NCBI GenBank assembly: GCA_016860785.1
Contig: BOKC01000002.1
Coordinates: forward strand, 1-64,000
Direction: 5' to 3'
DNA length: 64,000 nucleotides
Origin: Patescibacteria group bacterium
GTDB lineage: Bacteria; Patescibacteriota; Minisyncoccia; Phycocordibacterales; BOKC01
Part shown: positions 1 through 64,000 of the stretch, one piece after another
Position numbering within the stretch: position 1 is the stretch's first letter
How the letters are laid out: each line of letters begins with the position of its first letter
Translations under genes and position numbers: made by a program
The notes under the pieces: generated by a model
What the model saw: the letters and a program-made list of their open reading frames with translations, nothing else
Database searches by the model: none
Told to the model about the DNA's origin: nothing

Positions 1-44
1 TTTAAATCCCTGCTCGGATAGAAGTCATTTTTAATCTCGAAAAA

Positions 45-328
45 CCCGCCGCGCATTCCTCCCGCACACTCCTGCGCGGCGGATACAAAATCCCCGCAGA
101 AAAAAGAGCCGAGGCAAAGCAAATCCATTTCATCCCGCAAAGATAGTTTTGCTTTGCCTCGTCCGCATTGAAGCCCCGCCACACTGCCTGAATACTTGGA
201 GGGCAGAACCCCAAAAAGAAAAATGTCCTTTCCATTTTTAGAAAAAATCACCCTCGCGAAAAATCAAAAAAGCAAGGAACATTTTTTCTTTTTGGGGTTG
301 CCGAGTGAAGCGAGGCGGTGGCGGGGCT
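45..328. repeat. Hairpin-rich non-coding segment
   Basis: Three nested or successive inverted repeats can be read directly: 46-54 with 74-82 (CCGCCGCGC/GCGCGGCGG), 111-123 with 148-160 (GAGGCAAAGCAAA and its complement), and a long imperfect pair joining about 172-228 to 278-328, whose ends are GCCCCGCCAC and GTGGCGGGGC and whose inner arms are AACCCCAAAAAG and its complement. A 77-codon minus-strand frame crosses this segment, but its content follows the repeats and resembles no family I know, so I treat the stretch as structured non-coding DNA. It may be a decayed mobile element. Confidence 0.5.
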
Positions 329-445
329 GATTCATTCAGCGATTTTGGAAATAGGTGCGAGCTTGGTAAAATAGAGACACCATAATCAAACTCAACGATT
401 TTGGAAATCTGAAGATTGATTAAGTGTTAAGAAATAATTTTGTAT

Positions 446-479
446 AAAAAATCACCGATCCTCAGGCGGTGATTTTTTA
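446..479 (-). terminator. Rho-independent terminator
   Basis: The stem AAATCACCG/CGGTGATTT has A and T tracts on both sides, so it could stop transcription in both directions. It lies 19 nt past the stop codon of the minus-strand PG-binding gene. Confidence 0.75.
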
Positions 480-497
480 TTTCACTTGCCGAATCAA

Positions 498-1214
498 TTA
501 TTGATTGGTGCGAAAGTGACTTGGCCATACCATACTCATGTTCCCTACATTATCAACACCTCGGACGAGGTAGTAATATGTAGTATCTGCTTGCAGGTTT
601 GAAACCGTAACCGCATGGTTGGTTTGCATGCCGCTAGCATTAGTTGCAAGTGCTCCACTTACGTATGGCTGTTGGCGGTGCCCTGTTGCCTCATTGAGTT
701 GAAGAGGCATATTGCTCCAATAGACCTGACCTTGAGTTGGCTCGTTGGTTGTCCACGCGAAGGTTGCACTTGTATTTGTGTGTTGAACTGTAGGGTTGCT
801 CAATCTTGGCGAAGTGTCCCAAGATGTTTGATTTCCCCCAGCAGAACCTCCAGAACCCATAAGACTATTGATCCTTGCTATTGTCTGTGGTCCGACACGA
901 CCATAACCGGTTGTTGCCGGCGTTCCTTGAGAGACAATCCCTTGCGCTGTTTGGAATCTTTCTACTGCCGCCTTGGTAAGCTGGCCGAAATATCCAGTAA
1001 CTAAACCTTCAGGATAGATGCTCACATTTGTTGATAGATATGTTTGAAGTTCGGTAACTTGTGAGCCGCTATCACCAATATCTAATTGGCTAGTAATGGC
1101 AGCATACACACTTTTAATTCCGAAGATTGAGAAAATAAGTGTTGCCATCAACATTACGCTGAAGAGAATATTTACGCGCGATGAGTTTTTTTGTAGAGTT
1201 ATTTTTTTGTTCAT
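498..1214 (-). CDS. Secreted peptidoglycan-binding and fibronectin-type protein
   Basis: The 238-residue protein has a membrane-anchor or signal segment at about residues 13-38. A peptidoglycan_binding_1 domain follows at about 43-118 (LDIGDSGSQVTELQTYL, then GYFGQLTKAAVERFQ and YGRVGPQTIARI). The rest is a fibronectin-III or purple-acid-phosphatase-N-like beta domain at about 135-236, with the LQADTTYYYLVRGVD signature. It probably sits outside the membrane, bound to murein. It is monocistronic and ends at a clear hairpin. Its upstream region holds an ATTACAG direct repeat shared with other sites in the window. The domain pairing is common among Parcubacteria surface proteins; the exact function is unknown. 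Confidence 0.8.
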   Translation of the reverse strand: MNKKITLQKNSSRVNILFSVMLMATLIFSIFGIKSVYAAITSQLDIGDSGSQVTELQTYLSTNVSIYPEGLVTGYFGQLTKAAVERFQTAQGIVSQGTPATTGYGRVGPQTIARINSLMGSGGSAGGNQTSWDTSPRLSNPTVQHTNTSATFAWTTNEPTQGQVYWSNMPLQLNEATGHRQQPYVSGALATNASGMQTNHAVTVSNLQADTTYYYLVRGVDNVGNMSMVWPSHFRTNQ

Positions 1215-1315
1215 ATAGTTTTTTTAGATTAAATTTTAGAGATTATTGAGGTGTCCTACACAATCGACCTTTTATGTATAATCCCTACAGATAATGCCGC
1301 TTCGCACTAGACATC

Positions 1316-1334
1316 ATTACAGACGTGATTACAG
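1316..1334. promoter_or_regulatory. ATTACAG direct-repeat operator candidate
   Basis: Two exact ATTACAG words are separated by 5 nt, upstream of the PG-binding gene at 498-1214. Read on the minus strand it is CTGTAAT-N5-CTGTAAT, like the tandem half-sites bound by OmpR/PhoB-type response regulators. Related pairs occur at 2059-2076, 2148-2165 and 44126-44144. Confidence 0.4.
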
Positions 1335-1341
1335 AAGATTT

Positions 1342-1953
1342 TTATGATTTTTTAGGATTACTTTTAAGTTCGTTGACTTTTCTCTCTAGTTTTTTGATAT
1401 AAACTTCCAACTTCTCTATACGTTCTCCTGTTTGTATTTCAAAACGTTTTGTGTGGCGTGCGAGCATTTCGGCAACACCCATTATTTCTGTAACATCTTC
1501 TATGGCAAGAAGTATGATTGGAGGAAAATCGGTATCTTCTTCCACATGAATTTGTCGGGCGTTTAGAATCATCGTTTTTTGTCCGATCGAAGGAAATTCG
1601 TGAGTGACCTCAAATCCTTTAAAAAATGTGTTTTTAGGCAAAATATCCTCGAGTAGTTTTCGTAAAGAGGAAATATTCCACTGACCGTTTCCCAATTCAT
1701 ACACGTTTTTTTGTTCAGTATCTTTTGCTTCAACCTGAAACACTCGGTAGAAAGATTCATTAGCTGCCATTACGTGAAAATTTTTATCTAGGATTAAAAC
1801 CGGCTCACGCACAACATCAACCACCGTCTTGATGTATGTCCAGCTTTTTTCCCAGAAATGATTTATAAAATCAGGACCGATCGTGATCCGCGCCTGCTCT
1901 GCGAGTTTTTTGCTCTCTTCCATATTTTTATTTTCAATTTCATTATTTTCCAT
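1342..1953 (-). CDS. PAS-domain sensor-like protein
   Basis: The 203-residue soluble protein has one PAS domain at about residues 45-155: VVREPVLILDKNFHVMAANESF is the typical entry, and IILLAIEDVTE is the last strand. A charged helix predicted to form a coiled coil follows at about 165-200. There is no histidine kinase, GGDEF or other output domain, so it may act as a ligand- or redox-sensing partner of another protein. It is divergent from the sigma-factor gene at 2265, and the space between holds two CTGTAAT-type direct repeats. A sensory role is inferred from the fold only. Confidence 0.75.
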   Translation of the reverse strand: MENNEIENKNMEESKKLAEQARITIGPDFINHFWEKSWTYIKTVVDVVREPVLILDKNFHVMAANESFYRVFQVEAKDTEQKNVYELGNGQWNISSLRKLLEDILPKNTFFKGFEVTHEFPSIGQKTMILNARQIHVEEDTDFPPIILLAIEDVTEIMGVAEMLARHTKRFEIQTGERIEKLEVYIKKLERKVNELKSNPKKS

Positions 1954-2058
1954 ACAGCAAATGCCGCTAGAAAATCTGTATTCTTACAAAGACTCGCTAT
2001 AAGATGTCTGAAGTGCTATACTTAAAATCTAAGTACTCCCTTATTGTCTCTGGCGCTT

Positions 2059-2165
2059 TTGTAATGTTTCTGTAATAAGAGACAGGTCTCTCCAATAAGG
2101 CCATATGGGCCCTTAAAATATAGATACTTCCAAAAACCACCGAAACTCTGTAATAGTCTTGTAAT
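2059..2165. promoter_or_regulatory. Two tandem TGTAAT direct-repeat sites in a divergent promoter region
   Basis: TTGTAAT-N4-CTGTAAT is at 2059-2076 and CTGTAAT-N4-TTGTAAT at 2148-2165. Both have the 11-bp period typical of PhoB-class half-sites. Between them is an AGAGACA/TGTCTCT inverted repeat (2045-2084). The segment separates the divergent PAS and sigma-factor genes, so it may control both. Confidence 0.45.
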
Positions 2166-2264
2166 GGAACTCTTCTGCACTCGGCTTAATTTATATGATG
2201 ACCCCGAAGCAAAGTCGAGCGAGAGGGAATACTGACCTCAGCGCACAATGACTATGAGAAAAGA

Positions 2265-2708
2265 ATGAACTCATACGCTTTTTTCAAAGTAAATAATCAA
2301 AAAACTAGCCAAGATTTGGTCCAAGATACCTTCATGAAGACTTGGATATATTTAGTTAAGGGAGGAAAGATTGATTTAATGAAGCCGTTTCTTTATCACA
2401 TCCTTAATCATCTGATTATTGATGAATACCGTAAGCGTAAAACATCTTCTCTTGACGTTCTTCTTGAAAAAGGATTTGAGCCGGGTTTTGATGATTCAGA
2501 ACGTGTGGCCACTACTTTTGATAGCAAGGCGGCAATTCTTTTGATCCAATATCTACCGGAAAAATACGAGAAAGTAATGCGAATGAGATATGCGCAAGAT
2601 CTCTCACTTAAAGAAATATCTCTTATTACAGGGCAGTCGAGAAATGCTGTTGCCGTCCAAGCACATCGGGGTCTTCTTAAGCTTAAGAAAATATATAACC
2701 GCACATAA
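2265..2708 (+). CDS. ECF-type RNA polymerase sigma factor
   Basis: This sigma-70 family protein has region 2 (DLVQDTFMKTW, then FLYHILNHLIIDEYRKR) and region 4 (YLPEKYEKVMRMRYAQDLSLKEISLITG, ending in NAVAVQAHRGLLKLKK). It matches the sigma factor at 3941-4447. From the ATG at 2265 the protein lacks the first helix of region 2. The same frame is open upstream to a stop at 2199, and it encodes a matching stretch (HNDYEKRMNSYAFFKV against YDEHVDALFRHCFFKV). A GAGAGG sequence at 2221-2226 precedes a CTG at 2232, so the real start is probably upstream and non-ATG. No anti-sigma gene is adjacent; the next gene encodes a small membrane protein. Confidence 0.85.
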   Translation: MNSYAFFKVNNQKTSQDLVQDTFMKTWIYLVKGGKIDLMKPFLYHILNHLIIDEYRKRKTSSLDVLLEKGFEPGFDDSERVATTFDSKAAILLIQYLPEKYEKVMRMRYAQDLSLKEISLITGQSRNAVAVQAHRGLLKLKKIYNRT

Positions 2709-2713
2709 ATAAT

Positions 2714-2845
2714 ATGCTTTGGACAATAATTATCGCTTTGTTTGTTCTCTGGCTTCTTGGGTTTAGCTTTAAGGTGGGAGGCAATTTTATCCACGCACTA
2801 CTTGTAGTTGCGCTTGTTGTACTTATTGTTCACCTCATATCTTAG
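2714..2845 (+). CDS. Small Lmo0937-like membrane protein
   Basis: This 43-residue frame starts 5 nt after the sigma-factor stop codon. It begins MLWTIIIALFVLWLLGF and continues with FKVGGNFIHALLVVALVV, giving two hydrophobic helices joined by a short glycine turn. The pattern matches the widespread Lmo0937 family of tiny two-helix membrane proteins (LWLLG, then GG.IH.LL). Their function is not established; several are stress-induced. The tight linkage suggests co-transcription with the sigma factor. It is easy to miss because of its length. Confidence 0.8.
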   Translation: MLWTIIIALFVLWLLGFSFKVGGNFIHALLVVALVVLIVHLIS

Positions 2846-2867
2846 TTAATCCGTTGCCTCTTAAAAA

Positions 2868-2885
2868 AAGACTCTCGCGAGTCTT
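2868..2885. terminator. Hairpin after sigma/membrane-protein operon
   Basis: The stem AAGACTC-TCGC-GAGTCTT lies 22 nt past the small membrane-protein gene. The A tract is on its left side and no clean T tract follows on the plus strand, so terminator activity is uncertain. Confidence 0.45.
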
Positions 2886-2978
2886 GTAATTACAGCACCG
2901 CTCGTAGATTATTTTCCGTATTTTTGTTAAAGTGACTTATAGCATTGGTTTTAAACTGAATGCTAAAACGCTAAAAAT

Positions 2979-3530
2979 ATGGCACTTTTTACAGGAAAAG
3001 GTGACGACGGTACAACAAAAACATACAGTTGTCCGCCGGGCACTAGAATCTCAAAAAATTCAGCGGTAGCTGAAGCCCTCGGCTCTTTGGATGAAATTAA
3101 TTCCTTTCTCGGTCTTTGCAAGGTTAAAACTAGTGACTTGAAGTTAGCTCAAAGAAATTTTGCCGAGATAATTCACGACGCCCAAGAAAACCTCTTCATT
3201 GTCCAAGCGGAGGTTGCCGGCGCTCCGAAAAATATTACCGCAGACAAGGTCAGGCAGATGGAAGACATTATCAACTCAATTGAAAAAGAATTACCACCGA
3301 TAACAAGTTTTTTTATTTCCGGAGGTTCGGAGCAGGCGGCGATGTTGGATGTCGCTAGAACTTTAGCAAGGAGAGCCGAGAGGAGAGTGGTGGCGGGAGA
3401 GGAGGTGGGTGAAGTAAAAATTTCCGCCGACACAAAATCTTTTCTCAACAGGTTGTCTAGCTTACTTTATGCACTGGCGCGGTTGGCAAATCACTTGTCT
3501 GGAGTCAAAGAAACCGCTCCGAAGTATTGA
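2979..3530 (+). CDS. PduO-type cob(I)alamin adenosyltransferase
   Basis: The 183-residue protein transfers the adenosyl group of ATP to corrinoid cobalt, making coenzyme B12. The N-terminal ATP-binding motif TGKGDDGTTKT is intact. The later helices SKNSAVAEALGSLDEINSFLG, SGGSEQAAMLDVARTLARRAER and FLNRLSSLLYALARLANH are the family signatures, and the length is standard. No other cobalamin gene is nearby. In reduced genomes this enzyme usually serves salvage for a B12-dependent enzyme such as class II ribonucleotide reductase, but that partner is not in this window. Confidence 0.9.
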   Translation: MALFTGKGDDGTTKTYSCPPGTRISKNSAVAEALGSLDEINSFLGLCKVKTSDLKLAQRNFAEIIHDAQENLFIVQAEVAGAPKNITADKVRQMEDIINSIEKELPPITSFFISGGSEQAAMLDVARTLARRAERRVVAGEEVGEVKISADTKSFLNRLSSLLYALARLANHLSGVKETAPKY

Positions 3531-3542
3531 AGATTGAATAAT

Positions 3543-3618
3543 GGTGCCTATGGTGTAACGGTTAACACTCAAGTTTGTGGAACTTGCAATTCGGGTTCGA
3601 TTCCCGATAGGCACCCCA
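3543..3618 (+). tRNA. tRNA-His (GTG)
   Basis: A full cloverleaf can be drawn. An encoded extra 5' G at 3543 faces C73 at 3615. The acceptor stem is GTGCCTA/TAGGCAC, the D stem GTGT/ACAC, the anticodon stem CAAGT/ACTTG with loop TTGTGGA (anticodon GTG), and the T stem TCGGG/CCCGA with loop TTCGATT. CCA is encoded (3616-3618). The G-1:C73 pair is the identity element of bacterial tRNA-His. Confidence 0.95.
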
Positions 3619-3623
3619 AAAAT

Positions 3624-3842
3624 ATGAATTTTGAATCAATGATAAATGAATATGAAAAAAGACCTGATCCGCTGACAGAAATTGAAGTGATTAGAAGCCA
3701 GATTATGCAAACGGGAGCAGTTGATCAGGAGAATTCAATTATAAATTCAATCATAAAGAATTTTAAGGAGGGGGCTATAACTGGGGAAGAAGCGGTGCAA
3801 AAGGTTCGGGCTCTCCAAAACAGTCGGTCTGACTATCACTAG
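3624..3842 (+). CDS. Small hypothetical protein
   Basis: This 72-residue acidic, helical protein starts at the ATG just after the tRNA-His CCA end. The same frame is open upstream, but that part is tRNA sequence. Nothing in it is recognisable. Features include an NSIINSIIKNFKEGAITGEEA stretch of likely amphipathic helix. It could be translated from a read-through transcript of the tRNA. Confidence 0.5.
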   Translation: MNFESMINEYEKRPDPLTEIEVIRSQIMQTGAVDQENSIINSIIKNFKEGAITGEEAVQKVRALQNSRSDYH

Positions 3843-3940
3843 GGGTGTTCACAAAGCGCACCGCTTTGTTTTCTTGATTTGTTAGAATTTAAAAATCAGA
3901 TTTTTGTGGGTAAGAACTTTCTTTATTTTTCGTCTTTATT

Positions 3941-4447
3941 ATGGAACCTTTAGAAAGAGCAAAACAGGAATTTATAAAATCCTATGACGAACACGTCGAT
4001 GCTCTTTTTCGACACTGTTTTTTCAAGGTGTCGGATAAAGAAAAAGCCGAAGATTTGGTTCAAGAGACTTTTGTTCGGACTTGGAAGTATATTTCTTCCG
4101 GCAAGGAAGTCCGTAACATAAAAACCTTTCTTTATAGGGTGGCTAGTAATTTGATTATAGATTATTACCGGCAAGGTAAGAATGTTTCTTTAGACCAACT
4201 TTCCGAAAAAGGTTTTGATTTCTCCGAAGCGAAAGATGAGATTTTAGAAAACGCCGAGTTTTCAAGGGTTAAAGATTTAATTAACGAGCTTAGCGAGAAA
4301 GACAAAGAAATTATTATCTGGCGATTTCTTGATGGTCTCTCACCCTCGGAGATTGCAGATGTTTTAAATATCAAAGAAAACGCCGCTTCGGTTCGCTTAA
4401 ATAGAGCGATGAAAAAACTTAAAGAGAAAATGGATACTTTAGAATAA
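3941..4447 (+). CDS. ECF-type RNA polymerase sigma factor
   Basis: The 168-residue sigma-70 family protein has an intact region 2 (KAEDLVQETFVRTWKYI, then IKTFLYRVASNLIIDYYRQ) and region 4 (INELSEKDKEIIIWRFLDG, then SPSEIADVLNIKENAASVRLNRAMKKL). Its stop codon is one base before the ATG of the DUF5667 membrane protein. Such sigma/DUF5667 pairs suggest a membrane-controlled stress sigma factor with its regulator encoded directly downstream. It is a close relative of the sigma factor 1.7 kb upstream. Confidence 0.92.
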   Translation: MEPLERAKQEFIKSYDEHVDALFRHCFFKVSDKEKAEDLVQETFVRTWKYISSGKEVRNIKTFLYRVASNLIIDYYRQGKNVSLDQLSEKGFDFSEAKDEILENAEFSRVKDLINELSEKDKEIIIWRFLDGLSPSEIADVLNIKENAASVRLNRAMKKLKEKMDTLE

Positions 4448-4448
4448 T

Positions 4449-5594
4449 ATGGAAGACAAATTTCAAAAAATTTTTTCAGAGTTTAATAATATTCATCTAT
4501 CAGAAGATGAAAAAAATCTCCTGAAAAATAGAATTATTTCGGAAATAAATTTGATAAGTCTAAGGGGGGGTTTGGATAAACAGCTTTTTGCTCAAAAGTG
4601 GTTTTGGTATTTGTCGCAACCACGCTTGGCGGTTTCGTTTGCCGCACTTTTGATTTTTGTTTTGAGCGGAGGCGGGGTTATGGCAGCGGCTAGTAGAGCA
4701 GTACCCGGAGACTTGTTATATCCTGTCAAAACCGAATTCAACGAGCGTCTGGCTGGGTCTTTTGATTTCTCAACTGCCGCTAAAGCTACTCGGGAAGTTA
4801 AATTAGTTGGAAAGAGATTACAAGAGACTCAATCAGTTATTGCCGCAGGGCGTCTTTCACCAGAAGCTATAGAGATTGTTGAGAGCCGGTTGGAAAAACA
4901 TGTTGAAAATATAAAAAACTATGTTGGTGTTCTGAAAAATATGGGAGAAAACGAAAAGGTGGCGATTTTGCAGGACCAACTTGAAATATCTTTGAGCGCT
5001 AACGAGAGAATCCTCTCAAGTCTCGAAGTTGTTGTTGGAGAAGTTGCGTCTGTTGCTCCCAGAGCCAAAGAAAATCTAGCTAGCATCACCATGGAGCGCT
5101 CAATTGCACCAGAAGTTGATATAGAAGGAGCACCCAATGATTTGTCGGAAACCGCAAAAATCAAGTTGGCTAGGGCTGAAAAGGCGGTTGATGATGCTGA
5201 AATTTTGATAAAGAGACAAAAAATAGTCAACGATAATTTTGGTAAAAGATTAAGTCAGATAAGAGGTGAATTGGAGGAAGGCCGAGTTTTGTTTGAAATA
5301 AAATCCAACAGAGAGGCGATAGAAGTTTTTGATTCGGTTTTCAGATCGGCAAGTGAAATTAAAATGCTTTTGGAGGCCAGTCACAAACTGCCGATTAGAA
5401 TTGAATTTTCTGATACTGGCTCAGAAGATATTTCTGTCAGCGAAGAGGGACCAAACACAGGTATTTTAATCTCGCCAGTGGTTACCGGATCTGTTCGTGG
5501 CGAGTTTAAGAATCTCCGCTCAATCTCTACCACCTCTTCTTTAAGAAGTAACTTTTCTGAAAACATTCTTAAGCAAGACCGAGGCGATTTTTAA
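4449..5594 (+). CDS. DUF5667 membrane protein, putative sigma-factor regulator
   Basis: The 381-residue protein has a cytoplasmic N-terminal part (about 1-55) and a single membrane helix at about 58-82 (LAVSFAALLIFVLSGGGVMAAA). The DUF5667 hallmark VPGDLLYPVKTEFNE follows directly, then long helices likely to form a coiled coil to about residue 310, and a low-complexity tail. It is translationally coupled to the sigma factor at 3941-4447. By position it is the candidate anti-sigma or sensor, with the N-terminal part able to bind the sigma factor and the outer part sensing the envelope. That role is inferred; no ZAS zinc motif is visible. Confidence 0.8.
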   Translation: MEDKFQKIFSEFNNIHLSEDEKNLLKNRIISEINLISLRGGLDKQLFAQKWFWYLSQPRLAVSFAALLIFVLSGGGVMAAASRAVPGDLLYPVKTEFNERLAGSFDFSTAAKATREVKLVGKRLQETQSVIAAGRLSPEAIEIVESRLEKHVENIKNYVGVLKNMGENEKVAILQDQLEISLSANERILSSLEVVVGEVASVAPRAKENLASITMERSIAPEVDIEGAPNDLSETAKIKLARAEKAVDDAEILIKRQKIVNDNFGKRLSQIRGELEEGRVLFEIKSNREAIEVFDSVFRSASEIKMLLEASHKLPIRIEFSDTGSEDISVSEEGPNTGILISPVVTGSVRGEFKNLRSISTTSSLRSNFSENILKQDRGDF

Positions 5595-5604
5595 CACCTA
5601 GGAT

Positions 5605-5633
5605 TTGGAATTTGATTTAAGTCTTGATAAAAT
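5605..5633 (+). promoter_or_regulatory. Sigma70-like promoter for 5699-6238
   Basis: TTGGAA and TAAAAT are separated by 17 nt. The predicted transcript would have a leader of about 60 nt containing a GCCGG...CCGGC hairpin before the GGGGG-type ribosome-binding site. Confidence 0.45.
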
Positions 5634-5698
5634 TTTATCCGGATTGTTTTGTGCTAGCTCGTGGAAATTTCAGCCGGAAACCGGCAGAAGGGGGCGAG

Positions 5699-6238
5699 AT
5701 GGATTCTGACAATAGGTTGGCGTTGCCGACCAGGCCAGGGCGAGGTTTTCGGGCGCTCCAGCAGGTACGGGGATCGTTCGAGATCCCGCCACTTGAATTG
5801 GTGGACACCCACCCGTTCTTGGTCAAGGAAGAAGACCGAAGTTCTCCGTTCAAGCAGGCTTCGGGAATTGACCGGTTTGGTGTGCCAAATGTTGCTACGG
5901 AGTCAACAAGAGCGGAAGCGCGCCGTTTGACGGTCAATCTAAACATGCAAGCCATTGTCCGGGCAGCCGGAGGTGAGAGGCACATCAGACAGAAACTGGT
6001 TTTGTCTCCCCAACAGATTCGCTGGATCGTGGGGGAAAACAAATTGCCAGCACTTCCTTCCGGACTTTGGTGGCACTTCTTTGTTACCGGGAATAACGAT
6101 GAAATTATCGCCGTCTCAATCTGTGATAAAAAAGACGGCTACCATCTGCACCTTCTCGAGACAAAGAAGCGGTTGGAACCTCATCAGCCGCAGGTCTACG
6201 GCGTCGGCAACTACTTCATCGTCAGGACTCCTAACTGA
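5699..6238 (+). CDS. GC-rich hypothetical protein
   Basis: The start ATG at 5699 follows AAGGGGGCGAG, a stronger ribosome-binding site than most genes here have. The frame is open further upstream to 5624, but the later start fits better. The 179-residue product has no signal peptide and no domain I recognise. It contains a central SPQQIRWIVGENKLP segment and a C-terminal strand-rich part with WWHFFVTGNNDEIIAVSICD. Codon choice is visibly richer in G and C than in the neighbours. It has its own promoter and terminator, making a self-contained transcription unit like four other loci in this window. Confidence 0.65.
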   Translation: MDSDNRLALPTRPGRGFRALQQVRGSFEIPPLELVDTHPFLVKEEDRSSPFKQASGIDRFGVPNVATESTRAEARRLTVNLNMQAIVRAAGGERHIRQKLVLSPQQIRWIVGENKLPALPSGLWWHFFVTGNNDEIIAVSICDKKDGYHLHLLETKKRLEPHQPQVYGVGNYFIVRTPN

Positions 6239-6243
6239 CTACA

Positions 6244-6267
6244 AGCCCCAATCGCTGGGGTTTTTTC
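6244..6267 (+). terminator. Rho-independent terminator
   Basis: AGCCCC-AATCGCT-GGGG(T) is followed by six T residues, directly after the GC-rich gene. Confidence 0.85.
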
Positions 6268-6304
6268 TGTGGAGTAATTTTGATTTTCGTTGTATATTCA
6301 AAAA

Positions 6305-7186
6305 ATGACAAAAATCCTTGATGGTAAAAAAGTGGCTTTGCGAATAAAAAACAAACTTACGGAAGAGATTGCTGGTTTTTCCAAACCCCCAAAACTTGCG
6401 ATTTTCCAAGTTGGCGATAATCCCGAGTCTACACTTTATATAAAAAAGAAAAAAGAGTTTGCCGAACAAATAGGCGCGCAGGTTGAGCATTTCCGTTTTG
6501 CGGACAGCATTGATCAAGAAAGTCTGGCAAGAGAACTCAAAAAAGTGAATGTTGATAGAAATTTTCACGGAATTATATTGCAATTGCCATTGCCAAGTCA
6601 TTTAGGTTCCAGCAGTTTTTTTGATGAAATTGATTGTCAAAAAGATGTGGACGGCCTCTCGTCTGTGAATTTAAAAAAGCTTTGGAATAAAGAGGTTGGT
6701 GGATTTATTCCGGCCACTGCCAAGGGTGTTTTGAATATTTTGGATTTTTTTGAGATTTCTTTGAGCGGAAAGAGAGTGGTTATTATCGGCCGGTCGGCTC
6801 TTGTCGGCAAACCGATTGCGCTGGCTTTTTTGAATCGTGACGCGACAATCACTGTGTCTCACAGAAAAACAGAAAATCTTTCTGAAATTAGCCGACAGGC
6901 GGAAATCTTGGTCGTAGCAATCGGTCAGCCGAATTTTGTTGATGAGAAATTTGTGTCTCCGGGCCAGATTGTTATTGATGTCGGCATAAATTCTTTACCA
7001 ACCGGTAAGCTTGAGGAAGAGATTTCTGGCAGAAAAATTGTCGGCGACGTTGATTTTGAAGCGGTTAAGGATATTGTTGAGGCGATAACTCCGGTTCCTG
7101 GCGGGGTTGGACCGCTTACTGTTTCGGCGCTTTTTGAAAATTTAATCTCTGCTTATCGCTTACAAGAGAAAGATTTGATAAGATGA
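6305..7186 (+). CDS. folD: Bifunctional methylenetetrahydrofolate dehydrogenase/cyclohydrolase
   Basis: The 293-residue FolD interconverts 5,10-methylene-THF and 10-formyl-THF. Visible motifs are the substrate site STLYIKKKKE, GIILQLPLPSHL, KDVDGLSSVNL, the Rossmann-like VVIIGRSALVGKP, and PVPGGVGPLT. The catalytic lysine is in the YIKKKK helix. I chose the ATG at 6305 because a TATATT -10 box ends 6 nt before it. The in-frame ATG at 6290 would lie upstream of that box. The gene belongs functionally with glyA, thyA and folA in this window (one-carbon supply for dTMP). Confidence 0.95.
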   Translation: MTKILDGKKVALRIKNKLTEEIAGFSKPPKLAIFQVGDNPESTLYIKKKKEFAEQIGAQVEHFRFADSIDQESLARELKKVNVDRNFHGIILQLPLPSHLGSSSFFDEIDCQKDVDGLSSVNLKKLWNKEVGGFIPATAKGVLNILDFFEISLSGKRVVIIGRSALVGKPIALAFLNRDATITVSHRKTENLSEISRQAEILVVAIGQPNFVDEKFVSPGQIVIDVGINSLPTGKLEEEISGRKIVGDVDFEAVKDIVEAITPVPGGVGPLTVSALFENLISAYRLQEKDLIR

Positions 7187-7222
7187 TTAGGTGATTATTA
7201 TTTAGTTTAAACTATAAAAATT

Positions 7223-8011
7223 ATGAGCAGTCCAGAATTAAACAAGTTTTTCAAGGCAGCAAGTTTGGTCGCTGTCTTATTGTCATTGTTTTTGGTCGTT
7301 AGGGTTATAAGCGATTTAAAGGATTTTCGTTATATTGGTTCGGGGGTTTATCCGCAAAATGTAATTTCTGTTTCTGGTACAGGGGAAGTCTTTGCCGTAC
7401 CTGATGTTGCCACAGTGTCTTTTTCTATTACTGAAGAGAAGGCAACTGCTTCTGAAACCCAAGCGGCAGTTACTAAAAAGATGAACTCTCTTTTAGGTGA
7501 ATTAAAACAGAAAGGACTGGAAGAAAAAGATATTAAAACCACTGGCTATAATCTTTCTCCGCGTTATGAATACGCGAACTTTGTTTCTGGCTACCGAATT
7601 CCCTCAAATGAAAGAGTTTTGGTTGGCTATGAATTAAGCCATTCAATTTCTTTAAAAATTCGTAACTTGGACAAGGTTGGAGAAATAATCTCTGTTTTAG
7701 GCGGAGCAAATGTTTCAAATATTTCCGGTCCGGATTTCTTGGTTGATAACAAAGAAAGTCATAAAGCCAAAGCCAGAAAAATGGCAATAGAAGAAGCCCA
7801 GAAAAAAGCTAAGGATTTGAGCCGGGACCTGGGAGTAAAATTAGTGAGAATGGTGAATTTTTCTGAATCCGGAGATTTTTATCCGTATGGTTTAGGCGGC
7901 GATTTTATGAATGAGGCCGTATTAAAATCAGAAGCAATGCCTGTTCCTGGAATTCCTGCCGGTGAGAACAAGATTATCTCTCAAGTTCATATCACCTATG
8001 AGATAAAGTGA
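7223..8011 (+). CDS. SIMPL (DUF541) domain membrane-anchored protein
   Basis: The 262-residue protein has an N-terminal membrane anchor at about residues 12-32. A SIMPL domain follows: the ISVSGTGEVFAVPDVATVSFS start is diagnostic, then the KDIKTTGYNLSPRYEY and GYELSHSISLKIRNLDKVG segments, and AKDLSRDLGVKLVRMVNFSES near the end. Members are periplasmic or extracytoplasmic, and their molecular role is poorly defined. It is monocistronic between folD and the secE operon. Confidence 0.85.
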   Translation: MSSPELNKFFKAASLVAVLLSLFLVVRVISDLKDFRYIGSGVYPQNVISVSGTGEVFAVPDVATVSFSITEEKATASETQAAVTKKMNSLLGELKQKGLEEKDIKTTGYNLSPRYEYANFVSGYRIPSNERVLVGYELSHSISLKIRNLDKVGEIISVLGGANVSNISGPDFLVDNKESHKAKARKMAIEEAQKKAKDLSRDLGVKLVRMVNFSESGDFYPYGLGGDFMNEAVLKSEAMPVPGIPAGENKIISQVHITYEIK

Positions 8012-8038
8012 GTTGTTTTATTGACTTTAATTTCATAA

Positions 8039-8077
8039 GGGCGTAGTATTGGGCTACGCCCGTCAGGGCTTTTTTTA
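8039..8077 (+). terminator. Terminator hairpins after SIMPL gene
   Basis: GGGCGTAG/CTACGCCC (8039-8061) overlaps a smaller GCCC-GTCA-GGGC stem followed by seven T residues (8071-8077 region), separating the SIMPL gene from secE. Confidence 0.7.
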
Positions 8078-8085
8078 AAGATTTT

Positions 8086-8268
8086 ATGAAGCGAGTATTA
8101 AATTATGTCAAAGATACCAAAGGCGAGTTGAAGCATGTCAGCTGGCCGACCAGACGACAAACTTTGGTTTTTACTCTCGTTGTTGTTGCTATCTCTTTTT
8201 TTGTCGCCTTGTTTTTAGGTCTATTTGATTATATTTTTGCCCAAATCATTGAATATCTTGTATTTTAG
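8086..8268 (+). CDS. secE: Preprotein translocase subunit SecE
   Basis: This 60-residue single-span SecE is the short bacterial form. The amphipathic helix with GELKHVSWPTRRQT is followed by a membrane span from about residue 27. It clamps SecY in the SecYEG channel. It is nine bases upstream of nusG, the conserved secE-nusG-rplK order. Confidence 0.95.
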   Translation: MKRVLNYVKDTKGELKHVSWPTRRQTLVFTLVVVAISFFVALFLGLFDYIFAQIIEYLVF

Positions 8269-8277
8269 TTATTAGTT

Positions 8278-8937
8278 ATGGATGAAAATAATCAGCAAAA
8301 TCAACCGAAGGAGGAGAATTCGGACGGCAAAATAGAGGTCTCTTCTGACACTCACGTTTTTGAAAAGGAAGTTGGTGATTCCCAACTTTCTTCGGTCAAG
8401 CAAAAAATTTCCGAGGGACGGAATTGGTATGTTATTCATACTTATGCTGGTTACGAAAATGCTGTTGCCCGAAATTTAAAACAAAGAATTGAGTCTTTGG
8501 GTATGGAAGATAAGATTTTTAATGTCATCGTGCCTACAGAGAAGAAAATAAAAATTAAGGGTGGAAAGAGGGTTGAAGAAGAAGAAAAAATTTATCCCGG
8601 CTATATTTTGGTTGAAATGGTTGTTACTGATGATTCTTGGTACGTGGTTAGAAATACCCCACGAGTTACCGGTTTTGTTGGTTCTGGAATTTATCCAGTG
8701 CCAATAGATAAAAAAGAGATAGACGAACTGTTCCAGAGAATGAGTAAAGATACCACTAAACATTCAATAAATTTGATGCAAAATGATGCGGTAGTAATTG
8801 TTGATGGTCCATTTAAAGATTTGGAAGGCAAAGTTTCTGAAATTGACGAAGTTCGAGGAAAAGTTAAAGTTTTGGTCTCAATGTTCGGCCGGGAAACACC
8901 GGTTGAGCTGGATTTCTTGCAAGTTAAGAGGATTTAA
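8278..8937 (+). CDS. nusG: Transcription termination/antitermination factor NusG
   Basis: The 219-residue NusG has an acidic N-terminal extension of about 45 residues. The NGN domain (WYVIHTYAGYENAVARNLKQR, then YPGYILVEMVVTDDSWYVVRNT and VTGFVGSG) and the C-terminal KOW domain (DGPFKDLEGKVSEIDEVRGKVKV) follow. It binds RNA polymerase and couples it to the ribosome or Rho. The extension is longer than in E. coli NusG. Confidence 0.97.
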   Translation: MDENNQQNQPKEENSDGKIEVSSDTHVFEKEVGDSQLSSVKQKISEGRNWYVIHTYAGYENAVARNLKQRIESLGMEDKIFNVIVPTEKKIKIKGGKRVEEEEKIYPGYILVEMVVTDDSWYVVRNTPRVTGFVGSGIYPVPIDKKEIDELFQRMSKDTTKHSINLMQNDAVVIVDGPFKDLEGKVSEIDEVRGKVKVLVSMFGRETPVELDFLQVKRI

Positions 8938-9051
8938 ATTCTCGTATTGTTAGATCTTTGGGGATCTCTAGAGTTTTTGAATCGGGCTGGACAGAAGTCT
9001 ATAAATAAGTAAGATAATAGCTCTAAATTTACGAAATAAGTTCCAAAAAGG

Positions 9052-9474
9052 ATGGCTAAAAAATTAGTTAAAAAAATAAAAGTTCAAGCGATGGGCGGGG
9101 CGGCAACACCAGCTCCTCCTCTGGGGCCAACTTTGGGCCAAGCAGGTATTAATATCGGTGAATTTGTTAAGCAGTTTAATGACAGGACTCAAGAAAAAAA
9201 AGGTCAGCTTATTCCAGCTGAAATTAGCGTCTATGAAGACCGAAGTTTTGATTTTGTTTTGAAAACTCCGCCGGCTTCGCGGCTTATTCTGAAAGCTATC
9301 GGTAAAGAAAAAGGGTCGGGAAAGAATTTGGTTTCCAAGGCCGGTACGATTTCGCGCGAGCAGATTAAAAAAATTGCTGAAGAAAAAATGACAGACCTCA
9401 ACGCAAATGATATTGAAGCCGCCGCAAAAATAATTGAAGGCACCGCGCGTTCAATGGGAGTAGAGGTAAAATAA
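9052..9474 (+). CDS. rplK: Ribosomal protein L11 (uL11)
   Basis: The 140-residue uL11 has the characteristic start [36 protein letters not shown], and the C-terminal rRNA-binding domain ([19 protein letters not shown]). It is 114 bases after nusG. In most bacteria rplA (uL1) would follow; here an inverted repeat and the oppositely oriented dcd gene follow, so uL1 is not in its usual place. Confidence 0.97.
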
Positions 9475-9481
9475 AAACATT

Positions 9482-9508
9482 TGACCTGTGACAAGTGACA
9501 TGTAACTA
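9482..9508. repeat. Degenerate TGAC-type tandem repeat
   Basis: TGACCTG-TGACAAG-TGACATG-TAACTA are four near-copies of a 7-base word, in the gap after rplK. It is one of several short tandem families in the window that differ in their core word. Confidence 0.6.
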
Positions 9509-9541
9509 GACCGAATTTCGCTTTGCGAAATTCGGTCTTTA
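9509..9541. terminator. Bidirectional terminator hairpin rplK/dcd
   Basis: A perfect stem AGACCGAATTTCGC-TTT-GCGAAATTCGGTCT sits between the converging rplK and dcd genes, followed by a short T run on the plus side. A TTAA-based tandem repeat (9541-9576) follows and supplies the last codons of dcd. Confidence 0.75.
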
Positions 9542-9563
9542 GTTAATTGTTAAAGGTTAACTG

Positions 9564-10220
9564 TCAATTGTTAATCTTATATTTTTCTTTCAGCTCTTTA
9601 ATCTCACCTTTTCTAATCATCTCAATCTCTTCTTCGTCTCGTTCCGATTTTTCTCCATGGTTTCTTATAAAACCTTCAATAATGTCTTTTTTATGATATC
9701 GGCTTTTTGTAATTTCAACTTTTTCATCAAGCCGGTCAAAAACAACTTGGCAAAACCTTTCTCCCGGGTAAAGCCGGACTGTTTGAGCTTGAGTATTATT
9801 CCTAACCGGCACCGCCAGCTGGCCTTCGTAGCCGGAATCAATGATACCAGTCAAATCAACCGAAAGACCTTTTCGATTAACTGAAGAGCGCGGGTAAAGA
9901 ACGGCCATTAAATCAGCCGGCACTTTTATTGATTCCAAAGTTGAAACCAAAATATGTTCGCCGGGCAGAAGTTCAAAGAACTGGCCTTTTTCCAATTCTA
10001 CCGTGTCAAAATACTGCGGCCGATTTTTGGCAAAATGATCAATGTTGACGGCCTCTCGGCCTCTTTCAGTCAGCCGCCAAATTTTTGGAATTAAAAAAGT
10101 AAATCCCAGCCGAAGATCAACAGCGTGGGCTTGCAGCTGGAACTGGTCAAGCTCCGGCTTGAAGCCGATCTCGCCCTTTTCAATTCTCTCTAAAATTTGT
10201 TTTTTTGTGATTATAGCCAT
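9564..10220 (-). CDS. dcd: dCTP deaminase
   Basis: The 218-residue enzyme of the dCTP deaminase/dUTPase fold converts dCTP to dUTP, the entry to dTMP synthesis. The conserved core is YPRSSVNRKGLSVDLTGIID, then SGYEGQLAVPVRNNT and YPGERFCQVVF. The last residues (KINN) are encoded by a TTAACAATT-type tandem repeat that overlaps the stop codon. It lies with folA, thyA, a deaminase and tmk in a thymidylate cluster. Confidence 0.93.
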   Translation of the reverse strand: MAIITKKQILERIEKGEIGFKPELDQFQLQAHAVDLRLGFTFLIPKIWRLTERGREAVNIDHFAKNRPQYFDTVELEKGQFFELLPGEHILVSTLESIKVPADLMAVLYPRSSVNRKGLSVDLTGIIDSGYEGQLAVPVRNNTQAQTVRLYPGERFCQVVFDRLDEKVEITKSRYHKKDIIEGFIRNHGEKSERDEEEIEMIRKGEIKELKEKYKINN

Positions 10221-10261
10221 GATTATTCCGCTGATTGGTCGCTGATTCTTTTCGGCGTTCT

Positions 10262-10789
10262 TCAGTGGTGTATTTTAGGTTCAGCGTGTTTCAGCAGTTT
10301 AACATCATATTCTAGCACAACCGTATTCGGGCCGATTTGTTGGTGTAAAGCCAAGCAAATTTTCAAATCAATTTTTTTATTAAACAACCGCACTCCTTCT
10401 CCAAAAATTACATTTTCTATTGTTAAAATTAGTTTGTCTACCAGTCCAGCTTCGGCAAAAAGGGTGTAAATGGAAGATCCCCCGCAAATGGCGACTTCTT
10501 CCACCCCTTCTTTCTTTAGGCGATTTAAAAGATCTTTTGGAGATTCTGAAGTTGTTTCTACGCCTTCGTATTTTTTAGATCTTGAATAAATAATGTTGCG
10601 TCGGCCGGGTAAGGGTTTTCCACCAAAAGTTTCAAAAGTCGTAGAGCCCATAATCATCACTCCGGTTTTTTTTGTTCGCTCTCGGAAAAAAGCTGTGTCT
10701 TCCTTGCTTGTCCATTTTGTGGACGACTCGGTGTTATTTTTTGCTATGAAGCCGTCAACAGACAGCGCTGCGATAATGTATGTTTTCAT
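10262..10789 (-). CDS. folA: Dihydrofolate reductase
   Basis: The 175-residue DHFR-fold protein (FolA/RibD-C superfamily) starts IIAALSVDGFIAKN. MGSTTFETFGGKPLPGRRNIIYSR (NADPH-binding arginines) and VAICGGSSIYTLFAEAGLVDKL follow. It recycles the dihydrofolate made by ThyA, encoded just upstream on the same strand. The gene pair is interrupted by a GIY-YIG cassette whose left inverted repeat overlaps the folA start codon. The protein is more RibD-like than E. coli FolA, so specificity is inferred partly from context. Confidence 0.85.
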   Translation of the reverse strand: MKTYIIAALSVDGFIAKNNTESSTKWTSKEDTAFFRERTKKTGVMIMGSTTFETFGGKPLPGRRNIIYSRSKKYEGVETTSESPKDLLNRLKKEGVEEVAICGGSSIYTLFAEAGLVDKLILTIENVIFGEGVRLFNKKIDLKICLALHQQIGPNTVVLEYDVKLLKHAEPKIHH

Positions 10790-11046
10790 CCCGTACGAAG
10801 TAGGAAACGTTTTAACCTTGATTTAAGGTAACGCTTACCTCTTCCTGATTTAAGATATAATTCTCTCGACCTCGCATCTTCTTTATTTAAACATGCTTCA
10901 TAATAAATAAGCTCGTAAGGACCACGATTTTTGGTGTATGACGATTTTCCATCGTTATGTTCTTTAAAACGTTTCCGTAAGTCACTCGTGTACCCGGTGT
11001 ATAATCTCTTGTTTTGATGACTCTGTAATACGTATGTATAGTACAT
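10786..11046 (-). CDS. GIY-YIG nuclease superfamily protein
   Basis: This 86-residue single-domain protein is of the UPF0213/YhbQ type. It has TYVLQSHQNKRLYTGYTSDL (the GIY and YIG strands), the arginine in LRKRFKEH, and the glutamate-containing LIYYEACLNKEDARSRELYLK. The catalytic residues of the family appear present. It sits between perfect 16-bp inverted repeats and splits the folA-thyA pair. Its stop overlaps the folA start by a few bases. A DNA-processing or mobility role is possible; standalone members of this family have no clear function. Confidence 0.88.
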   Translation of the reverse strand: MYYTYVLQSHQNKRLYTGYTSDLRKRFKEHNDGKSSYTKNRGPYELIYYEACLNKEDARSRELYLKSGRGKRYLKSRLKRFLLRTG

Positions 11047-11066
11047 ATAATACTTCGTACGGGATG
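10787..11066. mobile_element. Putative GIY-YIG gene cassette with 16-bp inverted ends
   Basis: The ends CATCCCGTACGAAGTA (10787-10802) and TACTTCGTACGGGATG (11051-11066) are exact reverse complements. They enclose one GIY-YIG gene and almost nothing else. The unit separates folA from thyA, which are functionally paired. No target-site duplication is obvious. Whether it is mobile is an inference from the architecture. Confidence 0.5.
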
Positions 11067-11068
11067 TA

Positions 11069-11905
11069 TTAAAGCGCGATTTTTAACCCCTCAATTTTTT
11101 CCATCGGATTATACTGGTTTTTTAATTGTTCTGTAATTTCATTTATTAAATCCGCGTCTCTTTTTTCTGCGCGCTCAAATGTCTTTTCCGGCAGAGCTAA
11201 TTTAATCGGCGGGTGGTCATTTGTTCTTTTTATCATTTCTTCTGCCGCCGGATAGTGGTTCTCGTAAATATGAGCGTTTGAAATTGAGTGGGAATATGTT
11301 CCGACTCCGACTCCAAGCTTTTGCGCCAAAACGTATTGCAAAAAACAAAATCCAGTGACATCAAAAGGAAATCCTAAAACCATATCGTTTGAACGGACAA
11401 TGTTATGCAAATGAAGTTTGCCCCCGATGATATTTACCGTGAAAGTGTAAGGGCATGGCACGTTGGCTTTTTTGAAAGTTGAGAGGCCGTCTTGGCCCGG
11501 GTCCCAAGCGATGACAACTCCATGTCGGGAGCTTGGCTCTTTCTCTAAAAGTTCAATGAGTTTGCCGATTTGGTCTCGGCCGAAATGTTTGCGCCAGCGA
11601 TAACCGTAAGCGACAGTCACAACGTCGTTTGGGTTGGTGAAGACGTCCCAAATTTTTGTGAAATCGCGTAAAAGTTCCTCCGGCTTTCTGGAGCCAGAGA
11701 GAAACCAGACTTGTTCTGCAATGGGAGCAATAACGGGAATTTTTCGAAGAGTTAAAAGCGGAAAACCGTCATACTCTGGATTAATTTGGAAGTGCATGCC
11801 AGGAAGAGCTTTGGTGTGGAGTTTGGTTCGCTCGGAATATTCTTCAATACCGCTCTCCATGAGAGCTCTAAGCATTTCTTTGTAGATTTGGTCAAACTTT
11901 GTCAT
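11069..11905 (-). CDS. thyA: Thymidylate synthase
   Basis: The 278-residue ThyA converts dUMP and methylene-THF to dTMP and DHF. The catalytic cysteine lies in KANVPCPYTFTVN. The other family segments are AYGYRWRKHFGRDQ, RHGVVIAWDP, HNIVRSNDMVLGFPFDVTG and YSHSISNAHIYENH. I start at the ATG at 11905 (MTKFDQIYKEML). The ATG at 11938 would run into the divergent promoter. The -10 box TATAAT on the minus strand (11918-11923) ends 12 nt before this start. Confidence 0.95.
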   Translation of the reverse strand: MTKFDQIYKEMLRALMESGIEEYSERTKLHTKALPGMHFQINPEYDGFPLLTLRKIPVIAPIAEQVWFLSGSRKPEELLRDFTKIWDVFTNPNDVVTVAYGYRWRKHFGRDQIGKLIELLEKEPSSRHGVVIAWDPGQDGLSTFKKANVPCPYTFTVNIIGGKLHLHNIVRSNDMVLGFPFDVTGFCFLQYVLAQKLGVGVGTYSHSISNAHIYENHYPAAEEMIKRTNDHPPIKLALPEKTFERAEKRDADLINEITEQLKNQYNPMEKIEGLKIAL

Positions 11906-11917
11906 TAAGGTAGTGCC

Positions 11918-11927
11918 ATTATACAAT
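11918..11927. promoter_or_regulatory. Overlapping divergent -10 boxes
   Basis: TATAAT on the minus strand (11918-11923, for thyA) and TACAAT on the plus strand (11922-11927, for the deaminase) share two bases. The two promoters cannot be opened independently, which gives a simple means of co-regulating thyA and the deaminase. Confidence 0.5.
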
Positions 11928-11936
11928 AATCTAATC

Positions 11937-12446
11937 ATGATTGAGTACCCATACCTCCCGGAAGGCCGAAAGATTCTTTATGTTCCAGACAATAATCCTT
12001 TTATGAGGGCGGCGATGGAAGCGGCGCGGAATCTTTCAAGTGATTCAATGCAGCCAACTGGTGCGGTTATTGTTATTGAAGATTCTATTGTAGGGACAGG
12101 AGCCAATCAATCGCTTCTTAAGAATTCTAAACTCCAAAAATTTCATCGAGACGGTTTTTGTATTAGGAAATTTTTCAAAATAAAGTCTGGTACAAGATAC
12201 TGGCTTTGTCCCGGGTGCAGTGGATATGACAGTCATGCGGAGCCAAGAGCAATTCTAGATGCTAGAAAAACCAAAGAAGATATTTCTGGTGCCGATCTAT
12301 ATCTTTGGGGTCATTGGTGGTGTTGTAAGCCGTGCTGGGATAAAATGATTGAAGCAGGGATTAAAAATGTATTCCTTCTTGATGGTAGTGAAAAGCTTTT
12401 TAATTTTTCAACTCCAACTCATATTTTGGGTAGACAGTTTAAATAA
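11937..12446 (+). CDS. dCMP/cytidine deaminase family protein
   Basis: The 169-residue zinc deaminase has the signature SHAEPRAIL (zinc histidine and proton-shuttling glutamate) and CCKPCWDKMIEAGIKNVFLL (the two cysteine ligands). It starts with QPTGAVIVIEDSIVG, the first strand of the fold. By context (thyA, dcd, tmk) it is probably a deoxycytidylate deaminase supplying dUMP. Residues that bind dCTP/dTTP effectors cannot be judged. The ATG at 11937 is preferred over 11913, which precedes the -10 box. Confidence 0.82.
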   Translation: MIEYPYLPEGRKILYVPDNNPFMRAAMEAARNLSSDSMQPTGAVIVIEDSIVGTGANQSLLKNSKLQKFHRDGFCIRKFFKIKSGTRYWLCPGCSGYDSHAEPRAILDARKTKEDISGADLYLWGHWWCCKPCWDKMIEAGIKNVFLLDGSEKLFNFSTPTHILGRQFK

Positions 12447-12455
12447 AATAAAAAA

Positions 12456-13148
12456 ATGAAAACAGGAAAATTAATTGTTATAGACGGCATTGATGGGTCA
12501 GGGAAAGCGACCCAGACCAAATTTTTGGCCGATCGACTTAAAAGAGAGGGTTACAAAGTGAAGACGATTGATTTTCCGAGGTATTACGATAATTTTTTTG
12601 GTGCGCTTATTGGTGATTATTTGTCTGGTAAGTTTGGTGATTTTATTCAGACAGATCCGCAGGTTGCTTCGGTGCTTTATGCCGCCGACCGCTTTGAATC
12701 AAGTCAGCAAATCAGAAAATGGCTTGATGCTGGTTACGTTGTGATTTCGGACAGATATGTCAGTGCCAATCAAATTCATCAGGGTAGTAAAATTCGCTCC
12801 GCGACTAAGAGAAGAAAGTTTTTGTTATGGCTGGATAAAATGGAATTTGAAATTTTTAAAATCCCGCGACCGGATACGGTGATTTATTTGGATGTACCTT
12901 TTGAAGTCAGTAAAAAATGGCTGGAGAACAAAGTTACCAAAAGAAGCAAGAAATATTTAAACGGTAATCGTGATGTGGCCGAAGACAATTTACTTCACCT
13001 TAAAGATTCTCGAAATACCGCTCTTTATCTCCATAAAACAAATAAAAATTGGGAGAAAATTTCTTGTTGCAAGGGAAATATTTGCATGTCGCCAGAGGAC
13101 GTGCACCAAAAAGTTTTTGAAATTGTAAAGAAAAAATTGAAAATCTGA
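12456..13148 (+). CDS. tmk: Thymidylate kinase
   Basis: The 230-residue kinase phosphorylates dTMP to dTDP. It has the P-loop IDGIDGSGKATQT, the DFPRYYDNFFGALI substrate segment, the DR(Y/F) motif in VISDRYVSANQIHQG, and RPDTVIYLDVPFEVS. It follows the deaminase by 9 bases and completes the dCTP-to-dTTP route. It is slightly longer than the 205-215 residues usual for Tmk. Confidence 0.93.
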   Translation: MKTGKLIVIDGIDGSGKATQTKFLADRLKREGYKVKTIDFPRYYDNFFGALIGDYLSGKFGDFIQTDPQVASVLYAADRFESSQQIRKWLDAGYVVISDRYVSANQIHQGSKIRSATKRRKFLLWLDKMEFEIFKIPRPDTVIYLDVPFEVSKKWLENKVTKRSKKYLNGNRDVAEDNLLHLKDSRNTALYLHKTNKNWEKISCCKGNICMSPEDVHQKVFEIVKKKLKI

Positions 13149-13187
13149 AATATTTTTTTAGATCTAAATATATTGGATTGTAAAATA

Positions 13188-13221
13188 TAATCATTTCACG
13201 ACGGCCGTGCCGAAATGATTA
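13188..13221. repeat. ACGGCCGT-cored palindrome, copy 1 (imperfect)
   Basis: The arms TAATCATTTC and GAAATGATTA flank a core of ACGGCCGT with three mismatched positions beside it. It overlaps the stop codon of the minus-strand Cas2/PaaX-like gene. A perfect 40-bp member of the same family lies just upstream of that gene, and another is at 29226-29265. Confidence 0.7.
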
Positions 13222-13713
13222 CACAATATCTTCTTCCTTAACTTTAAAGAAATTTATATATTTTGAAATTTTTAAATCATTAATAAATTTCATAAATTCT
13301 TCAGGTAGTTGGGCAGGACCTATCCAGACACTCTGCTGTTTTTGTTTGAAGCCAAGAACCTTTAGTCCATCTCTTAATATATCTCTTTTTGACCTTAGGT
13401 ATTCAGGTATGTCATACATTACTATCATCTCCCCATTCTTTTTATTCTTAGACGCTTGAAATTTAATTTTATCTAATTCATTGATGTTATTTTTTAGCAC
13501 TGAATTTATCAGATTGCTGGATGACCAGCCGGTTTGAGTTTTTTTGACCAACCCCTTCTTTCTTAATCGAGTGAGTGTGTTTCTAATAGAAGCGCTAGGT
13601 TTGTTTTTGTATTGTTTATGTTTTCTTACAAGATCCTCAACATCTTTATAGGGGAGGGTCTTGTAAAGAAGTAGTTTAAGAATTAGTTCCGAAAATGAAC
13701 CTCTATAAATCAT
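13219..13713 (-). CDS. PaaX-like winged helix protein with Cas2-like C-terminus
   Basis: The 164-residue protein has an N-terminal winged helix (residues about 5-70, ending RNTLTRLRKKGLVKKTQTGW). The C-terminal ferredoxin-like domain is of the Cas2/PaaX-C type (EMIVMYDIPEYLRSKRDILRDGLKVLGFKQKQQSVWIGP): a conserved YDIP strand with aspartate and the QxSVW strand. There is no CRISPR array, cas1 or cas9 anywhere in the window, so it is not a working adaptation gene here. Automatic pipelines often call such CPR proteins Cas2. It is bracketed by two ACGGCCGT palindromes, which could be its binding sites or the ends of a unit it belongs to. Confidence 0.8.
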   Translation of the reverse strand: MIYRGSFSELILKLLLYKTLPYKDVEDLVRKHKQYKNKPSASIRNTLTRLRKKGLVKKTQTGWSSSNLINSVLKNNINELDKIKFQASKNKKNGEMIVMYDIPEYLRSKRDILRDGLKVLGFKQKQQSVWIGPAQLPEEFMKFINDLKISKYINFFKVKEEDIV

Positions 13714-13740
13714 ATTAGATGATTATAACAATTTGCCTTC

Positions 13741-13780
13741 TTATAATCAATCTACCACGGCCGTGGTAGATTGATTATAA
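13741..13780. repeat. ACGGCCGT-cored palindrome, copy 2 (perfect 40 bp)
   Basis: The sequence from 13741 to 13780 equals its own reverse complement, centred at 13760/13761, with arms TTATAATCAATCTACC and core ACGGCCGT. It is 27 bp upstream of the start of the Cas2/PaaX-like gene and 111 bp before glyA. A T-rich tract follows on the plus side. Confidence 0.85.
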
Positions 13781-13891
13781 AATTTTTTATTTTTATGGAT
13801 AAAAATCAAATTAAAATAAGTATTAAAAATATTTTTCATAAGACCAAATAAAATACCGATATTGGTTAAAAAATGTGATAGTGTATACGCT

Positions 13892-15145
13892 ATGAAAGAT
13901 AAGGAGATAGAAAAACTCATAAAAACTGAGGAAAAAAGGCAAAAAAACGTCATCAATCTTATCGCTTCGGAAAATTATGTTTCAAGCGATGTGCTGAAAG
14001 CTTTGGGCTCTGAACTTACCAATAAATATGCCGAGGGCTATTCTAAATATCGCTACTACGGGGGCAACGAAATTTCAGACAAGGTGGAAGATCTGGCTAA
14101 AAAGCGAGCTCTGAAATTATTTAAATTAAATCCTGCTAAATGGTCGGTAAATGTCCAGCCGCTTTCTGGCTCGCCGGCAAATGTCGCCGTTTACCTCGCG
14201 CTTGTTCCGGCGGGCGTCTCGCCTTCGCAGAACGCTTCGGCGGAGCAAGGAAAGATTATGGGAATGTCGCTCGACCACGGCGGCCATCTGACTCATGGCC
14301 ACAAGGTTTCAATTACCGGAAAAATTTGGAAGCAGGTTCCGTATGGTGTGGACAAGAATACCGAGACGATAAATTACGAAGAGTTGAAAAAAATCTCCAA
14401 AAAAGAAAAGCCGAGAATAATTGTCGCCGGCTTTACCGCTTACCCGCGAATTATTGATTGGAAAAAATTTAGAGAAATTGCGGATTCTGTGGTTTACCCT
14501 GAGCAAGGTCGAAGGGGCGCTTATTTAATGGTGGACATGTCTCACATTGCCGGACTCATTGCCGGCGGAGTTTATCCATCACCCTTTCCCTACGCCGATG
14601 TTGTAACAACGACTGTTCACAAAACTTTGCGTGGTCCGCGTTCGGCCATGATTTTTTCCAGAATTGACGAAAGAGAACTGAATAAAAAAATTGATAGAGC
14701 GGTTTTTCCGGGACTTCAGGGCGGTCCACATTTGAATCAAATCGCTTCGGTCGCCGTAGCTTTAGCAGAGGCGGATAAACCGGAATTTAAAAAATATACC
14801 AAACAAGTTGTTAAAAATGCCAAAGCACTCGCTCAAGAACTGCAGAAACTCGGCTGGCGAATAATTTCCGGTGGCACTGATTCACATTTACTTTTGGTTG
14901 ATGTCTGGAATAACGGAAACCTTTCGACTTCGCTCAGGGCAGGAGGAATTGGCGGCAAAGAAGCCAGTGATAAATTGGAAAAGGCCGGAATCATTGTTAA
15001 TAAAAATACTATTCCGTTTGATTCTCGTAGCCCAGTTGATCCGTCCGGGATCCGGCTTGGCACCGCGGCCGAGACAACTCGTGGTAAAAAGGAAAAAGAT
15101 TTCATAAAGATTGCTCAAAAAATAGATAAAATTTTAAGAAATTAA
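13892..15145 (+). CDS. glyA: Serine hydroxymethyltransferase
   Basis: The 417-residue PLP enzyme converts serine and THF to glycine and methylene-THF, the cofactor used by ThyA. Visible segments are NLIASENYVSSDVL, EGYSKYRYYGGNE, LVDMSHIAGL-type DMSHIAGLIAGG, the PLP-lysine motif TTVHKTLRGPRSAM, and GTAAETTRGKKEKDF. I start at the ATG at 13892; an alternative TTG at 13862 precedes a TATACG box. Two copies of a CCCTGAGCGAAGTCGAAGG-type repeat lie within the frame in opposite orientations (14497-14516 and 14920-14939). They add short, non-conserved peptides such as VYPEQGRRG near surface loops while leaving the motifs intact. Confidence 0.95.
   Translation: MKDKEIEKLIKTEEKRQKNVINLIASENYVSSDVLKALGSELTNKYAEGYSKYRYYGGNEISDKVEDLAKKRALKLFKLNPAKWSVNVQPLSGSPANVAVYLALVPAGVSPSQNASAEQGKIMGMSLDHGGHLTHGHKVSITGKIWKQVPYGVDKNTETINYEELKKISKKEKPRIIVAGFTAYPRIIDWKKFREIADSVVYPEQGRRGAYLMVDMSHIAGLIAGGVYPSPFPYADVVTTTVHKTLRGPRSAMIFSRIDERELNKKIDRAVFPGLQGGPHLNQIASVAVALAEADKPEFKKYTKQVVKNAKALAQELQKLGWRIISGGTDSHLLLVDVWNNGNLSTSLRAGGIGGKEASDKLEKAGIIVNKNTIPFDSRSPVDPSGIRLGTAAETTRGKKEKDFIKIAQKIDKILRN
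14497..14516 (+). repeat. CCCTGAGC-type repeat inside glyA (copy 1)
   Basis: CCCTGAGCAAGGTCGAAGGG is in frame inside glyA and encodes part of YPEQGRRG. It matches the inverted copy at 14920-14939 at 17 of 20 positions. Confidence 0.65.
14920..14939 (-). repeat. CCCTGAGC-type repeat inside glyA (copy 2)
   Basis: The minus strand reads CCCTGAGCGAAGTCGAAAGG. On the plus strand it encodes part of NLSTSLRAGG. Its orientation is opposite to copy 1, and the glyA frame is kept. Confidence 0.65.
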
Positions 15146-15148
15146 ATC

Positions 15149-15188
15149 AGGCCCCCGCTTCCTCGCCTTGGCGAGGAAGCGGGGGCCT
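15149..15188. terminator. Long GC-rich hairpin after glyA
   Basis: A perfect 18-bp stem (AGGCCCCCGCTTCCTCGC and its complement) with a CTTG loop starts 4 nt past the glyA stop. No T tract follows, so it may act as an mRNA 3'-end stabiliser rather than an intrinsic terminator. Confidence 0.6.
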
Positions 15189-15211
15189 AATCCATAATTC
15201 TCCACAACCTG

Positions 15212-15238
15212 TTGACAAAACAGTTTTTTTGCTATAAT
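15212..15238 (+). promoter_or_regulatory. Consensus sigma70 promoter for the 15305-16804 genes
   Basis: Exact TTGACA and TATAAT hexamers lie 15 nt apart (16 if the -35 is taken one base earlier). The predicted leader is about 60 nt and ends in AAGGAG before the start codon. This is the best promoter match in the window. Confidence 0.75.
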
Positions 15239-15304
15239 GGTAGCAGAATTACCAAAATACCAGCTCTTTGAGAGAGAGCACAGAGAAAAAACAAGGAGAC
15301 ACGC

Positions 15305-16186
15305 ATGAAGGAGTTCAACAGGATCCTGGTTTTGATCTCGGCATTCCTTGCGGCGATCGTTTCGCCGCAGGTAGATCCGCCTACGCGGGACGCAGTCGTG
15401 GCAGAAGTACTGCCTACTGCCGTAGAGATCGCGGAGCGGTTCCGCGACAAGGTCAACTCTGCCGAGAAGAAGATCGTGATCGAGATGACGGAAGACGTCA
15501 CCTACTACGAGATGAATCTTCAAGACAGTCAGGTTGGAGAGAGAGATCCTGAGGCGGCCATTCGCCAGGCACTTGTGGCTGGCGAACACCACCGTGTTCA
15601 GATTCTCACCACGATGACTATGACCCCTACAAGTTTGGTGTCGGAAATCTTCCGGCACGACATCTCCGACCAACCGGTTACTATCGTTCGTCTCACGGAG
15701 GACAAGAGTACCAGTTTGGTTGTTGGGGTGGCGGAGGTGGTTCAGCCTGATGGGAGCACAAAGACCAAACGCTTCAATCTGTCCGGCCTCTGCGATGAGG
15801 ATTGGATGGAGTCGGCCAGTTTGGAACTAGGTAATCCTGCAACGTCTGGACTGCCTGTTTCCTGCGGGGCCAACATTGAAGCATGGCTTTTCTGGAGAAA
15901 CTGTTGGGCTAACGATCTTGCCCAGCAAATCTCCAAAGGAGAGGTCCAGGAAGATGTTTTGAATGGCCGAAAGGTCTACAAGGTTGTCAACCGGCACTAC
16001 AAGTTTGAAGAAGAAGATGAGAAGGGGCGCCTGGATTTCTACTATGGCGCCAATACTTACTTCCTTGATGTCGATACCGGTCTGCTGACCAGAAAGGACA
16101 ATATCAGAATTCACAATCGGGTTGGACAGTTTCAGTCTGGTCTTTCAACTACTCGGACGTACAAGTGGGAATTGGTTCGTCGATGA
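15305..16186 (+). CDS. GC-rich putative secreted protein
   Basis: The 293-residue protein starts after AAGGAGACACGC, a strong ribosome-binding site. Residues about 5-20 (FNRILVLISAFLAAIVS) form a short export signal. The mature part is mixed alpha/beta with NGRKVYKVVNRHYKF and YFLDVDTGLLTRKDNIRI, a pattern a little like LolA/LppX-type envelope proteins, but I cannot assign it. Codon use is clearly GC-richer than in glyA or argS. The next gene, 27 bases on, is also GC-rich and secreted, so the two probably form one operon under the 15212-15238 promoter. Confidence 0.7.
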   Translation: MKEFNRILVLISAFLAAIVSPQVDPPTRDAVVAEVLPTAVEIAERFRDKVNSAEKKIVIEMTEDVTYYEMNLQDSQVGERDPEAAIRQALVAGEHHRVQILTTMTMTPTSLVSEIFRHDISDQPVTIVRLTEDKSTSLVVGVAEVVQPDGSTKTKRFNLSGLCDEDWMESASLELGNPATSGLPVSCGANIEAWLFWRNCWANDLAQQISKGEVQEDVLNGRKVYKVVNRHYKFEEEDEKGRLDFYYGANTYFLDVDTGLLTRKDNIRIHNRVGQFQSGLSTTRTYKWELVRR

Positions 16187-16213
16187 ATACCTCCCCAACC
16201 CAAGGAGTAGAAC

Positions 16214-16804
16214 ATGAAGTGCAAACATGTGTTGTACACCCTCGCTCTGATGGTCGCTTTCGTTTTCTTCCCGGCCAATCTCATGGCTCAACCGGTTGTT
16301 CGGCAGATGGTTCCGGATGTTCGGGACGAGCTTCCCATCGGAGACCTCTTCTACATCGCCTACTCGAGCGCCGATGGTGACCGCAAAATCATCGTGCACT
16401 ACGATGGAGACAGAATGACAGTTGTCGTCGATGGTACGACTTTTGTCATCAAGCAGGAGTTCATCCTCACTGAGAACTGGATCGAGTTTGAAGCGGTGAC
16501 TCCTCTTTCCTCTGACGAGAACAACGGGGTTGACCACATCTCCGGCTTTCTCGCCATGAGGCACGGCCGGCCGGTCCTCGGACTGGCCATCCAGTTCTCC
16601 GATGGAGAACTCTTTGTCGGGAGAGCTACCCAGCTTTTCATGGCAGAGGGCATGGTGTCCATCGTGGTCATGGACAAATGCGAGTGCAAAGATCGCATTG
16701 GGTTCTGCAATCGACCGGTTGATTGTGAAAAGAACCTGTCCTGCAGCGCAGACACCTCGGTCTGCATTCTCGTCAAACCGACGATCCAAATCGTCTACTA
16801 CTGA
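16214..16804 (+). CDS. GC-rich secreted cysteine-rich protein
   Basis: The 196-residue protein begins with a textbook signal peptide, HVLYTLALMVAFVFFPANLMAQ, probably cut after AQ. The mature domain is beta-rich, and the C-terminal 45 residues hold six cysteines (KCECK, GFC, VDC, LSC, SVC) suited to three disulfides. The start follows AAGGAGTAGAAC. It shares an operon and base composition with the gene before it, and a strong terminator follows. No family is recognised. Confidence 0.7.
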   Translation: MKCKHVLYTLALMVAFVFFPANLMAQPVVRQMVPDVRDELPIGDLFYIAYSSADGDRKIIVHYDGDRMTVVVDGTTFVIKQEFILTENWIEFEAVTPLSSDENNGVDHISGFLAMRHGRPVLGLAIQFSDGELFVGRATQLFMAEGMVSIVVMDKCECKDRIGFCNRPVDCEKNLSCSADTSVCILVKPTIQIVYY

Positions 16805-16825
16805 TCCTCTCTCTCGTTCACCCTC

Positions 16826-16866
16826 AGGGCGTCTTGACCACCTGGTCTCGGCGCCCTTTTTCTTTT
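16826..16866 (+). terminator. Rho-independent terminator
   Basis: AGGGCG...CGCCCT with an inner ACC/GGT stem is followed by a long T-rich tract, closing the GC-rich operon. Confidence 0.85.
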
Positions 16867-16896
16867 TAATACCAATCAAGATATAATTTCTAGGTT

Positions 16897-17328
16897 ATGG
16901 ATAAACCGATTTTTAAAATAAAAATTTTGAATTCCGAGGCCAAAATTCCGTCTTACGCTCATCCGGGCGATATTGGTTTGGATTTGTATTCGCTGGAAGA
17001 CAAAATTTTAAAACCAGGTGAGCGATATATTTTCTTTTTGGGTTTCGCTATAGAATTTCCGGAAGGTTTTGGAGCTATTGTTCACGACAAAGGCAGTATT
17101 TCCAAAGCCGGACTTCATGTGATGGGCGGGGTTTATGATGCTGGCTATCGTGGGGAATACAACGTTTGTTTGATAAATTTTGGGCACGAATCTTATACAA
17201 TAGAAAAGGGCGACAAAATCGCTCAGCTGATTGTTCATCCGGTGGTTTTTGCCAGTTTTGAGAAAGTTGATGAGCTTTCGTCTTCCAGTCGTGGCGAAGG
17301 TCGGTGGGGTAGTACGGGGAGGAAATAG
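16897..17328 (+). CDS. dut: dUTP diphosphatase
   Basis: The 143-residue trimeric dUTPase hydrolyses dUTP to dUMP, feeding ThyA. All five motifs are visible: AHPGDIGLDLYS, DKGSISKAGL (a variant of the usual RSS/RSG), GGVYDAGYRGEY, KGDKIAQLIV and the C-terminal RGEGRWGSTG. A TATAAT box (16882-16887) ends 9 nt before the ATG, so the message is nearly leaderless. The stop codon is the first TAG of a TAGGG-type tandem repeat. Confidence 0.93.
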   Translation: MDKPIFKIKILNSEAKIPSYAHPGDIGLDLYSLEDKILKPGERYIFFLGFAIEFPEGFGAIVHDKGSISKAGLHVMGGVYDAGYRGEYNVCLINFGHESYTIEKGDKIAQLIVHPVVFASFEKVDELSSSSRGEGRWGSTGRK

Positions 17329-17367
17329 GGTCTAGGGTATAGGGTGTAGCCAATAGGGTTTAGGGAA
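17326..17367 (+). repeat. TAGGG-type degenerate tandem repeat
   Basis: Seven near-copies of (C/A)TAGGGT fill the gap between dut and argS. It includes the 13-mer TAGCCAATAGGGT (17347-17359), which occurs again at 41192-41204, 55516-55528 and, inverted, at 35474-35486. The repeat supplies the dut stop codon. Confidence 0.75.
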
Positions 17368-17373
17368 ATACAA

Positions 17374-19053
17374 ATGAAAGAAAAGCTGGAAAATTTAATA
17401 AAAGAAGCTCTGGAAAGTTTTGGAGTTAAAGATCCAAAGATAGAGCTTGAGCATCCTACTGAAATTTCTCATGGAGATTTTTCTTCAAACGTTTCTTTGG
17501 TTTATGCAAAAGACTTGAATAAAAATCCGCGTGAGATTGCCGAAAAACTACTACCATATATGATAGCGTCAAAACCTAAGGAAATTGAAAAAATTGAAAT
17601 TGCTGGGCCGGGGTTTATAAATTTTTATTTAGCAAAAGAATTTTTTGTAGAGGAAATAAAGAAAATTTTAAAAGAAGGTGATAAGTGGGGCAGGAATAAA
17701 ATTTTGGCCGGCCGGAAAATAATAATTGAGCACACCCAGCCAAATCCTTTTAAAGAATTTCACATTGGCCACTTAGTAAACAACATTGTTGGCGAGGCGG
17801 TCTCACGTTTGCTCGAAGCCGAAGCCCCGAAGCTTAAATGTGTGACTTATCACGGCGATGTCGGGCTTCATGTGGCTAAAGCGATTTGGGCAATTATTGA
17901 TAAAAACTTTGACTATTCACAATTAACTATTCACGACCTCGGAAAGTTTTATGCAGAAGGTGATAGGGCTTATGAAGGTGATGAGGTCGCCAAGAAAGAA
18001 ATTGTTGAAATAAACAAAAAAATTTACGACGAATCTGATCCGGAAATAAATAAAATTTACAAAAAAGGCCGAGAATTGTCGCTCCAGCATTTTGAGGAAA
18101 TTTATACTCGACTTGGAAGTAGGTTTGACGGTCACTTTTTTGAAAGCCAAGCCGGAGAAATAGGTAAAAAATTGGTTGAAAAAAATCCAGATATTTTTGA
18201 AAAAAGTGACAACGCGATAATTTTCCCAGAAGAAAAATCCGGCCTCCACACACGAGTTTTTATAAATTCAGAAGGTCTGCCGACATACGAAGCCAAAGAT
18301 TTGGGACTGATTGAACTCAAGCGTAAATTTTTTAAATTTGACCGGTCAATTACCGTAACCGATGTTGAGCAGGCCGAATATTACAAGGTCGTGATGAAGG
18401 CGGCCGAATTCGTTTTTCCGGATTTAAACGGCAAGATAGAGCATCTTTCGCACGGCCGTCTACGTCTTCCGGAAGGCCGGATGTCTTCTAGGACCGGCAG
18501 TATCATTTCCGGCGAATGGCTTTTGAATGAACTTCAAAAAATGGCGCTTGAAAAGATGAAAGATCGGCAAATCGAAAAGAAAGAAGAGGTTGCTGATCAG
18601 ATTGCGGTGGCCGCTTTGAAATATTCAATTTTGAAACAAGCTCTTGGCCGGAACATTGTCTTTGATTTTGAAAAATCACTTTCATTTGAAGGTGATTCTG
18701 GACCATATTTGCAGTATTCGGCTGTGCGGGCGAAGTCGGTTTTGGAAAAAGCGCGAACAGAAAAAGTAAAAGCTGGTGTCAAAAGAGGAGGGGAGAATGT
18801 GAACGATGTTGAAAAACTGCTGTACAGATTTCCGAGCGTGGTAGAAGTTGCGGCAAGAAATTTTGCACCGCAAAAGCTGGTCACATATTTGATCGAGCTG
18901 GCCGGAGCGTTCAACAGTTTTTACGCCAAAGAAAAAATTGTTGATCTCGTCGACCAAAACTCTCCTTACAAAATCGCCCTAACTGAAGCTTTTCTCATCA
19001 CCCTTACAAACAGCCTTAATCTCTTAGGTATAAAGGTGCCGGAGAGGATGTGA
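17374..19053 (+). CDS. argS: Arginyl-tRNA synthetase
   Basis: The 559-residue class Ia synthetase has an N-terminal Add1-like domain. The HIGH-type motif is in NPFKEFHIGHLVNN, followed by HGDVGLHVAKAIW, GLPTYEAKDLGL and TDVEQAEYYKVV. The MSSRTG motif replaces KMSKS, as is usual for ArgRS. The C-terminal anticodon domain starts near QYSAVRAKSVL. The length and order match bacterial ArgRS. Confidence 0.96.
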   Translation: MKEKLENLIKEALESFGVKDPKIELEHPTEISHGDFSSNVSLVYAKDLNKNPREIAEKLLPYMIASKPKEIEKIEIAGPGFINFYLAKEFFVEEIKKILKEGDKWGRNKILAGRKIIIEHTQPNPFKEFHIGHLVNNIVGEAVSRLLEAEAPKLKCVTYHGDVGLHVAKAIWAIIDKNFDYSQLTIHDLGKFYAEGDRAYEGDEVAKKEIVEINKKIYDESDPEINKIYKKGRELSLQHFEEIYTRLGSRFDGHFFESQAGEIGKKLVEKNPDIFEKSDNAIIFPEEKSGLHTRVFINSEGLPTYEAKDLGLIELKRKFFKFDRSITVTDVEQAEYYKVVMKAAEFVFPDLNGKIEHLSHGRLRLPEGRMSSRTGSIISGEWLLNELQKMALEKMKDRQIEKKEEVADQIAVAALKYSILKQALGRNIVFDFEKSLSFEGDSGPYLQYSAVRAKSVLEKARTEKVKAGVKRGGENVNDVEKLLYRFPSVVEVAARNFAPQKLVTYLIELAGAFNSFYAKEKIVDLVDQNSPYKIALTEAFLITLTNSLNLLGIKVPERM

Positions 19054-19096
19054 TATATTTTTGTGCTTTTTATCAGCTAAATAACTAATAATTAAC

Positions 19097-20452
19097 ATGA
19101 AAAATATGAAAAATTTAGTGTTCGCGATATTCATTTTTTCACTTCTCTTTTTTTCTGCCACAAGTGCTTACGCTGAAGAGCAGACCGTTCAGAATCCGCT
19201 ACAATCATTTTTCAGCGCAATAATAAATTATCTGTCGGGCTTAGAACAATCAGCGCAAGTTGTCTCGTCTAAACCTAAGTCAACCGCTTTAATTTCCACT
19301 AAACAAAATTTAAATAATATTTTGTCTGCAGAAGATAATGATTTATTAAACGAACTTGATTCAAAACAAATCTCCGGAACTTGCGGCTCAACTCTTTTGC
19401 CAATAGGGGTTAAGGGTCAGACAGTAAAGTGTGACGGCCAAAAGTGGGTCGCCAACAGTTTTTTGAGGAATTTGGAATTTGATACAAACGATGTGATTCA
19501 CATAGGAGATGACTGGTTACCACCCATTCCTATTATGCTGGGAGCCATCTCTACGGAAGAATTTGATGGTCCGGATGGCCCAGAAACAGCTACGGCAATT
19601 TACGGGTACAGTAAAAATCCTTTTTTCGCTGGGGCGGGAATAAAAGGGGTTAGTGAATTTGGAAAAGGAATAATGGGTTCTAGTCAACTTGGGACAGGAG
19701 TTTTTGGCATTAGTAGTAGCGGAGACGGAGTTGTTTCTGTTGGTGGTTTTAGACAATATTCAAGTCGAGACAGTAGTTTTGAGGGTAATGTCGGTATCGG
19801 AACAGAAAATCCGCAAAAAAGACTCCATGTTGCCCAAAGTGGAGAGAGCGCCATACTTCTTACTAACGACAACAGTGGCCACCTTGCCACCGACGGTTTG
19901 TTTGTCGGAATGAATAACAACCAATTGAACTCTACTATTTGGAACTTTGAAAATGGTTACCTTCGTTTTGGAACTAACAACACGGAAAGGATGAGAATCA
20001 CCTCTACCGGCGGAGGAAATATTGGGATTGGGACAACAAATCCTGAGACTCTTTTACACCTCTTTAGACCCGATGGATATACGATTGTTTCTATAGAAGC
20101 AGGTGGTAATAAGGAGTCATCTTTAGTTTATTTTAAAAATCGCGAGGGGACTTGGCAGGTTGGCAATGATGGCACAAGAGACGCTTCGTTTGTTATTTCT
20201 GACGGTATCAATCAAATTCCAAATTTCTTAATGACCAAATCCGGCAATGTCGGAATCGGCACGGCTGATCCGAGCGCAAAATTGCAGGTAAACGGCGGGG
20301 TAAAAATTTTATCAGAAGAATCCAGACTATCATGCAATGTATCTCAAAGAGGAACTTTTTGGTTTACTCAAGGCGCGTCGGGAGTTAAGGATTCTGCGGA
20401 AGTCTGCGCTAAGGACGCCTCAAATAATTATGCTTGGCGGACTCTTTATTAA
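19097..20452 (+). CDS. Secreted protein with NVGIGTxxP repeats
   Basis: The 451-residue exported protein has an N-terminal signal peptide (LVFAIFIFSLLFFSATSAYA). Three repeats of the form G(N)(V/I)GIGTxxPxxxLH occur (NVGIGTENPQKRLHV, NIGIGTTNPETLLHL, NVGIGTADPSAKLQV). These repeats are typical of fibre-like, beta-helical surface or phage-tail-type proteins and often form trimeric stalks. The C-terminus (SCNVSQRGTFWFTQGASGVKDSAEVC) is a small two-cysteine domain. It is probably a cell-surface adhesin or appendage subunit; partner unknown. Confidence 0.75.
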   Translation: MKNMKNLVFAIFIFSLLFFSATSAYAEEQTVQNPLQSFFSAIINYLSGLEQSAQVVSSKPKSTALISTKQNLNNILSAEDNDLLNELDSKQISGTCGSTLLPIGVKGQTVKCDGQKWVANSFLRNLEFDTNDVIHIGDDWLPPIPIMLGAISTEEFDGPDGPETATAIYGYSKNPFFAGAGIKGVSEFGKGIMGSSQLGTGVFGISSSGDGVVSVGGFRQYSSRDSSFEGNVGIGTENPQKRLHVAQSGESAILLTNDNSGHLATDGLFVGMNNNQLNSTIWNFENGYLRFGTNNTERMRITSTGGGNIGIGTTNPETLLHLFRPDGYTIVSIEAGGNKESSLVYFKNREGTWQVGNDGTRDASFVISDGINQIPNFLMTKSGNVGIGTADPSAKLQVNGGVKILSEESRLSCNVSQRGTFWFTQGASGVKDSAEVCAKDASNNYAWRTLY

Positions 20453-20576
20453 ATTCTAATTTTGACTTTTTAGGAACTTTGTATAGAGCGCCTGAATCCT
20501 TCGCCCCGCGCGTACTCGCGCGTGTCGTTTTCTTTTCCTAAACCCTATAACCTAATTATGCTAAAATCATCCTCAT

Positions 20577-23500
20577 ATGTCCGACGAGTCTAATAAAAAC
20601 CAGCTTTCCGAGAGAGAAGAAGAAATCCTGAAATTTTGGCAAGAAAACAAAATTTTTGAAAAAACACTTCAAAAACCTTCGCCAGAAGGCACTTTCATTT
20701 TTTATGACGGTCCACCTTTTGCGACAGGTTTGCCTCATTATGGTCACATTTTAGCTGGAACAATTAAGGACGTAATTCCTCGCTTCAAAACTATGCGAGG
20801 GTATCACGTGCCAAGAAGGTGGGGTTGGGATTGCCATGGCTTGCCGGTTGAAAATTTAATTGAACAGGAAATCGGTCTAAAAACCAAAAAAGACATTATT
20901 GATTATGGAATCCATAATTTCAACCAAAAAGCTTCGGATAGCGTTTTGCGTTATGCCGACGAGTGGCGCCAACAAGTCCCGCGCTTCGGCCGATTTGTTG
21001 ATATGGAAAAAGATTATCGAACAATGGATGCTTCTTATACTGAATCAGTTTGGTGGGCTTTTAAGACATTGTATAACAAGGGAATGGTTTATGAGGGTTT
21101 CAAGTCAATGCATCTTTGTCCGCGATGCGAAACTACTCTTTCCAATTTTGAAGTCGCGCAGGGCTACAAAGACATAACTGACATCTCTGTTACCGCAAAA
21201 TTTAAGGTAAAGAACCAAGATTTTTTCATTTTAGCTTGGACTACAACTCCATGGACGCTTCCAGGAAATGTTGCTCTGGCTGTAAATTCAGAAGTCGATT
21301 ATGTAAAAGTGAAGCTTGAAGACGGCGTATATGTTTTGGCCAAAGAAAGGTTGGGAGAAGTTTTAAACGACAAGCAATATGAAATCGTTGAAGAATTTAA
21401 GGGCGAGAAACTTATTGGTCTCGAATACGAGCCACTTTTCAACTACTACGTTAATGACAAAAATTTAAAAGGTAGAGAAAACAGCTGGAAAGTTTACGCT
21501 GATAATTTTGTGTCTCTTGAAGAGGGTACAGGCATTGTTCACATCGCGCCGGCTTTCGGTTCGGAAGACTATGAATTATCAAAAAGAGAAAATCTACCAT
21601 TTATTCAGCACGTCGACGTTACCGGTAAATTCAAACCGGAGGTTAAGGATTTTGCCGGCCTACTTGTGAAGCCCAAGGAAGACAGTCAGCGAACTGACAT
21701 CGAAATTATCAAAAACTTGGCGCATAAAGGACTTTTATTCTCAAAGAAAAAAGTGGTTCATTCATATCCGCACTGTTGGCGATGTGATACGCCACTTCTT
21801 AATTACGCATCTAGTTCTTGGTTTGTTGAGGTTTCGAAACACCGTGATAAGTTAGTCGCTGAAAACAAGAAAATAAAATGGGTGCCGGAAGAAGTTGGTA
21901 AATACCGATTTGGCAATTGGCTTGCGGATGCAAAAGATTGGTCAATTTCACGAAGCCGTTTTTGGGGCGCTCCGGTTCCGGTTTGGAAATGTGAAAAATG
22001 CGAGTTTAAAGAAATTGTCGGTTCGGTTGAAAAATTAAGCAGTAAGCTTCAATCCAAAAACAATTATATCTTGGTCCGCCATGGTGAGGCCGAGAGTAAT
22101 GCTAAAAACATAGTTAGTGGTAGACCGGAAAACCCGCACCATCTAACGGAGAGGGGTCGTCTGGAAGCCCAAAAAACCGCACAATCTTTGAAAGGAAAAA
22201 GAATTGACCTGGTTTTTTCTTCAGATTTTTTCCGAACCAAAGAAACTACAGAGATTATTGCTGAAGAATTAAATCTACCTTCTGAAAAAATCTTTTTTGA
22301 CAAAAGAATTAGAGAGATAGATTCTGGAGAATTTAATCTAAAACCGATTGAGGAGTATAGGAAATATTTTTCTTCAACTTTAGAGAAGGTAACCAAAAGG
22401 CCGAATGGTGGAGAGAATCTTTCTGATGTCAAAAAAAGAGTTTGTGATTTTCTTTCTGAAATGGAAAGAAGGTATGAAGGTAAAAACATTTTGATTGTTA
22501 CTCACGAATATCCGATTTGGATGATGGAAGCCGGCGCTTTGGGCTGGAGCGATAGTCAGTCTGTAGCAGAGAAGGATCTTCACGACGACTACGTAAAAAC
22601 CGGCGGATTTAAGGAGATAAAATATTTACCATTGCCGAGAAATGAAAATTTTGAACTCGAACTTCACAGACCTTTTATTGATGAAATAAAATTTCAGTGT
22701 AAATGTGGCGGGGAAATGAAAAGGGTGCCGGAAGTTTTTGATTGCTGGTTTGAATCCGGTTCAATGCCCTACGCTCAAAACCATTTTCCTTTTGAAAACC
22801 TTAAAACTTTCAATCCGCGGCCGGGAATTTTCAATCGGCCAGTAGGTTACCCGGCGGATTTTATTGCTGAAGGGTTGGATCAAACCCGCGGCTGGTTTTA
22901 TTCAATGTTAGTCTTGGGGACTTTGCTTTTTGGTAAGAGTCCTTATAAAGCTGTTGTAGTAAATGGCACGATTTTGGCTGAAGACGGACAAAAAATGTCC
23001 AAGCGATTAAAAAATTATCCAGATCCGATGGAAATCGTAAAAAAGTATGGGGCTGACGCAATGCGTTTGTATCTTTTAACATCGCCGGTTGTTCGTGGTC
23101 AGGATTTGAATTTTTCGGAAAAGGGTGTTCAGGAAGTAATGCAAAAAGTTTTGTTGCGACTTGGAAATGTTTTGCAATTTTATAAACTTTATGAAAAATC
23201 GGGCTTAAAAGTTCAAGGCCGGCCGGATTCTCCGAATGTTTTAGACATTTGGATTTTAGCTCGTTTAGATGAACTTCTTGAAGAAGTCACCCAATCTTTG
23301 GAAAGGTATGCGCTTGATCGGGCGACTCGCTCAATAACTGATTTTGTTGACGATCTTTCAACTTGGTATTTGCGGCGCTCGCGAGACAGATTTAAAAATG
23401 ATGAAAATAAGTCGGATAAAGACACAGCTTTGACGACAACTTATTTTGTTTTGGAGAATTTGTCGGTTATTATTGCGCCGTTTCTACCGTTTTTTGCCGA

Positions 23501-24047
23501 ATTAATTTATCAATCATTGAAGGAAAAATATGAAGGTGGTCCTGAAAGTGTTCACCTGAAAGATTGGCCTAAAAATATAACCCGATATACAAAATTCGAA
23601 ACAAAAATTTTAGAAGACATGAAAGAAGTTAGAAGAATTGTTTCTTTGGCGCTTGAACAGAGGGCGAAGGCGGGCCTGAAAGTTCGGCAACCCTTAGGGA
23701 AACTGGAAGTTAAAAGTTTGAAACTGCAAAATCAGGAAGAGCTAACAAATCTTGTAAAGGATGAGGTAAATGTGAAGGAAATAATTTTTACCGAGACTCT
23801 TTCAGAAGAGGTTTTACTTGATTCTAAAATTACTCCGGAACTTGAAAAAGAAGGTCGATTCCGAGATTTGGTTCGCCAGATTCAGGATCTAAGAAAGAAA
23901 AAAAACCTCAAACCGCAAGAGCAGGCTGAATTTATTTTTGATTCTAGCTTGAAAAATTCTCTAGGGGGATTGGAAAAGGAAATTTATAAGCAGACCAAGG
24001 TGAAAATTGAATTTGGCGAAGGTGGTATTAAATTGGAAGATTTATAA
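20577..24047 (+). CDS. ileS: Isoleucyl-tRNA synthetase with inserted histidine-phosphatase domain
   Basis: The 1156-residue class Ia synthetase has the HIGH motif in ATGLPHYGHILAG and the KMSKS motif as EDGQKMSKRLKN. The editing domain and the C-terminal anticodon domain are recognisable. At about residues 490-690, between the VGSVEKLSSKLQ segment and LELHRPFIDEIKF, lies a complete histidine-phosphatase (phosphoglycerate-mutase-like) domain. It has LVRHGEAESN (His502), SSDFFRTKETTEII, IREIDSGEF and ILIVTHEYP (His643), so the catalytic set looks intact. Flanking IleRS motifs are undisturbed. A TAAAAT box ends 9 nt before the ATG. The stop codon directly abuts the recO start. Confidence 0.95.
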   Translation: MSDESNKNQLSEREEEILKFWQENKIFEKTLQKPSPEGTFIFYDGPPFATGLPHYGHILAGTIKDVIPRFKTMRGYHVPRRWGWDCHGLPVENLIEQEIGLKTKKDIIDYGIHNFNQKASDSVLRYADEWRQQVPRFGRFVDMEKDYRTMDASYTESVWWAFKTLYNKGMVYEGFKSMHLCPRCETTLSNFEVAQGYKDITDISVTAKFKVKNQDFFILAWTTTPWTLPGNVALAVNSEVDYVKVKLEDGVYVLAKERLGEVLNDKQYEIVEEFKGEKLIGLEYEPLFNYYVNDKNLKGRENSWKVYADNFVSLEEGTGIVHIAPAFGSEDYELSKRENLPFIQHVDVTGKFKPEVKDFAGLLVKPKEDSQRTDIEIIKNLAHKGLLFSKKKVVHSYPHCWRCDTPLLNYASSSWFVEVSKHRDKLVAENKKIKWVPEEVGKYRFGNWLADAKDWSISRSRFWGAPVPVWKCEKCEFKEIVGSVEKLSSKLQSKNNYILVRHGEAESNAKNIVSGRPENPHHLTERGRLEAQKTAQSLKGKRIDLVFSSDFFRTKETTEIIAEELNLPSEKIFFDKRIREIDSGEFNLKPIEEYRKYFSSTLEKVTKRPNGGENLSDVKKRVCDFLSEMERRYEGKNILIVTHEYPIWMMEAGALGWSDSQSVAEKDLHDDYVKTGGFKEIKYLPLPRNENFELELHRPFIDEIKFQCKCGGEMKRVPEVFDCWFESGSMPYAQNHFPFENLKTFNPRPGIFNRPVGYPADFIAEGLDQTRGWFYSMLVLGTLLFGKSPYKAVVVNGTILAEDGQKMSKRLKNYPDPMEIVKKYGADAMRLYLLTSPVVRGQDLNFSEKGVQEVMQKVLLRLGNVLQFYKLYEKSGLKVQGRPDSPNVLDIWILARLDELLEEVTQSLERYALDRATRSITDFVDDLSTWYLRRSRDRFKNDENKSDKDTALTTTYFVLENLSVIIAPFLPFFAELIYQSLKEKYEGGPESVHLKDWPKNITRYTKFETKILEDMKEVRRIVSLALEQRAKAGLKVRQPLGKLEVKSLKLQNQEELTNLVKDEVNVKEIIFTETLSEEVLLDSKITPELEKEGRFRDLVRQIQDLRKKKNLKPQEQAEFIFDSSLKNSLGGLEKEIYKQTKVKIEFGEGGIKLEDL

Positions 24048-24641
24048 ATGTATCAAAAATATCATACTCTCGGCTTTGTTTTGGCAAATTTTAATTCAGG
24101 CGAAGCCAGTAAAATGTACAAAATCTTTACTCGCGATTTGGGCTTGATTTACGCCCGAGCGCAAAGCGCTCGGGCGCCCCACTCGAAACTCAAGTCGGCA
24201 TTGACTGATTATTCTGCCGGCAATTTTACCTTTATCAAGGGTAAGAATGGTTGGAAAATTACCGATGCTCTGTCGAATTTAAATCTCTATTTTGCTCTCC
24301 AAGCTGACGACAAATTTTATTTTATTGCTCGTTTTTTCACTCTTATTCAAAAACTTTTACCTGAAGATGAGCAGAATCAGATTTTTTTTGACTCAATCAA
24401 AAATGATATTAATTTTTTACTTTTCAACCCCTTGTCTTCCGAACAATTGAAAAATTTTGAGTGCATAGCGATTTTGCGCTCCCTAAATTTTCTGGGGTAT
24501 CTTGGAGACGACGGGCCTTGGCAAGTTTTTTTGCAAAAAGAAAATTTGTTACCGGAAGATTTGAAAATTTTTTCTTCGTGGAGGCGTGAAGCAGTGAAGG
24601 AAATAAACGCTTCTTTTAAGGCCAGCCAGCTTTTTAGTTAG
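24048..24641 (+). CDS. recO: DNA repair protein RecO
   Basis: The 197-residue RecO (OB-fold N-terminal domain, helical C-terminal part) starts directly after the ileS stop codon. MYQKYHTLGFVLANFNSGEASKMYKIFTRDLG is the typical beginning, and SKLKSALTDYS matches the usual SKLRGALEP segment. It mediates RecA loading on SSB-coated DNA; ssb and recA are also in this window. Between these segments a perfect 11-bp hairpin (24152-24176) encodes the extra AQSAR residues. The protein is shorter than E. coli RecO and has no zinc cysteines. Confidence 0.82.
   Translation: MYQKYHTLGFVLANFNSGEASKMYKIFTRDLGLIYARAQSARAPHSKLKSALTDYSAGNFTFIKGKNGWKITDALSNLNLYFALQADDKFYFIARFFTLIQKLLPEDEQNQIFFDSIKNDINFLLFNPLSSEQLKNFECIAILRSLNFLGYLGDDGPWQVFLQKENLLPEDLKIFSSWRREAVKEINASFKASQLFS
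24152..24176. repeat. Palindromic insertion within recO
   Basis: CGCCCGAGCGC-AAA-GCGCTCGGGCG is a perfect GC-rich stem-loop inside an AT-rich reading frame. It adds a few residues to a surface loop of RecO without a frameshift. Confidence 0.6.
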
Positions 24642-24723
24642 CTTAGTTTGGTAAAAAAGACAAACAATAATTTTGTAAAAACCGAGCGCTCTATTCTTAT
24701 ATTTATGTTAAAATCTTTTCTGT

Positions 24724-26679
24724 ATGAATTATATTAGGAAGGGTAAAAATCCAAAAGACCAGAACGAGCTAAATGCTATAGATAGACTGGAAAAAGAACT
24801 TTATGCTCAAAATCGACCTTCGATTTTGCGAAAATCGCGCCACTCCTTGGATAGCCAAAAAATTGAAGCTGGGGAAAATTGGCCGGAAATTGAGAAGAAG
24901 GCGAAAAAGAAATTTCATTTTTCTCAAAATTTTCTGAGAAGATCGCTGTTTTTTTCAATCTTGTTTTCTATTGTGGCAGTTTCGCTTGCCATGGTAGCGA
25001 TTTTTTTTGGGTTTAACAGAATCAGCTCTGATAAAGTAATTATTGATGTAAAGGGTCTGTCAGCAATTGAATCCGGGCAGGAGCTTTCTCTTGACGTTTC
25101 GGTAGTTAATAAAAATCGGATTCTACTTGAAGATGTGGTTTTAATTCTGGAGTATCCGGACGGGACAAGAGATCCAATGGATTTACAAAAGCCAATTTTG
25201 AGACAAGAAGAAATAGTTGGGGTTTTGTCTCCAAAAGACGGTCGCTTTTCAAGAGTGTTTAATTCAGTTTTGTTTGGTCCAGCACAGAGCATCAAGGAAA
25301 TAAAAATTTTAGTACAATACAAGACTCGCGAAGGGCGAAGTGTTTTTGCTAAGGAGGAAATTTACAAAGTTGAGCTTCGTTCTGCGCCGATTTCTGTTTC
25401 TGTTTTAGCGTCGCCTGAAGCAAGATCTGGTCAAGAAATCGAATCAAGAATTTCTATTATTTCTAATTCAACTTCGGTTTTGAAGAATCTGATGCTTATT
25501 GCCGAATATCCGCCGGAATTTTCTTTTACCCAGTCTTTGCCAGAAACGTCTTTTGATAACAGAATTTGGGTTATTGGAGATTTAGAGCCAAGGGGGCGGG
25601 CAGAAATTGTTTTAAAAGGAATAATCGGTGGACAAGACGGAGATGAGAAGAATTTTAGATATTTTGTGGGCATTCAGAGTCAGACTGACGAAAGAATAAT
25701 TGGCACGGAATTGTTGTCACACAGCGAGCCGATCTTTATAAGACAGCCGGCTTTGGCCCTTAGGATGGACATCGAAGGCACTCAATCGGGTGAATATATT
25801 AGCAAGCTTGGTAATACCGTTCGTGGACAGATAAATTGGAGAAACAATTTACCAGACGATTTGAGTGATGTCTCCATAAATCTGTCTTTTGCCGGTAATG
25901 GTTGGAATAGGGCTTCCGTATCACCAGATCGCCGTGGTTTTTACCGTTCCCAGGAGAATTTAATTATTTGGGATAAAAATACTTTTGCAGATTTTTTGAA
26001 GATAAGAAGTGGTCAAAGTGGAACTTTAGATTTTTCTTTTGCGATTAACAAATTTAATGCTCGTGATTTGGAAAATTTAAAAAATTCGTCAGTAAAAATG
26101 ACAGCAACTATAAAAGGGACACGTTTGTTAGAAGGGCGCTCGCCAGAGGAAATAACCATTTCTTCTTTGAGAGATGTTAAAGTTGAGACTGATTTAACTG
26201 TCGCTTCACGGGCGGTTTATTCTGTTGGACCGTTTGCAAATTCCGGTCCACTTCCGCCTAAGGCCGAGAGTTCAACGACCTATACTATAATTTGGTCTCT
26301 TAGTAATAACATAAATGAGGTTGCTGATATTGAAGTTAGTGCAACTCTGCCAGTTTATGTAGAATGGCTTAATCGAATTAGTCCATCTTCTGCTGATTTA
26401 AAATTCGACCCGAATACACGAATTATAAAATGGAATATAAGCCGAATCCTTTCCGGTCAGGGAATTTCAAATGCGCCAGTTGAAGTGGCTTTCCAGGTAA
26501 GGTTTTCGCCGAGCTTGGGGCAGGTTAATGATGAATCAAATTTAGTCGGGGAAGTTTTAGCGACTGGACGTGATGTTTTTGTGGGAAGAGAGGTTTCGGA
26601 TCGTAACCCACCGGCAACCATCAGAATTACAACTGATCCGATTTATTCGTTCCAAATGGGCCGAGTAGTATCGCCCTAA
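24724..26679 (+). CDS. Large single-span membrane protein with repeated beta domains
   Basis: The 651-residue protein has a basic cytoplasmic N-terminus (about 1-70) and one membrane helix at about 76-98 (SLFFSILFSIVAVSLAMVAIFF). Three or more Ig-like/DUF11-like beta domains follow, with motifs such as SGQELSLDVSVVNKNRILLEDV and SGQEIESRISIISNSTSVL. It is a likely extracytoplasmic scaffold or surface protein. A TAAAAT box ends 9 nt before the ATG, implying a leaderless message. The glyS start follows 6 bases after its stop, so the two may be co-transcribed. Function unknown. Confidence 0.7.
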   Translation: MNYIRKGKNPKDQNELNAIDRLEKELYAQNRPSILRKSRHSLDSQKIEAGENWPEIEKKAKKKFHFSQNFLRRSLFFSILFSIVAVSLAMVAIFFGFNRISSDKVIIDVKGLSAIESGQELSLDVSVVNKNRILLEDVVLILEYPDGTRDPMDLQKPILRQEEIVGVLSPKDGRFSRVFNSVLFGPAQSIKEIKILVQYKTREGRSVFAKEEIYKVELRSAPISVSVLASPEARSGQEIESRISIISNSTSVLKNLMLIAEYPPEFSFTQSLPETSFDNRIWVIGDLEPRGRAEIVLKGIIGGQDGDEKNFRYFVGIQSQTDERIIGTELLSHSEPIFIRQPALALRMDIEGTQSGEYISKLGNTVRGQINWRNNLPDDLSDVSINLSFAGNGWNRASVSPDRRGFYRSQENLIIWDKNTFADFLKIRSGQSGTLDFSFAINKFNARDLENLKNSSVKMTATIKGTRLLEGRSPEEITISSLRDVKVETDLTVASRAVYSVGPFANSGPLPPKAESSTTYTIIWSLSNNINEVADIEVSATLPVYVEWLNRISPSSADLKFDPNTRIIKWNISRILSGQGISNAPVEVAFQVRFSPSLGQVNDESNLVGEVLATGRDVFVGREVSDRNPPATIRITTDPIYSFQMGRVVSP

Positions 26680-26685
26680 ATATCT

Positions 26686-27909
26686 ATGAATCAGAAAGAA
26701 GAATTAATGAACAAAATTGTCAGTCTTTGCAAGCGCCGAGGATTTGTTTTTCGCAGTTCGGAAATTTACGGTGGTTTTGCTGGTTTTTGGGATTATGGTC
26801 CTTATGGTTTGGCTTTAAAAAATAACATCAAGAATTCTTGGTGGCGGACTTTTGTGGAAAAGCGCGAAAATATTTATGGCTTGGATGCGGCGATTATTAT
26901 GAATCCGAAAGTTTGGGAAGCCAGCGGGCATGTTGCTGGCTTCTCTGATCCTCTTGAAAACGGAGGGCGTTTTAACACGATGTTTAAAACTTCTGTCGGC
27001 GCCGGAGAAGAGGCGGCCACTTCATATCTGCGCCCAGAAACCGCGCAGGGAATCTTTGTCAATTTCAAAAATATTGTAGACACTTTCCACCCCCGGCTTC
27101 CTTTTGGTATTGCCCAGATTGGCAAAGCTTTCAGAAATGAAATCGCACCTCGCGATTTTATATTTCGGGCTCGAGAATTTGAACAAATGGAACTCGAATA
27201 TTTTATTCAGGAAAGTGAATGGCAAGAACATTTTGAAAATTGGCGGAAAGCGACCTCCGAATGGCTTTTAGATATTGGCTTACCGAAGGAGAGCGTTTAC
27301 GAACTTGACGTTCCGGAAGATGATCGAGCACATTATTCAAAAAGGACAATTGATTTTGAATTTGATTTTCCTTTCGGTCGGAAGGAGCTTTGCGGTCTAG
27401 CGTATCGCACTGATTTTGATTTAAAAAATCACAGCGAAGTAAGTAGTACTGATTTGAATTATTTAGACGAAGAAGCCGCGGCGCGTTTTATCCCGCACGT
27501 CATTGAGCCGTCTTTTGGTTTAGACCGATTGATTTTGGCGGTTCTGGTTTCCGCGTATAAAGAAGACGAATTAGGTGGTGAGAAAAGAATTTACTTGAAA
27601 CTTAAACCAGAAATTGCACCGATTAAAATTGCCGTATTTCCTTTGCTTAAAAATAAACCACAACTTGTAGAAAAAGCCCGACAAGTTTTTAATGACCTAA
27701 AAGCTAACAGCTCACAGCTAACAGCTATTTTCGATGACAACGGCAACATCGGCAAGCGTTATCGTCGGCAGGATGAAATTGGAACGCCTTTTTGCGTAAC
27801 AATTGATTTTCAGACTCTTGAAGACGAGACTGTTACTGTCCGCGATCGCGATACGGGCGAGCAAAAAAGAATTCAAATAAAAGATCTAACCCAGCTTTTT
27901 TTCGATTGA
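26686..27909 (+). CDS. glyS: Glycyl-tRNA synthetase (dimeric type)
   Basis: The 407-residue class II enzyme is of the eukaryote/archaea-like alpha2 type. It starts KRRGFVFRSSEIYGGFAGF; motif 2 is in QIGKAFRNEIAPRDFIFRAREFEQ, and motif 3 in EPSFGLDRLILAVL. The C-terminal anticodon domain ends with RYRRQDEIGTPFCVTIDF. It is short for the family because intervening insertion domains are missing. An AGCT-based tandem repeat (27702-27726) is embedded in frame in the anticodon domain and encodes KANSSQLTA. Confidence 0.93.
   Translation: MNQKEELMNKIVSLCKRRGFVFRSSEIYGGFAGFWDYGPYGLALKNNIKNSWWRTFVEKRENIYGLDAAIIMNPKVWEASGHVAGFSDPLENGGRFNTMFKTSVGAGEEAATSYLRPETAQGIFVNFKNIVDTFHPRLPFGIAQIGKAFRNEIAPRDFIFRAREFEQMELEYFIQESEWQEHFENWRKATSEWLLDIGLPKESVYELDVPEDDRAHYSKRTIDFEFDFPFGRKELCGLAYRTDFDLKNHSEVSSTDLNYLDEEAAARFIPHVIEPSFGLDRLILAVLVSAYKEDELGGEKRIYLKLKPEIAPIKIAVFPLLKNKPQLVEKARQVFNDLKANSSQLTAIFDDNGNIGKRYRRQDEIGTPFCVTIDFQTLEDETVTVRDRDTGEQKRIQIKDLTQLFFD
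27702..27726 (+). repeat. AGCT-type tandem repeat inside glyS
   Basis: Four AGCT words spaced 7 nt apart (AGCTAACAGCTCACAGCTAACAGCT) lie inside the glyS frame. They are the same class as 55574-55608 in the fourth 23S intron. Confidence 0.6.
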
Positions 27910-27917
27910 TTTTAAAT

Positions 27918-29186
27918 ATGAAATTTCAAAAAACCATTCTCAAAAACGGTTTACGGCTAATAACCATTCCTCACAAAGACAATCCGGCGGTCACGGTTTT
28001 AATTATGGTTGAAGCTGGTTCAAAATATGAGACCAAAAACATCAGCGGCTTGTCGCATTTTTTGGAGCATATGTGTTTTAAGGGCACAACAAAACGGCCG
28101 AAAGCCATTGATTTGAGTCGCGAGCTTGATTCAATCGGCTCTCAATACAACGCTTTTACTTCTCAAGAGTTTACCGGCTACTACGCCAAAGCTCATCCGA
28201 AACATTTCAAAAAGCTCGTTGATATTATTTCTGATTTGTATCTCCATCCAACTTTTCCGGTCGGAGAGATGGAAAAAGAAAAAGGTGTGATTGTTGAAGA
28301 AATAAATATGTATGAAGATACGCCCCAGCGCCATATCTACGACCTTTTTATGTCGCTTCTTTACGGCGATCAGCCAGCTGGTTGGAATATTGCCGGCACC
28401 CGAGAGACGGTCAAAAAAATGAAGCGAGAGGATTTTGTCTCTTATCGCGACAAACATTATTTAGCAAACACTACGACTTTAATTGTCGCCGGTAATTTTA
28501 ATCGACGGGAAGTTTTGAAAGAAGCGAATAAAGCTTTTGCCAATCTAAAAAGTAAAAGTAGGGAGAAAAAGCTGGTCGTTGTTGAGCGCCAAAATTCTCC
28601 GCAAGTTTTAATAAAACAAAAAAAGACGGACCAGACACATTTGATTTTAGGTGTTAGAACTTTTTCAATTAAAAGTCCAAAACTGCCGGCACTCAAAGTT
28701 TTGAACGCTGTTTTGGGGCAGGGGATGTCCAGCCGTCTTTTTCAGAAACTGCGCGAAGAAATGGGAGTCGGTTATTATGTCAAATCGTTTACTGATGAAT
28801 ATACCGACCATGGTTACTTGGCGGTTTCAGCCGGTGTGGATAAAAAGCGGCTTGAGGAGGTGATTCTTGCGATTCTTGCCGAATTTCGCCAGCTGAAGGA
28901 TGAAATTGTGCCGGAAGGAGAGTTAAAAAAAGCCAAAGATTATTTGATTGGCAATTTATTTTTAGGGCTTGAAACCTCTGACGCTTTAGCCGAATTTTTC
29001 GGCTACCAAGAAGTTTTGAAACATTCTTTAGAAACACCGGAGCAAATGGCAAAAGAAATAAAAGCGGTAACTGCTGGCGACATTCAAAAAATTGCCAAAG
29101 ATATTTTCCAAAATCGAAAACTCAATCTAGCTGTTGTTGGGGAATTTAAAAACAAAAATACTCTTCTAAAAATCTTGCGAATTTGA
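27918..29186 (+). CDS. M16 family zinc peptidase
   Basis: The 422-residue pitrilysin-type protease is related to mitochondrial processing peptidase. The inverted zinc motif is HFLEHM in GLSHFLEHMCFKGT, and the distal glutamate is in EKGVIVEEINMYEDTP. The second M16_C half follows. I use the ATG at 27918; the TTG at 27906 overlaps the glyS end. It could degrade peptides or process exported proteins. Confidence 0.9.
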   Translation: MKFQKTILKNGLRLITIPHKDNPAVTVLIMVEAGSKYETKNISGLSHFLEHMCFKGTTKRPKAIDLSRELDSIGSQYNAFTSQEFTGYYAKAHPKHFKKLVDIISDLYLHPTFPVGEMEKEKGVIVEEINMYEDTPQRHIYDLFMSLLYGDQPAGWNIAGTRETVKKMKREDFVSYRDKHYLANTTTLIVAGNFNRREVLKEANKAFANLKSKSREKKLVVVERQNSPQVLIKQKKTDQTHLILGVRTFSIKSPKLPALKVLNAVLGQGMSSRLFQKLREEMGVGYYVKSFTDEYTDHGYLAVSAGVDKKRLEEVILAILAEFRQLKDEIVPEGELKKAKDYLIGNLFLGLETSDALAEFFGYQEVLKHSLETPEQMAKEIKAVTAGDIQKIAKDIFQNRKLNLAVVGEFKNKNTLLKILRI

Positions 29187-29225
29187 TTTTGATGCATTTG
29201 ATATAAATAATTCAATTAATTTAAT

Positions 29226-29265
29226 TTTCAAACAATTCAAGACGGCCGTCTTGAATTGTTTGAAA
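29226..29265. repeat. ACGGCCGT-cored palindrome, copy 3 (perfect 40 bp)
   Basis: The sequence equals its reverse complement, centred at 29245/29246, with arms TTTCAAACAATTCAAG and core ACGGCCGT. It has the same 40-bp length and core as the copy at 13741-13780, but unrelated arms. It lies 40 bp after the M16 peptidase gene. No T tract follows. Confidence 0.85.
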
Positions 29266-29424
29266 GGAGATTCATGCCTTGGTGGTAAATGGTCTGGTAA
29301 AGAGTTGTGTTGTATGGAGCGTAGCAAGTTTCCTAATGTTGCAAGACTACCTAACCATTTTTTGCTGATTTTTCTAAAAACCACTCACTACTGACTAGCC
29401 ACCAATTTATGCTATTATTTAAAA

Positions 29425-30462
29425 ATGCTAAATATTTCCACTGGAAGTGTTTTTAAGGTTGTTTTTATATTGATTTTGGTTTGGGCTTTGTTTGTCCTTC
29501 GCGATTTAGTTTTAGTAGTTTTGACTGCGGTTCTTATTGCTTCGGCGGTTGAGCCGGCTACTCGCTGGTTTGGCAAACACAAAATACCGAGAGTTATAGC
29601 GGTTTTGATTGTCTATCTTTTAGCAGCTTTGATTTTTGCTATTTCTTTTTATTTTCTTCTTGTCCCGCTTTTAAACGAAACAACCGTTTTGCTTAAAGAT
29701 TTGCCGGAGCATTTAACCGAGCTTGAGGTTTGGAATCCTCTACAGGACGGGTTTTTGGGTCAGTCGGTGATCAGAGATTTTTCACTCCAAGAATTTGTTA
29801 CTCAAGCCAATTTAGCTTTGTCCGGCAGTTTTAATTTTCTTAGCGCCGCGTCGGTCTTCTTTGGTGGTATGTTGTCTTTGATCTTGATTATTGTTCTATC
29901 TTTCTATCTTTCAGTTCAGAAAGGCGGAGTGTCACATTTCTTGCGCTTAGTAACGCCTTTAAAATATGAAGCATATATTCTTGACTTGTGGCACCGGTCG
30001 GAAGCCAAAATCGGTCTGTGGGTACAGGGTCAGATAGTTCTTGCTGTTATTGTCGGAGTTTTGACTTACCTTGGCCTCTTGCTTTTGGGGGTTCCGAATG
30101 CCTTGCTCTTAGCTTTTTTGGCGGCTATTATGGAAATTATTCCGGTCTTTGGGCCGATTATTGCCGCGGTGCCGGCTATTGCCCTCGGTTTTTTGGACGG
30201 TGGATTAACGATGGCTTTTATTGTTATCGGCCTTTACGTCATCATTCAACAGTTTGAAAGTCAGCTGATTTACCCTTTGGTTGTCAAAAAAGTTGTCGGT
30301 CTTTCGCCAATTATTGTTATTTTGTCTTTGGTCGCCGGCTTCAAGTTAGCCGGATTTTTAGGGATTTTGATTTCTGTTCCTTTGGCGGCGGTTGCGATGG
30401 TTTTTTTGGAGGACATGGATAAAAGAAAACATTCCAAAACAACACCGGAAAAAACTTCTTGA
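29425..30462 (+). CDS. AI-2E/PerM family transporter-like membrane protein
   Basis: The 345-residue polytopic membrane protein has the layout of the AI-2 exporter/PerM family: paired N-terminal spans (residues 9-45), a long extracytoplasmic helical region (about 90-140), and a C-terminal bundle with ALLLAFLAAIMEIIPVFGPII and QFESQLIYPLVVKKVVGLSPI, the strongest family signatures. The substrate is unknown. A TATTAT box ends 6 nt before the ATG. metG begins 4 nt after its stop. Confidence 0.88.
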   Translation: MLNISTGSVFKVVFILILVWALFVLRDLVLVVLTAVLIASAVEPATRWFGKHKIPRVIAVLIVYLLAALIFAISFYFLLVPLLNETTVLLKDLPEHLTELEVWNPLQDGFLGQSVIRDFSLQEFVTQANLALSGSFNFLSAASVFFGGMLSLILIIVLSFYLSVQKGGVSHFLRLVTPLKYEAYILDLWHRSEAKIGLWVQGQIVLAVIVGVLTYLGLLLLGVPNALLLAFLAAIMEIIPVFGPIIAAVPAIALGFLDGGLTMAFIVIGLYVIIQQFESQLIYPLVVKKVVGLSPIIVILSLVAGFKLAGFLGILISVPLAAVAMVFLEDMDKRKHSKTTPEKTS

Positions 30463-30465
30463 CTT

Positions 30466-31902
30466 GTGAACCAGAAAAAAACTTTTTACATTACCACCAC
30501 CTTGCCTTATGTGAACGCTGAGCCTCATCTCGGGCATGCTTTGGAATTTGTCAGAGCTGATATTATTGCCCGATATAAAAAACTTATGGGTTTTGAAGTT
30601 TTTTTTAATACCGGTACCGATGAGCACGGATTAAAAATTTATCGGAAAGCACAAGAACAAGGAAAAGACCCACAAGTTTATGTTGATGAGTATGCTGAAA
30701 AGTTTAAAAATTTTGTCCGGCAACTCGGCATGCTTCCTGATTTAAATTTTATTCGGACGACTGATCCGGAGCATATTGCCGCGGCTCAAGAATTTTGGCG
30801 TGTTTGCCAGAAAAACGGCGATATTTATAAAAAAAATTACAGCGTTAAATATTGTGTTGGTTGTGAGCTGGAAAAGACTGAATCAGAATTGGTTGATGGA
30901 AAATGTCCGGATCATCCGAATTTAAGTATTGAGATTCTTGAAGAAGAAAACTATTTTTTCCGTTTTTCTAAATATCAAAAACCGCTTTTGGAATTTTATG
31001 AAAAAAATCCAGATTTTGTGGTGCCGGATTTCCGTTTTAATGAAATTAAAAGATTCGTTGAAAGGGGATTGGAAGATTTCAGTATTTCGCGCCTTAAAGA
31101 AAAAATGCCGTGGGGTATAGAGGTGCCGGACGATTCGGAACATGTAATGTATGTTTGGTTTGACGCGTTGGTAAACTACATTTCAGCGATCGGCTGGTCT
31201 GAAGATGAAGAAAATTTTAAGAAATGGTGGCCGGTAACTCAATATGCCGGCAAAGACAATCTCCGTCAGCAGTCGGCAATGTGGCAAGCAATGCTTATGT
31301 CAGCCGGAATTCAGACGTCCAAGCAAATTATTATCAATGGCTTTATTTTGGGCGAAGGCGGAGTAAAAATGAGCAAAAGTTTAGGGAATACGGTTGACCC
31401 GATTGAAATTATTGAAGAGTACGGCACAGACGCCTTGCGTTTTTATTTGGCGCGTCATGCCCACCCGTTTGAAGACAGCGAGTTTACTCCTGAAAAATTT
31501 CAAACCGCCTATAACGCAGACTTAGCAAATGGTTTGGGGAATTTGGTTTCCAGAATTATGAAAATGTCTGAAACTAATTTAGCGAAAGCCCCTGAGATTC
31601 CGGAAGACACGATTCCGCAAAATTTTAAAGATGCTTTGGACAAATTTAATATTCAAGAAGCGACTGATTTTGTTTGGCAAGAGATAGGTCGGATTGATGG
31701 GCGAATCCAGTCATCCGAGCCATTTAAACTTATAAAAACTGATCCGGAAAAAGCCAAAGAAATTATAAAAGAATTGGTCGTTGACCTTTATGGCGTGGCT
31801 CGAATGCTCAACCCAATAATGCCTCAAACTTCAGAAGCTATAAAATTGGCCGTAAAAGAAAACAAAATGCCCAAAAATTCGCTATTTCCCAGAAAAGATT
31901 AA
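30466..31902 (+). CDS. metG: Methionyl-tRNA synthetase
   Basis: The 478-residue class Ia enzyme starts at GTG. It has YVNAEPHLGHALEF (HIGH motif), one zinc knot region (CVGCELEKTESELVDGKCP), YVWFDALVNYISAIGW, and the KMSKS motif in VKMSKSLGNTV. There is no C-terminal EMAP-like tRNA-binding domain. It is 4 nt after the PerM-like gene and 3 nt before tatD, the metG-tatD order seen in many bacteria. Confidence 0.95.
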   Translation: MNQKKTFYITTTLPYVNAEPHLGHALEFVRADIIARYKKLMGFEVFFNTGTDEHGLKIYRKAQEQGKDPQVYVDEYAEKFKNFVRQLGMLPDLNFIRTTDPEHIAAAQEFWRVCQKNGDIYKKNYSVKYCVGCELEKTESELVDGKCPDHPNLSIEILEEENYFFRFSKYQKPLLEFYEKNPDFVVPDFRFNEIKRFVERGLEDFSISRLKEKMPWGIEVPDDSEHVMYVWFDALVNYISAIGWSEDEENFKKWWPVTQYAGKDNLRQQSAMWQAMLMSAGIQTSKQIIINGFILGEGGVKMSKSLGNTVDPIEIIEEYGTDALRFYLARHAHPFEDSEFTPEKFQTAYNADLANGLGNLVSRIMKMSETNLAKAPEIPEDTIPQNFKDALDKFNIQEATDFVWQEIGRIDGRIQSSEPFKLIKTDPEKAKEIIKELVVDLYGVARMLNPIMPQTSEAIKLAVKENKMPKNSLFPRKD

Positions 31903-31905
31903 TTC

Positions 31906-32778
31906 ATGAATCCTAAACCTACCCAATACATTGACATCCACGCCCACGTAAATTTTGCCGCTTATGATGAAGATCGGGAAGCAGTTATAGAGCGCGCTTT
32001 GGAGGCGGGCGCATGGATGATAAATGTTGGCACGCAGAAAGATACCTCCAAATCTGCGGTTGAATTGGCGGAAAAATATGAAAAAGGTGTTTATGCAATT
32101 GTCGGTATTCATCCGATTCATACAGATAAATCTTTCCATGATGAAAAAGAACTCGGAAGTAGCGGAAAGGAACTTGCCCCGAGCGAAGTCGAGGAGTTTA
32201 CTTCACGTGGCGAAGTTTTAGACGAAAATTATTATCGCGAACTTTTAAAGCATCCAAAAGTTTTAGGAATAGGAGAGTGCGGACTGGACTACTTCAGATG
32301 CACTCCGGAAACCGAAAAAAAACAACGCGAATCTTTTTCAGCCCAAATTGCACTAGCTAATGAATTCAAGAAACCTTTGATGCTTCATGTTCGAAATGGA
32401 TCTCTAAAATCAGCTTATCGCGACGCTTTAGCGATTTTAAAATTAGAAGCCAAGGTGCCCGCCGATTTTCACTTTTTTGCCGGTTCTTGGGAAGAGGCCA
32501 AAGAGATTTTAGATGCCGGCTTTTTTCTTTCGTTTACCGGAGTTATAACTTTCGCCCGGCAATACGATGAGATTATAAAAAATACGCCACTCGATAGAAT
32601 TATGACCGAAACAGATTGTCCGTATGTTTCTCCGGAACCGTTTCGGGGTAAAAGAAATGAGCCGATGCATGTCAGGGAAGTAGTCAAAAAGATTGCAGAA
32701 ATTCGAGGAGAAGATTTTGAAAAAGTCCGCGAAACTCTCCTTCAAAACGCGGTCAAGTTTTTTGGACTTGACACATAG
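31906..32778 (+). CDS. tatD: TatD family metal-dependent deoxyribonuclease
   Basis: The 290-residue TIM-barrel hydrolase has metal ligands in YIDIHAHVNF, IGECGLDYF, LMLHVRNG and MTETDCPYVSPEPF. It acts as a 3'-5' exonuclease in DNA repair or turnover. At about residues 85-105 there is an extra acidic loop encoded by a CCCCGAGCGAAGTCGAGGAG repeat (32177-32197), which keeps the frame. The -35 of the next transcription unit overlaps its stop codon. Confidence 0.92.
   Translation: MNPKPTQYIDIHAHVNFAAYDEDREAVIERALEAGAWMINVGTQKDTSKSAVELAEKYEKGVYAIVGIHPIHTDKSFHDEKELGSSGKELAPSEVEEFTSRGEVLDENYYRELLKHPKVLGIGECGLDYFRCTPETEKKQRESFSAQIALANEFKKPLMLHVRNGSLKSAYRDALAILKLEAKVPADFHFFAGSWEEAKEILDAGFFLSFTGVITFARQYDEIIKNTPLDRIMTETDCPYVSPEPFRGKRNEPMHVREVVKKIAEIRGEDFEKVRETLLQNAVKFFGLDT
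32177..32197 (+). repeat. CCCTGAGC-type repeat inside tatD
   Basis: CCCCGAGCGAAGTCGAGGAG is close to the two repeats inside glyA (CCCTGAGCGAAGTCGAAAGG on one strand). Here it encodes APSEVEE in a loop of TatD. Confidence 0.55.
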
Positions 32779-32795
32779 CTCTAATTTGATACAAC
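32768..32795 (+). promoter_or_regulatory. Sigma70-like promoter with structured leader
   Basis: TTGACA and TACAAC are 16 nt apart. The leader carries hairpins GCGAG/CTCGC (32809-32823), TTCCGG/CCGGAA (32829-32846) and CGCC/GGCG (about 32848-32867), then the ribosome-binding site CAGGAG. Confidence 0.55.
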
Positions 32796-32887
32796 TAAAA
32801 TAGATTCAGCGAGGTATTCTCGCAACTGTTCCGGCAGAATCCGGAAACGCCTGTTAGTAGCGGGCGGGTTCTTTACAGGAGAAAGCC

Positions 32888-33382
32888 ATGAGTAGTGGCA
32901 ATCAGTACGAGCGTCTATTCAAGCTCTGGGCGACGGTGTCAAAACTCGTTGTCGACGGCAAGCGAAGCATTGGCCGAGTCATTGATGCTCTTCAACAGAT
33001 CGTGGACGAGGCTCGTTCCTGGAAGCTCGACCTTCACCCGACACAAGAGGATGGCGAAGTGATCCAAGGATGGGATCTGGAGAAGTACTACGACGGCCCG
33101 GAATTCAAGGGCCGCCACTACTCCCTCGAAAGCCCGGAGGTCAAGGGCTGGATCAGAGATCCGACGACTTACCCGGATGAATTCAAGGGCAAGGCAGTCT
33201 TTCTTTGGGAATCTCGTCGGTGGTTCAGCGGCTTTCGCAAGGTTGCCTGCCTCGCTTGGGACGGCCGCCACGTCGGGGTCCGCTGGTGCTGGCTCGGCCA
33301 TGGCTGGCACCGGCTCGGTCCCGCTCTCCTCGCCTCAAACTCAAAGCAGAGCGAAGCTCGGCTGGAGCAGGCAATTCCTTGA
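32888..33382 (+). CDS. GC-rich hypothetical protein
   Basis: The 164-residue soluble protein starts after ACAGGAGAAAGCC. The N-terminal helices LFKLWATVSKLVVDGKRSIG and VIDALQQIVDEA form a motif (DGKR...LQ.I.DE) that I associate with recurrent CPR hypothetical proteins, but I cannot verify this. The rest holds several tryptophans and ends in WCWLGHGWHRLGPALLASN. GC-rich codons, strong ribosome-binding site, own promoter and own terminator set it apart from tatD and rpsF. Confidence 0.65.
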   Translation: MSSGNQYERLFKLWATVSKLVVDGKRSIGRVIDALQQIVDEARSWKLDLHPTQEDGEVIQGWDLEKYYDGPEFKGRHYSLESPEVKGWIRDPTTYPDEFKGKAVFLWESRRWFSGFRKVACLAWDGRHVGVRWCWLGHGWHRLGPALLASNSKQSEARLEQAIP

Positions 33383-33419
33383 GTTCATTGAGCTCATTCT
33401 TCAGCACACTGGTCACACT

Positions 33420-33457
33420 GGTCCTTTGGTGGTTCTCACCTCGGGGCCTTTTTCTTT
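33420..33457 (+). terminator. Rho-independent terminator
   Basis: GGTCC...GGGGCC with an inner GGTG/CACC stem is followed by a T-rich tract. Confidence 0.75.
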
Positions 33458-33481
33458 AATCCCCACTTACATTTTTTTAAT

Positions 33482-33510
33482 TTGACATAGAATAGGTTTC
33501 GAAATAGACT
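33482..33510 (+). promoter_or_regulatory. Sigma70-like promoter for candidate small RNA
   Basis: TTGACA and TAGACT are exactly 17 nt apart. The predicted start is near 33517. Confidence 0.55.
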
Positions 33511-33516
33511 GAAGTT

Positions 33517-33648
33517 AGAAGTCTGGAGTTCTCGTAGGGCGCCAAAGTGGAACCATGGTAGGCAGCGGTAGCCCAAGGTCTCTCGAGGGACTCGGGGATT
33601 TCATACATGAGCCTGGTACCACCGCTGGTGGCGCCAGGCTTTCTTTTT
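33517..33648 (+). ncRNA. Candidate structured small RNA or rpsF leader
   Basis: A stretch of about 130 nt with its own promoter ends in a strong terminator (GCCTGG-TA-CCACC-GCT-GGTGG-CG-CCAGGC, 33611-33639, then T residues). An alternative fold pairs GGCGCCA (33538-33544) with TGGCGCC (33629-33635) and GTGGAACC with GGTACCAC, which would break the terminator. A GTCTC-TCGA-GGGAC hairpin lies between. It precedes rpsF, so it may be a leader controlling the S6-S18 operon, or an independent RNA. No known RNA family was matched with confidence. Confidence 0.45.
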
Positions 33649-33715
33649 ACCCCTATTACCCCTAAACCCTAATCCGGGTTGAAAACCTAAAGCATTTATG
33701 TTAACCTATTTGCCT

Positions 33716-34228
33716 ATGCAAGAAACAGAAGTAAAAGATCAAAAAGAGGACCAAGAAGAAACCGAAACCCAAGACGCAAGGGTTTACGAAGCTAGTTTTC
33801 TTTTGTCGCCATCTATCGCGGAAGAAAAATTGCCGGAAGAGGTTTCGGCGCTGAAAACAGCCATCGAAGAATTTGGTGGTATTTTTATTTCCGAAGATTT
33901 TCCCAGATTGCGACCACTTTCTTATGAAATGGTCAAAAAAATTGACAATAAAAACCAAAAATACAATCAGGCCTACTTTGGTTGGGTTAAATTTGAAATT
34001 GAACCGTCGAAGATGTTGGCGATCAAAAACTCTTTCCAAAATAATTTAAACATTATTAGATTTCTCCTGATCGAGACTGTCAAAGAAAATACTTTGTATT
34101 CTCACAAGTTAGCAGCTAGAAAGGACAGGGAGGCGAAAAGCGCAAGACAAGCGGAAGAAGCGGCACTGGGTCCGGTTTCCGAAGAAGAGATTGATAAAAG
34201 TATAGAAAAGTTGGTGGTCAGTGAATAA
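33716..34228 (+). CDS. rpsF: Ribosomal protein S6 (bS6)
   Basis: The bS6 core (residues about 25-125: VYEASFLLSPSIAEEKLPEE, RLRPLSYEMVKKIDNKNQKY, FGWVKFEIEPSK) carries an acidic N-terminal extension of about 22 residues and a charged C-terminal tail. I start at the ATG at 33716; the ATG at 33698 overlaps a TATGTT box. bS6 pairs with bS18 in the 30S platform, and rpsR lies downstream beyond ssb and an inserted cassette. Confidence 0.93.
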   Translation: MQETEVKDQKEDQEETETQDARVYEASFLLSPSIAEEKLPEEVSALKTAIEEFGGIFISEDFPRLRPLSYEMVKKIDNKNQKYNQAYFGWVKFEIEPSKMLAIKNSFQNNLNIIRFLLIETVKENTLYSHKLAARKDREAKSARQAEEAALGPVSEEEIDKSIEKLVVSE

Positions 34229-34292
34229 TTCAGCTGATAGGGTTGCAGAATTTTTATAATTTGAGATTATAAAAACAGCGATAATTTATAAA

Positions 34293-34757
34293 ATGTATCT
34301 AAATAAAGCTTTAATCATAGGCAACTTAACAAGAGATCCGGAACTTAAATCTCTGCCTTCCGGTACCGCAGTCTGCACTCTCGGCGTTGCTACCAATCGA
34401 GTTTGGAAGGACAAAGATGGTCAGAAACAGGAGAACACGGAATTTCATAATGTCGTAGTTTTTGGACGTCAAGCTGAAACCTCGGCTCAATATTTGAAGA
34501 AAGGCCAAAATGTTTTGGTTGAAGGTAGAATTCAGACTAGAAGCTGGGACGGCCAAGACGGTCAAAAAAGATACAGGACTGAAATTGTTGCCGACCGGGT
34601 GCAATTTGGTGCCAAGTCTGGAGGTGGCTTTACGTCTCCAAATTCACAGGACGATTCTTCTTCTCCTAACTCTGGCGACAAAAAACAAAGCACCAAGGAT
34701 GACGGAGAGATTGCATATCCGGAAGAGGAAGTGAATCCAGATGATATACCATTCTAG
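34293..34757 (+). CDS. ssb: Single-stranded DNA-binding protein
   Basis: The 154-residue SSB has an OB fold at residues 1-105 (NKALIIGNLTRDPELKSLP, then YLKKGQNVLVEGRIQTRSW), a disordered middle, and the acidic tip NPDDIPF that recruits partners such as RecO. It lies in the conserved rpsF-ssb-rpsR operon. Its TAG stop is the first word of the left repeat of the four-helix-bundle cassette. Confidence 0.96.
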   Translation: MYLNKALIIGNLTRDPELKSLPSGTAVCTLGVATNRVWKDKDGQKQENTEFHNVVVFGRQAETSAQYLKKGQNVLVEGRIQTRSWDGQDGQKRYRTEIVADRVQFGAKSGGGFTSPNSQDDSSSPNSGDKKQSTKDDGEIAYPEEEVNPDDIPF

Positions 34758-35168
34758 TCAGTAGAAGGTAGTGAGTAGTCTGTAGATTTAAGGCAACAAC
34801 AAAAATGGGTTACGAGAATCTCGTAGTTTGGCAGAAGTCTATGGAGTTGGTAGTAGAGATCTACCAGATAACAAATAAATTTCCTAAATCAGAGTTATAT
34901 GGTCTCACTTCTCAAATGAGAAGAGCTGCTGTATCTATTCCTTCTAATATTGCTGAAGGCAGTAGGCGTGGGGGTAAAAATGAAGTTAAAAGATTTTTTC
35001 TTATATCATTCGGCTCTGGCGCTGAATTGGAAACACAAGTAAAAATAGCTAAAAGACTTGAATTTATTAAAGAAGCTGATTGTGTAAAAATAGACAACTT
35101 ACTTGAGGAAGTTATGAAAATGTTGAATAAAATAGTGAACAGTTGACTTACTACTGACTACTGACTAT
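34755..35168. mobile_element. Four-helix-bundle gene cassette with TAGTCAGTAG inverted ends
   Basis: The left repeat 34755-34785 (TAGTCAGTAG, then GTAGTGAGTAGTCTGTAG) and the right repeat 35147-35168 (CTTACTACTGACTACTGACTA) are mutually inverted. They enclose one gene and split the ssb-rpsR pair, which is normally adjacent. Related ACTGACTAG words occur at 29380-29400. Transposition is inferred from this architecture only. Confidence 0.5.
34805..35146 (+). CDS. Four-helix bundle protein (23S rRNA intervening-sequence protein family)
   Basis: The 113-residue all-helical protein matches the IVP/S23 family: LVVWQKSMELVVEIYQITN, SELYGLTSQMRRAAVSIPSNIAEG, FFLISFGSGAELETQV and LLEEVMKMLNKI are classic. 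Relatives were first described as genes inside 23S rRNA intervening sequences (Leptospira, Coxiella), and the fold resembles the Avd protein of diversity-generating retroelements. Here the gene is not in the rRNA but between ssb and rpsR, flanked by inverted repeats. The 23S gene in this window does carry two repeat-built insertions. The molecular role is unknown. Confidence 0.9.
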   Translation: MGYENLVVWQKSMELVVEIYQITNKFPKSELYGLTSQMRRAAVSIPSNIAEGSRRGGKNEVKRFFLISFGSGAELETQVKIAKRLEFIKEADCVKIDNLLEEVMKMLNKIVNS

Positions 35169-35190
35169 AATCTACCAACTAATAAAATTT

Positions 35191-35391
35191 ATGACCCAAT
35201 GTTTTTTCACCCAAAATAATATCCAACACATAGATTATAAGGATGTAGAAATTCTAAAAAAATTTCTCAATCCTCATGGCCGTATAATAGCTAGAAAAAG
35301 GACAGGGGTTTCAGCTAAGAATCAGCGAAAACTTGCTATGGCCGTAAAACGCGCTCGCTTTATGGGACTTTTACCCTACGTACAGAAATAG
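35191..35391 (+). CDS. rpsR: Ribosomal protein S18 (bS18)
   Basis: The 66-residue bS18 has [30 protein letters not shown] and the terminal [14 protein letters not shown]. It has two cysteines fewer than zinc-binding forms. No rplI (bL9) follows, unlike the usual rpsR-rplI order. Confidence 0.95.
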
Positions 35392-35392
35392 G

Positions 35393-35512
35393 TTTTAGGG
35401 TATAGCCACTAGCCAATAGAGGATTCTACTACTTGCGCTAATCTCCCTATGATTTCTGGAGATTAATTTCTACACCCTATTGGCTAAACTCTAGACCCTA
35501 ACTTACTCTCTC
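35393..35512. terminator. Convergent terminator with inverted TAGCCAATAG repeats
   Basis: AATCTCC-CTATGATTTCT-GGAGATT forms a central hairpin between the converging rpsR and efp genes. On both sides are mutually inverted TAGGG-type repeats (35393-35422 and 35474-35510), including ACCCTATTGGCTA, the complement of the 13-mer found at 17347. Confidence 0.65.
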
Positions 35513-36061
35513 CACATATTCTCCGGTATCGGTGTTGATTCTTAAAATATCGCCCTCTTTGATGAAAAGCGGCACCTGAACTATCGCCCCGGTCTCCAAA
35601 ACAGCTTCTTTAGTTGCGCCTTGGGCGGTATTACCTTTGACTGCAGGATGAGACTCTTTCACCGCCAATTCAACTTTTATCGGCACCTTTATGCCTATAA
35701 TTTTTTCATTAAACACGAGCGCTTCGGCCAAAGAATTTTCTTTCATAAATTTGCCCTGTGGCCCAATCATTTCTTCTCCAAAAAAGAATCTGTCGCGCGA
35801 ATTGTCTGGGTCGCAAAACCAGTATTGACCCTTGTTTAGATATAGAAATTTTATTTCTTTTTTCTGAAGATCAGCTTCCTCGGCTTTTTCGGAAACATGA
35901 AAAGACCGTTCGGTAACTTTGCCAGTTATTAAATTTTTTAATTTAGTAGCGTTGACCGGCTTTCTTTGCTGTTTTCGGAAAACGTGCGAACTTAAAACTT
36001 CATATGGCTCGCCGTCTAGCTCTATAAATTTTTTCTCCGTGATTTCGTTGTATTGCAACAT
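35498..36061 (-). CDS. efp: Elongation factor P
   Basis: The 187-residue EF-P relieves ribosome stalling at polyproline. Three beta-barrel domains are recognisable (start LQYNEITEKKFIELDGEPYEV, end ILRINTDTGEYVERV). The loop that normally reads PGKG or PGRG is replaced by FRKQQRKPVNATKL, so the usual modified lysine or arginine at the tip is not in its standard context. I start at the ATG at 36061; the upstream ATG at 36100 adds a non-conserved extension. Confidence 0.92.
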   Translation of the reverse strand: MLQYNEITEKKFIELDGEPYEVLSSHVFRKQQRKPVNATKLKNLITGKVTERSFHVSEKAEEADLQKKEIKFLYLNKGQYWFCDPDNSRDRFFFGEEMIGPQGKFMKENSLAEALVFNEKIIGIKVPIKVELAVKESHPAVKGNTAQGATKEAVLETGAIVQVPLFIKEGDILRINTDTGEYVERVS

Positions 36062-36096
36062 AATAGACAATAAGTTATTACAAAAGTCGCTTAATT

Positions 36097-36378
36097 TCAA
36101 GTCTTTACCTTTTCTTTTCTAAACTTGCCAAAAAACGCGCCAACAGACGAACCAATAACAAACCAAAAAATTGAAATTGTAAGAAAGATGTTTTTCCCGA
36201 AAAATTTTATTAGTTCAGCGTTTAGAAAATAATCAAGTCCTGCTAAGGGGAAGAAGATGATTGGCAAGAAGGTGTCGGCGAAACACCAATCGTCTAGACA
36301 AATTGCTTTGATAAAAATAACAACCCAAACAGTCAAGACGCCCAGAAAACCGCCCTTAAGCCAGTTAGGAACATGCAT
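36097..36378 (-). CDS. Small polytopic membrane protein
   Basis: The 93-residue frame starts immediately after the recA stop codon (TAA-ATG). It has three likely membrane segments (about 8-25, 33-50, 62-83: FLGVLTVWVVIFIKAI, LPIIFFPLAGLDYFL, IFLTISIFWFVIGSSVGAFFG). No family is recognised. Coupling to recA suggests co-transcription, but a functional link is not evident. Confidence 0.6.
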   Translation of the reverse strand: MHVPNWLKGGFLGVLTVWVVIFIKAICLDDWCFADTFLPIIFFPLAGLDYFLNAELIKFFGKNIFLTISIFWFVIGSSVGAFFGKFRKEKVKT

Positions 36379-37407
36379 TTACTTATCTTTTAACTGCTCT
36401 TTTATTTTTTTCAGAATATCGCCTGTAATTTTTGGTTCTGATTTTAGAAATTGTCGGGCAGCGTCATAGCCACGTCCGAGCTTAATTTCCTCACTCTTAC
36501 CCTCCGGACGATAAGTGTAAGATCCACCGCTTGATTTTTCAATAATCTTCAATTTTTCGCCAAGCGCCATAATTTCTCCTTCTCTAGAAATTCCTTCGTT
36601 ATACATCAAGTCAAATTCGGTTTGCTTGAAAGGCGCAGCCACTTTATTTTTTACAACTTTTGCTCGGATGCGAGAACCCATAATTTCTTCCCCTTTTTTA
36701 ATTTGGGCTATACGTCGGATATCAATTCTGACCGATGTATAAAATTTAAGAGCTTTACCACCCGGAGTTGTTTCTGGATTGCCAAACATCACCCCGATTT
36801 GCATTCTAATCTGATTTATAAAGATGACAATTGTCTTGCTTTTGGCTACGATAGCTGTCAATTTTCTTAAAGCTTGGCTCATCAGGCGGGCTTGTTTGCC
36901 GACGTGATGTGCGCCCATTTCGCCTTCTATCTCGTCTTTCGGAGTTAGAGCGGCGACAGAATCTACAACTATAACGTCTAGTTTTCCAGAACGCACCAAA
37001 GATTCTACAATTTCAAGAGCTTGTTCTCCGGTGTCTGGTTGAGAAATAAGAAGTTCGTCTATTTTTACACCCAAGCGTTTTGAATATTCTGGGTCCATGG
37101 CGTGTTCTGCGTCAATAAAGGCACAGACCCCGCCTTTTTTCTGGGCTTCGGCGATTACATGCAGGGAAAGGGTGGTTTTTCCAGAAGACTCTGGACCATA
37201 TATTTCTATAATTCTGCCTCTTGGCATACCACCGACTCCGAGCGCGGCGTCCAATCCTATAGATCCGGTCGGGATTGAGTCCACATTCACTTTAGGTTTT
37301 TCACCGAGTTTCATTATCGCCTCTTCTCCAAAACGGGACTTTATGTCGCGCAAAGTTTCGTCTATATTTTTTCCAGAGACCCTTTCTTCTTTTTTTGCTT
37401 TTTTCAT
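36379..37407 (-). CDS. recA: Recombinase RecA
   Basis: The 342-residue RecA has Walker [14 protein letters not shown], Walker [15 protein letters not shown], the L1/L2 DNA-binding loops ([21 protein letters not shown] and [20 protein letters not shown]), and the C-terminal domain. I use the ATG at 37407 ([12 protein letters not shown]); nine more codons upstream are hydrophobic and non-conserved. recO and ssb, its partners, are elsewhere in this window. No LexA-type box was seen upstream. Confidence 0.97.
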
Positions 37408-37457
37408 GATAGAAATACTTATTAGACAAAACAAAGTGAGTTTTAGAATTTTATCTG

Positions 37458-37492
37458 CAGTCCAAGTTTTTGCGAAGCAAAAACTTGGACTG
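37458..37492. repeat. Perfect 16-bp inverted repeat between ORF 37529 and recA
   Basis: CAGTCCAAGTTTTTGC-GAA-GCAAAAACTTGGACTG. It lies upstream of recA and downstream of the 37529-37888 gene, all on the minus strand. It may be a terminator for the upstream operon or an operator. A T tract is lacking. Confidence 0.6.
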
Positions 37493-37528
37493 CCCTAGAA
37501 AAACATATTCACTCGCTTTGTTCGTTTA

Positions 37529-37888
37529 TTATTTTTCTAAATTATACACCAATTTAAGAACTTTTATCCTTTCTCTCCCCAATCGGTCTTTGGCTGAAAT
37601 CTTTATTGCATTATATCCTGGCGCTAGAATAAATTTTTCAAGAAAAACACCTTTTTCATCTATAAAAATCGGCGAATCATTAAGACTCAAAAAAGAAATA
37701 TTTCTTGCTCTCCCGTGGATTTTTACCAAGCTTTCTTCAAAGCCACCCCCGTCACTTGGTTCGTAAATTTCTAAAATTGGACCGCTGATTATACCCCGAG
37801 CTTCAAACAGGGAGTAACCGACTATGACTAAAGCAAAAAACGCTACCAAAGCTATTTTTAGGACTGACTTGAAATCAGGGTTTTTCAT
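37529..37888 (-). CDS. Membrane-anchored Ig-like protein
   Basis: The 119-residue protein has a membrane anchor at about residues 10-27. One beta-sandwich domain of the glucodextranase/Big type follows (SLVKIHGRARNISFLSLNDSPIF, FILAPGYNAIKISAKDRLGRE). Its start overlaps the ftsK stop by 4 bases, so the two are translationally coupled. The role is unknown, possibly envelope-related. Confidence 0.75.
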   Translation of the reverse strand: MKNPDFKSVLKIALVAFFALVIVGYSLFEARGIISGPILEIYEPSDGGGFEESLVKIHGRARNISFLSLNDSPIFIDEKGVFLEKFILAPGYNAIKISAKDRLGRERIKVLKLVYNLEK

Positions 37889-40107
37889 CGGTTTTCTGCC
37901 CCGTATTCTTCGGGTGAATTTTCAACCCCAACTTCGTCATTTGTTATAACTTCTCTTGGTTTGGCACCCTCGCCGGCGCCGACCACTCCTCTTTCCTCAA
38001 GCATGTCTATGAGTCTTGCGGCTCTGGCGTATCCTATTCTAAGACGCCTTTGAAGATAAGATGTTGAGGCCTTACCCGCTTTAACAACCAGCTCTCGGGC
38101 CTCTTCGTATAAATCATCATCTACATCCGAATCAGAGTTGCTAAGCTCTATGGCGTTTTGAGCTGTTTCAAGATTGATATCTATAGTCGAGTTGTCGCTT
38201 TGATTGTTTTCGTAAATAAATTTAACCACATCTTTGACTTCGGCTTCTGAAATATAGGCCGTTTGGATTCTCAGAGGTTTTGACATATCACTTGAAAGAT
38301 AAAGCATGTCTCCGGCCCCAAGCAGTTTTTCGGCTCCAGTCATGTCAAGAATGGTTCGTGAATCAATCTGACTTGCGACCTGTAGAGCAATTCTTGTTGG
38401 GATGTTAGCTTTTATCAGTCCAGTGATAACATTGACCGATGGTCTTTGAGTTGAGAGTACAAGATGTATGCCAACCGCTCTTGACATCTGAGCTAGTCGA
38501 ACCACTGCGGCCTCCATTTCTCTCGGAAAACTTGTCATAATATCAGCTAACTCATCAATAAAGATTACTATATATGGCATGGCTTCCGGCATTTCAGCTT
38601 CGTCTCTACTGCCACCTTTCTTACTTTTCAAAACCGGTTCAAGAATGTTTTTGTGGTAGGAGCCGATATCTCGCACTTTCTCTGCCTCCAATATGTCATA
38701 TCGGCGATCCATTTCTTTGGCTGCCCATTTCAGCGCTAAAATGGCTTTTTTAGGGTCGGTCAAAACCGGCGTTAAGAGATGTGGAATTTTATTGTAGAGA
38801 GTCAATTCCACCCTTTTTGGGTCAATTAGTATGAGTTTAAGGTTTTCTGGAGAGTTTCTGTAGAGAAGGGAAGTGATAAGAGAATGAACCATAACACTTT
38901 TACCACTTCCGGTTGCTCCGGCGATCAGAAGGTGAGGCATTCTAGCGATATCATCAAAATGGGCTTTGCCTGATATTGCTTTACCCAAAGCGATAAACAT
39001 TGGTTTGGGTGAATTTTGAAACTCATTTTCGGCCAAAATGCTTCCCAAGCCAACCGTTGTTTTTATACTATTGGGTATTTCAATTCCGACCAATGATTTT
39101 CCGGGTATTGGTGCTTCAATTCTTAGCGGGTGGGCGGCTAAAGCTAGAGCCAAATCGTTTTGCAAACCGACGATTCTTGAAAGTTTTATACCCTCTGCCG
39201 GCTTTAGAGCGTATCTAGTTACAGTCGGGCCAATTGTAATTTCATCCATTTCAACATTTATGCCGAAATTTTGCAGGGTTCTTTTTATGATGTTGGCGTT
39301 GGCTTTGATGTCGCCAACACCCGGCTTGCCAGAATCTCTGGATAGCAAATCAAGCGGGGGAGCTTTGTAAGCCACACCGCTTATCTTGCTTAAGTTTATC
39401 GGTAAGTCTTCGTTTTTATTTTTAGTATCCTTTTTTGCCTGCTCCTTTTTTTGAATTAGCTCTCTTGATTCTTTCGCTTCTTTGGTTTCCATATCTTCAT
39501 TAAGGTCTTCATCAGAGCCACCGTTTATCTTTATATTTTCAACTTCATTTTCCACCGCGTCTGTATTTGGGGAATTTTCTTTTGCTCCAAACCCAAACAA
39601 GCGCCTTGTTTTCAAAATTAATTGCCAGACGGCTGTCAGTCTTAATCTTGTGTCAAAAATTATTATCAAAGAGATTATTGTCAAAGAAAGCAAAATAACC
39701 ACCGCTACTATCGAATCAAAAAGTTTTAAAGTTGGAGCCGCTATCAACGCTCCGATCTGTCCGCCTTTATCGGTAAAAATCAACTCCAAAACTCCCATTC
39801 CGGAGAGAAGGAACAAAATCCCACCAATAATTTGTGGCCACGCCATCCTCCTTTGGACTGAAAACAAGAAAGCTGCCCCAAGAATAATTAGGATTGTTGG
39901 CAAAATGAAATATCCCCAGCCCAAAAGAGGTTTTAATATTTTGATTGCGACTTCTCCGACTATTCCGGCTTTCTCAAAAAATGCCACCGCCAGAAAGAAA
40001 GCCAATACAAAAAAAACTACTGCCAAGATACTTTGAAAAGTTTCAGATTGCGCAAAAGAAAAACTTTCTGATGTTGTTTTTTTATTTTTCTTTTTTTTGC
40101 GTCCCAT
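37885..40107 (-). CDS. ftsK: DNA translocase FtsK
   Basis: The 740-residue protein has four N-terminal membrane spans (about residues 20-170) and a charged linker of about 100 residues. The motor has Walker A IAGATGSGKSVMVHSL, Walker B YIVIFIDELADIM and QRPSVNVITGLIKANIPTRIA. The C-terminal gamma winged helix (SYLQRRLRIGYARAARLIDMLEE) reads polar DNA motifs. It drives chromosome dimer resolution at division. I prefer the ATG at 40107 (MGRKKKKNKK); the frame stays open to an ATG at 40146. Confidence 0.95.
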   Translation of the reverse strand: MGRKKKKNKKTTSESFSFAQSETFQSILAVVFFVLAFFLAVAFFEKAGIVGEVAIKILKPLLGWGYFILPTILIILGAAFLFSVQRRMAWPQIIGGILFLLSGMGVLELIFTDKGGQIGALIAAPTLKLFDSIVAVVILLSLTIISLIIIFDTRLRLTAVWQLILKTRRLFGFGAKENSPNTDAVENEVENIKINGGSDEDLNEDMETKEAKESRELIQKKEQAKKDTKNKNEDLPINLSKISGVAYKAPPLDLLSRDSGKPGVGDIKANANIIKRTLQNFGINVEMDEITIGPTVTRYALKPAEGIKLSRIVGLQNDLALALAAHPLRIEAPIPGKSLVGIEIPNSIKTTVGLGSILAENEFQNSPKPMFIALGKAISGKAHFDDIARMPHLLIAGATGSGKSVMVHSLITSLLYRNSPENLKLILIDPKRVELTLYNKIPHLLTPVLTDPKKAILALKWAAKEMDRRYDILEAEKVRDIGSYHKNILEPVLKSKKGGSRDEAEMPEAMPYIVIFIDELADIMTSFPREMEAAVVRLAQMSRAVGIHLVLSTQRPSVNVITGLIKANIPTRIALQVASQIDSRTILDMTGAEKLLGAGDMLYLSSDMSKPLRIQTAYISEAEVKDVVKFIYENNQSDNSTIDINLETAQNAIELSNSDSDVDDDLYEEARELVVKAGKASTSYLQRRLRIGYARAARLIDMLEERGVVGAGEGAKPREVITNDEVGVENSPEEYGAENR

Positions 40108-40264
40108 TTGAATTATTTTTCTTACTTGATTAAACAATGATAGCATAATTTTAATTTGCCTTGCGGTTTAAATCTTGGTTTTCCAAGCACTCTCCAAAAT
40201 TTCCTTGCATTATTCTTCCCGTAACAAAATCCACACACTGTATCGCCAAGTCATTGATATTTAC

Positions 40265-40363
40265 GTCCTTTACGGATATACTGTCCTTTAAGGTTTCCCA
40301 CACTTTTATAAAAGACAAAATCTGGTGGATTAATAAAGGACACTATATGAACGATAAAAGACA
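40265..40363. promoter_or_regulatory. TAAARGACA iteron-like array (promoter part)
   Basis: Inverted copies are at 40265-40272 and 40283-40290 (GTCCTTTA). Direct copies TAAAAGACA are at 40309-40317 and 40355-40363, and TAAAGGACA at 40334-40342, spaced 25 and 21 bp. The array spans the start codon of the HTH gene. Further copies lie inside that gene. Confidence 0.7.
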
Positions 40364-41183
40364 AATACAATTTAGCCCTAATAACGACCTTCAAAATACT
40401 GATTTAAATGGCTTATATGTGAAGGACGCAGTTTCTTTTATAAAAGACAATAATTTTTCTTATTTTTATAAAAAGACAGAAAGATTGGTTTCAGCGGTAT
40501 ATCTTTTGACAAGTCTTTTTGATGACAGAGAACCAATCAAGGATACTTTGAGAAAGAATTCTCTTGAGCTTCTTGATTTGTCTTTAGTTTCAAAATTTAC
40601 CATTGCCAAATTTGGCAAAAAAAGCTGGTTGGATCAGTGGGAGAATCAGCTTTTGAAAGTTGATTCTTTCCTTGAAACTTCTTTTTTTGCTGGTCTTATT
40701 TCACAAATGAATCTTGATATATTAAAAAAAGAGGTTGAGAAGATGGCCGGATTAGCTAACTCCTATTTAGAGCGTTGTGATTTGGGGGGTAAAAACGGTT
40801 TGTCAAACGACTTCTTTTTCGTTCAGAATCATGGGCTTATAGGACAATTTGAAAAAGACAATGTGGGTCAGACTGATGAGAGAAATAAATTAAATTACGA
40901 TAAAGGACATAATGGCGCGTCAAATCAAGAAATCAAGATTAATCACGTAGTACAAGGCAAAGACAAGGATGAAAAATTTGGCAAAGAGCGAAAAAATAAA
41001 AGGCAGATAAAGATTTTAGATATTATAAAAGACAAAAAATTGGCTTCTATAAAAGACATTTCTGATAATATAAAAGACTGTAGTGAAAAAACCATTCAGA
41101 GGGAGCTAATTTTCATGGTAAAAAGTGGAATTCTCAAGAAAGAGGGGGAGCGAAGATGGAGTCGGTATTCATTAAATCTCTAA
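40347..41183 (+). CDS. HTH protein carrying repeated TAAARGACA motifs
   Basis: The 278-residue protein has an N-terminal helical region without a known family (about 1-150, including SAVYLLTSLFDDREPIKDTLR) and a low-complexity linker. The C-terminal winged helix (about 215-278) is of DeoR/HTH type: IKILDIIKDKKLASIKDISD, TIQRELIFMVKSGILKKEGERRWSRY. I start at the ATG at 40347. At least ten TAAARGACA-like words occur from the promoter through to the HTH-coding part, several encoding IKD(K/I/N/C). It could be an autoregulator or a replication-initiator-like protein with iterons; both are inferences. Confidence 0.7.
   Translation: MNDKRQIQFSPNNDLQNTDLNGLYVKDAVSFIKDNNFSYFYKKTERLVSAVYLLTSLFDDREPIKDTLRKNSLELLDLSLVSKFTIAKFGKKSWLDQWENQLLKVDSFLETSFFAGLISQMNLDILKKEVEKMAGLANSYLERCDLGGKNGLSNDFFFVQNHGLIGQFEKDNVGQTDERNKLNYDKGHNGASNQEIKINHVVQGKDKDEKFGKERKNKRQIKILDIIKDKKLASIKDISDNIKDCSEKTIQRELIFMVKSGILKKEGERRWSRYSLNL
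41026..41079 (+). repeat. TAAARGACA array (3' part of the HTH gene)
   Basis: TAAAAGACA at 41026-41034 and 41050-41058 and TAAAAGACT at 41071-41079 are spaced 24 and 21 bp, nearly the same spacing as the promoter triplet (25 and 21). Other copies are at 40441-40449, 40469-40478 and 40911-40919. Confidence 0.65.
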
Positions 41184-41388
41184 ATAGAGGATAGCCAATA
41201 GGGTAAGGTCTAGGTAAATTTGGTTAGAGCGATCTAGAAGATCAGCGTTTAGTTTTGTATTTCCCCATACCCTAAACCCTAACCCCCATACCCTGAATCC
41301 TAATTTTAGAGTTATCCACAACCATATCGTTGGTTATAGCTGTCTTTTTATGTAAAATTGACTTGTCGGGAGAGGTATATCAAGCACG

Positions 41389-41416
41389 TTGCTTTTAGGT
41401 TGTTTTGTGGTATACT
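41389..41416 (+). promoter_or_regulatory. Promoter of the S-layer-like gene
   Basis: TTGCTT-N16-TATACT lies about 450 nt upstream of the start codon. A second candidate, TTGACT/TATCAA, overlaps just upstream but has poor spacing. Confidence 0.45.
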
Positions 41417-41720
41417 GTTCCGAATACAGATAAGCTTGTAATGGCTAGAAATCCTGTAAGCAAGGCAGTAAATTATCGTCTTAGAATAGCTGCCCGGTCT
41501 GTAAAGTTTCTACCAAATTCTGAAATTCTGAAATTCTGAAATTCGGGTACTTTGAAAATTAAATATTCGTTTGTGAGATTAAAATATCTTTTTCAGAGAT
41601 ATCAGAATTTTCCTTAATGTGGGTGTCTTGTTGAAATTCAGTCTAAAATTTATCAACTAAATTTTCGTTCCACTTTAGTCGAGGGGATCGAAAAGTTGGT
41701 TAAAAATTTATCAGCAAATT

Positions 41721-41770
41721 TCCAGCACCAACTTTGTATTCGGGCTCTCAAATACAAAGTTGGTGCTGGA
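41721..41770 (+). repeat. Perfect 20-bp inverted repeat in the S-layer leader
   Basis: TCCAGCACCAACTTTGTATT (41721-41740) and its exact complement (41751-41770) are separated by CGGGCTCTCA. It is followed by a CGCCGG/CCGGCG hairpin. Long leader hairpins like this often stabilise abundant messages. Confidence 0.75.
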
Positions 41771-41876
41771 AAAGAAAATTATCAGCACAACGCCGGCTTT
41801 TGTCGAAGTCCGGCGAGTTATTAAGATTCTCTCCAAAAACTTTTACCAGTAAACGGGGAGAAAATAATTATTAAAA

Positions 41877-43802
41877 ATGAGTTTTAAATTAAAAATCGTT
41901 GCAGGTTTCGTAGGCTTGGCAATGGTTATGGGCGCCGTTGGAGTAGCCACTCCAGCTTCAGCTCAAACTGTTGATGAGCTTCAGGCCATGATCAATACAT
42001 TGATGGCCCAACTTGCTGCTTTGCAAGGCGGTGGTTCCGGTTCCGGAGCTGCTTGTACTTTCACTCGAAGCTTGACCGTTGGTTCAAGTGGAGCTGATGT
42101 AACTTGCTTGCAAAATTACTTGACAAGTACCGGTCACTTCACCTTTGCAGGTGGCGCAACTGGATACTTTGGCCCAGTAACTAGAACTGCAGTTGCCGCA
42201 TGGCAAGCTGCTAACGGAGTTTCTCCGGCCGCTGGTTTCTTTGGTCCAATATCTATAGCAAGACATGCTGCCTTGACAGCAGGAGTTACACCTCCTCCTC
42301 CATCAGGACTTCCAGCAGGATGTACTTCAACCGTTGGCTTTAGCCCAACCACAGGTGCGAGATGTGATGGCACCACTACACCACCAACTACCTTGACTGG
42401 TGACGGTTCTATCACAATCAGTACTTCTGCTTTGGTAAGCAGTGGTACAGCTGTAAAGAAAGGCGAAACAAAAAACGTTCTTTCCACAAGACTTAAAGCT
42501 TCCTCTGGTCCAGTAAGAGTTGATAGAGTAGAAGTTAAGTTTAACGAACGACCTTGGTTAACAATGAGCCAAGTTCAGCTTAGAGATGGAAGCGGTAATG
42601 TTTTGGCCACCAAAACACTTTCTGGTTCATCTGATGTTACTGAAGTAACAGTGGGTTCTGATTACCGAGTTCGCTTTGAAGGTGTAAACTTGGTTGTTTC
42701 TCCTGGCACAGATGCTGACTTAGTAGTAGCTGTTTCTGTCCTTGCTTCTTCAGACAAGATTACCGGACAGACAATCACTACCAGCATCCCAACCGGTGGA
42801 ATTAGAACTGTAAACGGCATCGGTTTCTCTGAGACCATTGGTCCTAGCGCAACCTTTACCTTTACTCTTCCAACCACAGGTTCAGTTGCTGACATCTATA
42901 CCAGCTCCAGTCCTAACAGTCCTACAGCTGGATTTACTTCTGTTGCAGCTGGAACGACTCAAACAGAAAATGTTGTTCTAGGTAGGTTTAGAATCAAATC
43001 TCAGAACACTTCAGGTACGCTTGAAACCATACACTTTACTATTCAGACACAAGCTTCGACCGGAGGAGGTGGCCCGGCAGCGGGAACTCTCTTTAGTAAC
43101 GTTCGCTTGCAGTCTGGAAGCTTCAATTATGGTGCTTCCACTCTAGCTTCAACCACAGAGTTTACCAACTTGCAGGTACCTTTACCGGTTGACCAGTGGG
43201 TTGAGTTTACTTTGACTGCTAACGTTGCCGGAGCTGATACTTCAGGTGGAGTAGTAGCTTCTACCACCTTGGACGCTTCAACTATCGCTGGAATTGACAC
43301 AAACTTCAATTCTCTTACAGTTTCAAACGCTGTTGATGTAACTAGCTCAGATCGGACCTTCCTACAGGCAGGTTTAGGAGCTTCTTCTATGTCAGCCGTG
43401 ACATCAGGTTGTGTTGTTAGAAACGCAGACTCTGGTTACAATCCGTTCTGTACAGCAACCTTTACTGTTACTCTGACTAACACTGGCAACACAGATGTCT
43501 TTATCCACAAGACCCCAGGACAAGCATTAGCAACATCCTCAACCTATGCTTCCTCAACTATTACAGTTGTAAATACTGTAGGTGAAACTCCTGCTGGTGA
43601 CACCTCAACCTCATACTTCATTGCCCCAGGGGTCTCCAGAACGTTTATCTACACAGGAATTTTGAGGTCAGCAGTTGGTTCCAATCCAGTGATAAGCGAA
43701 ATGAGGATTACCGGAATTAAGTTTGGAAGTACCAATGCGGCTAACACCGCCAACACTTTGACTTCCGGTATAGGTAGTCTGCATGTAGTTCAAACTCTGT
43801 AA
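41877..43802 (+). CDS. Large S-layer-like surface protein
   Basis: The 641-residue protein has a signal peptide (IVAGFVGLAMVMGAVGVATPASA) and a short helical stretch TVDELQAMINTLMAQLAALQ, likely a coiled coil. A peptidoglycan-binding domain (SLTVGSSGADVTCLQNYL, GYFGPVTRTAVAAWQ) and about 480 residues of Ser/Thr/Gly-rich beta domains follow. Codons are dominated by a preferred set and the leader is long, which suggests high expression, as for a major S-layer subunit. The domain RVDRVEVKFNERPWLTMSQV also appears in the protein at 45657-46463. The assignment as S-layer is an inference. Confidence 0.75.
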   Translation: MSFKLKIVAGFVGLAMVMGAVGVATPASAQTVDELQAMINTLMAQLAALQGGGSGSGAACTFTRSLTVGSSGADVTCLQNYLTSTGHFTFAGGATGYFGPVTRTAVAAWQAANGVSPAAGFFGPISIARHAALTAGVTPPPPSGLPAGCTSTVGFSPTTGARCDGTTTPPTTLTGDGSITISTSALVSSGTAVKKGETKNVLSTRLKASSGPVRVDRVEVKFNERPWLTMSQVQLRDGSGNVLATKTLSGSSDVTEVTVGSDYRVRFEGVNLVVSPGTDADLVVAVSVLASSDKITGQTITTSIPTGGIRTVNGIGFSETIGPSATFTFTLPTTGSVADIYTSSSPNSPTAGFTSVAAGTTQTENVVLGRFRIKSQNTSGTLETIHFTIQTQASTGGGGPAAGTLFSNVRLQSGSFNYGASTLASTTEFTNLQVPLPVDQWVEFTLTANVAGADTSGGVVASTTLDASTIAGIDTNFNSLTVSNAVDVTSSDRTFLQAGLGASSMSAVTSGCVVRNADSGYNPFCTATFTVTLTNTGNTDVFIHKTPGQALATSSTYASSTITVVNTVGETPAGDTSTSYFIAPGVSRTFIYTGILRSAVGSNPVISEMRITGIKFGSTNAANTANTLTSGIGSLHVVQTL

Positions 43803-43865
43803 GTTTAGCCAAATTCTGAAACTCAAAAGCTTAGGTCATTTCCATGAAAATGGTCTAAAGCATAC

Positions 43866-43894
43866 AAAAACCCGCCGATAAGGCGGGTTTTTGT
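43866..43894 (+). terminator. Rho-independent terminator
   Basis: AAAAACCCGCC-GATAA-GGCGGGTTTTTG closes the S-layer-like transcription unit. Confidence 0.9.
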
Positions 43895-44125
43895 ATTGAT
43901 TAAAATTTTGTAAATGTCTAAAACCCACTGACCTTTTTATTGCTAATGCAGTATATGTAAAATTATGAAAACTCGCGTTTGAAATACAAATCGATTATGG
44001 TGTGTTTTGAACAGTTTCTTTAAATACTACCAGACAATCTAGGTTGGAAAGGCAATGCACACACATATGGTACCCCTCCTAGAATGGAGGACTTCAGACG
44101 TATCCTTCCCGTAATCTTACAAAGG

Positions 44126-44144
44126 ATTACAGGATAGATTACAG
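44126..44144. promoter_or_regulatory. ATTACAG direct repeat
   Basis: ATTACAG-GATAG-ATTACAG has the same word and the same 5-nt spacer as the site at 1316-1334 upstream of another surface-protein gene. Confidence 0.4.
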
Positions 44145-44196
44145 ACTTTAGGCAAAGACAAAAAGAGAAATAGGGCTCTACTTAGCCAAGTCGCAG

Positions 44197-44235
44197 AAAC
44201 CCCCCAAGTCCGAATGGGCTTTGGGGGTTTTTGTT
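44197..44235 (+). terminator. Strong rho-independent terminator
   Basis: A stem of C-rich and G-rich arms with a GAAT loop is followed by TTTTTG, 83 nt before the dockerin-like gene. Confidence 0.85.
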
Positions 44236-44317
44236 TTGCCCTAATTTGCTTTTTACTCTTGCTTTTTTTTGTATCTTATTATAGTATTATAAAGATTATT
44301 AGAACCTAATAAAAAAT

Positions 44318-45574
44318 ATGAAAAACAAGAATATTACTGAAAGGATTACATATCTTGCTCTAATCTTTTCAATCGGCTTTATGCCGGGAATTTCCGGAGC
44401 CGACCTCTCTCTCATGTCGGAAGTAAGGCAAGTAACAGTTTTGGAAATCGAAACAACCGATGTACTTGTCATCGACCCGGAAGTAGAAGCCGAGGTTATC
44501 GAAACAGAAGTGGTTGTCTTGCCGGAAGTTTCTCCAGATTCTGAATCTTTAGAATCGGGAGAAGTGGTTTCGGAAGCCCTTGTTAGTTCTTCTGGATTTA
44601 CAGCTGGAGAGCAAGAACTATTTCAGCCAGAAATTGTTGGACATGAACAAATAAGTGAAGATTTGTTGCCGTCTAAATGTTCGGTTGCTGATTTCAATGA
44701 AGACTCAATCATTGATACTCGGGATATTTTAGATTTTCTAAACGCTTGGAACGAAGAAGACCTTTCAACTGATGTTGACGAGAATGGGGTTATTGATGAG
44801 GCCGATTTCAAACTATTCTTGTCTATTTGGATGGGCTGCAAAGATTGCTTAAGGGCTGATTTTAACAGTGACGGAACATACAATTCTCTAGATATTTTGG
44901 CTTTTTTAAACGCTTATAATGCCGGCGAAGACTCTGCTGATTTCAACGATGACGGTGTTATAAATTCTGATGACTTTAATTATTTCTTGGCTATTTGGCA
45001 GAGTTGTAAAGAGGGTTCTGAATTTACTATCCCAGATCCTGGTGGCGGTACAAAAGATGGAGATATCAAAGGTCCAGTAGATGGCATAGAAATTGATAGA
45101 GACAAAATTGGCGGTGGCGATGATGGCGATGGTGGTGGTAATGGCGATGGTGGTGGTAATGACGGAGGCGGTTCTTCTGGTGGCGGTTCTTCTGGCGGTT
45201 TTATTAGCGGCGGCGGTGGGCTTGTTCTTGGTGCTGATTCCGAAGATGATTTAGAAGGTCTTCGCGAAGAATTAAGAAATCTAATAGAACAAATGATCGC
45301 TCTTTTGCAATCGGAATTAAACAAGAAGTTGGCTATGGCCGAATCAGGTACGGATGGAGCGGTATTTGTAGAAGGGGTTGTCTTGGGTGAGTCTGTCGAA
45401 GCTCAAGAATTGGAACCTGTGGATGAAGAGCAAGTCGAAGTAGTGGCAAATGAGAATCTGGAAGAGGGCGTAGAAGAAAGCGAGGACGAGGGAAACAGAT
45501 CCTGGCTTTGGCTGATTCTGATTTTGATTCTCGCCATCATAATCTTTTTGGTCCTAAAAAAGAAGAAACAATAA
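44318..45574 (+). CDS. Dockerin-like, C-terminally anchored surface protein
   Basis: The 418-residue exported protein has a signal segment at about 8-30. The middle has calcium-loop repeats of the dockerin type I/EF-hand kind: CSVADFNEDSIIDTRDILDFL, DVDENGVIDEADFKLFL, RADFNSDGTYNSLDILAFL and DFNDDGVINSDDFNYFL. A glycine/serine-rich spacer, a helical stretch (LREELRNLIEQMIALLQSEL), and a C-terminal membrane helix followed by KKKKQ complete it. It may dock partner proteins to the cell surface. Cohesin domains are not evident in the window. Confidence 0.8.
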   Translation: MKNKNITERITYLALIFSIGFMPGISGADLSLMSEVRQVTVLEIETTDVLVIDPEVEAEVIETEVVVLPEVSPDSESLESGEVVSEALVSSSGFTAGEQELFQPEIVGHEQISEDLLPSKCSVADFNEDSIIDTRDILDFLNAWNEEDLSTDVDENGVIDEADFKLFLSIWMGCKDCLRADFNSDGTYNSLDILAFLNAYNAGEDSADFNDDGVINSDDFNYFLAIWQSCKEGSEFTIPDPGGGTKDGDIKGPVDGIEIDRDKIGGGDDGDGGGNGDGGGNDGGGSSGGGSSGGFISGGGGLVLGADSEDDLEGLREELRNLIEQMIALLQSELNKKLAMAESGTDGAVFVEGVVLGESVEAQELEPVDEEQVEVVANENLEEGVEESEDEGNRSWLWLILILILAIIIFLVLKKKKQ

Positions 45575-45656
45575 AACTTTCTAAAGTTTTGTTTGATACA
45601 AAAAGTCAACGGGAAACTGTTGACTTTTTGTATTTTTTGATATACAATATAAAAAT

Positions 45657-46463
45657 ATGAAATATCAAGCTAAAACACTGCTTTCCCTCGTAATCGTTTT
45701 GGGAATTTTTGTATCTTTTCAGAGGGTTGAAGCTGCGATTTCTTTTGTTGAACTTCAAAGAGAAATAGGTGTTGTTTCCATTATGGTTTCAAATTTGAGC
45801 CAAGATATTCAATCTGGGAGGATTTCACCAGAAGCTGCCAAATCCGAAATCCAGAGAATTTCTCAAATTATCAATTCTCTTATGCGGGAGTCATCTCTCT
45901 TTTCTCAAGGCCAAGTTTTAGGGGTTTATTCTTCTGGGCGGGAATTTGCGCCTGTTGTGCCAAGTCGTGAGGCGGTTGTTGTTCTTGAGCCGATAAGTGG
46001 CTCGGGTGTAGTCAGGATGAATATCGGCAACACTTTTAGTAATACACTTTTATCTTTTTCAATTAAGTCACTTCGGTCGGATATTGAAGTCAGAAGAATT
46101 GATGTTACATTTAACAAACGGATTTGGCCCTATATAGGGGAAATAACACTTTCTGCTGGAGGTAAAATTTTGGTTCGTATAGATCCGCAACAAAGCGACT
46201 TTTTTGAAAACACGAAAGGTGAGTACACCCTTCGTTTTGGTGGTTTCTCTTATTTTATTCCTATGAACAGTACTCGGACTGTTACCTTAACAATGAAGCC
46301 AAGGGACAGGAATTCCAGCGCTGGAGAAGTTTTTGATACCAAAGTTTTTCTCAATAATGGCGCTTTAAGAGCGGTGGATGAAGCTAATTTTCAACATAGT
46401 CTGCCTTCTCAACATGGAGGTTCAAATGGCTCTTTTTCTCGGAAGTTTGAAATAGTATACTAG
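45657..46463 (+). CDS. Smaller S-layer-like paralogue
   Basis: The 268-residue exported protein has a signal peptide (LLSLVIVLGIFVSFQRVEA) and an N-terminal helical stretch. A beta domain like one in the 41877 protein follows: RRIDVTFNKRIWPYIGEITLSAGGK and TLRFGGFSYFIPMNSTRTVTL parallel RVDRVEVKFNERPWLTMSQV and RFEGVNLVVSPGTDADLVVAV. It may cap or anchor the main layer. The start is close to a TATACAATATAA stretch. Confidence 0.65.
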   Translation: MKYQAKTLLSLVIVLGIFVSFQRVEAAISFVELQREIGVVSIMVSNLSQDIQSGRISPEAAKSEIQRISQIINSLMRESSLFSQGQVLGVYSSGREFAPVVPSREAVVVLEPISGSGVVRMNIGNTFSNTLLSFSIKSLRSDIEVRRIDVTFNKRIWPYIGEITLSAGGKILVRIDPQQSDFFENTKGEYTLRFGGFSYFIPMNSTRTVTLTMKPRDRNSSAGEVFDTKVFLNNGALRAVDEANFQHSLPSQHGGSNGSFSRKFEIVY

Positions 46464-46471
46464 GTTGAATA

Positions 46472-46570
46472 ATGAAAAAGTATTTTAGCAAAGCTTTTTT
46501 AAAATTTATTTTTGGTTTCTTGTTGATAATTTCAACAAGCATTGTTCTCATCCTTTTCCTGGCAATTTAA
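46472..46570 (+). CDS. Single-span membrane peptide
   Basis: The 32-codon frame starts 8 nt after the previous stop: MKKYFSKAFLKFIFG then FLLIISTSIVLILFLAI, a basic end and one hydrophobic helix. There is no homology I can name. It is plausible as a real small gene because of the tight linkage, but it could be chance in AT-rich DNA. Confidence 0.35.
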   Translation: MKKYFSKAFLKFIFGFLLIISTSIVLILFLAI

Positions 46571-46571
46571 C

Positions 46572-46739
46572 TTGACTTTAAAGATACGGTCAATTAATAT
46601 CTAATCTATAAGGCCAGAGACAAGAGGTGACTGAAAAGTCTTAATTAAATTCTAGCCTCTCGAGGTAAACTCATTTTTTGTTTAGGCCTTTTAAAAGAGG
46701 TCGATTTATTATTAGCGTTGGGATAATACTTACGTATTT
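46572..46739 (+). promoter_or_regulatory. Promoter and L10-type leader of rplJL
   Basis: TTGACT-N17-TAATAT (46572-46600) is followed by a 133-nt leader in which AAGGCC (about 46619) pairs with GGCCTT (about 46685) around a large internal hairpin. In bacteria this position holds the ribosomal protein L10 leader bound by the L10-L7/L12 complex for feedback control. I have not verified the kink-turn motif. Confidence 0.55.
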
Positions 46740-47231
46740 GTGGCTATAACAAAACAAAAAAAATCACAGGTTCTTGAGGGCTTGAAGAATGTATTCTCTT
46801 CAGGTGCCGAGGTGATTTTCACCAACTTCCATGGTCTAAATGTATCTGAAACTACCTCTTTGAGAAAGAAATTCAAGGAAGCGGGTGTGTCGTATCAGGT
46901 AGCAAAAAAGACTTTGGTCAAAAAAGCGCTTGCTGACAGTGGTTTTGGGGAGACCCCAGAATTCCAAGGTGAGCTTAGCATTGTTCACGCTCTTGGTGTA
47001 GAACCCCTTGAAGCCGGAAGGCAAGCAAATTCTATCCAAAAAGAATTTGAAGGAAAGTTCTCAATAATCGGTGGCATTTTTGAAGGCAAAATTTTGGGCA
47101 AAGAAGAAATGTTAGCTCTAGCCAGGATTCCTTCAAAGAAAATTCTTTATTCGCAGTTTGTTAATCTTATAAATTCTCCAATTCAGAGATTAGCGATTTC
47201 GTTAAACCAAATAGCGGAGAAAAAATCTTAA
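46740..47231 (+). CDS. rplJ: Ribosomal protein L10 (uL10)
   Basis: The 163-residue uL10 starts at GTG. It has AITKQKKSQVLEGLKNVF, IFTNFHGLNVSETTSLRKKF, YQVAKKTLVKKAL and the C-terminal helix that binds L7/L12 dimers. It is directly followed by rplL. The usual partners rplK and rplA are not adjacent (rplK is at 9052). Confidence 0.95.
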   Translation: MAITKQKKSQVLEGLKNVFSSGAEVIFTNFHGLNVSETTSLRKKFKEAGVSYQVAKKTLVKKALADSGFGETPEFQGELSIVHALGVEPLEAGRQANSIQKEFEGKFSIIGGIFEGKILGKEEMLALARIPSKKILYSQFVNLINSPIQRLAISLNQIAEKKS

Positions 47232-47251
47232 AAGTTTAAAACAAATAATTT

Positions 47252-47665
47252 ATGGAAGAACAAAAAACGACAGAGACAGAAGGAACTCAAGTGGAAGTCC
47301 CCGAAAAATTTAAGGCGATAGTTGAGGCGATTGAAAAGATGTCAGTTTTGGACCTCAACGAGCTGGTAAAACTATTTGAAAAGAAGTTTGGTGTTTCAGC
47401 GGCGGCGGTAGCCGTTGCTCCGCAAGGCGGGGGAGCTGGGGCGTCTGAAGAAAAATCAACTTTCACTGTTGAGTTGACAGACGGCGGGGCCCAGAAAATC
47501 GGGGTAATCAAGATAGTTAAAGAGGTTTTGGGTCTTGGGCTGAAAGAGGCCAAGGATCTTGTTGATGGCGCTCCGAAAGTACTAAAAGAGGGCGCAAAGA
47601 AAGAAGAGGCGGAAGATATAAAGAAGAGGATAGAAGAAGTAGGCGGCAAGGTAGAGCTTAAATAA
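47252..47665 (+). CDS. rplL: Ribosomal protein L7/L12 (bL12)
   Basis: The 137-residue bL12 has an N-terminal dimerisation helix ([20 protein letters not shown]), an Ala/Gly hinge ([11 protein letters not shown]) and a conserved C-terminal domain ([24 protein letters not shown], ending [17 protein letters not shown]). A short extension precedes the dimerisation domain. Confidence 0.97.
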
Positions 47666-47671
47666 TGACAT

Positions 47672-47699
47672 TAAAAAAACCCCGTAAAGGGGTTTTTTT
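47672..47699. terminator. Rho-independent terminator (bidirectional)
   Basis: TAAAAAAACCCC-GTAAA-GGGGTTTTTTTA lies between the converging rplL and the minus-strand gene, with A and T tracts on both sides. Confidence 0.92.
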
Positions 47700-48009
47700 A
47701 ATTATATTTTTCTGAAAGCCAATTGTCCTTGTCGTCTAGCATTTCTTTGGCTAAAACCAACGCTTTTTCCTCGTCTTCGGCGGTTTGAATGGTCGGCGCT
47801 TCGTTGTCCCAGCTTCCGCGGTTGATATTTGCCAAGTGTTTGTTTAATAAATCTTTGTCCTCTACCTCGGCTCTTACTTCATATTTCCCATCTTTTTTTA
47901 CGACACTGACAAAGACCCCCACCCCACCGCTCCAGCTCGCAGTTTCAACACTGCTTTTCCAAATAGTTTCTACACAACCCGATTCCTTTACGAAATCTTC
48001 ATAGCTCAT
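47698..48009 (-). CDS. Hypothetical protein
   Basis: The 103-residue acidic, soluble protein is predicted alpha/beta, with WSGGVGVFVSVVKKDGKYEVR as a likely beta hairpin and a helical C-terminus. No family is recognised. It shares the terminator with rplL. Confidence 0.6.
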   Translation of the reverse strand: MSYEDFVKESGCVETIWKSSVETASWSGGVGVFVSVVKKDGKYEVRAEVEDKDLLNKHLANINRGSWDNEAPTIQTAEDEEKALVLAKEMLDDKDNWLSEKYN

Positions 48010-48071
48010 CTATTCAAAATAACATCCAAAATGCCAGTTTGCAAACTGTGTGGTAAAATTAGGAAAATTAA

Positions 48072-48689
48072 ATGGATACATTAGAGAAAATATTTGGTAG
48101 CACCTCCAAGGTCAAAATGATGCGTCTTTTTCTTTTTAATCCGCAGTCTGCTTTTGATACTGCTTCTGTTTCAAGACGGACTAAAACCCAGCCGATAAAG
48201 ACTAGGTCTGAAATCATGAATTTGGAAAAAATCGGCCTTATCAAGAGAAAATATTTTACAAAAGAATTAAGCAAAAAAGGAGGGCGAGATCTCAAGAGGA
48301 AAAGGGTAGAGGGGTGGACTTTGAACGAAAAATTTCCCTTTCTTGAACCACTGCAGAATTTTCTTATACATATTCCACCAGCCCAGCAACAGGAGATCCT
48401 TGAAAAGATTAAAAAGGCCGGGGTTATCAAACTTGTGATTTTTGCTGGAGTTTTTATTCAGGATTGGGACAGTCGTCTGGATATTTTGGTTGTTGGCGAC
48501 AAGCTAAAAAAAGGAATCATTCAGTCTGTTATGTCGGACATTGAATCAGTTGTTGGAAAGGAGCTGAAATACAGCTTTTTTGAGACCCAAGAATTTGTCT
48601 ATCGGCTTGGTGTTTGCGATAAGTTAGTAAGAGACGTTCTTGATTACCCTCACAAAAAAATTATTAATAAGTTAGAGATGGAGATCTAA
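48072..48689 (+). CDS. Winged-helix protein with nucleotidyltransferase-like domain
   Basis: The 205-residue protein starts with a winged helix (residues 1-75: EKIFGSTSKVKMMRLFLFN, RSEIMNLEKIGLIKRKYFT). The C-terminal alpha/beta domain of the minimal nucleotidyltransferase type (about 115-195: KLVIFAGVFIQDWDSRLDILVVGDKL) has the usual GS..RG(D)SDLD motif degraded to AG...DWDSRLD. It is most likely a DNA-binding regulator with a non-catalytic domain, a recurrent CPR architecture. A TAAAAT box precedes it by 12 nt. Confidence 0.72.
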   Translation: MDTLEKIFGSTSKVKMMRLFLFNPQSAFDTASVSRRTKTQPIKTRSEIMNLEKIGLIKRKYFTKELSKKGGRDLKRKRVEGWTLNEKFPFLEPLQNFLIHIPPAQQQEILEKIKKAGVIKLVIFAGVFIQDWDSRLDILVVGDKLKKGIIQSVMSDIESVVGKELKYSFFETQEFVYRLGVCDKLVRDVLDYPHKKIINKLEMEI

Positions 48690-48713
48690 CCGCCAGTTAT
48701 TTCGATTTTTTAG

Positions 48714-48722
48714 TTATCCACA
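48714..48722. promoter_or_regulatory. DnaA-type box
   Basis: TTATCCACA is a perfect match to the bacterial DnaA box consensus, isolated between two genes. A second single match is at 41312-41320. There is no cluster of boxes, so no origin is claimed. Confidence 0.35.
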
Positions 48723-48898
48723 GCTTTTGACTCTTTTTTGCGATTTGATGTTAAACTTTCAGTGAAGCAGATTTGGCTCAACAGAATAGTTTTGAGCAAA
48801 TTTTATTAGTTATAATTAATTATTTACTGCCGTATTTTTGGCGAATTACGGCTTATCCGAGATAGAGAACATTGTTCTTTGTCTCAAAAAAATCAAAC

Positions 48899-49597
48899 AT
48901 GTTTGAAACTACAAGTGTTTTTGGGAGCGATGCTATTGTTATGTCGTTCCAAAATATGTGGGCTGGAGTAATTGGTTTCTTGCCGATGCTTATAACCGCC
49001 CTACTCATAGTTATAATCGGTTGGTTAGTCGGCGCTGTTTTTGGCCGTGTGGTTTATCAGGTCATGAAGTCTTTGAAAGTTGACGAGGCCTTGAGAAAAG
49101 CTGGAATGGAAGGATGGCTTCAGAGGGGAGGGGTTCGTCTTGACTCGGGTCGTTTTGTCGGTGGGTTGGTAAAGTGGTTTGTCATTATCGTTTTCTTGGT
49201 GGCCGCTTTTGACACATTGAGATTGACTCAAGTCAATGAATTCTTAAAAGATGTCGTTTTGTATTATTTGCCACAAGTTATCGTTGCTGTTTTGATCTTG
49301 TTGGTTGCTGTTGTTATCGCGGACGTAATGCAAAAAATTGTCTCGGCTTCAGCTCGGTCCGCTCACCTAAAAGCCGCCAACTTTTTGGGTAGCGTAACTA
49401 AGTGGTCAATCTGGATCTTCGCGGTATTTATTGCTTTGGAACAATTGGGCATTGCTGCTTACTTTGTCCAAATGCTCTTTACAGGAGTTATAATCGCCTT
49501 AGCTCTTGGTCTTGGATTATCTTTCGGACTCGGCGGACAGAACACTGCTTCTGAATTTCTTGGTAAACTAAAAGAAGAGATTTCAGAAAAGAAATAA
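48899..49597 (+). CDS. Small MscS-like/TM-helix-repeat membrane protein
   Basis: The 232-residue integral membrane protein has at least five spans (MLITALLIVIIGWLVGAVFG, WFVIIVFLVAAFDTLRL, PQVIVAVLILLVAVVIADVMQ, WSIWIFAVFIALEQLGI, FTGVIIALALGLGLSFGLGG). The last is a pore-lining-like helix followed by GQNTASEFLGKLKE, as in conserved TM-helix-repeat proteins and MscS. The beta domain of MscS is absent. It is probably a channel or a truncated relative. I use the ATG at 48899. Confidence 0.8.
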   Translation: MFETTSVFGSDAIVMSFQNMWAGVIGFLPMLITALLIVIIGWLVGAVFGRVVYQVMKSLKVDEALRKAGMEGWLQRGGVRLDSGRFVGGLVKWFVIIVFLVAAFDTLRLTQVNEFLKDVVLYYLPQVIVAVLILLVAVVIADVMQKIVSASARSAHLKAANFLGSVTKWSIWIFAVFIALEQLGIAAYFVQMLFTGVIIALALGLGLSFGLGGQNTASEFLGKLKEEISEKK

Positions 49598-49612
49598 TAA
49601 ACTAAAGCCTAA

Positions 49613-49640
49613 GAAGCCCGGGTTACTCCGGGCTTCTTTC
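49613..49640 (+). terminator. Rho-independent terminator
   Basis: GAAGCCCGG-GTTACT-CCGGGCTTC followed by TTTC separates the membrane protein gene from the rRNA promoter. Confidence 0.88.
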
Positions 49641-49645
49641 TGGGC

Positions 49646-49673
49646 TTGACTTCTTTTTTCGGATTCTTATAAT
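49646..49673 (+). promoter_or_regulatory. rRNA promoter
   Basis: TTGACT-N16-TATAAT lies about 350 nt before the 23S gene, with no 16S or tRNA in between. It is the nearest strong promoter for 23S-5S. Confidence 0.65.
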
Positions 49674-50021
49674 AGAACACAATCTTATGTTAAATATTTT
49701 TTTATTAAACACACTCAAGCGGCGAAGGTGATTTCAGTCATTGTTTGCTAGTAAAACCCGCTTGAGATAGCGGTTTTTTGTTGTTCGGCCGAGCGCTGTT
49801 TGTAAAAGTAGAGCTCGGCCGGAAGACAAGGTTGTAAAAGGTTGGGATCCTGATTTTTGACAACTTAATCCTGTCGCGACAACGTTTATGTCACTTATGG
49901 TGGCATGGGGTCTTTGTTTGTCGTAGGCAGAAAAGGTAATCCTACGTGAAGAACGTAGGACAATTGTAAAAAAGAGAGCAAAATCATTCTTTCCGCTAGT
50001 TAGCGGAAAGAGTTATGCGGT
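49674..50021 (+). promoter_or_regulatory. 23S leader with attenuator-like hairpins and processing stem
   Basis: CCGCT-TGAGAT-AGCGG plus six T residues (49758-49779) looks like an intrinsic terminator. CTCAAGCGG at 49714-49722 is the exact complement of CCGCTTGAG at 49758-49766 and would prevent it. Further hairpins are CGGCCGAGC/GCTCGGCCG (about 49786-49826) and CCTACGT/ACGTAGG (49940-49959). CAATTG plus AAAAAAGAGAGCAAAATC (49961-49985) pairs with 56166-56190 behind the 23S gene, the expected pre-23S processing stem. Confidence 0.6.
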
Positions 50022-50328
50022 TTTTGAATTTCCTGATGGGAATTCAAGGGCGTATGGTGGATGCCTTGGTTCTAACGAGCGATGAAGGACGCGGCTTGGC
50101 GGCGATATGCTTCGGGGAGGTGCCTAGCAACCTTTGATCCGGAGATCTCCGAATGAGGAAACTCAATGTGCTTGCACATTGATCCGCCGATGAGGCGGAT
50201 TGCGTACCCAGGGAAGTAAAACATTTCAGTACCTGGAGGAAAATAGACTAATAAGTATTTCCTTAGTAGCGGCGAGCGAAAAGGAAGGAGCCCAAACCCG
50301 ACTGCATCACACTGCGTGTGATACCGCC

Positions 50329-50397
50329 GGCTTTAGGAAATTAGGCTTTAGGTTCTAGTAAAAAGCTAGCGCCTAACATCCTAGCACCTAGTGCCTA
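50329..50397 (+). repeat. Intervening-sequence-like insertion 1 in 23S (helix 15-16 region)
   Basis: CTTTAGG/CTAG-rich tandem words form an inverted repeat of about 70 nt between GC-rich hairpins. Positions 50329-50358 are the reverse complement of 50797-50826 in the second insertion, with one mismatch that would still be a G-U pair. Confidence 0.75.
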
Positions 50398-50635
50398 CGG
50401 ACATCGCGCTTGGCGTGATGCGGTTGGGGGTTGTAAGATGACAGTGTGGCCTAGCCAGAGGAGTAAAAAATATTTTTTTGTTAGCCGAATTCTCTGGAAA
50501 GAGAAGCCCTAGGAGGTGATAGCCCCGTAGGCGAAAACAAGAAAAACTCCTTTGCTGTTATTCTTGAGTAACTCGAGACATCAATAGCTCGGGTGAATCT
50601 GCCGGAACTAACCGGTAAGGCTAAATATCGTTAGA

Positions 50636-50675
<40 letters not shown>

Positions 50676-50757
50676 CAGCCCGGTGAGGGCGGTGAAATAG
50701 ACCTGAAACCATATGCCTACAAAGAGTCGGAGCGGGTGCATCACATGGAATGTGATG

Positions 50758-50826
50758 TTAGGCGCTAGGCATTAGGCACTAGGCCCTAGGAATTTCCTAG
50801 AGCCTAAAGCCTAATTTCCTAAAGCC
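50758..50826 (+). repeat. Intervening-sequence-like insertion 2 in 23S (helix 25 region)
   Basis: This is a TTAGGC/CTAGG-rich stretch of about 70 nt at the position of E. coli helix 25, the classic site of rRNA intervening sequences in Salmonella. It is an inverted near-copy of insertion 1. Confidence 0.75.
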
Positions 50827-51360
50827 TGGCATCGCGCTTCGCGTGATGCGTCCGTTACGGCGTGCCTATTGAAGAATGAGCCAACGAGTTGATGTATATC
50901 GCTTGTCTAAGCGCGCGAGCGTGGAGACATAGGGAAACCGAGTCTGAATAGGGCGAATTATGGTGTTATACATCAGACCCGAAGCCAAGTGATCTTGCCA
51001 TGAGCAGGGTGAATCTCGCCGAAAGGCGGGAGGAGGCCCGAACCGTTAGGTCGTTCAACTCCTTCGGATGACTTGTGGTAAGCAGTGAAAAGCTAATCGA
51101 ACTTGGTAATAGCTGGTTCTCTCCGAAATAGCTTTAGGGCTAGCGTCAAGTGTTCCTTCTAGGGGTAGAGCACTGGAAGGTTTGAATAGGGAGAAATCTC
51201 GTCAAACCTATCAAACTCCGAATACTAGAAGAATATAGCTTGGCAGTTAGACTGTGGGGGCTAAGCTCCACTGGTCGAAAGGGAAACAGCCCGGATCTCC
51301 AGTTAAGGTCCCTAAATCTATGCTAAGTGCAAGGAAGGTTGTGAAATTTCTCCGACAATG

Positions 51361-51403
<43 letters not shown>

Positions 51404-52246
51404 CAGCTCACTCATCCAGAGATTTTGCGCCAAAGATGATCGGGGCTAAGCATAGTACCGAAACTGAGGACCCCTCACATGCTTGCATGTGAGGGGTGGT
51501 AGGAGAGTATTCTTGTCTGCTGTGAAGGTGAAGGGGTAACCCACACTGGAGCGTCAAGAAGTAAGAATGTTGGCACAAGTAACCGCAATGGCGCTGAGAA
51601 CGCGCCACGCCGAAAGACTAAGGTTTCCTTCCCGATGACAATCAGGGAAGGGTTAGTCGGGCCTAAGCCGATGGCGAAAGCCGTAGGTGATGGACACACG
51701 GTTAATATTCCGTGACCCAAATTTGTTTCTATGGAGGGACGAAGTGTAGTATGTGGAGCGCATTATTGGATTTGCGTTCGTCCTGTGAGAACGATGCCTA
51801 GGAAAATCCGGGCATCATAAATTCAAGCAGGCCGGAAATTTGAACCTTCGGGGGATAAAATTTCACAAAGCACGCTTCCAAGAAAATCTTCTAAGATTAA
51901 ACAAGTTTGGACCGTACCGCAAAACCGACACAGGTAGTCAGGTCGAGTAGACCAAGGCGAACGAGTGAGAGGTCCCCAAGGAACTCGGCAAAAAAGCGGC
52001 CGTAACTTCGGGATAAGGCCTGCCGAGCACCAGCAATGGTGCTCGGCCGCAGCTAAAGTTTCTCTGGCAACTGTTTATCAAAAACACAGCTCCCTGCGAA
52101 CTCGCAAGAGGATGTATAGGGGGTGACGCCTGACCAATGCCAGAAGGTCAAGCAATGGCGGTTCGCATCATTTTGAGCGTGATAGACGCGCCCAAAATGA
52201 TGCGAGCTGATCGTTGTAAGCCCTGGTGAATGTCGGTCGTAACTAT

Positions 52247-53021
52247 GAAATTGATCGTTGTAGTTACGATAATAAATCTTGCTATATGCGAAAAACTCTG
52301 GTTTGAGCCTAACTCTACTAGCTTCTAGTCGAAGAAGCAGTAACAACGAGAAGGTACAGACAATTCGCAGGAAAGATTTCCGTTAAAGTTAAAATGCCAT
52401 GAATGATTGGATCAAAAAAATTGATCCTAAAATCGGTTATTACCTAGCCGGGTTTTCAGACGGTGAAGGAAGCTTTAATGTTTCTATTATTCACCGGCCT
52501 GATTATCAAAGCGGAATTAAATTCCTTCTTTCTTTTAATGTTTCTCAAAGAGATAGAGTGATCTTAGCCTTGATGAAGAAAATTCTAAGGTGCGGTCATT
52601 TAAGAGAGAGGAGGGATGGTGTTGTTTACTTTGAGGTAAATAACATAAATTCGTTAAGAGATAATGTAGTGCCTTTCTTTGAAAGATTTCATTTTCTTTC
52701 AGCAAATAAAAAGAGAAATTTCTCAATTTTTAAAAAAATTGTAGAGATGGTAAATAATGGGAATCATTTGCATAAAGAAGGTATACAAGAAATTCTCAAG
52801 CTCCGTGAAGAGCTTAATAAAGGCAAAGGTAGAAAAAGAAAATATGATTTTACTGGATACAAATTAATTAACAGTAAAAACGGAAATATCCTCAGAGACT
52901 ACACGCAAGACACTACTACATCCAAGCAAGCACCGACTGATGTAGAGTGATGATATAGTCCGATCCTTATGGCGACATAAGGTTCCGCTAAATTATAAAA
53001 GGCGGATGTAAAACATTAAAG
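52247..53021 (+). mobile_element. Group I intron L1917 with LAGLIDADG gene
   Basis: The 5' exon ends GTAACTAT. The guide GTAGTTAC (52259-52266) pairs with it fully, with the required terminal U-G. The intron ends in G, and exon 2 resumes at AACGATCCTAAGG. Core segments AGACTACACG and GATATAGTCC are present near 52897 and 52953. The site equals that of the Coxiella L1917 intron by my numbering. Confidence 0.93.
52399..52950 (+). CDS. LAGLIDADG homing endonuclease (L1917 intron)
   Basis: The 183-residue protein has one clear LAGLIDADG motif (YYLAGFSDGEGSFNVS, residues about 15-30). It is of the single-motif type that works as a homodimer, or a protein whose second motif has decayed. FFERFHFLSANKKRNFSIFKKI is the typical C-terminal helix. 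It is encoded in a loop of the intron, and its tail overlaps the intron core. It would cut intronless 23S genes near position 1917 and spread the intron. Confidence 0.92.
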   Translation: MNDWIKKIDPKIGYYLAGFSDGEGSFNVSIIHRPDYQSGIKFLLSFNVSQRDRVILALMKKILRCGHLRERRDGVVYFEVNNINSLRDNVVPFFERFHFLSANKKRNFSIFKKIVEMVNNGNHLHKEGIQEILKLREELNKGKGRKRKYDFTGYKLINSKNGNILRDYTQDTTTSKQAPTDVE

Positions 53022-53531
53022 AACGATCCTAAGGTAGCGTAATTCCTTGTCTGGTAAGTTCAGACGTGCACGAATGGCGTAATGACTGGAGAACTGTCTC
53101 GGGGACTTGCTCGGTGAAAATACAATACCGGTGAAGATGCCGGTTACCTGCAGTTAGACGAAAAGACCCCGGGAGCTTTACTGTAACTTGATATTGAGCT
53201 TATTTTTTTACTGCGTAGCATAGGTGGGAGACTTTGAAGGTTTGGTTTCGGCTGGACTGGAGTCGTCAGTGAAATACCACTCTGTGAAAAGATATGTTCT
53301 AACCTCGGTGGCAAAAACGCCAAGGGACATTATCTGGTGGGCAGTTTAAGTGGGGCGCTTTCCTCCTAAAAAGTAACGGAGGAGTTCATTAAGGTCAGCT
53401 AGGCGCGAATGGAAACCGTGCCGATAGTGTAATGGCATAAGCTGGCTTAACTGTGAGAGGTACGTCTCAAGCAGATGCGAAAGCAGGACATAGTGAACCG
53501 CTGGTTCGCATTAGATGCGGCCAAAGATTAC

Positions 53532-53562
<31 letters not shown>

Positions 53563-53605
53563 GGTTCCGCCTAAGAGTCCATATCGACGGCGGAGTTCGG
53601 CACCT

Positions 53606-54397
53606 TAACTTTATGTTTTAAAGAAAACATGACATCGGGGTGCCTAGGAAAGTAATTTCCTACAAAAACAAATTGGCTATAACGGTGAACTCCATACAAA
53701 GCCAACCATAAAAAATGGTAAAATACTTGTATGGACAATACCGTGGGAAGACTAACTCAAACTCAACGTTCGCTCATAATCGGCTCCATTTTAGGGGATG
53801 GTTATGTTCGCATCGTTAAAGGAAGGAGAAATGCATTTCTTGAAATCAATCATGCTTTTTCAATGAAAGAATATGTTGATTGGAAGTATGAAATATTAAA
53901 AGATATTGTCATTTCTCCTCCTAAAATTCGCAAAGGAAATGGAAATCGTGTTGCTTACCGATTCTTTACACGACAACATCCCGAAATTACGAAATTATTC
54001 CACCTATTTTACAAAAATGGAAAGAAGACAATTCCTGATTTCGGATTAGATCCAATTTCTCTTGCGATTTGGTACATGGATGATGGAAGTAAGTGTGGTA
54101 CATCAAGCTACTATCTGAATACTCAGCAGTTTAATTTGGTTGACCAAGAGAAGCTGATCAAAAATTTAGCAAAACTTGGTATTCAGGCAAGGTTGAACAA
54201 AGATAAAATCTATTGGCGAATCAGATTGTTGATGGCTGATGTTCCGAAATTTAAAGAAATGGTTCAGATAAATATAATTCCATCACTTAAGTACAAAATT
54301 TGAGTTCAGAACCCGTAGAGACTACACGCCAATCTCCCGCACGAACGGGATGAAGATATAGTCCGATCCTGCCAGTAATGGTAGAAAATGCCGATAG
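53606..54397 (+). mobile_element. Group I intron L2500 with LAGLIDADG gene
   Basis: The 5' exon ends GGCACCT. The guide GGGTGCC (about 53638-53644) pairs with it with the terminal U-G. The intron ends GATAG, and the exon resumes at CGATGTCGGCTC (E. coli 2501). Core segments GAGACTACACGCC and GAAGATATAGTCC are near 54318 and 54351. It interrupts the peptidyl transferase loop next to A2503. Confidence 0.93.
53731..54303 (+). CDS. LAGLIDADG homing endonuclease (L2500 intron)
   Basis: The 190-residue protein is of the two-motif type, with LIIGSILGDGYVR (about 15-27) and LAIWYMDDGSK (about 110-120). The acidic residue closing each motif, needed for metal binding, is present. PSLKYKI ends the protein as in relatives. 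It resembles the endonuclease in the L2584 intron. Confidence 0.93.
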   Translation: MDNTVGRLTQTQRSLIIGSILGDGYVRIVKGRRNAFLEINHAFSMKEYVDWKYEILKDIVISPPKIRKGNGNRVAYRFFTRQHPEITKLFHLFYKNGKKTIPDFGLDPISLAIWYMDDGSKCGTSSYYLNTQQFNLVDQEKLIKNLAKLGIQARLNKDKIYWRIRLLMADVPKFKEMVQINIIPSLKYKI

Positions 54398-54481
54398 CGA
54401 TGTCGGCTCAACTTATCCTCCTGGTGGAGAAGCTGGGAAGGGTTTGGCTGTTCGCCAATTAAAAAGTTACGCGAGCTGGGT

Positions 54482-55358
54482 AAGTGATTCAAAATGAGCC
54501 CAGCTTAAGACAATCTACGAGAATAAATAAGAGATAAAAAATAAACTGACTCATAACGGTGAAGTCCGAATGCTTGTCATAGTATAATGATGAGCAATGG
54601 ATAATATCGTGGGAAGATTGCAATCTTCATTTTCCGCGCATCAGATTGATGTGCTTATTGGGTCATTGTTGGGTGATGCGCGCTTAGAATGCCGGTCAAT
54701 TGGAATACGATCTCCAGTGACGGCACGATTTAGAGTGCATCATGGATTGAAGCAAAAAGAATATGTATTGTGGAAATTCAATGTCTTGAAAGAAATTGTG
54801 AATAAAGAACCATCTGAAATTTCATGGGATAACCCTAAAAGAGGTTTGCGTGAGATTTCTTGGTACTTTCATACTAAAAGTTTGAAAGAATTAGGTTTTC
54901 TTTATCATTATTTCTACAAAAATGGGACAAAGATATTACCGCACGATATATTTAGTTTTCTCAATCCAAGAATGATCGCGATTTGGTTTATGGATGACGG
55001 TTCTAATACCAAGGAAAGTTTTACATTGAGCACTCATAGTTTTTCTAAAGTAGACCATGAGCAAATAGTAGAATTTCTGAGAAAATCATTCAAAATCAAC
55101 GCGACAATTGTAAAGGATCGAACAAAGCTTAAGATAAGTATTGGAAGATATGATTTCCAGAAATTTATTGCTATTGTTGAGCCTCATATAATCCCTTCAA
55201 TGATTTATAAGATTGCTAATCCCCGTAACGACTTGCTTGTTCACAGTTAAATGAACGGCAGAGTGTCCGTATAAGCGGATGCTAAGACGTCAGTCCCGAC
55301 ATTGGAAAAATCGGGAAAGGTATAGTCTGTCCTGTCAGTAATGACAGATTAATTAATG
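54482..55358 (+). mobile_element. Group I intron L2584 with LAGLIDADG gene
   Basis: The 5' exon ends GCTGGGT. The guide GCCCAGC (54498-54504) pairs with it with a terminal U-G. The intron ends ATTAATG, just before the 9-nt exon TCAGACCGT. The core is recognisable (GCTAAGACGTCAGTCC near 55280 and GGTATAGTCTGTCC near 55319) but less canonical than in the other introns. Confidence 0.88.
54597..55250 (+). CDS. LAGLIDADG homing endonuclease (L2584 intron)
   Basis: The 217-residue two-motif LAGLIDADG protein has DVLIGSLLGDARLE (about 19-32) and MIAIWFMDDGSN (about 125-136). It is a paralogue of the L2500 endonuclease (compare the FLYHYFYKNGTKILP and LFHLFYKNGKKTIP segments). Both metal-binding aspartates are kept, so it is probably active. 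Confidence 0.93.
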   Translation: MDNIVGRLQSSFSAHQIDVLIGSLLGDARLECRSIGIRSPVTARFRVHHGLKQKEYVLWKFNVLKEIVNKEPSEISWDNPKRGLREISWYFHTKSLKELGFLYHYFYKNGTKILPHDIFSFLNPRMIAIWFMDDGSNTKESFTLSTHSFSKVDHEQIVEFLRKSFKINATIVKDRTKLKISIGRYDFQKFIAIVEPHIIPSMIYKIANPRNDLLVHS

Positions 55359-55367
55359 TCAGACCGT

Positions 55368-55859
55368 GAAGAAGTTGAATAGATCGACTTTTTCACAATC
55401 TGAACCACTTCGAGTTTTTCGTCTATAAACAAATAATTAGATAGAAAGTCTGCCTCGCTCTTAAAAGGGTTATGGCGGATGAATCAATCAAATCACGGCG
55501 GTCAAAACTAGGGTCTAGCCAATAGGGTTTAGGGTCTAGGTTGATTAAGCTGACTTATATCGGTGAATTCCAATCAGCTTTTAGCTTTTAGCTTATAGCT
55601 TTTAGTTAAAAGAAGGAGGAGAATACCGAGGGAAGAGTAGAAACTATTAACAAGTAACAAATAACCCTAACTGGAATTTCTAGTTATAGTTAAGAGTTAA
55701 CATTTAAAAGTTTTTAGCACACCCGTAGAGACTGAATGTCAGCAGTCCTCCATGTTGCATGTTTTATGCTTCATGTTTTGTGACTATGTTACAGTCCGAT
55801 CCCGCCGGTAACGGCGGTGTCCCTAGTGGCTAAACCCTAGTCGCTAGTGGCTACTATTG
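55368..55859 (+). mobile_element. Group I intron L2593 without endonuclease gene
   Basis: The 5' exon is the 9-nt TCAGACCGT. A guide GCGGTC (55497-55502) pairs with GACCGT. The intron ends CTATTG, and the exon resumes at CGTGAGACAGG (E. coli 2594), the site of the Chlamydomonas I-CreI intron. Core parts GAGACTGAATGTCAGCAGTCC and ACAGTCCGATCC are near 55727 and 55791. The loops contain four tandem-repeat families (TAGGG 55508-55538, AGCTTTTAGC 55573-55608, CATG 55750-55782, CTAG 55822-55853). Confidence 0.85.
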
Positions 55860-56218
55860 CGTGAGACAGGTTGGTCTCCTATCTACTGCAGGCGTTGATT
55901 CTTGAGGGGAGTCGCGAATAGTACGAGAGGACCTTTGTGAACGAACCTCTGGTCTGCCTGCTGTCCTGCCAAGGGCACCGCAGGGTAGCTAAGTTCGGAA
56001 GGGATAACCTCTGAAAGCATCTAAGAGGGAAGCCCACCCCAAGATTAGGAATCATTGAGATTCGTGAGAGATGATCACGTTGATAGGCGCTAGGTGTAAG
56101 CACAGTAATGTGTTGAGCCGAGGCGTACTAATAAATCAATCTCATCGGGAAATTTGAAAATCGCGGATTTTGCTCTCTTTTTTGCAATTGTTTACCTTTA
56201 GTTTTCTTTGAATGTTTT

Positions 56219-56328
56219 GTGTTGGTGATTAAACGCCGTGGGTACACCCGATCCCATTCCGAACTCGGAAGTTAAGCACGGTAGTGGCGATGGTACTCTA
56301 AAAGGGGAGAGTAGCTAGTCGCCAACAC
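56219..56328 (+). rRNA. 5S ribosomal RNA
   Basis: The closing stem GTGTTGGTGA/TCGCCAACAC and the conserved core CCCGATCCCATTCCGAACTC and GAAGTTAAGC are present. The gene is about 60 nt after the 23S end. Flanks TTTGAATG (56208 region) and CATTCAAA (56333 region) extend the stem, as expected for a processing site. Confidence 0.95.
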
Positions 56329-56339
56329 AAAGCATTCAA

Positions 56340-56375
56340 AAAAAAGAGAGATCGCACGGATTCTCTCTTTTTTGC
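56340..56375 (+). terminator. rRNA operon terminator
   Basis: AAAAAGAGAGA-TCGCACGGA-TTCTCTCTTTTTT lies 11 nt after the 5S gene. Confidence 0.88.
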
Positions 56376-56381
56376 TATAAT
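56376..56381 (+). promoter_or_regulatory. -10 box 7 nt before a start codon
   Basis: TATAAT ends 7 nt before the ATG at 56389, which places the likely transcription start at or next to the start codon (leaderless message). Confidence 0.55.
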
Positions 56382-56388
56382 CTCTTTT

Positions 56389-57774
56389 ATGGAGAAATTA
56401 GAGTGGTCAGTTAAAAGAAAACTAATTTATCTTTCAGGGTTGTTTCTATTTTTGTTTGTCGTAATTTTTTCTTTTTATTTTATTTTTTCCTACCAAAAAC
56501 CAACTTGTTTTGATGGCCGGCAAAACCAGGGAGAAATCGGAATTGATTGTGGCGGGCCTTGCTCGCGTCTATGTCCTTTTGAGGTTAGAAATCCGATTAT
56601 ACATTGGAGCCGGTCTTTTGAAGTCTCTCCGGGAATTTACAGCTCTGTTGCTTTTATTGAAAATCCAAACATTAATGCTTCAGCAGAATCGGCGTCTTAT
56701 ATTTTTAAGATAAGAGATGGACTCGGCAATGTTTTAGCGGAACGCGGTGGCGTTGTCTTAATACCAAATACTAGGACGATTGTTGTATTTGAGCCGAACT
56801 TTGAAATTAGTGGCGAAGTTTCTCGGACAGACTTTGAATTTACAAGCGAAATCATCTGGCATAAGGACGAGACTCGACCCTCGGAAATTCTTGTTGGTAG
56901 AAATTTTTTATCAAGGGAAGAGAGTGCACCGCGACTTGAAGCCCAAATTGAAAACCGCTCTATTTTTGACATCGATCGGCTGGAAGTTGTGGCCTTAATA
57001 TTTGATGGCAATAAAAACGCCATTGGTGCTTCAAGAACTTTTTTGAACGATTTTAAAAAAGATAGCCAGGAGACTTTGATATTCACTTGGCCGAAACCTT
57101 TTGAGGTCCAGGAATTTGTATGCGAAAACCCTGTTGATCTGATGCTTGTTTTTGACCGTTCTGGCAGTATGGTCTTTGATAATTGGGACTTGGAGAATCC
57201 GGAACCCTTGAATTCTGCTAAGCGCGCGGCCTCAAGCTTTTTGGAAAAGCTGTTTTCTAATGTCAGAGGTGGCTTGGTGTCTTTCGCGACGGAGGCAACT
57301 TTAGACATTCCATTGACCGGAGACATCGCAAAAACTATGGAATCGGTTGCCAAAATATCAGTGCTAGCCGAAACTCCAGCTGAGGTTTGGACACAGGAAA
57401 CCAATATCACTCACGGCCTTAACCTAGCGTTTCAAGAGATCTTTTCAAATTCTTCTGCTTCTTCCGAGAAGGTTATAATTTTATTTACTGATGGTGTGCC
57501 GACTCATCCTAAGACTGTCGACCGCGCTGATTTTCCGATGGTATCTGCTCTAGAATTGTCCAAAAGAATAAAATCTGAAAACATAACTATTTTTTCAATT
57601 GGTCTCGGTGAAGAACAGATAGATGAAGAATTTCTTGTTTCTCTTGCCACGAGCCCGTCACATTATTTTGGCGCTTCTAAATCGGCCGACCTGTTTCCGA
57701 TTTTTAGTTCTCTAGCCGAAACAATTTGTCGCGAAGCTCCGACTGCGGTTGAGATTATTACTAAAGAAATCTGA
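56389..57774 (+). CDS. Membrane-anchored von Willebrand factor A protein
   Basis: The 461-residue protein has a membrane anchor at about residues 10-34. A cysteine-bearing motif CFDGRQNQGEIGIDCGG follows (about 42-58; a short Cys repeat common in CPR and archaeal surface proteins). A beta region, then a VWA domain at about 250-450 with the metal site VFDRSGSM, SFATEATLD and ILFTDGVPTHP, complete it. It probably acts in adhesion or protein contacts at the cell surface. rodA follows after 20 nt. Confidence 0.85.
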   Translation: MEKLEWSVKRKLIYLSGLFLFLFVVIFSFYFIFSYQKPTCFDGRQNQGEIGIDCGGPCSRLCPFEVRNPIIHWSRSFEVSPGIYSSVAFIENPNINASAESASYIFKIRDGLGNVLAERGGVVLIPNTRTIVVFEPNFEISGEVSRTDFEFTSEIIWHKDETRPSEILVGRNFLSREESAPRLEAQIENRSIFDIDRLEVVALIFDGNKNAIGASRTFLNDFKKDSQETLIFTWPKPFEVQEFVCENPVDLMLVFDRSGSMVFDNWDLENPEPLNSAKRAASSFLEKLFSNVRGGLVSFATEATLDIPLTGDIAKTMESVAKISVLAETPAEVWTQETNITHGLNLAFQEIFSNSSASSEKVIILFTDGVPTHPKTVDRADFPMVSALELSKRIKSENITIFSIGLGEEQIDEEFLVSLATSPSHYFGASKSADLFPIFSSLAETICREAPTAVEIITKEI

Positions 57775-57794
57775 CGATTAAAAGATTTTAAACT

Positions 57795-58937
57795 ATGGGG
57801 GAATTAAGACCTATCGTACTGAAGGCCAGATCGTTTTTCGATATTGACTGGCTGTTATTATCGTCTGCTCTGTTAATCTCCGGCGCTGGTCTAGTTACAA
57901 TGCATTCGTTTGTTGAAGAAAGCCCGTTCTTTAATCGGCAGATAATATGGCTTTCTATTTCTCTGATAGTTTTTTTCGCCTTCAGTCTTTTTGATTGGCG
58001 TTTTTTAAGAAGAAGTAGCGTTACCATATTGATATTTTTGATTTCTTTTTTAACTCTTTTCCTTCTTTTTTTTCTTGGTTCTACTGTTAAGGGTGCCGAG
58101 CGCTGGATTAACTTCGGAATTTTTTCTTTTCAACCAACCGATCCAGCAAAAATCGCACTGATCATACTTCTGGCCAAATATTTTTCTAAAAGGCACATTG
58201 AAATCGCTCACCTCAAGCATGTTTTAGTTTCCGGCTTTTACGCTTTTGTTTTGTTCCTGATGATTTTTTTACAGCCAGATTTTGGTTCGTCAATCATTAT
58301 TTTTTTCATTTGGTTTGGAATGGTAATGGTTTCTGGTATTTCAAAAAAACATGTTTTGGCAGTACTTTTAGCCGCTTTTTTGTCATTAACTTTTCTGTGG
58401 TTTTTTGTTTTGGCTGACTATCAAAAACAACGCCTAATGACTTTTGTTAACCCACTAGCTGATATACAGGGCGCCGGCTACCACTCACTTCAGTCAATGA
58501 TCGCTGTCGGTTCCGGTCAGTTTTTTGGCAAAGGAATTGGCTTTGGCACGCAGTCTAGGTTGAGATTTTTACCGGAATATCAGACCGATTTTATTTTTGC
58601 CGCTTTTGCTGAAGAGTGGGGTTTTTTTGGCGTTCTTATTCTACTTGGCCTTTTTGTTGTTTTTTTCTGGCGTTTGATTGTAAATTCAATTTACGGTTCG
58701 TCAAATTTTGAGATTTTGTTTGCCGCCGGTCTTTCTTTTTGGATAATAAGTCACTTTACTGTCCATGTCGGAATGAATATAGGAATTTTGCCAATCACCG
58801 GCATCACTTTGCCGTTTATGAGTTATGGCGGATCCCACTTACTCGCAGAATTTGCTGCGCTGGGAATCTTAATGGGCATGCGCAAATACAGGAGCGCTTT
58901 TCATAAGGACGAAAAAGAGGAAAAAATTTTAGTCTAA
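57795..58937 (+). CDS. rodA: RodA/FtsW-type peptidoglycan glycosyltransferase
   Basis: The 380-residue SEDS-family membrane protein has about ten spans. GAERWINFGIFSFQPTDPAKI, LQPDFGSSIIIFFIWFGM, YHSLQSMIAVGSGQFFGKGIG, FLPEYQTDFIFAAFAEEWGF and PITGITLPFMSYGGSHLLAEF are diagnostic. It polymerises lipid II during wall elongation. RodA rather than FtsW is favoured by the motif spelling and the absence of division genes nearby. Confidence 0.92.
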   Translation: MGELRPIVLKARSFFDIDWLLLSSALLISGAGLVTMHSFVEESPFFNRQIIWLSISLIVFFAFSLFDWRFLRRSSVTILIFLISFLTLFLLFFLGSTVKGAERWINFGIFSFQPTDPAKIALIILLAKYFSKRHIEIAHLKHVLVSGFYAFVLFLMIFLQPDFGSSIIIFFIWFGMVMVSGISKKHVLAVLLAAFLSLTFLWFFVLADYQKQRLMTFVNPLADIQGAGYHSLQSMIAVGSGQFFGKGIGFGTQSRLRFLPEYQTDFIFAAFAEEWGFFGVLILLGLFVVFFWRLIVNSIYGSSNFEILFAAGLSFWIISHFTVHVGMNIGILPITGITLPFMSYGGSHLLAEFAALGILMGMRKYRSAFHKDEKEEKILV

Positions 58938-58942
58938 AGAGT

Positions 58943-59152
58943 TCAGAAGGATCGGAAGATGATGTATCCGGTCAAGAAAAAAGCCACAATGATTATTAAA
59001 ATGAGAATTCTGTTGGCTGATTTTTCGTTTCTAGCCAACTTCTTTTTTATGAGCCAATTAGCCATTTCGCTGGCAGCTCTTCTAACTCTGTTTGTTTCGT
59101 CTATCGTCTCTTCTTCCTCTAAAAATTCAACTTCGTTTTCTTCTGGGTTCAT
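58943..59152 (-). CDS. Small membrane-anchored protein
   Basis: The 69-residue protein has an acidic N-terminus (EENEVEFLEEEETIDETNRV), a basic middle and one C-terminal membrane helix (ILILIIIVAFFLTGYIIF). It starts 10 nt after the glycosyltransferase stop on the same strand, so it is probably co-transcribed. Function unknown. Confidence 0.65.
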   Translation of the reverse strand: MNPEENEVEFLEEEETIDETNRVRRAASEMANWLIKKKLARNEKSANRILILIIIVAFFLTGYIIFRSF

Positions 59153-59162
59153 TTTGAGTTTT

Positions 59163-60314
59163 TTAAATTTTGTATAAACTTGAGGTTAATTCTACCATAT
59201 TTTCTAATCTAAACTCGTCAAGAATCTTATTTTTTAATTCGGCGCCCAATTTTTGCCAATCACCTTTTTCTGATAACAAGTCTTGCAGAGCTTTTGTCAA
59301 ATCTTCTTTTTCTCCGGGTGTGAAAAGTAGACCGTTTTTACCACTCTCAATTATTTCAGGGACCCCACCAACTTCCGAAGCAAGAGTCGGCAATCCAGCC
59401 AAACCGGCTTCTAGAATTACGTAAGGCAAACCTTCAGTTCTCGATGGTAGGACAAAAATATCAAAGGCCTTTAAGTACCTTTGCGCGTTTTCCACGTAGC
59501 CCAACAAAAAAACCTTACTCTTCAGATTGTTTTTTTCTATTATCTTTTCTAATTTCTTTCTTTCTTCGCCTTTGCCGCAAACGATTAAGATAGCGCTTTC
59601 AAATTGGTTGGAAATTTTAGAGAAGGCCTCGATCAGCAAATCCACCCCTTTGTTTTTGTGAAGCTCGGAAATCGCGCCGATCCATAACCTGTCTTTTAAC
59701 TGGGGCAAAAGCTTTTTTCGCGCTTCATCTTTTTCAAAAAACTCAATTGGCCGGATGCCGTTATAAATTAAATGAATCTTCTTTTTTGTCCCCGGCCAAT
59801 TCATATCGTTTACGGTTTTTTTTGAAACAGCGATTGTTTTGTTGGTCATAAGAACTGTCAGCCATTGAAGAAATTTCCAAAGGAATTTTTGCCAGAAAAA
59901 CTTACTGTCGTTGAAAGCCCAGCCATGAGCAGTGAAGATAGTAATAGGGTATAGGGTATAGGGTTTAGGGTATAGAGAATAAATACGGGCGGAGAGGGTG
60001 CCGAGGAGGCCAATTTTGGAGCTGTTGAGGTGGATAATATTCGGTTTTTCTTTTTTATAAATTCGGATAAGCTCAAAAAAAAGAAGAAAATCTTTGAAAG
60101 GATTTATGTTCCTCTGAGAATTTTTTAATCGGATTGTTCGAATATTCTTTTCGGCCAATTTCTTTCCTAAAATGTCACCTTCACCGAAAGCGACGACGGT
60201 TTCAAAATCTTCTTTTGGCAAATTGGTCGCCAAGTCAAAAACATAGCGTTGCGCTCCTCCAAAATTACCCTTTGTAATTACGTACAAAACCCTCTTTTTT
60301 TGCCCTTTCCACAT
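59163..60314 (-). CDS. GT4-family glycosyltransferase
   Basis: The 383-residue GT-B enzyme has the N-terminal donor-side loop VITKGNFGGAQRYVFDLA. The C-terminal half has the family motifs IGAISELHKNKGVDLLIEA, VFLLGYVENAQRYLKAFDIFVLPSRTEGLPYVILEAGLAG and EX7E (EGLPYVILE). It probably adds sugars to a lipid-linked glycan, together with the sugar transferase and epimerase downstream of it. A TAGGG-type tandem repeat (59944-59976) is in frame and encodes the proline/tyrosine-rich insert SLYPKPYTLYPI. Confidence 0.9.
   Translation of the reverse strand: MWKGQKKRVLYVITKGNFGGAQRYVFDLATNLPKEDFETVVAFGEGDILGKKLAEKNIRTIRLKNSQRNINPFKDFLLFFELIRIYKKEKPNIIHLNSSKIGLLGTLSARIYSLYPKPYTLYPITIFTAHGWAFNDSKFFWQKFLWKFLQWLTVLMTNKTIAVSKKTVNDMNWPGTKKKIHLIYNGIRPIEFFEKDEARKKLLPQLKDRLWIGAISELHKNKGVDLLIEAFSKISNQFESAILIVCGKGEERKKLEKIIEKNNLKSKVFLLGYVENAQRYLKAFDIFVLPSRTEGLPYVILEAGLAGLPTLASEVGGVPEIIESGKNGLLFTPGEKEDLTKALQDLLSEKGDWQKLGAELKNKILDEFRLENMVELTSSLYKI
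59944..59976. repeat. TAGGG-type tandem repeat inside the glycosyltransferase gene
   Basis: Four near-copies of TAGGGTAT(A/T) lie in a coding region. On the coding strand they read CCCTATACC-like words giving alternating YP and LYP residues in a loop. Confidence 0.7.
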
Positions 60315-60345
60315 TAGAAGTCTATCTTATTGGAACTTTGAGTTT

Positions 60346-60374
60346 TTGACAAGCTTCTAATATGCTGATACTTT
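60346..60374 (+). promoter_or_regulatory. Sigma70-like promoter for the HTH gene
   Basis: TTGACA-N17-TACTTT lies 46 nt before the start codon at 60420; the leader ends in CAGAGGAG. Confidence 0.55.
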
Positions 60375-60419
60375 AATCTTAGATTTGTCGCTCAGAAACT
60401 TCAGCCAGAGGAGTGCGAA

Positions 60420-60785
60420 ATGCATGGAAGAAGGGGCAGAAAAAATGTTCAGGCCAAACACCGCCAGCGGGCATCGAGGTTTGTCAGAGATTGTCGGAAG
60501 AAGCTCGGCATATCTCAACGCGAATTCGGTCTGATTTGCGGTGTGACCTCACAGACCGTGGGCAATTGGGAGACGGGGCGCAGTGCAATGCCTTTGGATC
60601 TCATCTTCCTGCTGAAAGCTTACGTCGCTCGCCGGGAGATCGGATGGGTTGAGTTGTTCTTCTTTGGCATAGAATTTCCTGAAAAACCCAAGAGGGTGGT
60701 GAGGAAGAAGGATACGAAGAGTCATCAGGCCGGCAGGATTAGGACGAAAGCGGGACGAAGAGCAGGAAGAGCGGAACGACCCTGA
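60420..60785 (+). CDS. GC-rich HTH (Xre/Cro type) protein
   Basis: The 121-residue basic protein has a Cro/CI-type helix-turn-helix at about 22-75: CRKKLGISQREFGLICGVTSQTVGNWETGRSAMP. The C-terminal tail is very basic (KDTKSHQAGRIRTKAGRRAGRAERP) and may bind nucleic acid. It starts after AGAGGAGTGCGAA. Like four other genes here it is GC-rich with its own promoter, strong ribosome-binding site and terminator. It is a candidate regulator of that set, but this is speculative. Confidence 0.8.
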   Translation: MHGRRGRKNVQAKHRQRASRFVRDCRKKLGISQREFGLICGVTSQTVGNWETGRSAMPLDLIFLLKAYVARREIGWVELFFFGIEFPEKPKRVVRKKDTKSHQAGRIRTKAGRRAGRAERP

Positions 60786-60791
60786 CAAAAC

Positions 60792-60815
60792 AAAACCCCC
60801 AACAGGGGGTTTTAC
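60792..60815 (+). terminator. Rho-independent terminator
   Basis: AAAACCCCC-AACA-GGGGGTTTT. Confidence 0.9.
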
Positions 60816-60850
60816 ATTTTAAGCCAGTTTCTATAGTATAATTTTCTAAT

Positions 60851-62176
60851 ATGACTTTTTCGGGTAAAAAAGAAGCGTTTTTTCTGTTTTTTGGGGACTT
60901 ACTAGTCTTTTTGGCTTCTCTTTGGCTAACTTTGTTTTTTAGATATCAGGAAATTCCCGGAAAGGAAGAATTTGTTAACCACCTTAAACCGTTTTCAATA
61001 CTTTTTGCGGTTTGGTTTTTAGTGTTTTTTATCGCCGGACTTTATGAAAAACACACACTGATTTTTCAAAGTAAGCTACCAAACACCCTTCTGCATACTC
61101 AACTGGCAAACATTGTTATCGCTATCACTTTCTTTTATTTCATTCCCTTTTTTGGCATAACCCCAAAGACTAATCTCTTCATCTATCTCGCTATTTCTTT
61201 CATCCTGATTTTGTTTTGGAGAGTCAAAGGTCAAAAATTTTTCTATACCTCCAAGAGGCAAAATGCCATGCTAGTTGGCCACGGTGAAGAGATGAAAGAG
61301 TTGAAAGAAGAGGTTAATAATAACGAACGTTACGGAATAAAATTTATTTCCTCTGTTGATTTAGAAGAAATCGATGGCTTGGATTTTAAAGAAGAAGTGC
61401 TCAAGACTGTCTATTCCGAAGAAGTATCAGTTATCGCTATAGATTTGAGAAGTGAAAAGGTCGAGTCAGTTTTGTCTAATTTTTACAACCTCATATTTTC
61501 TAAGGTTAAATTTGTTGATATGCACAAAGTTTACGAAGATATTTTTGACCGAGTTCCGATGTCGGTTTTGAAATACAACTGGTTTTTGGAAAATATCTCT
61601 ACTGTCCACAATCCGACCTTTGATTTTGTAAAAAGAGTCACTGACATATTTGCCGCTCTAGTTTTAGGATTAGTTTCTTTTGTCTTTTACCCAATTGTCT
61701 TTTTAGCTGTAAAACTTGATGATGGTGGGCCGGTGTTTTTTGCCCAAAATAGAGTTGGTCAGAACAATAAGATTTTTAAAATTTTAAAATTTCGGTCCAT
61801 GACTGTTGATGAGCCGAAAAAAATAACCAAAGTTGGTAGTTTTTTGCGCCGGACCAGAATAGACGAATTACCTCAGCTCTGGAGTGTGTTGAAAGGGGAT
61901 TTGTCCCTAATTGGACCTCGACCGGAGATTCCTGAAATCGCTGAACTTTATGAGAAAAAAGTGCCCTATTATAATGTTCGCCATCTTATAAAACCCGGAC
62001 TTTCCGGTTGGGCGCAACTTTACCATCAAAATCCGCCGAAATTTAATGCTGATTTTGATGAAACTAAAACCAAGCTTTCTTATGATTTGTATTACATTAA
62101 AAATCGGTCTTTGATGCTTGATTTAAAAATTGCTTTAAAAACTCTGAAGGCGCTTTTTATGACAAGTGGAATTTAA
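60851..62176 (+). CDS. Polyprenyl glycosylphosphotransferase (sugar transferase)
   Basis: The 441-residue WcaJ/WbaP-type enzyme has four N-terminal membrane spans (about 8-140) and a CoA-binding-like middle domain. The C-terminal catalytic domain has FDFVKRVTDIFAALVLG, GGPVFFAQNRVGQNNKIFKI, KFRSMTVDE, RRTRIDELPQLWSVLKGDLSLIGPRPE and GLSGWAQL. It moves a phosphosugar onto undecaprenyl phosphate, starting a surface glycan. A TATAAT box ends 8 nt before the ATG. The sugar epimerase follows. Confidence 0.93.
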   Translation: MTFSGKKEAFFLFFGDLLVFLASLWLTLFFRYQEIPGKEEFVNHLKPFSILFAVWFLVFFIAGLYEKHTLIFQSKLPNTLLHTQLANIVIAITFFYFIPFFGITPKTNLFIYLAISFILILFWRVKGQKFFYTSKRQNAMLVGHGEEMKELKEEVNNNERYGIKFISSVDLEEIDGLDFKEEVLKTVYSEEVSVIAIDLRSEKVESVLSNFYNLIFSKVKFVDMHKVYEDIFDRVPMSVLKYNWFLENISTVHNPTFDFVKRVTDIFAALVLGLVSFVFYPIVFLAVKLDDGGPVFFAQNRVGQNNKIFKILKFRSMTVDEPKKITKVGSFLRRTRIDELPQLWSVLKGDLSLIGPRPEIPEIAELYEKKVPYYNVRHLIKPGLSGWAQLYHQNPPKFNADFDETKTKLSYDLYYIKNRSLMLDLKIALKTLKALFMTSGI

Positions 62177-62193
62177 TTTTTTGAAAATAGAAA

Positions 62194-63117
62194 ATGGAAA
62201 TAAACAAAAAAGTGGTAGTAACCGGAGGCGCGGGATTTATTGGAACTAATCTGGTTAAAAGACTCTTGTCCTCTGGTTTTAAAGTTGTAGTTTTAGACAA
62301 CTACGCCGGCGGTAAAAAAAAAGAACGTTTTCAGTCAGGCGCAGAATATGTTGAGGGTGATATTCGTGATGAAAAAATTTTATCTGAGGTTTTTAAAGGT
62401 GCCAATGGAGTTTTTCATCTCGCGGCTTTGCCAAGGGTCGCTGATTCTGTAGAAAAACCGAAAGAAACTCACGATGTCAATGTGAATGGAACTCTTGCGG
62501 TTTTATTGTCAGCTAAAAAAGCCGGAATTAAAAGGGTTGTTTTTGCTTCTTCCAGTGCCGCTTATGGTCAGCTATCAGAAGATAAATATCCGGTCAAAGA
62601 AGACAATATGGTAAAATCCCCGATTTCTCCTTACGGGTTGCATAAACTGGTAGGTGAACATTATTGTAAAATTTTTTCTAGGGAATTTGGTTTAGAAACA
62701 GTTTCCCTGATCTATTTTAATGTTTATGGTGAATATGCTGATCCGGATGGGGCTTACGCTTTGGTTATCGGACGTTTTTTAAAACAAAAGCAAGAAGGCA
62801 AGCCAATGACAATTTGTGGCGATGGCGAGTATTATCGAGATTATGTTCATGTTGAGGATGTTGCTAAAGCTAATATTTTGGCGATGGAAAGTAAAATGGT
62901 TGGAGGTGGAGAGACTATAAACATTGGTAGCGGTCAGGCTTTTTCCGTAAAACAAATTGCTAAAATAATTGGCGGAGACTGCGTTTACGTCCCTCCAAGA
63001 CCGGGAGATGTGCTTTACACTTGCGCTGATATTTCAAAAGCCAAAAGTGTTCTAAAATGGGAGCCGAAAATTATGCTTGCGGATGGAATAGAAAGTCTTA
63101 AAAAAACATATTTGTAA
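62194..63117 (+). CDS. NAD-dependent sugar epimerase/dehydratase
   Basis: The 307-residue extended SDR protein has the NAD motif VVVTGGAGFIGTNLV. The catalytic set is VFASSSAAYGQ (Ser/Thr) and SPYGLHKLVGEHY (YxxxK). FNVYGEYADPDGAY and YRDYVHVEDVAKANILAM are substrate-side segments. It most resembles UDP-glucose/UDP-GlcNAc 4-epimerases. With the sugar transferase just upstream it probably makes a precursor for a surface glycan. Confidence 0.9.
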   Translation: MEINKKVVVTGGAGFIGTNLVKRLLSSGFKVVVLDNYAGGKKKERFQSGAEYVEGDIRDEKILSEVFKGANGVFHLAALPRVADSVEKPKETHDVNVNGTLAVLLSAKKAGIKRVVFASSSAAYGQLSEDKYPVKEDNMVKSPISPYGLHKLVGEHYCKIFSREFGLETVSLIYFNVYGEYADPDGAYALVIGRFLKQKQEGKPMTICGDGEYYRDYVHVEDVAKANILAMESKMVGGGETINIGSGQAFSVKQIAKIIGGDCVYVPPRPGDVLYTCADISKAKSVLKWEPKIMLADGIESLKKTYL

Positions 63118-63177
63118 GACCGTATTTTTTAATGTATAATCGCCGAACAAGTTTTTATTTTTTTGTTTTTTTCAAAA

Positions 63178-64000
63178 ATGTTTTCAAGCAATAAATATAT
63201 TATTTTTTCTGTTTTACTGCTTTTTTTGTCAACTGGACTAGCGTTTTTTATTGTTCGTACAGAAGGTGAAAACTCTAGATTCGCTTTTCGTTTCGGGCTT
63301 GATTTGAAAGGTGGCAGTCATCTGGTTTATGACGCTGATGTTTCTGGTCTGGGAGACGGAAGGAGTGTGGATGATGCCATGTCGTCTTTGAGAGAAGTGA
63401 TTGAAAGGCGAGTAAATATTTTTGGAGTTTCAGAGCCAATCGTTCAGATTGAGAGGGGCGGTTTAGCAGGAGAAGAAAATCGACTTATTGTTGAATTACC
63501 TGGGATAACTGATCTCAAAGAAGCCGTTCAACTTATCGGAAAGACTCCGCTTCTGGAGTTCAAATTGATGTCGGATGAATCTTCCGTCGAGCCAGATTCC
63601 GAAGGAGAAATTTTAATGAACCTCGAAGAAATTTTTGTTGATACTGGCTTGACCGGCAGAATGCTTGATAGGGCGCGATTGGAATTTGATCAAACAACCA
63701 GAGAGCCAATAGTACTAATCTCTTTTAATTCCGAGGGGCGGGCTTTATTTGCTGAAATTACAAGAAATAACATTGGCAAACCACTTGCTATTTTTCTAGA
63801 TGGCGCACCGATATCCATACCTATTGTCAGGGAAGAAATAAGAGACGGGAACGCCCAGATTTCCGGCAATTTTAGTCCGCAAGAGGGTAGAGACTTAGTG
63901 CGTGATTTGAATTTCGGCGCATTACCCGTGCCGATTGAATTAATTTCAACCCAAAGCATCGGTGCTTCTTTGGGTGAGAAAATACTAGATGAAGGAGTTA
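63178..64000 (+). CDS. secD: Protein translocase subunit SecD (5' part)
   Basis: The gene starts at the ATG at 63178 and runs off the right edge, with 274 codons present. An N-terminal span (YIIFSVLLLFLSTGLAFFIV) is followed by FRFGLDLKGGSHLVYDADV, the SecD signature. ALREVIERRVNIFGVSEPI-type SLREVIERRVNIFGVSEPIV, NRLIVELPGITDLKEAVQLIGKTPLLEF and the periplasmic P1 domain come next. SecD with SecF aids protein export. A TATAAT box lies at 63135-63140. Confidence 0.95.
   Translation, partial: MFSSNKYIIFSVLLLFLSTGLAFFIVRTEGENSRFAFRFGLDLKGGSHLVYDADVSGLGDGRSVDDAMSSLREVIERRVNIFGVSEPIVQIERGGLAGEENRLIVELPGITDLKEAVQLIGKTPLLEFKLMSDESSVEPDSEGEILMNLEEIFVDTGLTGRMLDRARLEFDQTTREPIVLISFNSEGRALFAEITRNNIGKPLAIFLDGAPISIPIVREEIRDGNAQISGNFSPQEGRDLVRDLNFGALPVPIELISTQSIGASLGEKILDEGV

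Follow-up and report, generated by a model that had tools for sequence, protein, structure and literature searches.

A putative autorepressed regulator of chromosome replication in Paceibacteria, the gene of which carries a DNA word also found at the likely origin

In an order of Paceibacteria, a 9-bp word, TAAARGACA, is kept at the DNA level in both the promoter and the coding sequence of a gene encoding a predicted winged-helix protein. This word also clusters at the cca-yraN locus, where it is fused to DnaA-box words and lies beside parS, and in another order both places share one different word. It is thus considered probable, if by no means certain, that this gene encodes an autorepressed, origin-binding regulator of chromosome replication, with binding being inferred in the absence of binding data. 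Because the word that studs the gene is also built into the likely start site of replication, these findings suggest that chromosome replication in this large group of uncultured bacteria is subject to a regulator not described so far.

Paceibacteria form a very large, mostly uncultured group thought to be host-dependent, and their origin has been addressed little. In the open-access literature searched, no description of an oriC or of an oriC-binding regulator was found for Parcubacteria/Paceibacteria (subscription papers were not covered), and in one paper the putative origin was marked by nearness to dnaA (PMC12102498). The outcome here is a concrete 35-bp origin signature, an address for the origin and parS (cca-yraN) and a candidate regulator. 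It also provides a natural and clear-cut example in which a regulator and both of its main site clusters, coding-sequence sites included, apparently switched DNA word in parallel.

The motif array and the promoter of the gene

The window, namely the whole 64-kb stretch of DNA analyzed, comes from a draft genome of 574 kb in 8 contigs (G000), the nearest named relative of which in the collection is a Candidatus Paceibacter sp. MAG. A motif scan of the window revealed eight exact and three one-mismatch copies of TAAARGACA between positions 40264 and 41079 (Table 1), with additional one-mismatch copies at 40432 (minus strand), 40838, 40852 and 40997. The remaining 63 kb outside this array contains just two exact copies, at 59690 and 61681, in agreement with a preliminary description of this DNA that had reported no similar density elsewhere in the window. 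The array listed in that description is real, although the copy placed at 40911 should read 40901, and those placed at 40265, 40283 and 40469 were one base off. Rechecking the coordinates reproduced the spacings given for the triplets at the two ends (25/21 and 24/21 bp). Strict phasing at two helical turns, a distance to which that description had called these spacings close, was rejected, since motif spacing is broad: values lie between 9 and 60 bp, and peaks fall at 11-12, 17, 19-21 and 24 bp. No Rfam match to an RNA element was obtained across positions 36000-46000 of the window.

Table 1. Features of the gene and its surroundings (window coordinates).
Feature	Position	Strand	Basis
Sigma-70-like promoter TTGATA-N17-TATACT	40254..40282	+	Consensus match only; spacer motif recurs in orthologues
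Motif TAAAGGACG, 1 mismatch, within promoter spacer	40264..40272	-	Motif scan
Motif, exact, begins at final base of -10	40282..40290	-	Motif scan
Motif, exact, 5' of start codon	40309..40317	+	Motif scan
Motif, exact, immediately 5' of start codon	40334..40342	+	Sequence and motif scan
Winged-helix protein gene, 278 aa, stop codon included	40347..41183	+	ORF; orthologue search
Motif, exact, coding sequence	40355..40363	+	Motif scan
N-terminal helical domain, residues 23-147, Avd/S23-like four-helix bundle	40413..40787	+	AlphaFold2, Foldseek
Motif, exact, coding sequence	40441..40449	+	Motif scan
Motif AAAAAGACA, 1 mismatch	40470..40478	+	Motif scan
Low-confidence linker, residues 148-204, varies among orthologues	40788..40958	+	AlphaFold2, sequence comparison
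One-mismatch motif pair in linker, TATAGGACA (40838) and AAAAAGACA (40852)	40838..40860	+	Motif scan
Motif, exact, linker	40901..40909	+	Motif scan
Winged helix, residues 205-278, MecI/BlaI-like	40959..41180	+	AlphaFold2, Foldseek, weak sequence similarity
Motif, exact, winged-helix coding part	41026..41034	+	Motif scan
Motif, exact, winged-helix coding part	41050..41058	+	Motif scan
Motif TAAAAGACT, 1 mismatch	41071..41079	+	Motif scan
DnaA box TTATCCACA, 3' of gene	41312..41320	+	Recurrent in orthologous loci

The promoter listed in Table 1 is the best sigma-70 match of the region and contains one inverted motif copy in its spacer. Examination of orthologue promoters revealed the motif core (RGACA/TGTCY) within the -35/-10 spacer in 44 of 67, where 3.5 were expected from shuffles; in the control, only 5 of 106 promoter-like matches in the flanks held this core in the spacer. 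As judged from sequence, this layout is that of an autorepressor, which lends support to the earlier proposal of an operator array inside the gene acting in autoregulation, with binding again inferred. The AAAGGA of the copy immediately preceding the start codon may serve also as ribosome-binding site.

Downstream of the gene, 61 of the 75 orthologous loci have an exact DnaA box at most 420 bp after the stop codon (0.3 expected), and its orientation never varies. This box may correspond to a promoter through which DnaA controls the next gene, or to a datA-like site; in most displayed loci having the box, it lies some 35 bp ahead of a TATAAT-like -10. Directly 3' of the gene, at 41263-41303, the window also contains a short imperfect repeat (CCCCATACCCTAAACCCTAA / CCCCATACCCTGAATCCTAA), and a similar stretch (TAGGGTTCAGGGTTTAG) occupies the equivalent place in a same-genus relative (L002, ~1393-1411).

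Conservation of the motif among orthologues

An orthologue was found in 89 of the 99 genomes of the order that were searched. In each locus of an initial set of 30, the gene has 2-10 exact motifs and its surroundings next to none. Densities were next calculated for 77 loci, comprising the window and 76 named orthologues (from Zambryski-, Taylor-, Kaiser- and Lloydbacteria, among others), and amounted to 9.9 copies per kb in the 150 bp 5' of the start codon, 2.7 per kb in the coding sequence and 0.005 per kb in the flanks. Relative to the start codon, density is maximal at -120 to 0, corresponding to the promoter, and at 420-720, corresponding to the variable, low-confidence linker. The coding sequences contain 169 copies, as compared to 32±5 (maximum 48) following synonymous-codon shuffling, and these copies occupy two reading frames and both strands. 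From this excess, and from the use of two frames and both strands, it is inferred that selection is acting on the DNA of the motif copies. Because the orthologous loci are related, the motif counts do not represent independent events.

Could the array simply reflect chance or the codon usage of a protein rich in lysine and aspartate? In-frame, the word reads IKD or KGH/KGQ, and the protein is indeed lysine-rich. Such an effect is nonetheless hardly tenable and was rejected on the basis of the synonymous shuffling, with promoter density also exceeding coding density, copies falling in two frames and on both strands, and the identical word recurring at a second locus. Neither of the grounds for refutation named in the preliminary description was upheld: orthologues sharing 30-49% identity keep the DNA motif well above what codons require and, as to a similar motif density in other lysine-rich genes, the flanking genes lack the motif (0.005 per kb).

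Predicted fold of the protein

An AlphaFold2 model built with 57 sequences yielded a mean pLDDT of 79.7, with values mostly above 90 within both domains. That the protein ends in a winged helix, as previously noted, is borne out by this predicted structure. In Foldseek searches, the N-terminal domain matched Avd/S23 four-helix bundles with a probability of 1.00, a target TM of ~0.8 and E values of 1e-3 to 1e-2 (best 1.1e-3), and the winged helix matched MecI/BlaI. The protein thus resembles Avd/S23 in the fold of its N-terminal domain and BlaI/MecI in that of its winged helix, with weak sequence similarity to the latter. It differs from Avd/S23 in that the likeness rests on predicted fold alone, with no Pfam or NCBIfam family being assigned to the protein, N-terminal domain included. 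It differs from BlaI/MecI in its partner domain and sites and in the absence of a Penicillinase_R match, with Pfam matches to the winged helix being below cut-off and to other families.

Avd forms a pentamer. Were the N-terminal domain described here also pentameric, one particle could hold several sites. Neither Pfam nor NCBIfam revealed a response regulator receiver domain, the fold being a four-helix bundle plus a winged helix; nor was the tandem winged-helix Rep fold seen, with one winged helix being predicted. The ParB N-terminal and HTH_ParB domains are also absent from the protein (P0001). Distant matches in other classes were set aside, as these share the C-terminal winged helix alone and present no repeat array. 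In other Patescibacteria (L285-L294), the C-terminal winged helix is found on proteins with a Fic-like N-terminal part, and the repeat array is absent from the gene.

The motif at the cca-yraN locus

Upstream of cca, between this gene and the UPF0102 (yraN) gene, the motif lies at a fixed distance of 26/27 bp from TTATCCACA. The composite consensus, TGTCYTTTATACACATATCCACAGAGTTATCCACA, comprises the motif, in the form TGTCYTTTA, overlapping TTATACACA, followed by TATCCACA and then TTATCCACA. We take the latter three to be DnaA-box words, on the basis of the DnaA-box consensus, such that three DnaA-box-like words occur within 35 bp of one intergenic region. When this pattern was used as query, it was detected in 103 of 297 genomes, with zero control matches. 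The pattern is strict, and about two thirds of the genomes contain no exact composite. Apart from a single exception, there is one copy per genome, found at a median of 1.07 kb from the cca match and no more than 3 kb away in 44 of the 46 cases in which both are on the same contig.

A search for TGTTTCACGTGAAACA, allowing up to 2 mismatches, identified parS-like sites at 30 of 43 cca loci versus none of 80 own-gene loci. In G000, such sites are confined to C4:81.3-81.9 kb. The link between the own-gene motif and replication raised in the preliminary description is therefore strengthened, given a single-copy element next to parS in which the word and DnaA boxes are joined. By contrast, the partition-initiator role entertained in the same place has become less likely because the genome carries a normal ParB: both the ParB N-terminal and HTH_ParB domains are found in a separate protein (G000:C3:7745-8779), indicating a true ParB.

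In several genomes, a second cluster of motifs and DnaA boxes lies 3' of cca; in G000 and G003, this cluster is situated between convergent genes, which is not a promoter position. The number of exact motifs at cca varies among genomes from 0 to about a dozen, with none being found in some (e.g., L229, L231 and L240). In G086, the cca locus lacks an exact motif and the yraN-side locus retains a cluster. Motif copies also occur inside cca, as in L032 (8388-8437), where the CCA-adding enzyme reads DPYKGQ; such cca-internal DNA pairs are shared by many genomes of the order.

Location of the origin

GC skew was fitted with correction for coding strand. In G066, the fit is tight at cca (525.5 kb, with cca at 524.4 kb), with dnaA being 113 kb away at 411 kb; masked sequence follows. 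The fit for G050 is likewise tight at cca (139.1 kb, with cca at 137.6 kb). In G090 (L128, G090:C2), the fit is tight at dnaA (94.5 kb; range 92.5-97.5 kb) and not at cca (125 kb). Three DnaA-box words are seen in G090 at 93.6 kb, and a motif cluster together with a parS-like site is seen at cca, 30 kb away. This discrepancy, which could stem from relocation of the origin or from the presence of two candidate sites, remains unexplained. The remaining fits are too wide to be decisive, including that of the closed genome G003, where skew, as sampled, changes direction within 69-98 kb and cca is at 83 kb; no local skew minimum was detected in G230:C3.

A DnaA match was obtained in all 12 genomes checked, and in genomes where dnaA and cca share a contig, the two are ~28-52 kb apart, G066 aside. 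An origin next to dnaA in all genomes was rejected, since G066 and G050 fit cca; G090 fits dnaA. Because of parS and, in part, GC skew, the cca-yraN locus is taken as oriC, an assignment that is likely but not proven. In G003, with a genome of 982 kb, the regulator gene is at 884 kb and the origin region at 84 kb, placing the two ~180 kb apart.

A different word in another order

A homologue was identified in G230, found among sampled genomes of other orders of the class, with hhalign returning an E value of 6e-8 over nearly the whole protein. Outside the order of the window, TAAARGACA pairs occur only at background level. In G230, the gene and its promoter instead contain ~22 copies of TCCGGCAA. 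The sole other dense cluster of TCCGGCAA in this genome, at C3:41235-41420, comprises 6 copies in 185 bp as well as TCCGGAAA variants; next come five exact parS sites, spaced regularly at 48 bp, and after these the yraN orthologue. The recognition helix reads CSEKTIQREL in the window protein versus FSDRTLRNDI in that of G230. Because the gene of G230 and its parS/yraN cluster share TCCGGCAA, protein and sites appear to have changed together between G230 and the order with TAAARGACA. This switch rests on G230 alone, and so on one independent lineage.

The position of these clusters raises the possibility that the protein is mainly an organizer of segregation or of the origin domain that coats or bridges clusters near parS together with ParB, with its own gene as a second cluster and replication control being secondary. 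The origin cluster is beside parS in most genomes tested and adjoins the five parS sites in G230, and DNA bridging would be expected of an oligomer that is Avd-like and bears flexible winged helices. However, the best-conserved copy is fused at 26/27 bp to DnaA-box words rather than to parS, and the genome already has a complete ParB. As such, a primary role in segregation is deemed unlikely, yet it is the alternative taken most seriously.

Proposed action and comparison to known systems

As an autorepressed regulator of replication, the protein would bind the TAAARGACA word through its winged helix, with the Avd-like N-terminal domain mediating oligomerization and flexible linkers allowing one particle to grip several sites. 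Binding at its own promoter, where sites lie in the -35/-10 spacer and at the -10, would lead to self-repression. At oriC, the protein would occupy the site overlapping the first DnaA box and so compete with or position DnaA, thereby setting initiation. The net effect on DnaA is not decided; inhibition is preferred over help, by analogy with HP1021 and CtrA. The copies inside the gene may add operator strength and offer a titration site coupled to dosage, and DNA looping at the gene is inferred.

In HP1021/Cj1509 of Helicobacter and Campylobacter and in CtrA, oriC sites overlap DnaA boxes and the regulator competes with DnaA (PMC6052347, PMC4285127). The motif at the putative oriC is, as for HP1021/Cj1509, CtrA, Spo0A and AdpA, a short site overlapping a DnaA box. 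Unlike regulators of the HP1021/CtrA type, the window protein has no receiver domain, combines an Avd-like bundle with a MecI/BlaI-like winged helix, has sites that also fill its own coding sequence and belongs to Patescibacteria.

RctB of Vibrio chromosome 2 is associated with tandem origin repeats, an operator in its own promoter, titration sites and an origin DnaA box (PMC6090056). The present system resembles RctB and iteron plasmid initiators in presenting repeat arrays at the putative origin and an operator in the promoter of the gene. RctB and the HP1021/CtrA type are the nearest analogues in action, and on fold the protein belongs to neither family. It could accordingly be asked whether the protein is a true iteron-type initiator, opening or helping to open the origin with DnaA as partner, given such tandem repeats, the interleaving of DnaA boxes and the precedent of RctB. 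This is improbable, somewhat more so than a primary role in segregation: a DnaA match is present in every genome checked, the gene lies away from the origin (G003), the fold, with its one winged helix, is unlike that of double winged-helix Rep proteins, and the number of motifs at cca is highly variable.

Returning to the regulator proposed here, a broader and more speculative reading, to which we would give slightly less than even chances, is that it belongs to a Patescibacteria-specific class of replication regulators in which the gene is its own titration device, with promoter and linker sites that match oriC and are rewritten together when specificity drifts. Under this reading, TAAARGACA in one order and TCCGGCAA in another would constitute such a rewritten pair, a point held just as tentatively.

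Distribution of the motif across genomes

Across G000, 52 exact copies of TAAARGACA were counted. As called for in the preliminary description, the full genome was scanned, and clustering beyond the gene itself proved to be confined to the putative origin, in and around cca (the end of contig C4, with one copy at the start of C7), and to a locus near valS (C8). Tandem motif pairs were a feature of 88 of the 118 genomes examined from the order, as compared to 2 control matches; the 125 pairs listed divide into 56 at the gene, 45 close to cca and 24 at other places.

The third cluster lies 5' of valS in G000, G033, G097 and G016, which represent different families, and shows that gene regulation or an extra titration site is also involved. 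These clusters, found upstream of valS in four families and also around cca, are what would be expected of a plain transcription factor with a regulon of its own gene, cca and valS, serving tRNA end-processing and charging, in which case proximity to DnaA boxes and parS would be incidental to cca being at the origin. Such a factor would not account for the fixed fusion of the motif with DnaA boxes, the clusters in convergent intergenic DNA 3' of cca, the cluster kept on the yraN side in G086 without an exact motif at cca, or the G230 array beside parS and yraN, making this explanation very improbable. The clusters upstream of valS are found at 3427-3543 and 1836-1863 in L031, as well as in L260, L261 and L262. 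In G000 and G097, a gene encoding a peptidoglycan-binding-like surface protein lies on the opposite side of the cluster.
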